Source: Candidatus Abyssobacteria bacterium SURF_5
GTDB lineage: Bacteria; Abyssobacteria; SURF-5
Length of the DNA: 28,934 nucleotides
Assembly (NCBI GenBank): GCA_003598085.1
Contig: QZKU01000055.1
Coordinates: 1-28,934 of the forward strand
Reading direction: 5' to 3'
Shown: positions 1 to 28,934 of the stretch, piece by piece
Layout: the number at the start of each line of letters is the position of its first letter
Position numbering within the stretch: the first letter of the stretch is position 1
Notes under the pieces: generated by a model
Databases searched by the model: none
What the model was told of the DNA's origin: nothing
Seen by the model: only the letters and a program-made list of their open reading frames with translations
Translations under genes and position numbers: made by a program

Positions 1-4
1 GCTT

Positions 5-9
5 CCTCC
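5..9 (-). promoter_or_regulatory. Shine-Dalgarno of a gene starting just off the left edge
   Basis: On the minus strand, about 80 bases after the cusA stop codon, the sequence reads CACGGAGGAAGC and then the window ends. GGAGG is a strong ribosome binding site placed where a start codon would fall a few bases outside the window. It suggests a further gene of the efflux operon, for example a metallochaperone, regulator or small periplasmic metal-binding protein. The identity cannot be seen. Confidence 0.4.
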
Positions 10-89
10 GTGTTGAATAGTTGGGTATTTTGTACACGTGCAAATACATCTTATACCAACTTCACCACCAGGATGCCCTTTTTTTCACA

Positions 90-3000
90 TTACCAGGTCG
101 TGGGGTCGCCTTTTTTCAGGCTGCGCGATTTCCAGATGTAATAGATTATGGGATAAATGGTAAGTTCCAGGAGCAATGAGGTCACCAGGCCGCCGACCAT
201 GGGGGCGGCGATTCTTTTCATCACATCCGAACCGCTTCCTGTTCCCCACATGATCGGCAAAAGTCCTACGATTGTGGTAGTTACTGTCATCATCTTTGGT
301 CGAATCCGTTTGACGGCGCCGTGGTAGATGGCCTCCTTCAGGTCGCCGGTTGTATTCATGCGTTTTTCGCCGGTCCACTTGGCTTGGGCCAAGTCGAGGT
401 AGAGCAACATCACAACCCCCGTCTCGGCGTCCAGGCCGGCGAGCGCGAGAATTCCCACCCACACGGCGATGCTGAAATTGAAGCCGAGGATATAGATGAG
501 CCAGATGGCGCCTACGAGTGAGAACGGAACCGCCAGGAAGACAATGATCGTTTTGGTGACGGATTTTGTATTCAAATACAGAACCACAAAAATGATCAGA
601 ATCGTCATCGGAACAACGACCATCAGGCGCTGTTGAGCCCGCTGCATGTATTCGTACTGGCCGCTCCAGGTGATGGTGTAGCCTGCCGGGATCTCCACCT
701 TCTCGGCGACGGCCCTGCGGGCCATATCCACATAGGTTCCGACGTCGATGTCTTTGATATCGACGTAGATCCAGGCATTCGGCCGCGAGTTTTCGGTTTT
801 GATTGAGGGCGCGGCTTTTTCGAAATAAATATCCGCCAACTGAGCCAAAGGAATCTGTTGGCCCATCGGGGTCGGCACGAGAACCCGCTTCAACGATTCT
901 ACGTCGTCGCGAAGCTCGCGACTGTAGCGCAGGTTGATCGGGTACCGCTCCAGGCCCTCGATGGTGGTGCTGATGTTCATTCCCCCTACGGCTGACTGCA
1001 GGACATCCTGCACGTCGCCGACTGTCAGGCCGTAGCGCGAGATTTCATCTCGATTGATCTTAAAGTTGAGGTAATTTCCTCCGAACACGCGCTCAGAATA
1101 GGCGCTCAGTGTTCCGGGAACCTGCCGCACCACTGCCTCGACTTCGCGGCCCACCTCCTCGAGCGTGCGCAGGTCGGGCCCGCCTATTTTAATGCCCACA
1201 GGGGTCTTGATGCCGGTGCTGAGCATGTCGATTCTGGTCTTGATCGGCATGGTCCACGCATTGGTGACGCCCGGAAACTGGATTGCAGCGTCGAGTTCGC
1301 TGATCAGCTTTTCGGGGTTCATACCCGGCCGCCATTCGCTCTCGGGCTTCAGCGTGATGGTGGTTTCGATCATGCTCAAGGGCGCCGGGTCGGTTGCTGT
1401 ATCGGCCCTCCCGATCTTCCCGAAAACGTTTTCGACCTCGGGAAACTGCTTGATGATCTTGTCGGTCTGCTGGAGTATCTCTCGCGCTTTCGTTGTGGAG
1501 ATGCTGGGGAGAGTTGTCGGCATGTAGAGCAGGTCGCCTTCGTAGAGCGGCGGCATGAACTCGCGCCCGATGAGCTTGTAAGGAATAATGGTCAGTGCCA
1601 TGATGGCGATAGCCGCGAAGAGAACCAATTTGCGGTACTTCAGCACGAAGTGCAGCAGCGGCGAGTACAGCCAGATCAGGAATCGACTGACCGGATGGCG
1701 CTCCTCCGGGTGAATTTTTCCCCGAATCCAGTAACCCATGAGCACCGGCACGAGGGTGATCGCCAACAACGAGGAGGCTCCCATTGCGTATGTCTTGGTG
1801 AATGCCAGCGGTTTGAACAGCCGCCCCTCCTGCGCCTGGAGGGCGAAGATCGGCAGGAAGGAGAGCGTGATCACGAGGAGCGAATAGAAGAGCGTGGGAC
1901 CGACTTCGACGGAAGCGTCCCGGATGATGTCCCAGTGCGGTTTTTCGCCGCCGTCTCTTTCGATGTGCTTGTGGGCGTTTTCTATCATGACGATGGCGGC
2001 GTCAACCATCGCCCCAATGGCAATAGCGATACCGCCGAGGGACATGATGTTCGAATTGATGCCTTGCTGCCTCATGATGATGAACGAGATGAGTATGGCC
2101 ACCGGCAGGGTGAAGATGGCGACGAGCGAGCTGCGCAGATGGAAGAGGAAAATGCCGCAGACAATGGCGACGATGATCATTTCCTCGGTCAGTTTCTCGC
2201 GCAGATTGTGAATCGCCCGCTCGATCAGGTCGGAGCGATCATATGCGACATGTATCTCCACATCGGGCGGAAGACCTTCCTTCAGGCTGGCCAGCTTCTC
2301 CTTCACGTTTTTAATCACGTCGAGCGCGTTGGCGCCGTATCTGATGATAACTATGCCCCCGACCGTTTCGCCTTCACCATTCCATTCGGCGATGCCGCGC
2401 CGGATGTCGGGGCCGATCCCCACGTTCGCTACATCCTGAACCAGAACAGGCGTCCCATTCATGTCGACGTCTACAACTACCTTCTTCAGATCATCCACGT
2501 TCTGAATATAGCCGAGCCCGCGCACCATGAATTCCTTCTCGGACATTTCTATAACACGGCCGCCGACATCGTTGTTGCTGCGCTGGATCGCGTTTTTTAT
2601 TTTGCTGAGCGGAAGATTGTAGGCAAGCAGCTTCACCGGGTCAACCGTCACCTGATATTGCTTTGTGAATCCGCCGATGCTGGCGACTTCGGACACGCCT
2701 TCGACGCTTGTCAGCTCATACTTGAGATACCAGTCCTGGATGGAGCGCAGTTGGCTGAGATCGCGCTGGTCCGAAGTGAGCGCGTACATGAAGGCCCAGC
2801 CGACGCCTGTAGCGTCGGGCCCGAGGGAAGGCGTGACGCCTTTGGGCAATCTGCCGGAAACGTAATTCAGGTACTCGAGCACCCGGCTGCGCGCCCAGTA
2901 CATGTCGGTGCCGTCTTCGAAGATGACATACACAAAGGAGAATCCAAAGAAAGAATATCCGCGCACCACCTTGGCGTACGGCACCGCGAGCATCTGCGTC

Positions 3001-3209
3001 GTGATCGGGTAAGTTATCTGGTCCTCGACCACGCGCGGCGCCTGGCCCGGATACTCCGTATAGATGATTACCTGCACGTCGCTGAGATCGGGTATTGCAT
3101 CGAGGGGGATTGTGGTGATGGAATAGATCCCCGCGGCAATGACGAACAGCGTCGCCAGGATGACCATGAATCTATTTTTCAGCGACCACTCTATTATCCT
3201 TGCCAGCAC
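90..3209 (-). CDS. cusA: CusA-type heavy-metal RND efflux pump (Cu(I)/Ag(I))
   Basis: This 1039-residue inner-membrane proton antiporter of the heavy-metal RND family drives metal out through the CusCBA channel. Length and colinear motifs match CusA closely. The three periplasmic methionines that bind copper or silver in E. coli CusA (M573, M623, M672) appear here as M563 (LLYMPTTLP), M613 (PLSMIETT) and M662 (IDMLSTG), with the same 50 and 49 residue spacing. The proton-relay residues are also visible: the aspartate of MVDAAIVMIEN (D403), E929 in LDAETG and a lysine in RIRPKMM. These point to a monovalent Cu/Ag pump rather than a CzcA-type divalent pump. It starts with GTG only 3 bases after the cusB stop, so it is translationally linked to cusB. 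It is the last visible gene of cusC-cusB-cusA. The protein looks intact. Confidence 0.95.
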   Translation of the reverse strand: MLARIIEWSLKNRFMVILATLFVIAAGIYSITTIPLDAIPDLSDVQVIIYTEYPGQAPRVVEDQITYPITTQMLAVPYAKVVRGYSFFGFSFVYVIFEDGTDMYWARSRVLEYLNYVSGRLPKGVTPSLGPDATGVGWAFMYALTSDQRDLSQLRSIQDWYLKYELTSVEGVSEVASIGGFTKQYQVTVDPVKLLAYNLPLSKIKNAIQRSNNDVGGRVIEMSEKEFMVRGLGYIQNVDDLKKVVVDVDMNGTPVLVQDVANVGIGPDIRRGIAEWNGEGETVGGIVIIRYGANALDVIKNVKEKLASLKEGLPPDVEIHVAYDRSDLIERAIHNLREKLTEEMIIVAIVCGIFLFHLRSSLVAIFTLPVAILISFIIMRQQGINSNIMSLGGIAIAIGAMVDAAIVMIENAHKHIERDGGEKPHWDIIRDASVEVGPTLFYSLLVITLSFLPIFALQAQEGRLFKPLAFTKTYAMGASSLLAITLVPVLMGYWIRGKIHPEERHPVSRFLIWLYSPLLHFVLKYRKLVLFAAIAIMALTIIPYKLIGREFMPPLYEGDLLYMPTTLPSISTTKAREILQQTDKIIKQFPEVENVFGKIGRADTATDPAPLSMIETTITLKPESEWRPGMNPEKLISELDAAIQFPGVTNAWTMPIKTRIDMLSTGIKTPVGIKIGGPDLRTLEEVGREVEAVVRQVPGTLSAYSERVFGGNYLNFKINRDEISRYGLTVGDVQDVLQSAVGGMNISTTIEGLERYPINLRYSRELRDDVESLKRVLVPTPMGQQIPLAQLADIYFEKAAPSIKTENSRPNAWIYVDIKDIDVGTYVDMARRAVAEKVEIPAGYTITWSGQYEYMQRAQQRLMVVVPMTILIIFVVLYLNTKSVTKTIIVFLAVPFSLVGAIWLIYILGFNFSIAVWVGILALAGLDAETGVVMLLYLDLAQAKWTGEKRMNTTGDLKEAIYHGAVKRIRPKMMTVTTTIVGLLPIMWGTGSGSDVMKRIAAPMVGGLVTSLLLELTIYPIIYYIWKSRSLKKGDPTTW

Positions 3210-3212
3210 TGT

Positions 3213-5114
3213 TCAATCAATACTTTCCTGCAGGTTTTCAACTACTTCACCGCAATTCAGCATGGCCGAGCCGTAATAGGGATTCCTTACTTCCTCCGAG
3301 TCCTGTATCCATTTCTCCTTGAGCATAGGACATTCGATAATGACATAGGTGTCCTGCATCGGCGCCTTATATGTCTCGAAGATCGCCACAAGCGCGCGGC
3401 TTACTTCCTTGAACGACTCGCGCGCCTGGTCCACGTCATCCGCTTTCATTGATTTCGCCGCTTGCTGGAGCGTTACCAGACGCGATTGCAAGTCAGCACT
3501 GGCGGCGACGTCAGCGGCTTTAGCGGCGGCGCCGGCCAGTTTTTCGGAATACTGCGAAACGCCCTCTTTCGAGTCGGCGGCAAGTGTGCGCCAAAGCGGC
3601 AGATATGATTCGACCACCTGGTTCAGCGCTGCGCGCGTCTGCGGTTCATCAATGATGCTTTTCTTTTCCTCCATCGCCGCGTGATCGGACTGCTCCGTAT
3701 CCATTGATTCAGTTGCGGCGCCTCGCCTTGCCATAAGCATTTTGTTGATGGCTTCACGCAAGTTGCTTTCTGAATCGATGAGGAATTGGGAGGAGGTCAC
3801 GATTTTCTCGCCTCCCTCAAGTCCTTTCAGCACCTGATATTTGTTATCCCCCTGCAGCCCCAGTGTAACTTCACGCGGCTCAAAGCGGCCGCCGCCGATA
3901 TCGAGGACAACAACATCGCGTTCGCCCGAATGCAGGACCGCCGATCCGGGCACAAGAACGGTACCCTTGGCGGCAACGGGAGTGAAAGTGACTGTTGCGA
4001 ACATCTGCGGCCGAAGCTTCTCATCCCGGTTGGGAATTTCGATGCTGACCTTGTTTGTCCTCGTTTTCTCATCGACGTATGGGTAAAAGAATCGAACCTT
4101 CCCCTTGAAAATTTCGCCGGGATAGGAGGCAATCTCGATTTTCGCTTCCTGTCCTTCTTGAACCCAGGGAAGCTGGTATTCATACAGGTCCACGTGCACC
4201 CAAAGACTCGACAAATCAGCGATCCTGTAAAGGTTCATTCCCGCTTTGGCGTACATTCCCTCAAGCGCCTGATCCATTTTTTCGGTGACGACGCCGGTGA
4301 CCGGAGAAACAACCGTCAATGTCTTCTTGACTTTGCCCGTCTCCTCCAAATTCTGGATTTGTCTGTCGCTGATATCCCAGTTACGCAGTCTTCCGCGGCT
4401 GGCCTCGAGAAGGCTTTCTGCGCGGCCTTCGGCGCCTGCGTATCCGCTGCCGGCAAGATTATCCCGATACTTCAGGGCGCTCAGGTATTCCTCCTGGGTG
4501 CTGACGAGGTCGGGGCTGTAAATTTCAAACAGCGGCTCTCCCTTGCGTACCTTTTGGCCGATGTAGTTGATATAGACCTTCTCTATCCATCCGTCATATT
4601 TGGTATTTACCCAGAAGACTCTCTCCTCGTTATAGTCGAGCGTGCCGACGGTGCGAATTTTCATCCGCAGGTCGCCGCGCTCGACGGTATCGGTGACTAC
4701 TCCAATATTCTGGATGGTGGCAGGGTTAATCCTAATGACGTTATCCGCCTCCTCTTCCGCACCATCCTCATAAACGGGGACCAGGTCCATTCCCATCGGT
4801 GATTTGCCCGGCTTATCCGAGGTGTAGGTCGGGTCCATTGGGGCGCGCCAGTATTTGATTTTTCTGCCGCCCGAATCGGCGGTGGCCGGAGCTTCCGGTT
4901 GCGGCAGAAGCGCCTGTTTTGCTTTTTCAAATGAATCGATGTTTAAAGGATTGGCCAGGATGAAGAGCGTCAATCCGATCCCCAGCGCGAAAAAGAGGAT
5001 GCCGGCGACTGCTGTTCGCGCCCATCCGGCGCATCCTTTCATTCTCTCTCTCACAGAAAGAATGCGCCTGATCTTCTCGCTAATTTGTTTCGGGTTCTGC
5101 CGATTGTTGTTCAT
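3213..5114 (-). CDS. cusB: CusB-type periplasmic adaptor with metal-binding extensions at both ends
   Basis: This membrane-fusion protein links the RND pump to the outer-membrane channel and hands metal to the pump. It has 633 residues, far longer than E. coli CusB (about 400). In order: a cytoplasmic N-terminus, one TM anchor (about 33-53), a heavy-metal-binding segment at 87-115 (KYWRAPMDPT, then KSPMGMDLVPVY), the HlyD-like barrel, hairpin and lipoyl region (about 125-460), and a C-terminal alpha-helical domain (about 495-633) resembling DUF3347. That domain ends with a Cys/Met-rich stretch: C595 in IIECPML, NPYYGSAM, and C621. The extra domains probably buffer Cu(I) in the periplasm. The ATG overlaps the end of cusC by 35 bases, with AAGGCG as a plausible ribosome binding site, and the stop abuts cusA. 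The family call is firm; metal specificity is inferred from cusA. Confidence 0.93.
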   Translation of the reverse strand: MNNNRQNPKQISEKIRRILSVRERMKGCAGWARTAVAGILFFALGIGLTLFILANPLNIDSFEKAKQALLPQPEAPATADSGGRKIKYWRAPMDPTYTSDKPGKSPMGMDLVPVYEDGAEEEADNVIRINPATIQNIGVVTDTVERGDLRMKIRTVGTLDYNEERVFWVNTKYDGWIEKVYINYIGQKVRKGEPLFEIYSPDLVSTQEEYLSALKYRDNLAGSGYAGAEGRAESLLEASRGRLRNWDISDRQIQNLEETGKVKKTLTVVSPVTGVVTEKMDQALEGMYAKAGMNLYRIADLSSLWVHVDLYEYQLPWVQEGQEAKIEIASYPGEIFKGKVRFFYPYVDEKTRTNKVSIEIPNRDEKLRPQMFATVTFTPVAAKGTVLVPGSAVLHSGERDVVVLDIGGGRFEPREVTLGLQGDNKYQVLKGLEGGEKIVTSSQFLIDSESNLREAINKMLMARRGAATESMDTEQSDHAAMEEKKSIIDEPQTRAALNQVVESYLPLWRTLAADSKEGVSQYSEKLAGAAAKAADVAASADLQSRLVTLQQAAKSMKADDVDQARESFKEVSRALVAIFETYKAPMQDTYVIIECPMLKEKWIQDSEEVRNPYYGSAMLNCGEVVENLQESID

Positions 5115-6642
5115 TTGTTCGCCTTATTTCATGCATATCAACTGGCGGCGCCGGGAAAGCCGTGCCTATGGCTCGCTCGATATCCGCCAGCGCAATCATA
5201 TAATCCGCAACGAGTCGCGCATGCGCGACCCGGACATTAAGAAGAAATCGCTCGCTGTCGATTAGATCGAGCGCATTCAAGGTTCCGGTGGAGTAGGCGG
5301 ACTGGGTCGATTCGAGCGCCTGCTCCGCCTGTGGAATCAATACTTTTTCGTACAGATCCAGTTGATCACGGGTGGTCTCGGCCCTGATGACACCGTCACG
5401 CACGGAGAATTCCATCTCGTTTTCGAGCCGGTGAAAGGCTCTTTCGCTGGCATATTTCAGTTCCTTTGCCTCTCTCACTCCCGACATTAATTTTCCCTCC
5501 CAAAGAGGGATGTTGAAGCCGAGGACTACTGCGGACGCATTATCGCCGTTGCCTTCAGGCGGATTCAGTTTTCCCAGTGCATCCTCCCGGTCGTCGACCA
5601 CCGTGTAATTGAAGCCGACGGTGAAATCAGGAAAATATTCCTTTTTTGCCAGCCGTATCTGCTGGTCATGTTTCTCGATCTGGTATTTCGCCGCACGCAG
5701 TTCCTGCTGGTTCGCTTTGCCCAATGCGTACAGCCGGTCAAGATCGAATTCGAGCGCCGGTACAACCATCTCCGCCAGCACCGGAATCGGATGTTGGGGA
5801 GGATTGTTCATGAGCGTATTCAGCCTGGCGACCATCGACTCCCTTTGCTGCCTCAGCATAAGCAACCGGTCCGAATCCCGCGTTATCTCGGCCTGTATCT
5901 TTATCACCGCCTGCTGAATGCCGCTCCCGGTTTCATAGCGTTTTTGAGCAATATCTGCAAAATGCTCGAGCAGTCCCTTATCCTGCTCAGTTATGCGGAT
6001 GCCGGCATCTAGATACGCGAGGTCATAATACGACCGCTTTACCGATGCGACGAGTTCGCGAATGCGCGCCTGATATTGCTCGACGGCTGCAAGCGCATCC
6101 CTCAGCGCCATCTCCGCTTTCGCGTCCAATTTTCCAAACCACGGAAACTTTTGAGACAGCGACAGGATGGTTTCTTGCGGACCCACGCGTGTTTCGATCT
6201 CATCGATGAACTGCGTTACGTTCACCATGGGGTCGGGCAGCGCACTCACCTGCGGAATCCGCTCCATCGCCGCCCGCCAGCGATGTTCCGATTCCCAGAC
6301 TCCTGGATTCGCAAGAATGGCGGCATTAATATATCTCGACAGCAACGGATCATTCGAAAAATAGAATATATCGTAACCGCTCATCTCACCGGATTCGTCA
6401 ATCCTGTCAATCAGTCTTGATCGCGTCGGCGGCAGTGAATATAACAAATGCATATAATCCTCGGGTTCATCCCACAAGCCGACAAGGTTCTGATTTTCAA
6501 CTGATTCCGCTCGCCGGTCTGCAAACAAATCCGTTTCACCCTGTAACACCTCGTGCTCTGTTCCGAATACCGGAACGGGAGCCGCGAACACGCCGACACA
6601 GAGAACCGATATCGTCGCCAACCTCAAGAATCGTCTCCTCAT
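5080..6642 (-). CDS. cusC: CusC/TolC-family outer-membrane efflux channel
   Basis: This 520-residue outer-membrane factor forms the exit duct of the tripartite pump. The start chosen is the ATG at 6642, because it follows a GGGGAAGGG ribosome binding site and gives a clean signal peptide (MRRRFLRLATISVLCVGVF, cleavage near VFG/TEH); the open frame extends 12 codons further upstream without better support. There is no lipobox cysteine, unlike E. coli CusC. The body shows the two alpha-helical OEP repeats typical of TolC proteins, with coiled-coil stretches such as EYLSALKY-like helices missing but AVEQYQARIRELVASV and LEHFADIAQKRYETGSG present. It is first in the operon, overlapping cusB by 35 bases. 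The operon role is strong evidence for function. Confidence 0.9.
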   Translation of the reverse strand: MRRRFLRLATISVLCVGVFAAPVPVFGTEHEVLQGETDLFADRRAESVENQNLVGLWDEPEDYMHLLYSLPPTRSRLIDRIDESGEMSGYDIFYFSNDPLLSRYINAAILANPGVWESEHRWRAAMERIPQVSALPDPMVNVTQFIDEIETRVGPQETILSLSQKFPWFGKLDAKAEMALRDALAAVEQYQARIRELVASVKRSYYDLAYLDAGIRITEQDKGLLEHFADIAQKRYETGSGIQQAVIKIQAEITRDSDRLLMLRQQRESMVARLNTLMNNPPQHPIPVLAEMVVPALEFDLDRLYALGKANQQELRAAKYQIEKHDQQIRLAKKEYFPDFTVGFNYTVVDDREDALGKLNPPEGNGDNASAVVLGFNIPLWEGKLMSGVREAKELKYASERAFHRLENEMEFSVRDGVIRAETTRDQLDLYEKVLIPQAEQALESTQSAYSTGTLNALDLIDSERFLLNVRVAHARLVADYMIALADIERAIGTAFPAPPVDMHEIRRTNEQQSAEPETN

Positions 6643-6680
6643 TCTTATCCCTTCCCCTTTTGATTGGACTTGTCGCAATT

Positions 6681-6709
6681 TGTATAAATCATATCATCGA
6701 TGAACGCAA
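6681..6709 (-). promoter_or_regulatory. candidate promoter of the cusCBA operon
   Basis: On the minus strand TTGCGT and TATACA are separated by 17 bases, about 40 bases upstream of the cusC start. The -10 is good and the -35 is weak, as expected for an activated promoter. I see no clear dyad for a CueR- or CusR-type regulator. Confidence 0.35.
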
Positions 6710-7233
6710 TGTGAAACAATGGAGAGCTCGATTTTGCAGAGGGCAAAGAGGAGATCACGCTCGCCGCAAGTGTTTCAGGATAGAATCAAATGCAAAATAA
6801 TTGCCAAAAGGGCTACAGCAGGTAGTGCCGCCTAAACGGCTGGAAATGAAGTGCTTACATCTTCATTGGCTGAAACGAGATCTCTCGCCGTTTGTGGAAA
6901 AGTTTGTTATTTTCAGAAGACTGTCTCTTTTCCAGAAGTGGAAAAGGCGTGCGGGAGATCGTGCGCAAACTCGCCTGGAGTAGAGGAGTCGAACCATTTT
7001 GATCAGGTGGAAAGATAAAAAACAGCGCTCCCCATTGCTTCATCTGTGGGGGAATCAGCCGCATTTATTTTGTCTCCCGCGTTGTCCACTCTGGCATAAT
7101 TTATGCTCCTTTTTAGATTGACTGTGGAATATCGAGAAGCAGATCGGACAACAAACTCACAGATATTTCCCTCAGATGGGCGACAATTTCTCCTTGCCAG
7201 TCATTTCGCCCGGATGCATACCGCTCAGATCAC
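6710..7233. other. intergenic stretch without a convincing gene
   Basis: This stretch of about 520 bases lies between cusC and the methyltransferase, which is co-oriented. It holds short open frames (one of 69 codons on the minus strand at 6855-7064, preceded by a 10-codon frame behind an AAGGAG site) with no recognisable domain. It also holds an 8-bp inverted repeat with a 4-base loop (6927-6946, arms CTTTTCCA) and a palindrome GCATAA-T-TTATGC near 7094. I cannot assign a function. Confidence 0.3.
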
Positions 7234-7851
7234 TTATCTGCCTGTCCCCTTAGTCACCCGAAAAAGTTTCAGAATATCCAGCCACAAGTCTTTCTCTTCC
7301 AAAACTACGAGTCCTGACTTCCTGATGTTGGCGGAAGTGTTGCGGTTGATGTTGGCGCCGGTCATGCGAACGACCAGTGGATTCAGGATATCCATCAATT
7401 TCCCGACCGCCGGCCGGCAACTGCGCACATGCTCAAGGTGCACCCCGACTCCGCCGGGCTTCAACACCCGGTTGATTTCGCTGAACCCTTTTACGGGGTC
7501 GGTCACTGAACAGAACACGCATGAAGTAATGACCATATCAAAGGTATCGTCCGGGAACTCCAGGGTCTGGACGTCGGCCTCCTGAAGCGACAGCCTCTTG
7601 CCACGGAACAGGTGCTCGCGCTTTTTCGCGCGAGCAAGCATTTTCGGACTGATGTCTATACCGACCAGATCAACACCTTCGGGATAATGTTCAAGACTCA
7701 GGCCTGTTCCAATTCCCACTTCGAGCACCCGGCCCGATGCCGCCCGGATCAGCTCGTGCTTCTTTTCTGAAAATTTTCCTTTGAAAAAGCGCATCCAGTC
7801 AAAGAACCAGGCATTGCGATCGTACCGATGTTTTGCGACATCCTCATGCAT
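7234..7851 (-). CDS. class I SAM-dependent methyltransferase (METTL7/UbiE-like)
   Basis: A 205-residue methyltransferase with a seven-strand Rossmann fold. Motif I is LEVGIGTGLSL (about 43-53), followed by LVGIDISPKMLARAKKR, the acidic motif II region, the FPDDTFDMVI strand and NRVLKPGGVGVHLEHVRS. The C-terminal part (KLMDILNPLVVRMTGANINR) resembles the family that includes animal METTL7 thiol methyltransferases and bacterial homologues often annotated as phosphatidylethanolamine or UbiE-like methyltransferases. The substrate cannot be read from the sequence. The ATG is preceded by AAAGGAATAG, an acceptable ribosome binding site. It stands alone, about 590 bases upstream of cusC on the same strand and diverging from the FHA-GGDEF gene. 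Confidence 0.85.
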   Translation of the reverse strand: MHEDVAKHRYDRNAWFFDWMRFFKGKFSEKKHELIRAASGRVLEVGIGTGLSLEHYPEGVDLVGIDISPKMLARAKKREHLFRGKRLSLQEADVQTLEFPDDTFDMVITSCVFCSVTDPVKGFSEINRVLKPGGVGVHLEHVRSCRPAVGKLMDILNPLVVRMTGANINRNTSANIRKSGLVVLEEKDLWLDILKLFRVTKGTGR

Positions 7852-8122
7852 AAGCTTCTATTCCTTTAAAACGTTCCTCATCTATCCCATCCGGATATAT
7901 TGGAAAGATATAATGATTCTGTCTCCCCATTGGTTTTGCAACTATCAGGCCAGAGGAACGGGCTCCGGCCAATCTTCATTAATTCCCGACATTTCTCATA
8001 AAAGCTTTGCTCGGAGTTTGAGGGCCGGCGCGGGTCTCTTTATCGAGTGTTGCTTTTCCGGGAGTACCTGTTTAAAAAGAAACAGCTTTTTGGGCGCTGT
8101 TCCGGAAGAAACATTTTCTATT
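7852..8122. other. divergent intergenic region
   Basis: Together with the promoter and leader to 8201 this is about 350 bases between divergent genes. No gene is supported. It includes AT-rich patches near 7895-7915 that may hold the methyltransferase promoter, but I could not find a paired -35 and -10 there. Confidence 0.3.
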
Positions 8123-8151
8123 TGACCAGTCGAACAAACACTAATATAATA
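8123..8151 (+). promoter_or_regulatory. sigma-70 promoter of the FHA-GGDEF gene
   Basis: TTGACC and TATAAT are separated by exactly 17 bases, a near-consensus housekeeping promoter. Transcription should begin near 8158, about 45 bases before the chosen ATG at 8202, and probably continues through the sirtuin and channel genes. Confidence 0.75.
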
Positions 8152-8201
8152 GCAACAAATGATGGTGGTTGATGCAAGAGGGATCTTTTGAAGGGTGCGA
8201 A

Positions 8202-9128
8202 ATGGACGACAGAGACACCGTCCGCATCGATTTTGGTACGGGCGAATTCGGCTCCAGCGAAAAAGCAGGTCTGCTCCAGGTGATTCGTGGGGCCGATATC
8301 GGCTCAGAATATGAGGTAAAACCCGGCAACAACATTATCGGCCGGCAGAAAGACGCGAACATCCGCATAAACAACAAATCGATCTCGCGGCGGCATGCCC
8401 AGATTGTATGCAAACCTGAAGACCCTCCCGAAAAACGCTACACGTTATATGACTTGCAGAGCACGAACGGCACCAGAATAAACGGCCATCCGATTGAATG
8501 CGCCCCGCTCCGCGATGGCGACCGCGTTCAATTTGGGAGCGTTGTCTGCAAATTCATGGAAATCGATGCCCTCGAGCGAAGTTACCTGCGCGAACTCAAG
8601 AAAATGATCGAGTACGACAAGCAGACCGAATTGCTACAGTTGAAGCCGTTTTATCAGAAGTTGGAACCCGCGCTCGCGGATGCCGAAAGCAACGGCCGAT
8701 CGCTCTCGATCCTCATGATGGACCTCGATGGATTAAAGAAAATCAATGATATCCACGGCCACCTCGTCGGGACACATTACATCATAGAAATCGCCCGTAT
8801 CGTTCACGAAGAACTCTCTCCTTTTGGCGTTGCCGCTTTATATGGCGGCGATGAGTTTATCGGATATCTGCCGAACAGCGACAAAGCGTCCGCCCAGGAG
8901 ACGGCTGAGCGTCTGCGCATGCGTGTAGACGACTTTCGATTCCCGGAAAAAGAGATCCAGCAGCGGGTCACCATCAGTATTGGAATCGCCGAATATCCAT
9001 CCGACGCTCTCGAGATGATGCCGCTTGTGGCAAATGCCGATAAGGCGCTTTACGTGGCCAAAGGACGCGGGAAAAACTGCGTGGTCGCATACGACCCCTC
9101 GATGGCTGATTCCGGAAGAAAGCCGTAG
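8202..9128 (+). CDS. FHA-GGDEF protein, probable diguanylate cyclase
   Basis: A 308-residue soluble signalling protein. An N-terminal FHA domain (about 23-116; IGRQKDANIRINNKSISRRH and LQSTNGTRING) should bind phosphothreonine peptides. A linker helix leads to a GGDEF domain (about 145-297) with MMDLDGLKKIND, an intact YGGDEF signature at about 215-219 and AKGRGKN, so cyclic-di-GMP synthesis from two GTP is plausible. The RxxD inhibitory site normally just upstream of GGDEF is absent (the residues are ELSPFGVAAL), so product inhibition through that site is unlikely. I chose the ATG at 8202 because GAAGGG lies 6-10 bases upstream; the frame is open back to a TTG at 8169. The sirtuin follows after 18 bases. 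The phosphorylated partner, presumably a Ser/Thr kinase target, is not in the window. Confidence 0.88.
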   Translation: MDDRDTVRIDFGTGEFGSSEKAGLLQVIRGADIGSEYEVKPGNNIIGRQKDANIRINNKSISRRHAQIVCKPEDPPEKRYTLYDLQSTNGTRINGHPIECAPLRDGDRVQFGSVVCKFMEIDALERSYLRELKKMIEYDKQTELLQLKPFYQKLEPALADAESNGRSLSILMMDLDGLKKINDIHGHLVGTHYIIEIARIVHEELSPFGVAALYGGDEFIGYLPNSDKASAQETAERLRMRVDDFRFPEKEIQQRVTISIGIAEYPSDALEMMPLVANADKALYVAKGRGKNCVVAYDPSMADSGRKP

Positions 9129-9146
9129 CCGCCGGAGGATGAATTC

Positions 9147-9935
9147 ATGGCACCGGGAACCGATATCCTCATCGAAACGGCCGCCGACATCATCACTGCC
9201 GCAGAAAAGATCGTCGTCTTCACCGGAGCCGGCATCAGCACCGAGTCCGGCATCCCCGACTTCCGCAGCCCGGGCGGCATCTGGTCAAAGTACCAGCCGA
9301 TCATGTTCCAGGATTTCATGGCGAGCGAGGAAACGCGCCGCGAGTCGTGGCGGCGCGGCAAGGAAACATATCATCTTTTCGCCGACGTGCAACCCAATGC
9401 CGCACATTACGCCGTCGTCGATCTCGAGCGGATGGGCAAGCTCGACTGCATCATCACCCAGAACATCGATAATTTGCACCAGAAGGCGGGAAGCGCGCCG
9501 GAACTGGTGATCGAACTGCATGGGACCGCGATGTACGTCCTGTGCATGAGCTGCGGCAGAAGATGGCCGCGCGAAGAGATTCAGGGCTGGCTTGAAAAAG
9601 GAGTTGAGGTTCCGTACTGTGACGAATGCGGCGGAATCATGAAATCGGCTACCATCTCGTTCGGGCAGGCGATGCCGGAAAAGGAAACGCTCGAGGCGCA
9701 ACTGAGGGCGGAGAAAGCGCAAGTCTTTGTCGTGGTCGGCTCTTCCCTCGTCGTGTATCCCGCCGCGCATCTGCCGCTGCTGGCAAAGCAGAGCGGAGCC
9801 AAGCTGATCATCATCAATCTCGCCGATACTCCATTTGACGCATACGCCGACGTTCTGATTCAGGGAAAGGCCGGAGAAGTCATGCAGCAAATTGTTGGGC
9901 GGGTAAAGTGCAAGCTCGGATCAACTGACGCCTGA
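9147..9935 (+). CDS. cobB: Sir2-family NAD-dependent protein deacylase (sirtuin)
   Basis: A 262-residue sirtuin that would remove acyl groups from lysines using NAD, giving nicotinamide and O-acyl-ADP-ribose. Signatures are all present: GAGIS (27-31), GIPDFRS (about 35-41), TQNIDNLH (about 104-111), the catalytic histidine in ELHGT (H125), a four-cysteine zinc site (C133-x2-C136 and C158-x2-C161), and GSSLVVYPA. Length is normal for a bacterial sirtuin. The ATG follows a GGAGG site by 8 bases and lies 18 bases after the FHA-GGDEF stop, suggesting co-transcription. Which acyl group is preferred is not settled by the motifs I can see. The gene symbol is by family rather than proven orthology. 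Confidence 0.92.
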   Translation: MAPGTDILIETAADIITAAEKIVVFTGAGISTESGIPDFRSPGGIWSKYQPIMFQDFMASEETRRESWRRGKETYHLFADVQPNAAHYAVVDLERMGKLDCIITQNIDNLHQKAGSAPELVIELHGTAMYVLCMSCGRRWPREEIQGWLEKGVEVPYCDECGGIMKSATISFGQAMPEKETLEAQLRAEKAQVFVVVGSSLVVYPAAHLPLLAKQSGAKLIIINLADTPFDAYADVLIQGKAGEVMQQIVGRVKCKLGSTDA

Positions 9936-9989
9936 GCCGCTCCTGAAAACGTCCTCCGTTTGAACCGCCCTTAAAAGAAAGATCGCCCT

Positions 9990-11024
9990 TTGTCCGAAAA
10001 ACCAGAGAAGCGGTTGCTCCTTGCGGTCGCCCTGCTGATCACCACCATTGTCGGCGGGACGGTAGGCTACAGGTCGCTTACGGCAGACCAGTATTCCTGG
10101 CTGGATTGCTTCTACATGACCGTCATCACACTGGGCACTGTCGGCTACGGTGAAGTCATCGATACCTCACATTACCCGGCCGTGCGCCTCTTCACGAGCG
10201 TCCTCATTCTCTTTGGAATGGGAACACTCGCATACAGCATCAGCACCGTTACCGCCGTAATGGTCGAGATGGACCTCGGCGACGTCTTCAAGAGAAGACA
10301 AATGAATCAGGAGATCAGGAAAATGCGCAATCACTTCATTATCTGCGGCGTCGGCTCCACCGGCTCATGCATAGCGCAGGAACTGCTGAAGACGGGGACG
10401 CAATTCGTCGCAATCGAGCGAGAACAATCGCATTTGGAGACCGCGCTGAAACTTGGAGAATTCCCTTATATTAAAGGCGATGCGACCGACGACGAGGTGC
10501 TGCTCCAGGCGGGAATCAATCATGCGAGCGGCCTGGCGGCGGCGCTTTCCACCGAGAAAGACAATCTCTTTCTCACGCTCACCGCGCGCCAGCTCAACCC
10601 GTCGATTCGAATCGTGGCGAGAGGACTTGACGAGAGCGTGAACAGAAAATTAAGAAAGGCGGGCGCCGATGCCATCGTCTCGCCCGCCGTTATCGGAGGG
10701 CTCCGCATGGCTTCGGAATTGATCCGGCCAACGGTAGTGTCGTTCCTGGATACGATGCTTCGTGATTCATCGGCCTCAATCCGCTTTGAGGAAATCCCGA
10801 TTACCCCCTCCTCTCAGTTCCGGAACCAGACAATAAGAACGGCGCGCCTCCGCGATAACGCCAATTTGCTGGTCGTCGCCGTCAAAGAGGCCGGCGCCTC
10901 ACGGTTTATCTACAACCCGCCACCCGATACCGTGCTTGACGAGGGCATGACTGTTGTCGTCCTCGGGGATTCGCAACAGGTCCAACGCCTGAGGAAACAT
11001 TCGCACAGCACCGCCGGATCCTAA
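9990..11024 (+). CDS. two-TM potassium channel with RCK (TrkA-N/TrkA-C) domain
   Basis: A 344-residue ion channel subunit. TM1 spans about 9-27, a pore helix and selectivity filter TVGYGE sit at 50-55, and TM2 at about 64-90. A cytosolic RCK domain follows (FIICGVGSTGSCIA, about 116-126, a Rossmann nucleotide-binding loop; then AIEREQ), and a TrkA-C-like domain fills about 255-340. The layout is that of MthK/Kch-like ligand-gated K+ channels, which assemble as tetramers. The start is TTG, the only initiator that keeps TM1 intact, with a weak AAAGAAAG site before it. It follows the sirtuin by 54 bases. Its stop lies only 17 bases from the stop of the convergent rhodanese gene. Confidence 0.9.
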   Translation: MSEKPEKRLLLAVALLITTIVGGTVGYRSLTADQYSWLDCFYMTVITLGTVGYGEVIDTSHYPAVRLFTSVLILFGMGTLAYSISTVTAVMVEMDLGDVFKRRQMNQEIRKMRNHFIICGVGSTGSCIAQELLKTGTQFVAIEREQSHLETALKLGEFPYIKGDATDDEVLLQAGINHASGLAAALSTEKDNLFLTLTARQLNPSIRIVARGLDESVNRKLRKAGADAIVSPAVIGGLRMASELIRPTVVSFLDTMLRDSSASIRFEEIPITPSSQFRNQTIRTARLRDNANLLVVAVKEAGASRFIYNPPPDTVLDEGMTVVVLGDSQQVQRLRKHSHSTAGS

Positions 11025-11041
11025 AGTCCCGGCAGCCGGCG

Positions 11042-11368
11042 CTATTTTGCTCCGGCTACCGCGTATCCGGCTTGCTTCCAGCCTTCCACGCCGCCCAACA
11101 GCGCCTCACATCGGCTAAATCCCTTTTGTGTATATTCGCCTGCCCGCCGGGCAGAGGTCGCCTCCTGCGGTCAGGCGCAGTAGAAAATTATCTCCTTTTC
11201 CTTCGGAACAGAGCTGAGCCGTGATTCCATCTCCTTTAGAGAGATCGAGCCCTCAAGCTTCATGCTCTTGCATTTCTGCTCATCGTCGTACGCGCATACC
11301 AGAAGCGCCTCCCCCGACTCAACTTTATCATGCGCCTCATGCGGATTGATGCGTTTCGCTTCCGCCAT
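11042..11368 (-). CDS. rhodanese-like protein with in-frame TGA read as selenocysteine
   Basis: A 108-residue single-domain rhodanese if the TGA at 11171-11173 is decoded as selenocysteine (residue 66); read as a stop it leaves a truncated 65-residue product. The start is ATG with a strong AAAGGAG site. Before the TGA: ALLVCAYDDE, GSISLKEMESR and KEIIFYCA. After it, in the same frame, the domain continues without another stop: PQEATSARRAGEYTQKGF, then ALLGGVEGWKQAGY and a TAG stop at 11042-11044. The GG-V-x-x-W-x-x-AGY ending is the standard rhodanese C-terminus, and YCAxPxEATSA is where homologues carry the catalytic cysteine (YCACPxEATSA). So Sec replaces the sulfur-carrying Cys, with C64 two residues before. 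Seen: frame continuity, site and hairpin. Inferred: Sec insertion and thiol/selenol sulfurtransferase or redox activity. The alternative is a recent nonsense mutation. Confidence 0.82.
11139..11173 (-). promoter_or_regulatory. bacterial SECIS-like hairpin after the in-frame UGA
   Basis: In the transcript, starting 16 bases after the UGA, UCUGCCC pairs with GGGCAGG (7 pairs, one G-U) around a GGC triloop. The loop guanines fall at bases 23 and 24 after the UGA. This agrees with the bacterial SECIS pattern: a short apical loop, G in its first two positions, and a loop roughly 16-37 bases from the UGA. A competing hairpin (GCAG-AGG with CCUCUGC, one bulged G) uses the same UCUGC bases, so folding energies should decide. 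The element lies inside coding sequence, as expected for bacteria. Confidence 0.65.
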
Positions 11369-11570
11369 AGTTTTCTCCTTTCGAAATGGGGCAGTAACCG
11401 GTGATCTTGTTCAATCTTGTTCTGAAAGGCCGCAGATTGCTAGCGTGAAACCATGGCGTGGGACAAGACAGCGAGACTCTGCCGGCGAGACGATTCCGGG
11501 GAAGAGCCGGAAATCGGCACGCAGAAGATCGGTTGTTCTTTTTTCAGGGAGGACTTGTGCTCTCGTTGAT

Positions 11571-14222
11571 TTAAAAGCAGGCGTTTGATTCGGTATCAGG
11601 ATGAATTTCGGCGGGAACTACGACCTCCACCCGCGTTCCTGCTCCGGGAGTGCTCGTTATCCGCATGCTTCCGCCATGGGCCTCAATGATCTTCCTGCAG
11701 ATGGACAATCCGAGGCCGGTCCCGCGGGGTTTGGTGGTGAAGAAGGGATGCTCGATCTGGAAAAGAATGTCCTCGGCGATTCCGCAGCCGGTATCCGAGA
11801 CGCTGATTCGCAACGAGCTGCCGGCCTTTCCCCCGTGCAGGTCGGCGCACACATGCACTTCACCTCCATGCGGCATCGCTTCCACCGAATTCTTTATCAG
11901 GTTGATCAGGACGCGAGACATCTTTTCAGAATCCAGCAGTATGTTCATTTCCTCTTCGCAGACCTCCAGGCGGAGTGATATATTCTGAAGCAACGGCCGA
12001 ATGATTTCGATGGCGTGGTCGACGATCGCTTCAATCCTGGCCGCTGAACGGTTCAAGCGGGTGGGCCGCGAGAAATCCAGGAGCTCTTCCATGACGCCGC
12101 CAAGCATGTTCAGCCCTATCTCCAGATCGTTCAGAATGTCCTGTTGTTCGGGCTCCAGACACACGTGACGAAGGTTTTCAACCCCCAATTGCACGTTTTG
12201 GAGCGGATTCCTCAGCTCGTGAGCGACAATCGAGATCATCTTTCCGATAGCCGCCAGGCTTTCCGCCTGTTTTAATTCGGCCACCTGCTTCTTCACCATC
12301 ACTTCCAGACTCTCAGACAAGTGGCGATATTTGGCTTCCGATTCCCGCAACACCTCTTCAAAATGCCTGCGCTCGCTGATATCGCGCACGATCGCCAGCC
12401 CCCCAATTATTTCACCCGCTCGATTGCGAAGCGGGGAATAATGCGCCTCGTAGAAGCCCCGGCGGGCGGTTTCCTCGATGTAATAAGGCCGATCCTTCGA
12501 CACGACAGTCTTCCCCTCCAGGACGGCGGCATAATTCTGCGCCTCGCCTGTTTCCTTGAGGTAGGGAAATAATTCCATCGCGTTCCTGCCGATAACGTCC
12601 TTTTTGAGGAGGCCGGTCGCCCGCTCCATCGCATGATTCCACTCGGTAAAACAGGTGTTCTTATCGAATGCAACGATTCCGTCGGCGCTGCTATCGATCA
12701 GGCGCTCGGAAAACTCAGCCTGCGTCTGCAGTTGTTCCTCCGCCTTTCTTCGTTCAGTGATTTCCTGCTCGAGCTGACGGTTCAGCCCGATCAACTCCTC
12801 GGTCCGCTGCTCCACCATCTCCTCGAGATGCAGGCGGTACCGGTCCAGTTCTTCCTCGATTCGTTTCCGGGCGGTGATGTCTCTGGCCACCGAAATCACC
12901 GCTATTACCCGCCCGCTCTTCAATAAAGGCGAGCCGCTTATCTCGCCGAATTTGCGGGACCCATCCTTGGTGATGAACTCATATTCGGTGGGGCCGCTCC
13001 GATTCCCCTCAAGCACCCTCATCGTGTTTCGGAGCCCCGTCTCCCTGTATTCAGGCGCCAGAAGATTCAACTCATCGATTCTCCGCCCAATTATCTCCTC
13101 CGGACTGTATCCGGTCAGGGCCTTCACCGAAGGCGAAATGTCGCTGACGCGCATATCGAGGTCGGTTATATAGACGACATCGCTCAGGTTCTCGAAATGA
13201 AGTCGATAGCGCTCCTCGCTCGCGCGCAGCGCTTCCTCCGCCTGTTTGCGTTGCGTAATATCCTGCACCAGTGGAAGAAAGCACAGCGGCTTTCCCTCCT
13301 GATCTCTTATGACGCGGGCCCAGAGCGCGACCCAGATGACTTCTCCGCCTTTTCTGATGTACCGCTTTTCCATCTGGTAATGATCTATCTCTCCCGAAAC
13401 CAAGGCGCGGGCATATCGAACATCGTTTTCAATATCATCCGGATGGGTTATATCGACGAAAGTCTTTGAAACCATTTCTTCCGCCGAGTACCCGGTAATG
13501 CGGCAGTACTCCTCGTTGACGCGCTGATACCGGTAGTCCAGCCCGACGATGGCGGCTCCGCTCGGCGCCTGGTCAAAAAGACGGCGGAACAAAGCTTCGG
13601 TTTTGCGCTGAGCCTCTTCCGCCTGTACCCTCTCGGTAACGTCAACAGCGGAAAACAGCAGCCCCTCAACCTCGCCCCCGCTTCCTTTGACCGGAAGGAG
13701 ATTCAGGTCCCAATACCGCTGTCCCCGTTCCGGGTCACGCAGATGAACAAGAGGCGTTGCTCTGGAGGAGTGAGGCTGCCCGGTCTGCACGACATGACAG
13801 AAGATCTCCTCGTAGTACTCTCTCGGATAGAAATCGAACAGATTCTTGCCGACAAAAAAATCCGGCTGATGTCCGTTTGCTGCCGCATAGCCTTCATTGA
13901 CCCGGATAAAATTGAAGTCAATATCGAGGAAAGCGATAAAGGCGTGGCTGGTGGAGAAGATCCTGTTCAACATGCCGGTTGCATGTTCGTACGCCGCTTG
14001 CAGCTCCCGGTTGACAGAATCCTGCCGGCGCAGCTCCTGGTTTGCCATCATCAACTCGCCGGAACGGGCGCTCAGGCTCTTCTCAAGCTGACGGCACTTC
14101 TTCCAAATATCCTCCTCCTGCGCAAGCTCGTTCAGTCTTTGCTGCAACGCCGCCGCCTGCGCGCGCAACTCCGCCACTTCGGATAGAATTTCTTTTTTGG
14201 TTTTCTTCGAGTCAGCCACCAC
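11571..14222 (-). CDS. soluble PAS-rich sensor histidine kinase
   Basis: An 883-residue cytoplasmic two-component kinase with no membrane segment. It starts with a coiled coil (about 1-85), then four PAS domains: about 95-205 (HAFIAFLDIDFNFIRVNEGY), 210-325 (GAAIVGLDYRYQRVNEEY), 335-450 (VVYITDLDMRVSDISPSV) and 510-625 (DGIVAFDKNTCFTEWNHAM), with a coiled coil between the third and fourth. HisKA carries the phospho-acceptor H668 in VAHELRNPLQ. The ATPase domain has an N box (NLIKNSVEAM, about 775-783), G1 (DTGCGIA, about 810) and G2 (GTGLGLS). No receiver domain is fused and no response regulator is adjacent, so it is an orphan in this window. The start is one of two tandem GTG codons with no good ribosome binding site. 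Transcription probably begins about 200 bases upstream at the promoter near 14430. Confidence 0.92.
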   Translation of the reverse strand: MVADSKKTKKEILSEVAELRAQAAALQQRLNELAQEEDIWKKCRQLEKSLSARSGELMMANQELRRQDSVNRELQAAYEHATGMLNRIFSTSHAFIAFLDIDFNFIRVNEGYAAANGHQPDFFVGKNLFDFYPREYYEEIFCHVVQTGQPHSSRATPLVHLRDPERGQRYWDLNLLPVKGSGGEVEGLLFSAVDVTERVQAEEAQRKTEALFRRLFDQAPSGAAIVGLDYRYQRVNEEYCRITGYSAEEMVSKTFVDITHPDDIENDVRYARALVSGEIDHYQMEKRYIRKGGEVIWVALWARVIRDQEGKPLCFLPLVQDITQRKQAEEALRASEERYRLHFENLSDVVYITDLDMRVSDISPSVKALTGYSPEEIIGRRIDELNLLAPEYRETGLRNTMRVLEGNRSGPTEYEFITKDGSRKFGEISGSPLLKSGRVIAVISVARDITARKRIEEELDRYRLHLEEMVEQRTEELIGLNRQLEQEITERRKAEEQLQTQAEFSERLIDSSADGIVAFDKNTCFTEWNHAMERATGLLKKDVIGRNAMELFPYLKETGEAQNYAAVLEGKTVVSKDRPYYIEETARRGFYEAHYSPLRNRAGEIIGGLAIVRDISERRHFEEVLRESEAKYRHLSESLEVMVKKQVAELKQAESLAAIGKMISIVAHELRNPLQNVQLGVENLRHVCLEPEQQDILNDLEIGLNMLGGVMEELLDFSRPTRLNRSAARIEAIVDHAIEIIRPLLQNISLRLEVCEEEMNILLDSEKMSRVLINLIKNSVEAMPHGGEVHVCADLHGGKAGSSLRISVSDTGCGIAEDILFQIEHPFFTTKPRGTGLGLSICRKIIEAHGGSMRITSTPGAGTRVEVVVPAEIHPDTESNACF

Positions 14223-14429
14223 AGTACCGGTTAACGATTATATTGCAGGGGGACAGGATTCTGTCGGAAAGGAACCCTGAAGCGTCTGAAGGGGGTAAGA
14301 CCGGATTCCTCAATGGTGAGCGTACGGCGGTTCAATGAGCACGGCGAAATGATCATTTGAGAATGGAACACCTGAATAAACTACTGGTTAAAGATATTCC
14401 CGCTCCCGCGAGAGCACCATAATGAGAAG

Positions 14430-14458
14430 ATTATACCTGCCGGAGCGATGCAAGTCAA
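14430..14458 (-). promoter_or_regulatory. near-consensus sigma-70 promoter for the histidine kinase
   Basis: On the minus strand TTGACT and TATAAT are separated by exactly 17 bases. The predicted start near 14423 leaves a leader of about 200 bases before the kinase GTG, containing a short ATG frame of ten codons (14411-14379 area) and several small inverted repeats. The DUF4236 gene ends just 50 bases upstream on the same strand. Confidence 0.65.
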
Positions 14459-14507
14459 GAATTTATGTTGCCCTCGTCTATTCTCCAAGAAAGGCGGAAC
14501 CGGCCGA

Positions 14508-15548
14508 TTATCCTACGCCGAGACGCACCGCAACATCCTCGTAATCCGGGCATTCGGCATACAGCTTCTCCAACTCGATGCGCGCCCGCCGATGCTGGCC
14601 CAGCCTCTCGCAGATCAAGGCCCGTTCGTACCGCAAAGCCCGAAGGAGTCCCTCCGGCCGACCGGCTTTTCGCCGCAGCGCCTCCGTCACCGTCACTCGC
14701 GCGGCATCCGGCAATTCGAGCGCCCGAAGCGCCCTCGCCTTGTAAAGCAGCAAGGCGGCGTGCAGGGCCGTCTCGTTCTTGATTCCTTCCGAAAGCCGGA
14801 CGATTTTCTGGCACAGCCTCGGAGCGCCTGATCCGGCTTCGAATAGCAACTCCGCCACCGACAGCCTGACCACCACGTCGGCCGGTTCAAGGCGCAGCAG
14901 ATGCTGCAGGCAATTCAATGACTCCCGGGAACGTCCCTGCAGTTGGCAAACCTCCGCAAGCCCAAGCAATGTGCCGCGCAGGTTAGGGCCTATGTGGGCG
15001 GTCACCTCCGGAGTTATCGCGAGATCGAATCTCGTGGCTATCTCGTACTTTTTGAAGAACCGGCCGAGTTGGTTGTGTTTGTCCCTCGCCTTCTCAAGGT
15101 ATTCGGCGGCTTCGACTAGAAGGTTTTTCTTTAACGCCACGAATCCGGCCAGAAAGGCGCCGTCCGCCAGATGAAGGGCGCGGCGCAGGTGCGCAAGCGC
15201 CTCATCCTCATCGCCCTTGAAAAGATGGCGGCAGCCGTCGACAAGCGCTTCTTCAGTATCGGGAGTTACCAGCCGCTGGAAAAATCCGAGAGTCAGCCCA
15301 TCTCCGGCGGGCGGATCGGGAAGAGCGCGCGGTTTCGCAGGTTTCCTCGAGCCTCGACGGCGACCGTTCGAGAATGTTGTTGTATAGAAAAGACCGGTTC
15401 CCGGTATGCCGGCCGTCGCGCGTGCGCCGCGCGGGCCGATGGTAAACTTGGCGCCGCGCGGGCCAAACGAGAGCGAGCCTCCCGATTTGCTCAAATTCAG
15501 TGTTACTCCCGGAGCAATCTTGACGCGTCTCCAAAATCGAAAGCTCAT
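14508..15548 (-). CDS. DUF4236 protein with TPR-like repeats
   Basis: A 346-residue protein of unknown function. The first 56 residues are a clear DUF4236 domain (MSFRFWRRVKIAPGVTLNLS, then SFGPRGAKFTIGPRGARAT and GIPGTGLFYTTTF), a small beta-rich module found at the N-terminus of many otherwise unrelated bacterial proteins. From about residue 85 to the end the sequence is helical with TPR-like pairs (AHLRRALHLADGAFLAGFVAL, SLNCLQHLLRLEPAD, ARIELEKLYAECPDYEDVAV), suggesting a protein-binding scaffold. There is no signal peptide or membrane segment. The ATG follows an AGGGGA site. No partner can be named from the context. Confidence 0.8.
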   Translation of the reverse strand: MSFRFWRRVKIAPGVTLNLSKSGGSLSFGPRGAKFTIGPRGARATAGIPGTGLFYTTTFSNGRRRGSRKPAKPRALPDPPAGDGLTLGFFQRLVTPDTEEALVDGCRHLFKGDEDEALAHLRRALHLADGAFLAGFVALKKNLLVEAAEYLEKARDKHNQLGRFFKKYEIATRFDLAITPEVTAHIGPNLRGTLLGLAEVCQLQGRSRESLNCLQHLLRLEPADVVVRLSVAELLFEAGSGAPRLCQKIVRLSEGIKNETALHAALLLYKARALRALELPDAARVTVTEALRRKAGRPEGLLRALRYERALICERLGQHRRARIELEKLYAECPDYEDVAVRLGVG

Positions 15549-15931
15549 ATGGTATTCCCCTAAAAATCGAAGTCAACGAGCGCTCCTACTCCTAAAAAGC
15601 CACCTCCGTTATACACGAAAGCATGTACGGATTGCTATTTTTTTGTCTACATTATCTCCAGTAGTCTGAGATCATGAAATTCGGGAAAGATATCATCGAG
15701 TTTATGTGGTTTTGATCTTTACAAAGCCTGCCATTCGTGACAGTTTTTGATTAACATCTTCTCATGGCGTCTTCAGGATGTACCTCCTGTCAAGACCATA
15801 TGTGAGCGTTCGGGAAAGAACGACATCCACATATGCCGGCTACACCCCGGGTGACTCGTAGGAGTGCACGGAATCGAAGTGGGGACTGCACTGTTTGATG
15901 GCATTTTAATCAGAGGAGGGAGATTTTTTTC
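15549..15931. other. intergenic leader region upstream of the beta-helix gene
   Basis: This region of about 380 bases lies between divergent genes. The left part is AT-rich and should hold the promoters, but no paired consensus boxes are clear. The right part (15797-15892) is rich in inverted repeats and is described separately. A strong GGAGGGAG ribosome binding site sits at 15916-15923 in front of the ATG at 15932. Confidence 0.4.
15797..15892 (+). promoter_or_regulatory. possible structured RNA leader of unknown class
   Basis: Three consecutive stems can form in the plus-strand transcript. First, CATATGTG pairs with CACATATG (15797-15804 and 15828-15835) and encloses an inner CGTTC/GAACG stem (15807-15822) capped by GGGAAA. 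Second, ACTC pairs with GAGT across GTAG (15854-15865). Third, as an alternative, AGTGCA pairs with TGCACT (15863-15868 and 15887-15892). The second and third overlap by three bases, so they exclude each other, as in a switch. I do not recognise a known riboswitch core. Confidence 0.3.
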
Positions 15932-18034
15932 ATGAAACAAAAGATTTTTGCTTTGGCTGTTCCGGTTTTTGTCCTGCTTATGAACACGTCGCCTCTTGCT
16001 CATATGACCGGGTCATCAGCCCAGGCGGCAATCGTCTACGTTGGACCGGGCGAGACGTATGAGGAAATTCAGCCTGCGCTTGACGCCGCAGTCGCCGGCG
16101 ACGAAATCATTGTGCGCGACGGCGTCTATTCCGGGCCGAATAACAGGGATCTTACCTTCGGCGGGAAATCTCTGGCCTTGCGCTCGGAGAGCGGACCCGC
16201 AAACTGCATCATCGACTGTGGTGATTCAGGTCGTGGGTTCTCTTTTGACTCCGGCGAGACTTCGGGATCGACACTCGACGGTTTCACGATCCGTAACGGC
16301 GGCGCTGATTTTGGAGGAGCCATCTATTGCTCCGGCGCCTCGCCAACCATCACCAATTGCATGATCATAAAGAATTCGGCAAGCACTTACGGCGGTGGCA
16401 TCTATTGCGATCACAATGCTTCGCCGGACATCTCAAACTGCACCATCACCGATAACACCGCGCTTCGGGGCGGCGGAATCTATTGTGACAACAACGCCTC
16501 CTTGACCGTCACGAATTGCACCATCAGCCGCAACTCCGGCGCCGATTACGGCAGCGGAATATTCGGCTTTGAGGCGACAATGCTCATCACCGATTGCACC
16601 ATCAGTGAGAATTCCGGAGGCGGAGGCGGCGGCATTCTATATGATTATGCCGCGGGCGCCGTGACCAATTGCATCATTACCGATAACCGCGCCAAACCCG
16701 GGGCCGGAATATATTGCTATAACTCCTCGCCAGATATCATTAACTGCACAATCAGCGGGAACCAGGCTATCGACTACCAGGGCGGCGGCATCTATTGCTC
16801 GGAGAATTCGTCCCCGCTTATCAGCGGCTGCATCATTACCGGCAATACCTCAGATGATTACGGCGGCGGAATCTTGTGCGACCTGAATTGCTCGCCAACG
16901 ATTATCAACTGCATCATCACCGGTAACTGGGCCAACCACTCGGGCGGTGGGATTTACTGCTTGAAGAATTCATCGCCGACAATAACCGGCTGCACCCTCA
17001 CCGAAAATTACAGCAACAATTATGGCGGAGGCATAGCCGCTTACAACAATTCTCATCCGCAGATCACCGGCTGCACGATCACCGGCAATACGGCTGTATT
17101 CTGGGGCGGGGGGATCTTCAGCGACTACAATTCTTCCCCCGCCGTCAGCGGGTGCACGATCAGCGGAAACACCGCGGGCTGGTCCGGCGGCGGCATTTTC
17201 TGCCGCGAATCCGCTCCCGTTATCACCAACTGCACCATCACCGCCAACTCGGCCACCACGTATCACGGCGGCGGAATCTGTTGTTATACGGACGCCGCTC
17301 CCTTAATGATGAATTCGACATTCAGCAACAATACCGCTTCTTTCGGCGGCGGCATGTATTGCCGCGATTCCGCTTCGCCCGTTGTCGCCAACACCATTTT
17401 CTGGAACGATTCAGCGACAACCGGGGCAGAGATATGTCTTTCTCAGCTCTCCACTCTCACGATCAGCTACAGCGACGTGAATGGCGGACAATCGGCGACG
17501 CATGCCGATCCGGATTGTACTCTGAATTGGGGCGACGGCAACATCGACGCCGATCCCGTATTTGCCGGATTGGATGATTACCACCTCACTGCGGACTCGC
17601 CCTGCATCGACGCCGGAACGGCTGCGGGGGCGCCCGCCATCGACATCGATGGCCACTCGCGCCCGCAGGATCAAGGCTACGATATAGGATCGGATGAGCT
17701 TTTGAATTTGCCGCTTTCCCTTATACATCTGCTGGGGCCCGCTGATCTTCAGCCACTGGCAGCTCCGCCAATCTTCAGATGGAGCGCCGACGGCGGCGTC
17801 AACAATGGTTACGCGGTCGACGCGAGCGCGACCTCGGATTTCGCCAAAACATGGTCAACATATGAAAACATGGGCCTGATCATCTCCGAAACAAGCTGGA
17901 CGATGCCGCTCTCCGTCTGGAACAGGATTCCCTCAGGCAGCCAGGTCTACTGGCGCGTGCGCGGCGCCGACCAATCCATCAAGCCGCTCAGCGTCGTCAC
18001 CAGCGAAGAGGTGTGGTCGTTCTTTAAAGAGTAA
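15932..18034 (+). CDS. exported right-handed parallel beta-helix repeat protein
   Basis: A 700-residue secreted or surface protein. It has a signal peptide (about 1-33, cleavage near AQA/AIV). Residues about 40-105 are the usual beta-helix entry (GPGETYEEIQPALDAAVAGD). From about 115 to 510 there are some thirteen turns of roughly 30 residues with the pattern GGGIYC...SPTITNCTITGN, the stacked coils of a parallel beta-helix as in pectate-lyase-like, NosD and polymorphic outer-membrane proteins. A region of about 565-700 looks like a fibronectin-type module (PPIFRWSADGG, VYWRVRGAD). No catalytic residues, sorting signal or anchor are evident. It could be a carbohydrate-active enzyme or an adhesive surface protein; the neighbouring GH127 gene makes polysaccharide contact plausible but does not prove it. 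A strong terminator follows. Confidence 0.85.
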   Translation: MKQKIFALAVPVFVLLMNTSPLAHMTGSSAQAAIVYVGPGETYEEIQPALDAAVAGDEIIVRDGVYSGPNNRDLTFGGKSLALRSESGPANCIIDCGDSGRGFSFDSGETSGSTLDGFTIRNGGADFGGAIYCSGASPTITNCMIIKNSASTYGGGIYCDHNASPDISNCTITDNTALRGGGIYCDNNASLTVTNCTISRNSGADYGSGIFGFEATMLITDCTISENSGGGGGGILYDYAAGAVTNCIITDNRAKPGAGIYCYNSSPDIINCTISGNQAIDYQGGGIYCSENSSPLISGCIITGNTSDDYGGGILCDLNCSPTIINCIITGNWANHSGGGIYCLKNSSPTITGCTLTENYSNNYGGGIAAYNNSHPQITGCTITGNTAVFWGGGIFSDYNSSPAVSGCTISGNTAGWSGGGIFCRESAPVITNCTITANSATTYHGGGICCYTDAAPLMMNSTFSNNTASFGGGMYCRDSASPVVANTIFWNDSATTGAEICLSQLSTLTISYSDVNGGQSATHADPDCTLNWGDGNIDADPVFAGLDDYHLTADSPCIDAGTAAGAPAIDIDGHSRPQDQGYDIGSDELLNLPLSLIHLLGPADLQPLAAPPIFRWSADGGVNNGYAVDASATSDFAKTWSTYENMGLIISETSWTMPLSVWNRIPSGSQVYWRVRGADQSIKPLSVVTSEEVWSFFKE

Positions 18035-18067
18035 CCGCAAAGAGTAACCGCTCGTAAAATCTCCCCC

Positions 18068-18104
18068 GAAACCACCCGCAGGCAAAGCGGGTGGTTTCTT
18101 TTTT
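18068..18104 (+). terminator. rho-independent terminator after the beta-helix gene
   Basis: A perfect 12-bp stem, GAAACCACCCGC with GCGGGTGGTTTC, closes a 7-base loop and is followed by TTTTTT. It ends the beta-helix transcript 34 bases after its stop codon. Confidence 0.93.
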
Positions 18105-18127
18105 GCACTCGGGATTCCTGGTTCTTC

Positions 18128-18157
18128 TTGAATGTGGTTGCGTCAATGAAGTATGAT
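18128..18157 (+). promoter_or_regulatory. candidate promoter for the dehydrogenase-GH127 pair
   Basis: TTGAAT and TATGAT are separated by 18 bases, about 50 bases upstream of the ATG at 18208 and just after the terminator. Both boxes are imperfect, so this is tentative. Confidence 0.4.
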
Positions 18158-18207
18158 TTCCTTCAATACGTTTCCTTTGGCTTGATCAGGTTACGGGGGG
18201 AAGCTAC

Positions 18208-19041
18208 ATGGGATTCTTTACCGAAAAAATAGCGTTAATTACGGGCGGAGCTTCCGGAATCGGGCGCGCTGTTGCAACTGAGCTTGCCCGCCAAGGAGCA
18301 GTCGTTGTTCTTGCCGATGTAAACGAGCGCTTGCTGGAGGAAGCGGTTGAATCAATAAGGCGGGCAGGCTTTCGGGCGGAGAGCTTCCGCCTCGATGTTG
18401 CCGATCCCGAAGCCTTTCAGGCCCTCGTTGCCAGCGTCCGGGAAAAGCACGGCCGCCTTGATTATCTCTTCAACAACGCCGGCATCGCGGTAGTGGGCGA
18501 GACTCGCTCATTTTCGTACGAGGACTGGCGCTCGGTCATCGATGTCGACCTCTACGGCGTGGTCAATGGAGTTGCCGCGGCGTATCCGCTCATGGTGAAG
18601 CAGGGTTTTGGACACATCGTTAATACGGCGTCCCTCGCCGGATTGGTCCCCGTGCCCGGCGAGATTTCCTATACGGCAAGCAAGTACGGTGTCGTCGGCC
18701 TTTCGCACGTGCTCAGGCAGGAGGGCGACGGTTACGGCGTGAAGGTGAGCGTGGTGTGCCCCGGTTTTATTGAGACGCCTATTCTCTATAATTCGAAAAT
18801 CGTCGGACTTGATCGAGAAAAAGTCCTCGAGAAAATCCCCGAAACTATGCCGGCCGACGTATGTGCGCGCGCTATTCTCAACGGTGTCGAGCGGAATCAA
18901 GCCACAATCGTAATAACCCGCATGGCAAAAATTCTTTGGATGCTGCACCGGATCAGCCCCTCGCTTATGATGTGGCTGGGGAAACGGTTCGCGAGAGATG
19001 TCCGCAACCTCGCTCGTCCCGCTGCGGCACCGCAAATCTAG
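18208..19041 (+). CDS. short-chain dehydrogenase/reductase
   Basis: A 277-residue classical SDR that would oxidise or reduce an alcohol/carbonyl with NAD(P). The Rossmann loop is TGGASGIG (about 12-19), followed by the acidic VLADV strand ending that favours NAD(H), the NNAG motif near residue 90, a catalytic serine in VNTASLAG, and Y155-x3-K159. The C-terminal tail (about 240-277, MLHRISPSLMMWLGKRF) is amphipathic and may touch membrane, as in several SDRs acting on lipids or steroids. The substrate is unknown. A GGGGGAAG site precedes the ATG. The GH127 gene begins 10 bases after its stop, so the two are probably co-transcribed, although a metabolic link between them is not obvious. Confidence 0.9.
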   Translation: MGFFTEKIALITGGASGIGRAVATELARQGAVVVLADVNERLLEEAVESIRRAGFRAESFRLDVADPEAFQALVASVREKHGRLDYLFNNAGIAVVGETRSFSYEDWRSVIDVDLYGVVNGVAAAYPLMVKQGFGHIVNTASLAGLVPVPGEISYTASKYGVVGLSHVLRQEGDGYGVKVSVVCPGFIETPILYNSKIVGLDREKVLEKIPETMPADVCARAILNGVERNQATIVITRMAKILWMLHRISPSLMMWLGKRFARDVRNLARPAAAPQI

Positions 19042-19051
19042 CTGAACGATC

Positions 19052-20953
19052 ATGAAATCAGATATTGCCGGCGGTCTCGTGACCAAAGTATTCAGCCCCC
19101 TGCCGCTCGGGCAGATTCGCCCTGCCGGTTGGCTCCTGAATCAGCTTGAAATCCAGGCCCGGGGCCTGAGCGGACACCTTGATGACTTCTGGCCCGATGT
19201 CTCCGATAGTCAGTGGATAGGCGGGAAGGCCGAGGGCTGGGAGCGCGGTCCATATTGGCTCGATGGAATCGTGCCGCTCGCGTTTCTGCTGGATGACGAA
19301 AGGCTTAAACGAAAGGTTCATTTCTGGGTCGATCGCATCCTTAATCTCCAACATGAGGATGGCTGGCTCGGACCGATACAGGATGTGATGTATGGCTACA
19401 GGTATGATCCCTGGCCCGCATTCATCGTGCTGAAGGCGCTGGCGCAGTACCACGAGGCAACGGGCGACCAGCGCGCGATGCGTTCAATGGGAAGCTTTCT
19501 CAGGCGACTCGATGCCGTCCTCGATGAGACGCCGCTTCAAATGTGGGCACAGGTTCGCTGGGCAGATCTCGTTTTAAGCATTCACTGGCTCTACGAGCGC
19601 ACCCGGGAACAATGGCTGCTCGGGCTCGCCACAAAAGCGTTCGAGCAAGGATTCGACTGGCGAAAGAATTTCTCCGAATTCGCCTTCAAAGAGAAAACGA
19701 ATGTTGAAGAAAGCATGGCAAATGGAGCGTTTCTCGCCACGCACGTCGTGAATAACGCGATGGGAATCAAGCAGCCCGGTGTGTGGTACCGGCAATCGCG
19801 CGATCCCGTCGATCGCGATGCCGTATGGAACATTATTCATATGCTGGATGTCTATCATGGACAGGCGACCGGCGTATTCACGGGCGACGAACATCTGGCC
19901 GGCCTGAATCCGTCACAGGGAACTGAACTGTGCGCGGTTGTCGAGTACATGTTTTCGCTGGAAACGCTGCTGCCGATTCTCGGCGATCCAAGGCTTGCCG
20001 ACCGGCTCGAACGGATCGCCTTCAATGCGTTGCCCGCCGCCTTCACGCCAGATATGTGGGCGCATCAGTATATTCAGCAAGCAAACCAGGTCATCTGCAA
20101 AATCTCGGAGGAACGTATCTACACGGACAATCGGGAAGACGCAAACATTTTTGGGCTCGAACCCAACTACGGCTGTTGTACCGCCAACATGCACCAGGGC
20201 TGGCCGAAATTCTGCTCGCATCTCTGGATGGCGACGCTGGATGATGGGCTTGCTGCTATATGTTATGCCCCATGCACCGTTCGCACTGAACTGAGGGGGG
20301 CGCCGGTTCGGATCGAGGTGCAGGCCAACTATCCGTTTGCAGACGAGATACGAATTGCTGTTCACGCCGATCAATCTCTGAAGTTTCCGCTGAGCCTGCG
20401 GATACCCGCCTGGGCGGATGCGGCGGAAATTCAGGTTGACCACCAGATTTTCACATCTTCAAGCGGAGGCACGTTCTTTACTCTCGAACGTCTTTGGAAG
20501 GAAAACACGGAAATCCTCGTGCGCCTTCCGATGCGGGCGCGCGCACAGAATCGATACAATGAAGCGATTTCAATCGAGCGCGGGCCGCTGGTATACTCGC
20601 TGAATATCGGCGGCGACTGGAAACAGATCGGAGGGCAGACCCCTCATGCTGATTGGGAAGTTTATCCGGCTACCTCATGGAATTATGCGCTTGATGTCGA
20701 TAAGAACCGCCTCGAAGCATCGATCGCATTCGAGGCGTCTCCGCCCGGCAATTGTCCCTTTTCACCTGAGGGAGCGCCCGTGCGCGCTCACGTAAAAGGA
20801 AGACAAGTGCGCGATTGGACGCTCGAAAAAAACGCGGCGGCTCGCCCGCCCCTCGGCCCTGTTTTATCTTCGGCGCCTGAAGAAATTCTCGAGCTGATCC
20901 CCTACGGCTGCACAAATCTCCGCCTCACAGAATTTCCGATTCTGAAAAGATAA
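19052..20953 (+). CDS. GH127-family (DUF1680) beta-L-arabinofuranosidase-like glycosidase
   Basis: A 633-residue glycoside hydrolase of the DUF1680/GH127 group, whose characterised members release beta-L-arabinofuranose with a cysteine nucleophile held by zinc. The catalytic set of Bifidobacterium HypBA1 (E338, C340, C417, C418) is matched here by E292 and C294 in TELCAVVEYM and C375-C376 in NYGCCTANMHQGW. The N-terminal PLPLGQIRPAGWLLNQL and ERGPYWLDG segments are typical of the (alpha/alpha)6 barrel, and beta-sandwich domains fill about 420-633. There is no signal peptide, so it acts in the cytoplasm on imported oligosaccharides. The ATG, 10 bases after the dehydrogenase stop, has a weak ribosome binding site, consistent with translational coupling. 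The exact sugar specificity in this broad family is uncertain. Confidence 0.88.
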   Translation: MKSDIAGGLVTKVFSPLPLGQIRPAGWLLNQLEIQARGLSGHLDDFWPDVSDSQWIGGKAEGWERGPYWLDGIVPLAFLLDDERLKRKVHFWVDRILNLQHEDGWLGPIQDVMYGYRYDPWPAFIVLKALAQYHEATGDQRAMRSMGSFLRRLDAVLDETPLQMWAQVRWADLVLSIHWLYERTREQWLLGLATKAFEQGFDWRKNFSEFAFKEKTNVEESMANGAFLATHVVNNAMGIKQPGVWYRQSRDPVDRDAVWNIIHMLDVYHGQATGVFTGDEHLAGLNPSQGTELCAVVEYMFSLETLLPILGDPRLADRLERIAFNALPAAFTPDMWAHQYIQQANQVICKISEERIYTDNREDANIFGLEPNYGCCTANMHQGWPKFCSHLWMATLDDGLAAICYAPCTVRTELRGAPVRIEVQANYPFADEIRIAVHADQSLKFPLSLRIPAWADAAEIQVDHQIFTSSSGGTFFTLERLWKENTEILVRLPMRARAQNRYNEAISIERGPLVYSLNIGGDWKQIGGQTPHADWEVYPATSWNYALDVDKNRLEASIAFEASPPGNCPFSPEGAPVRAHVKGRQVRDWTLEKNAAARPPLGPVLSSAPEEILELIPYGCTNLRLTEFPILKR

Positions 20954-20988
20954 CTTGGTGCGCGCTGCTGTATCTGCGATGCCGCGTC

Positions 20989-21031
20989 AAAAAAAATATC
21001 CCCCGCCCAAAACCACCTGTTTGGACGGGGG
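20989..21031 (-). terminator. rho-independent terminator of the tRNA operon
   Basis: On the minus strand CCCCCGTCCAAA pairs with TTTGGGCGGGGG (12 pairs including one G-U) around an 8-base loop, followed by ATATTTTTTTT. It lies about 10 bases after tRNA-Glu. The same stem on the plus strand lacks a following T-run, so it is not the terminator of the GH127 gene. Confidence 0.93.
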
Positions 21032-21041
21032 AAACCGCTTG

Positions 21042-21114
21042 CGTCCCCAAGGGGAGTCGAACCCCTGTTGCCGGCGTGAAAGGCCGGAGTCCTGGGCCAC
21101 TAGACGATGGGGAC
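21042..21114 (-). tRNA. tRNA-Glu (anticodon TTC)
   Basis: A 73-base cloverleaf. The acceptor stem is GTCCCCA/TGGGGAC, the anticodon stem CCGGC/GCCGG with loop CTTTCAC giving anticodon TTC, and the T arm AGGGG-TTCGACT-CCCCT. The discriminator base is G, as usual for tRNA-Glu. The 3' CCA is not encoded (the next bases are CAA). It is the second gene of the pair, 4 bases after tRNA-Lys. Confidence 0.96.
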
Positions 21115-21118
21115 AGAA

Positions 21119-21194
21119 TGGTGAGTGGGGAGGGATTCGAACCCTCGACCACCGGCTTAAAAGGCCGATGCTCTGCCAACTGAGCTACCCACCC
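21119..21194 (-). tRNA. tRNA-Lys (anticodon TTT)
   Basis: A 76-base gene with CCA encoded. The acceptor stem is GGGTGGG/CCCACTC (one G-T pair), the D arm TAGCTCAGTTGGCAGAGC, the anticodon stem TCGGC/GCCGG with loop CTTTTAA giving anticodon TTT, and the T arm GAGGG-TTCGAAT-CCCTC, with discriminator A. It is first in the pair and separated from tRNA-Glu by 4 bases, so both mature from one transcript. Unlike it, the tRNA-Glu gene lacks an encoded CCA. Confidence 0.96.
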
Positions 21195-21231
21195 ATCGCT
21201 CCGCATCGGCACTCATCCCGAATGCGCCTTC

Positions 21232-21265
21232 AAAAAAAATGAGCCTTGGAAAATGCGCAAGGCTC
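21232..21265 (-). terminator. terminator-like hairpin in the tRNA leader
   Basis: On the minus strand GAGCCTTG pairs perfectly with CAAGGCTC around a 9-base loop and is followed by A and eight T residues. It sits about 15 bases after the predicted start of transcription and before tRNA-Lys, so it could end most transcripts early or act as an attenuator. No other minus-strand gene upstream needs a terminator here. Confidence 0.65.
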
Positions 21266-21284
21266 CTTCATCTGCCTTTCTATA

Positions 21285-21312
21285 ATTATACATATTAATC
21301 CTGCTTTGTCAA
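21285..21312 (-). promoter_or_regulatory. consensus sigma-70 promoter of the tRNA operon
   Basis: TTGACA and TATAAT, both perfect matches to consensus, are separated by 16 bases on the minus strand. The predicted start is near 21278, about 85 bases upstream of tRNA-Lys. This is the strongest-looking promoter in the window, as expected for stable RNA genes. Confidence 0.85.
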
Positions 21313-21429
21313 ATGCTTCGCTTTCATCCGCCCCCCGGATTGAACTCGTCTGCAGGATTCTGCCACGGAAGATTCTCAAAGGCACACCCTCCTCCGCTCC
21401 CGGCCGACAGCCGGCATCAGAAAAGAATC

Positions 21430-21438
21430 TGATATACT
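21430..21438 (+). promoter_or_regulatory. extended -10 promoter for the small lipoprotein
   Basis: TGATATACT is an extended -10 element (TGn followed by TATACT) lying about 40 bases upstream of the ATG at 21481. No good -35 is visible, which extended -10 promoters can do without. Confidence 0.45.
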
Positions 21439-21480
21439 GTATGCACTGACCGAAGAGATGAAGAAAGGGAAAACGAATTT

Positions 21481-21636
21481 ATGCGGCTCTTACCGTTCTG
21501 TATCTCCATCCTGTGCCTCTTCACCGGCTGCGCAACATCTGCCCTCGCCCCTCCTCAGGCGGAATCCGATTCCGGCCTGGTTGAAGAAATCAAAGTCGGT
21601 GGCGAAATCCAGATTCGAACGCAGCATCAAAATTAG
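21481..21636 (+). CDS. small predicted lipoprotein, 51 residues
   Basis: A short gene, easily missed, encoding a 51-residue precursor. The first 17 residues are a lipoprotein signal peptide: MRLLPFCISILC, then a lipobox LFTGC with the modified cysteine at position 17. The mature peptide is only about 35 residues, polar and acidic in the middle (PPQAESDSGLVEEIKVGGEI), and has no recognised domain. An AAAGGG ribosome binding site lies 9 bases before the ATG and an extended -10 promoter lies further upstream. The frame ends in TAG. It might be an entericidin-like or other small envelope lipoprotein, or the remains of a longer gene. The prediction rests on the signal peptide and the start context. 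Confidence 0.6.
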   Translation: MRLLPFCISILCLFTGCATSALAPPQAESDSGLVEEIKVGGEIQIRTQHQN

Positions 21637-21783
21637 ACTTGCGGCTTTTCTGGTTCTTATTGGTAAAAATTGTGCCTCTTGTATTATAATAAGTAGTGAG
21701 GCCCGCATCGAGCGCCCTGAAAAAACAGTTGGAATCAGTTGGAAATCATTCATATATATCTGCTTCTGATAGAGTTGTAATAA

Positions 21784-21812
21784 TTGACTTATTTTTTTGT
21801 TTGTGACATAAT
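21784..21812 (+). promoter_or_regulatory. sigma-70 promoter of the gap-pgk operon
   Basis: TTGACT and CATAAT are separated by 17 bases in a very AT-rich stretch that includes a T-rich spacer. Transcription should start near 21819, giving a leader of about 40 bases with a GAAGGAGAG ribosome binding site before the ATG at 21860. Confidence 0.65.
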
Positions 21813-21835
21813 AATTTTTTATGGGCTGAGAATAA

Positions 21836-22858
<1,023 letters not shown>

Positions 22859-22971
22859 CGAACTGTTGACCTGGACCAAATCGGAGACTCACTTGTTTCC
22901 CGAGTCGTTTTCACAAGTTCGGCTACTCCACCACAGGCCGCTGAGCCAACGGATTCGCAGAGGAAACCTTC

Positions 22972-24153
22972 ATGAATAAGCTATCAGTCGAAGATGTAGC
23001 ATTGGATGGGAAGCGCGCGTTCGTCAGGGTCGATTTCAATGTTCCTCTCGATGACGGAAAAGTTGCCGATGATACCAGGATCTCGGCCGCGTTGCCGACC
23101 ATACGCTATATGGTCGAACGCGGCGCCAAAGTGATTCTGGCGTCGCACCTTGGCCGCCCGAAAGGAAAAATCGTCGACAAGTACCGGATGGATCCTGTGG
23201 CGCATCGTCTGGGCGAACTCCTCGGGAAACCGGTTCGAAAACTCGATGACTGCGTCGGCGACAAGATCGAAAAAGCTGTCAACGAGATGAAGCCGGGTGA
23301 AGTCGTCCTGCTGGAGAACCTGCGTTTCCACCCGCAGGAAGAGGCAAATGACGAGCAGTTCTCGAAGAGACTGGCCGCGCTCGCCGATGTATATATCAAT
23401 GACGCATTCGGAACGGCTCACCGCGCTCATGCTTCCACCGAAGGCATCACCCGATTCGTCAAGCAGTCGGCTGCCGGATTCCTGATGGCCAAGGAAATCG
23501 AATATTTCTCGAGGGTCCTTTCACGACCGGTCAGACCGTTTGTTACCGTTCTCGGCGGCGCGAAAGTATCCGACAAGATCGATGCGATAAATAATCTGCT
23601 CGATAAAGCCGACATCTTTCTTGTGGGCGGTGGGATGGCCTATACGTTCCTGCATGAAAACGGCGTGAAAATCGGCGATTCCTTGTTCGAACCGGATAAG
23701 ACCGACGTCGCTCGCGAGGTGATGCAAAAGGCGCAAAGACTGAAAAAACAGTTCCTGCTGCCGGTCGACCACGTTATCGGCGACACGCTAAGCGAAAATG
23801 CAAAAGTAAGAACAGTGCAAAAGGATATTCCCGACGGATGGAAAGGGCTCGATATCGGCCCGAAAACGATTACCCTGTTTTCAGACACCCTGCGGGATGC
23901 AAAAACAATTGTCTGGAACGGCCCTCTCGGCGCGTTCGAGATTTCGCTCTTTGCGGAAGGAACCAGAAAAATAGCGGAAGCAATCGCGCAATCAGGCGCG
24001 ATATCGGTAATCGGAGGTGGTGATACCGCCGCGGCCGTGACGCAATTCGGATTGGCCGGCAAGATGTCGCACATCTCGACCGGCGGCGGCGCTTCACTTG
24101 AAATGCTTGAAGGGAAGACACTTCCCGGTATTGATGCTCTGACTGACAAGTAA
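22972..24153 (+). CDS. pgk: phosphoglycerate kinase
   Basis: A complete 393-residue PGK that transfers phosphate from 1,3-bisphosphoglycerate to ADP. The N-terminal substrate-binding signature RVDFNVPLDDG (about 19-29), SHLGRPKGK (about 60-68), LLENLRFHPQEE, NDAFGTAHRAHAS and VLGGAKVSDKI are present, as is the C-terminal nucleotide site VWNGPLGAFE and the hinge IGGGDTAAA followed by STGGGASLE. An AGAGGAAA site precedes the ATG. The gene follows gap, but triosephosphate isomerase, often next, is replaced by rpsO. Most likely it shares the gap transcript. Confidence 0.97.
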   Translation: MNKLSVEDVALDGKRAFVRVDFNVPLDDGKVADDTRISAALPTIRYMVERGAKVILASHLGRPKGKIVDKYRMDPVAHRLGELLGKPVRKLDDCVGDKIEKAVNEMKPGEVVLLENLRFHPQEEANDEQFSKRLAALADVYINDAFGTAHRAHASTEGITRFVKQSAAGFLMAKEIEYFSRVLSRPVRPFVTVLGGAKVSDKIDAINNLLDKADIFLVGGGMAYTFLHENGVKIGDSLFEPDKTDVAREVMQKAQRLKKQFLLPVDHVIGDTLSENAKVRTVQKDIPDGWKGLDIGPKTITLFSDTLRDAKTIVWNGPLGAFEISLFAEGTRKIAEAIAQSGAISVIGGGDTAAAVTQFGLAGKMSHISTGGGASLEMLEGKTLPGIDALTDK

Positions 24154-24247
24154 CCGCAGTTGAGCCTCGGAACCATTTGCTCGGTTGGCGATACTCCGAC
24201 GCCTACTGGGGAATGGGGATTCACCATCAAAAGGAGGACACTTCTGT

Positions 24248-24517
24248 ATGACTATGAACAAGGAAGAAAAAAACCGCCTCATCAAGAAACACCAGGTACA
24301 CGAAGGAGACACCGGCTCGGCCGAAGTGCAGGTCGCCCTCCTCACGGAACGTATCAACGGGCTGACCGGCCATTTCGAGAAACATAAGAAGGACCACCAT
24401 TCCCGCCGGGGACTGCTCAAGATGGTCGGGCGCAGACGAAGCCTGCTGGATTATCTGAGAAAGAAAGATGTCGAGCGCTATCGCAAACTGGTCGACGAAC
24501 TGAAACTGAGAAGATAA
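24248..24517 (+). CDS. rpsO: 30S ribosomal protein S15
   Basis: An 89-residue S15, exactly the usual length, that binds the three-way junction of 16S rRNA early in small-subunit assembly. Signatures are [20 protein letters not shown], the [16 protein letters not shown] core and [12 protein letters not shown]-like [14 protein letters not shown], ending LRR. The start is the ATG at 24248, 10 bases after AAGGAGG; the frame is open further upstream but that extension is not part of the family. The 94-base gap to pgk could hold a translational operator, since S15 usually regulates its own mRNA. The pnp gene follows. Confidence 0.96.
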
Positions 24518-24558
24518 TGACCTTTTCCCGCGTCCTCAAGACACCCGGGAGGCAACTC

Positions 24559-24584
24559 GCGCCCGTTGCTCGACGCAACGGCGC
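24559..24584 (+). promoter_or_regulatory. rpsO-pnp intergenic hairpin
   Basis: GCG, a bulged C, and CCGTTGC pair with GCAACGG and CGC around a 5-base loop, giving ten pairs. No T-run follows, so it is not a simple terminator. In E. coli the same interval carries an RNase III site through which pnp is autoregulated; a similar processing role here is an inference from position. Confidence 0.55.
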
Positions 24585-24628
24585 CGATTTCACATAAATG
24601 TGCCTAATACAAATTGGAGAAAGTTGGA

Positions 24629-26722
24629 ATGACTGAAAGAACCCAAACCAAACTCGGAAAACACGATCTCATACTTGAAACCGGCCGAATGGCCAAACAA
24701 GCCGATGGCGCCGTCACCGTTTTCTATGGCGATACGGCCGTCCTCGTTACCGTCGTCGCTTCGCCCGATGTTCGCGAGGGAATCGACTTCCTGCCGCTCA
24801 CGGTCGACTACCGCGAGAAAACATATGCGGCAGGCAAAATTCCCGGCGGTTTCTTCAAGCGTGAAGGAAGACCAAGCGAGAAGGAAACGCTCACATCCAG
24901 GTTGATCGACAGGCCGCTGCGGCCTCTGTTCCCCGACGGATGGATCAGAGAAACGCAAATCATGGCCACCGTCATCTCGCACGACCAGCAAAACGACCCC
25001 GATGTCCTCTCGATAGTCGGGGCGTCTGCGGCGCTCGCCGTCTCACAAATTCCGTTTACCAGGCTTGTGGGCGCGGTCAGAGTCGGCCGAATCAACGGCG
25101 AGTTTGCCGCGAATCCGACCCAGGAGGACCTGGAACAAAGCGATATCGATATCGTTGTCGCTGGAACAAAGAACGCCATCCTGATGGTCGAGGGAGGCGC
25201 GAAAGAAGTCGATGAAGAAACGATGCTCGCCGCGCTTGAATTCGGCCATCAGATGCTGAAAGATACGATCAAGATTCAGGAAGAACTGGTAGGCCGGTGC
25301 GGAAAATTCAAGTCTCCCCAGCCGCAGGTGACGCTCGACCAGGGCATCGTCGACCAGGTTCGTTCGCTTGCGATCGCCCGGCTGAACGAAGTTCTTCGGA
25401 TCGCCGACAAGCAGAAGCGCCAGGAGCAGACGCTTGCCGTGCTCGAGGAGATCACCAAACAGTTCCAGGACGCATCCGAAGATCAGCTCAAGCAGGTCAA
25501 TGCCGCCTTCCATGACCTCGAGAAGGGCCTGATGCGCAAGATGATCCTCGAGGAGAAGGTGCGCGCCGATGGCCGCGGACCGACTCAGATCAGGCCGATC
25601 ACCTGCGAAATCGGCATCCTCCCGCGCGTGCACGGGTCGGCGCTGTTCACCCGCGGAGAGACCCAGGCGCTCGTTGCCACCACGCTCGGCACCTCAACCG
25701 ACGAGCAGATCATGGACGAGCTGTTCGGAGAATACAAGAAGACCTTTATGCTCCACTATAACTTCCCGCCGTTCAGCGTCGGCGAAGTGAAACCGATCAG
25801 AGGTCCGGGACGCCGCGAAATAGGACATGGCGCCCTCGCAGAACGATCCATCACCAGCATGATGCCGACGTTCGAAGCGTTCCCCTACACCATCCGCGTG
25901 GTCTCCGACATCCTCGAATCCAATGGCTCGTCCTCAATGGCTACCGTCTGCGGAGCCACACTCTCGCTCATGGATGCCGGCGTCCCCATTAAGGCGCCGG
26001 TGGCCGGGATCGCGATGGGACTCGTGCAAGAGGGCGATCAGGCCGTTATCCTGAGCGATATCCTCGGCGTCGAAGACCATCTGGGCGACATGGACTTCAA
26101 GGTCGCGGGCAGCAAGACCGGCATCACCGGATTCCAGCTCGATGTGAAGACCGAGGGACTCGATCTCGGCACGCTTTCAAAAGCGCTCGAACAGGCGCGC
26201 GAAGGCAGAATCTTCATCCTGGACAAGATGCTCGAAGCCATTGCTCAACCAAGAGCTGAGATCTCACGGCACGCTCCGAAGATCATTCATATGCGGATCG
26301 ATCCCGAGAAAATCAGGGACGTCATCGGACCGGGCGGCCGCATAATCCGCAGCATCGTGAGCGAGACCGGCGCCGAGATCAACGTCGAGGACGACGGCCG
26401 TGTCCTGATTGCGGCGGTCAACCCGGAGTCCGGCGAGAAGGCGTACAACATGATACGCGCACTCGTGGAAGAAGTCGAAGTCGGGAAAATCTACACCGGC
26501 AAGGTCAAGCGCGTCCTCAAGTTCGGCGCCTTCGTCGAAATCCTGCCGGGGAAAGAGGGACTCGTTCACATTTCGGAATTGAGCGACAAGCGCGTTCATA
26601 AAGTCGAAGATGTGCTGAACGAGGGCGATACCGTCACCGTGAAGTGCATCGAGATCGACAGGCAAAACCGGATCAATCTCAGCAAACGGGCCGCCGACAA
26701 AGAGCTCGGTGTGGGAGTCTGA
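24629..26722 (+). CDS. pnp: polyribonucleotide nucleotidyltransferase (PNPase)
   Basis: A 697-residue phosphorolytic 3'-5' exoribonuclease of the RNA degradosome. Two RNase PH domains (about 10-215 and 310-530) flank a helical linker; the second holds the metal-binding aspartates in SDILGVEDHLGDMDFKVAGS, and DGRGPTQIRPI opens it. A KH domain follows with the VIGPGGRIIR loop (about 560-570), and an S1 domain from about 615 (GKIYTGKVKRVLKFGAFVEI) ends the protein without the long acidic or basic tail seen in some lineages. I chose the ATG at 24629, preceded by TTGGAGA at a good distance; a TTG at 24614 would overlap that site. Its 3' end abuts the M16 peptidase gene. Confidence 0.97.
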   Translation: MTERTQTKLGKHDLILETGRMAKQADGAVTVFYGDTAVLVTVVASPDVREGIDFLPLTVDYREKTYAAGKIPGGFFKREGRPSEKETLTSRLIDRPLRPLFPDGWIRETQIMATVISHDQQNDPDVLSIVGASAALAVSQIPFTRLVGAVRVGRINGEFAANPTQEDLEQSDIDIVVAGTKNAILMVEGGAKEVDEETMLAALEFGHQMLKDTIKIQEELVGRCGKFKSPQPQVTLDQGIVDQVRSLAIARLNEVLRIADKQKRQEQTLAVLEEITKQFQDASEDQLKQVNAAFHDLEKGLMRKMILEEKVRADGRGPTQIRPITCEIGILPRVHGSALFTRGETQALVATTLGTSTDEQIMDELFGEYKKTFMLHYNFPPFSVGEVKPIRGPGRREIGHGALAERSITSMMPTFEAFPYTIRVVSDILESNGSSSMATVCGATLSLMDAGVPIKAPVAGIAMGLVQEGDQAVILSDILGVEDHLGDMDFKVAGSKTGITGFQLDVKTEGLDLGTLSKALEQAREGRIFILDKMLEAIAQPRAEISRHAPKIIHMRIDPEKIRDVIGPGGRIIRSIVSETGAEINVEDDGRVLIAAVNPESGEKAYNMIRALVEEVEVGKIYTGKVKRVLKFGAFVEILPGKEGLVHISELSDKRVHKVEDVLNEGDTVTVKCIEIDRQNRINLSKRAADKELGVGV

Positions 26723-26723
26723 C

Positions 26724-27962
26724 TTGCTGAGGCGCTACCACCTGTCAAATGGTATTGAGGTAATTACCGAGCGGCTGCCCCAGTTCAGATCGGCCACGCT
26801 CGGGGTGTGGATGCGGGTTGGTTCCGTCAACGAGACCAGGGAGAACAACGGAGTTTCGCACCTGCTCGAACATTTGTTTTTCAAGGGAACCAAAACCCGC
26901 ACCGCGCGGCAGATCATGGAGTCGCTCGAGGGGGTGGGCGGCTCCGCCAATGCCTTTACCAGCCGCGAATATACAACGCTCTACAGCAGAATCCTCGATA
27001 CCCATATCGATCTCGCGGCCGAAATCCTGGCCGACATCCTCATCAACTCCACGTTCCCCGATCTCGAAAAGGAACGAGCCGTCATCGCCGAAGAAATCCA
27101 GTCCTATATCGACACGCCGGAAGAGCACGTGCTCGATTTGCTCTCGGCCGTTATCTGGCGAAGACATTCCCTCGGATTCACCATTACCGGCACCAAACGC
27201 TCGCTTGCGCGACTCAACTTGCAGGCGGTCAAGAACTACTACCGCACCTGGTACGTCCCCTCGAATATCCTCATAGCCGCCGCCGGCAATTTCAATAACG
27301 ATGCGCTCAAGGACCTGTTCGAGCGGCATTTCGGCGGAATCGAAGGAACCGATAACCGCCGCGTGTACGACCCGCCGAACGTGCGCGCAATCAAAAAGCT
27401 TTTTTTTCGCAAAATCGGGCAAGTCCATCTCTCTCTCGGACTGCCCGGCGTGCCCGCCGACGACCCGTTGCGCTATCCGCTCAACCTGCTGGTCAATATC
27501 CTCGGCGGTTCCCCCCTTTCAAGACTCTATCAGCGCGTCAGAGAGGACGAAGGGCTTGCGTATCAGGTAAACACTTTCGTGAGCTCATATGAGCGGACGG
27601 GGCTGGTCGGCGTCTATGCCGCTTTGAGCCCGAAACACACACAGAAGGCGGCGGATATAATCTTCGACGAAATGACCTCGCTCAAGAGAAAAAAGGTGCC
27701 CGACGACGAACTCCGAAGTGCAAAGGAACAGCTAAAAGGCAACATCGTTCTCTCGCTCGAAAGCACTTCGGGCCGCATGCACCGCCTGGCTCGCTCGATC
27801 CTCTCGCTTGGCCGCGTCGAAACCCTTTCGACCGTTATGAAGCACATCGATGCCGTGACCGCCGACGATATCCTCAGGCTTGCCAACGACCTGTTTCGAA
27901 ACGAATTGCTCAACGTCGTCGCCCTCGGACCGATCAAGAAACTCGAAGTCAGAGAACTATAG
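26724..27962 (+). CDS. M16-family zinc metallopeptidase (processing-peptidase-like)
   Basis: A 412-residue M16B peptidase related to the beta subunit of mitochondrial processing peptidase and Bacillus MlpA. The inverted zinc motif HLLEH is at 46-50 and the third ligand glutamate is in ERAVIAEEIQ (about 123-124). The C-terminal half carries the second LuxS/MPP-like domain with the GGSPLSRLYQRVREDEGLAY loop, which helps bind peptide. The likely start is TTG at 26724, one base after the pnp stop and 6 bases after a GGGAG site; a GTG at 26709, overlapping pnp by 14 bases, is possible. The pnp-M16-dut order is conserved in many bacteria, but the natural substrate is not known. Confidence 0.92.
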   Translation: MLRRYHLSNGIEVITERLPQFRSATLGVWMRVGSVNETRENNGVSHLLEHLFFKGTKTRTARQIMESLEGVGGSANAFTSREYTTLYSRILDTHIDLAAEILADILINSTFPDLEKERAVIAEEIQSYIDTPEEHVLDLLSAVIWRRHSLGFTITGTKRSLARLNLQAVKNYYRTWYVPSNILIAAAGNFNNDALKDLFERHFGGIEGTDNRRVYDPPNVRAIKKLFFRKIGQVHLSLGLPGVPADDPLRYPLNLLVNILGGSPLSRLYQRVREDEGLAYQVNTFVSSYERTGLVGVYAALSPKHTQKAADIIFDEMTSLKRKKVPDDELRSAKEQLKGNIVLSLESTSGRMHRLARSILSLGRVETLSTVMKHIDAVTADDILRLANDLFRNELLNVVALGPIKKLEVREL

Positions 27963-28043
27963 TTTGAATCCGATGTCGATTTGATTAAATCTTGTTTCCG
28001 AAACGAGAAAGTCCGGGCAACGCATTTACCGAAAAGAATATTC

Positions 28044-28101
28044 AACCGCAAAGACATGTTCTCTTGTATGTTTCCTCCGCGCTCTTTGCGCCTTTGCGGT
28101 T
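28044..28101. repeat. inverted repeat between the M16 peptidase gene and dut
   Basis: AACCGCAAAG and its exact complement CTTTGCGGTT are 38 bases apart, with a further CTTTGCG copy just inside the right arm and a run of A following. It sits in the 172-base gap where no gene is seen. It resembles the AACCGCAAAG-type intergenic repeats that recur in several environmental bacterial genomes; that comparison is from memory. Confidence 0.5.
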
Positions 28102-28134
28102 AAAAAACAAAGCCTTTACTGAAAGAATCCATTG

Positions 28135-28578
28135 ATGATTACCGTCAAAGTAATGCGGCTGCCCCACAATCAAGACCTGCCGCTGCCGGAGAAAATGAGC
28201 CGGCTCAGCGCGGGGTTTGACCTCCGCGCCGCCGTCGAGGAACCGGTTTCTATCGCGCCCGGCCAATCGGCGCGTATCCCCACAGGACTCGCCTTCAGCA
28301 TTCCCGCCGGATACGAAGGCCAGGTGCGCCCAAGAAGCGGACTCGCCATGAATCACGGCCTGACTATCCTCAACGCACCCGGAACTATCGACGCCGACTA
28401 TCGCGGAGAGGTGAAAGTGCTGCTGGTGAACCTGGGAAAGGAAACGGTCCACGTCAAGCGCGGCGATCGCATCGCTCAACTGATCATTGCGCCCGTAATC
28501 CAGGCAGCCATCGAGGAAGCGACCGAACTCGATTCGACCGAGCGCGGACACGGCGGCTTCGGACACACCGGGGTCTAG
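28135..28578 (+). CDS. dut: dUTP pyrophosphatase (dUTPase)
   Basis: A 147-residue homotrimeric dUTPase that hydrolyses dUTP to dUMP and pyrophosphate, keeping uracil out of DNA. All five motifs are present in order: SAGFDLRAA (1), RPRSGLAMNHG (2), GTIDADYRGEVKVLLVN (3, with the catalytic aspartate and uracil-binding hairpin), RGDRIAQLII (4) and the C-terminal ERGHGGFGHTG (5) that closes over the triphosphate. Length is normal. The start is the ATG at 28135 with a weak GAAAG site; a TTG directly before it is possible. It follows the M16 peptidase gene by 172 bases containing an inverted repeat, so separate transcription is possible. Confidence 0.97.
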   Translation: MITVKVMRLPHNQDLPLPEKMSRLSAGFDLRAAVEEPVSIAPGQSARIPTGLAFSIPAGYEGQVRPRSGLAMNHGLTILNAPGTIDADYRGEVKVLLVNLGKETVHVKRGDRIAQLIIAPVIQAAIEEATELDSTERGHGGFGHTGV

Positions 28579-28664
28579 CGAATATTAAGAACAGTTCAGC
28601 GCTATTACAAGTTATCCAGCGCTGGCGCTCTTTGGGCCGTCATTCCTGCGGGGCTATTACTTCT

Positions 28665-28733
28665 TGGTCACTGGCCCAACGCGAAGGTCACTGGCTCCAT
28701 TTACCCAACGCGCAGGGGACTGGCTCCATTTAC
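28665..28733. repeat. decayed short tandem repeat
   Basis: GGTCACTGG recurs at 28665 and 28686, CCCAACGCG at 28675 and 28704, and ACTGGCTCCATTTAC at 28689 and 28719. Together they look like two to three imperfect copies of a unit of about 30 bases. No frame across it encodes a recognisable protein. Confidence 0.55.
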
Positions 28734-28768
28734 GGAATTATCTCAAGTACCTCGTTGAGCGCAGCGAA

Positions 28769-28845
28769 ATCCCGTTTCTTAACCCTGCTTCAGCAGGGCG
28801 CCTCGCGGGATAGAATGGTGCCTGTCCCCGAAGCTCGAAGGGGAC
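28769..28845. repeat. cluster of palindromic hairpins (REP-like)
   Basis: Three nested or adjacent hairpins are visible. ATCCCG (28769) and CGGGAT (28806) enclose a perfect CCCTGC-TTCA-GCAGGG hairpin (28783-28798), and GTCCCC with GGGGAC (28824-28845) follows. Such clusters are typical of repetitive extragenic palindromes mobilised by Y1-type transposases, though no such transposase lies in the window. Confidence 0.45.
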
Positions 28846-28872
28846 TGTGAGACTGTCCGACGATTAAAGTTG

Positions 28873-28888
28873 TTGAACTATAGTTCAA
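28873..28888. promoter_or_regulatory. 16-bp perfect palindrome, candidate operator
   Basis: TTGAACTATAGTTCAA is a perfect dyad ending 15 bases upstream of the -35 box of the outgoing promoter. Its size and position suit a homodimeric repressor or activator binding just upstream of RNA polymerase. The regulator cannot be named. Confidence 0.5.
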
Positions 28889-28903
28889 GATATTAATTTA
28901 TGG

Positions 28904-28932
28904 TTGACAATAGCCTCTTTTTGTGGTATCAT
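28904..28932 (+). promoter_or_regulatory. strong sigma-70 promoter reading out of the window
   Basis: A perfect TTGACA and a TATCAT are separated by 17 bases, and the window ends 2 bases later. It must drive a gene beyond the right edge, probably the one controlled through the palindrome at 28873-28888. Confidence 0.75.
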
Positions 28933-28934
28933 CT

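Follow-up and report, generated by a model that had tools for sequence, protein, structure and literature searches.

A D-x-R motif after the second strand is usual in rhodanese domains, although it is not required. Selenoproteins with a rhodanese domain are reportedly the subject of papers by Zhang and Gladyshev from 2005 and 2007. Those with a CxU motif are catalogued as a predicted subfamily called "form 3", represented by the curated NCBI model NF041203 rhodanese_LYCAU (PMC13188914, table 1), and as "COG0607 form 2" (PMC9312934). An initial annotation of the DNA analysed here (the window, a stretch of 28,934 nucleotides from Candidatus Abyssobacteria bacterium SURF_5) mentioned that rhodanese-related selenoproteins have been reported in selenoproteome surveys, and this catalogued form bears out the statement. 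Like form 3 proteins, the predicted window protein is a single rhodanese domain with a Y-C-x-U loop (FYCAU). The clade to which it belongs also resembles form 3 in its UGA-coded selenocysteine (Sec), in a P-x-E-x-[ST]-S-A-like stretch past the loop, and in the bacterial groups that carry it, which overlap.

Other described proteins share some of these features. Forms 1, 2 and 4 of the rhodanese selenoproteins have the domain and Sec, but their motifs differ (UxxS, UxxG). TsoB (form 5, UxxxxU, NF045694) also combines a rhodanese domain with Sec, but is a much longer DsbD-like fusion; relatives of the window protein score only 15 to 23 bits against NF045694, whose cut-off is 805. E. coli GlpE (PDB 1gmx), a single-domain thiosulfate sulfurtransferase, has the fold and length of the window protein, but lacks Sec, carries a D-I-R motif, and has a strand-helix loop that is two residues shorter when counted along the alignment. 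The rhodanese domains of proteins annotated as DedA/thiosulfate sulfurtransferase GlpE fusions (for example, WP_043095768.1 and WP_003112452.1) have the related loops YCACPNE and YCACPHE, with Cys in the Sec column. Identity is 28 to 37%. Unlike the clade, these fusions have no Sec, and D-I-R is kept in the one full domain read.

The rhodanese-fold selenoprotein gene occupies positions 11042 to 11368 on the minus strand, a strand that the initial annotation did not give. An ATG (11368-11366) is followed by 65 sense codons, a TGA (11173-11171, residue 66), 42 further sense codons and a TAG (11044-11042), which is the arrangement proposed initially and amounts to 108 codons when TGA is translated as U. 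The residues around the TGA, IIFYCA-U-PQEATSAR...ALLGGVEGWKQAGY, are also those reported, and the ribosome binding site noted before the start corresponds to a Shine-Dalgarno-like AAGGAG (11380-11375, minus strand), which can be read directly 6 nucleotides upstream of the ATG. A promoter scan upstream of the gene found nothing, and translation of 11042-11368 on the plus strand yields no rhodanese-like protein of this kind.

Homologues retain the TGA. The three genomes searched from the Abyssobacteria phylum contain five copies, of which the source genome has two, and each match includes a TGA; homologues in Geomonas edaphica, Geomonas oryzae and one Desulfobulbaceae MAG have TGA in the same column. 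Within the Geomonas phylum, 26 of 395 sampled genomes contain 27 hits at E 1e-23 or better, all 27 with TGA. We aligned 28 family members from the Abyssobacteria phylum and from the Geomonas/Desulfobulbaceae side; TGA is present in the Sec column of every one, and no Cys form occurs there among the 28. More distant CxC relatives do have Cys in this column, so that the comparison with homologues suggested initially finds Sec throughout the clade and Cys outside it. A pseudogene or a sequencing error, in which a Cys or Trp codon became a stop and truncated a rhodanese, would explain why standard ORF calling stops at codon 65. However, the same TGA recurs in many independent genomes, in homologues that are 46-58% identical, and the sequence past it is under purifying selection with no frameshifts seen in family members, which leaves this explanation with hardly any probability.

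Several relatives vary in other ways. The second copy in the source genome (L022, G000:C140:20539-20841) and the copies in two related genomes (L019, L020) have an N-terminal extension that resembles a lipoprotein signal (for example, FISAC or FAFGC), and therefore some clade members, unlike the window copy, may be exported lipoproteins. Two closely related proteins with D-x-R (L092, L086) carry FCTUPNE and FCTCPNE at one and the same position; Sec and Cys appear to have been exchanged recently in the sister group. A related rhodanese fragment (L087) has Ser in the Sec column (YCASPNE). A plasmid search returned only two distant DedA-GlpE relatives with Cys, and PHROGs contained no match to the rhodanese selenoprotein.

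The reading frame past the TGA behaves as coding sequence. The read-through product scores 25.7 bits against the Pfam Rhodanese family PF00581 (gathering cut-off 22.2), in keeping with the rhodanese C-terminus recognized initially, whereas the truncated product of 65 amino acids matches no family. In the 33 codons past the TGA, none of 25 members has an in-frame stop, compared with 11 and 13 of the 25 in the other two frames. Median pN/pS in the 25 members is 0.45 before the TGA and 0.47 after it; because synonymous sites are near saturation in distant pairs, closer pairs weigh most in these values. The UGA could instead be a functional stop, such that only the N-terminal half is made and the remainder is untranslated or a separate gene, and it is true that we infer read-through from sequence. 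However, the 65-residue half would be without the active-site loop, and the downstream 42 codons specify a conserved rhodanese helix and a GGxxxW motif under purifying selection. A functional stop is therefore very improbable.

Selenocysteine insertion requires dedicated machinery, and the search for selA, selB, selC and selD proposed in the initial annotation finds all four in the source genome (5.1 Mb, 98.5% complete). One tRNA-Sec exceeds the Rfam cut-off (67.5 bits), and ARAGORN agrees, calling tRNA-SeC(tca). The selA (588 bits) and selB (381 bits) genes are adjacent on contig C41. A selD gene also exceeds its cut-off (L032, G000:C42:20143-21069, minus strand) and has one in-frame TGA, read as GGUACK, which we take to be the Sec site known from SelD proteins. 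The source genome appears to hold at least one further selenoprotein gene besides the rhodanese, selD, and SelD is a listed selenoprotein with the motif UxxK (PMC13188914). The presence of selC, selA, selB and selD means that the genome is equipped for Sec decoding. Among carriers, selB occurs in all 28 genomes checked, not counting the source genome. It also occurs in 18 of 20 genomes of the Geomonas phylum that have no hit, and because selB is so common there, its co-occurrence with the gene is weak evidence, consistent with Sec decoding but not decisive.

This machinery also bears on the idea that UGA is reassigned across the whole genome, for example to Trp, rather than recoded locally. 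TGA ends 3 of the 18 main ORFs in the window, and the column is Cys, not Trp, in relatives, so that with full Sec machinery in the genome such reassignment has a vanishingly small probability. Reading codon 66 as selenocysteine, in a functional selenoprotein gene, is almost certainly correct on this comparative evidence. SelB and tRNA-Sec would decode the UGA, directed by a downstream hairpin, to give a stand-alone 108-residue protein of the rhodanese fold with a C64-x-U66 loop. Pseudogenization or sequencing error, a true stop and UGA reassignment were considered and ruled out by the conserved TGA, the downstream frame and the ordinary TGA stops.

The candidate SECIS-like hairpin lies at 11140-11154 on the minus strand, with a CUGCC/GGCAG stem and a CGGCG apical loop. 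Across the family it takes the form CNGCC-N5-GGCNG, beginning 16 nucleotides past the UGA and separated by 21 nucleotides from UGA to apical loop, a geometry that fits published bSECIS constraints (PMC13188914). The loop starts with GGUC in 20 of 25 members, and a G is present within its first two positions in all 25. Three column pairs covary (19/35, 21/33 and 24/30), with both sides changing in 19 cells, and the covariation score of 0.267 is matched by none of 500 shuffles. Because the hairpin sits within coding sequence, we also compared it with 5000 synonymous redraws based on the codon usage of the family. Of 125 possible stem pairs, 122 are formed, against at most 103 in any redraw, and 22 of 25 members have complete stems, against a mean of 3.2 and a maximum of 9. 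The hairpin is conserved far past the demands of protein coding. Evidence from the window sequence taken singly is modest, and the case for a SECIS element thus rests on the family: the 48-nucleotide stretch in the window is not unusually stable (z -0.24), and its five pairs have P 0.12 under synonymous redraws. The core of the window hairpin has a predicted energy of -10.3 kcal/mol, and the short cores of some relatives alone are weaker than -7.5.

An AlphaFold model (four sequences, all taken from the window or from related loci) has rhodanese topology with a pLDDT of 86.5, and the structure closest to it is that of E. coli GlpE (Z 15.9, 104 of 108 residues). PF00581 matches are found in 29 of 29 aligned relatives. 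In the model, a strand (residues 59-63) stops just short of Cys64, and a helix starts at residue 70. The initial annotation placed the TGA exactly at the catalytic Cys of rhodaneses. HMMER aligns U66 with the Cys of GlpE and of one 6mxv domain, in agreement with this placement, whereas it is C64 that falls on the Cys when the target is BH2092 or 6pfz, so that the assignment of the classic catalytic position to U66 or C64 is ambiguous. Under either alignment, Sec66 is within the active-site loop. Cys64 (codon at 11177-11179, minus strand) is invariant both in the clade (28/28) and in outgroup relatives (24/24). The clade has a further invariant Cys that was not remarked on initially, Cys25 (28/28; LVCAY, codon at 11294-11296, minus strand), which replaces the D-x-R motif. 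All 28 members have C-[AG]-Y in place of D-x-R, whereas 23 of 24 outgroup rows have the D; the correspondence between the two motifs is uncertain by one column, and in one alignment is shifted by one.

These features separate the clade from the modelled form 3 proteins. The window protein scores 63.7 bits against NF041203 as a protein and 57.9 in a genome search, short of the cut-off of 115, and the clade as a whole scores about 54-70 bits. By comparison, scores are about 110-116 bits for relatives with D-x-R and YC[TS]U, and 72.8 for a Cys-only DedA-GlpE domain. The 28 members form a single group in a maximum-likelihood tree, with support of 98/98. The rule used in the review (same domain, same Sec motif) would file the clade under form 3, whereas the NCBI model would exclude it. 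The clade is apparently a separate, un-modelled branch of the known CxU rhodanese selenoproteins with a third fixed Cys. A search of paper text for its sequence motif returned only unrelated words among the matches listed. We propose more tentatively, giving it slightly less than an even chance, that the clade is a distinct subfamily without a model, where no Cys counterpart of the Sec form is known (28 members) and Cys-Ala/Gly-Tyr replaces D-x-R. If so, two thiols and one selenol could lie together in the pocket, which would point to chemistry other than plain sulfur transfer: persulfides or polysulfides might, for example, be reduced so that sulfide is set free.

The protein likely functions in transfer or reduction of persulfide or polysulfide sulfur. 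In one possible scheme, the U66 selenolate would accept sulfane sulfur from a donor (a persulfide, a polysulfide or a thiosulfate-like compound) to form a selenosulfide. C64, perhaps with C25, would then resolve this intermediate, and the sulfur would be passed on or released as sulfide; we regard these steps as somewhat short of probable. The oxidised resting form would be a C64-U66 selenenylsulfide, and the suggestion made initially of a selenenylsulfide or perselenide at C64-x-U66 is chemically sensible. Instead of transferring sulfur or reducing persulfides, the selenoprotein might act as a selenothiol-disulfide oxidoreductase or reduce peroxides. Its CxU motif is of a redox type, the rhodanese D-x-R motif has been lost, and most uncharacterised selenoproteins have been argued to be redox enzymes (review, PMC13188914). 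However, the protein still has the rhodanese fold and its active-site loop, and the closest relatives with Cys are GlpE-like domains, so that a purely redox function, although a serious alternative, is somewhat less probable than not. For the contribution of selenium to rhodanese chemistry, the clade is a natural test, in which a compact protein of one domain, carrying C25, C64 and U66, can be set beside CxC relatives of the same fold that use only sulfur. Such proteins are missed or cut short by gene callers that treat UGA as a stop, and because the nearest NCBI model also misses the clade, many anaerobes probably have its genes annotated wrongly.

In the window, neighbours of the selenoprotein gene include those for a Sir2-like deacylase, a K+ channel with TrkA domains and a PAS histidine kinase. 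No conserved gene neighbourhood that points to a substrate or partner was found at the loci read, since the neighbours differ between them. Other frames with an in-frame TGA in the gaps of the window were judged by eye, and none is gene-like. Elsewhere on the minus strand, positions 90-6678 encode a heavy-metal efflux pump of the CusA/CzcA type, a CusB-like adaptor and a third ORF that resembles an outer-membrane factor, and tRNA-Glu and tRNA-Lys genes occur in tandem at 21041-21194.
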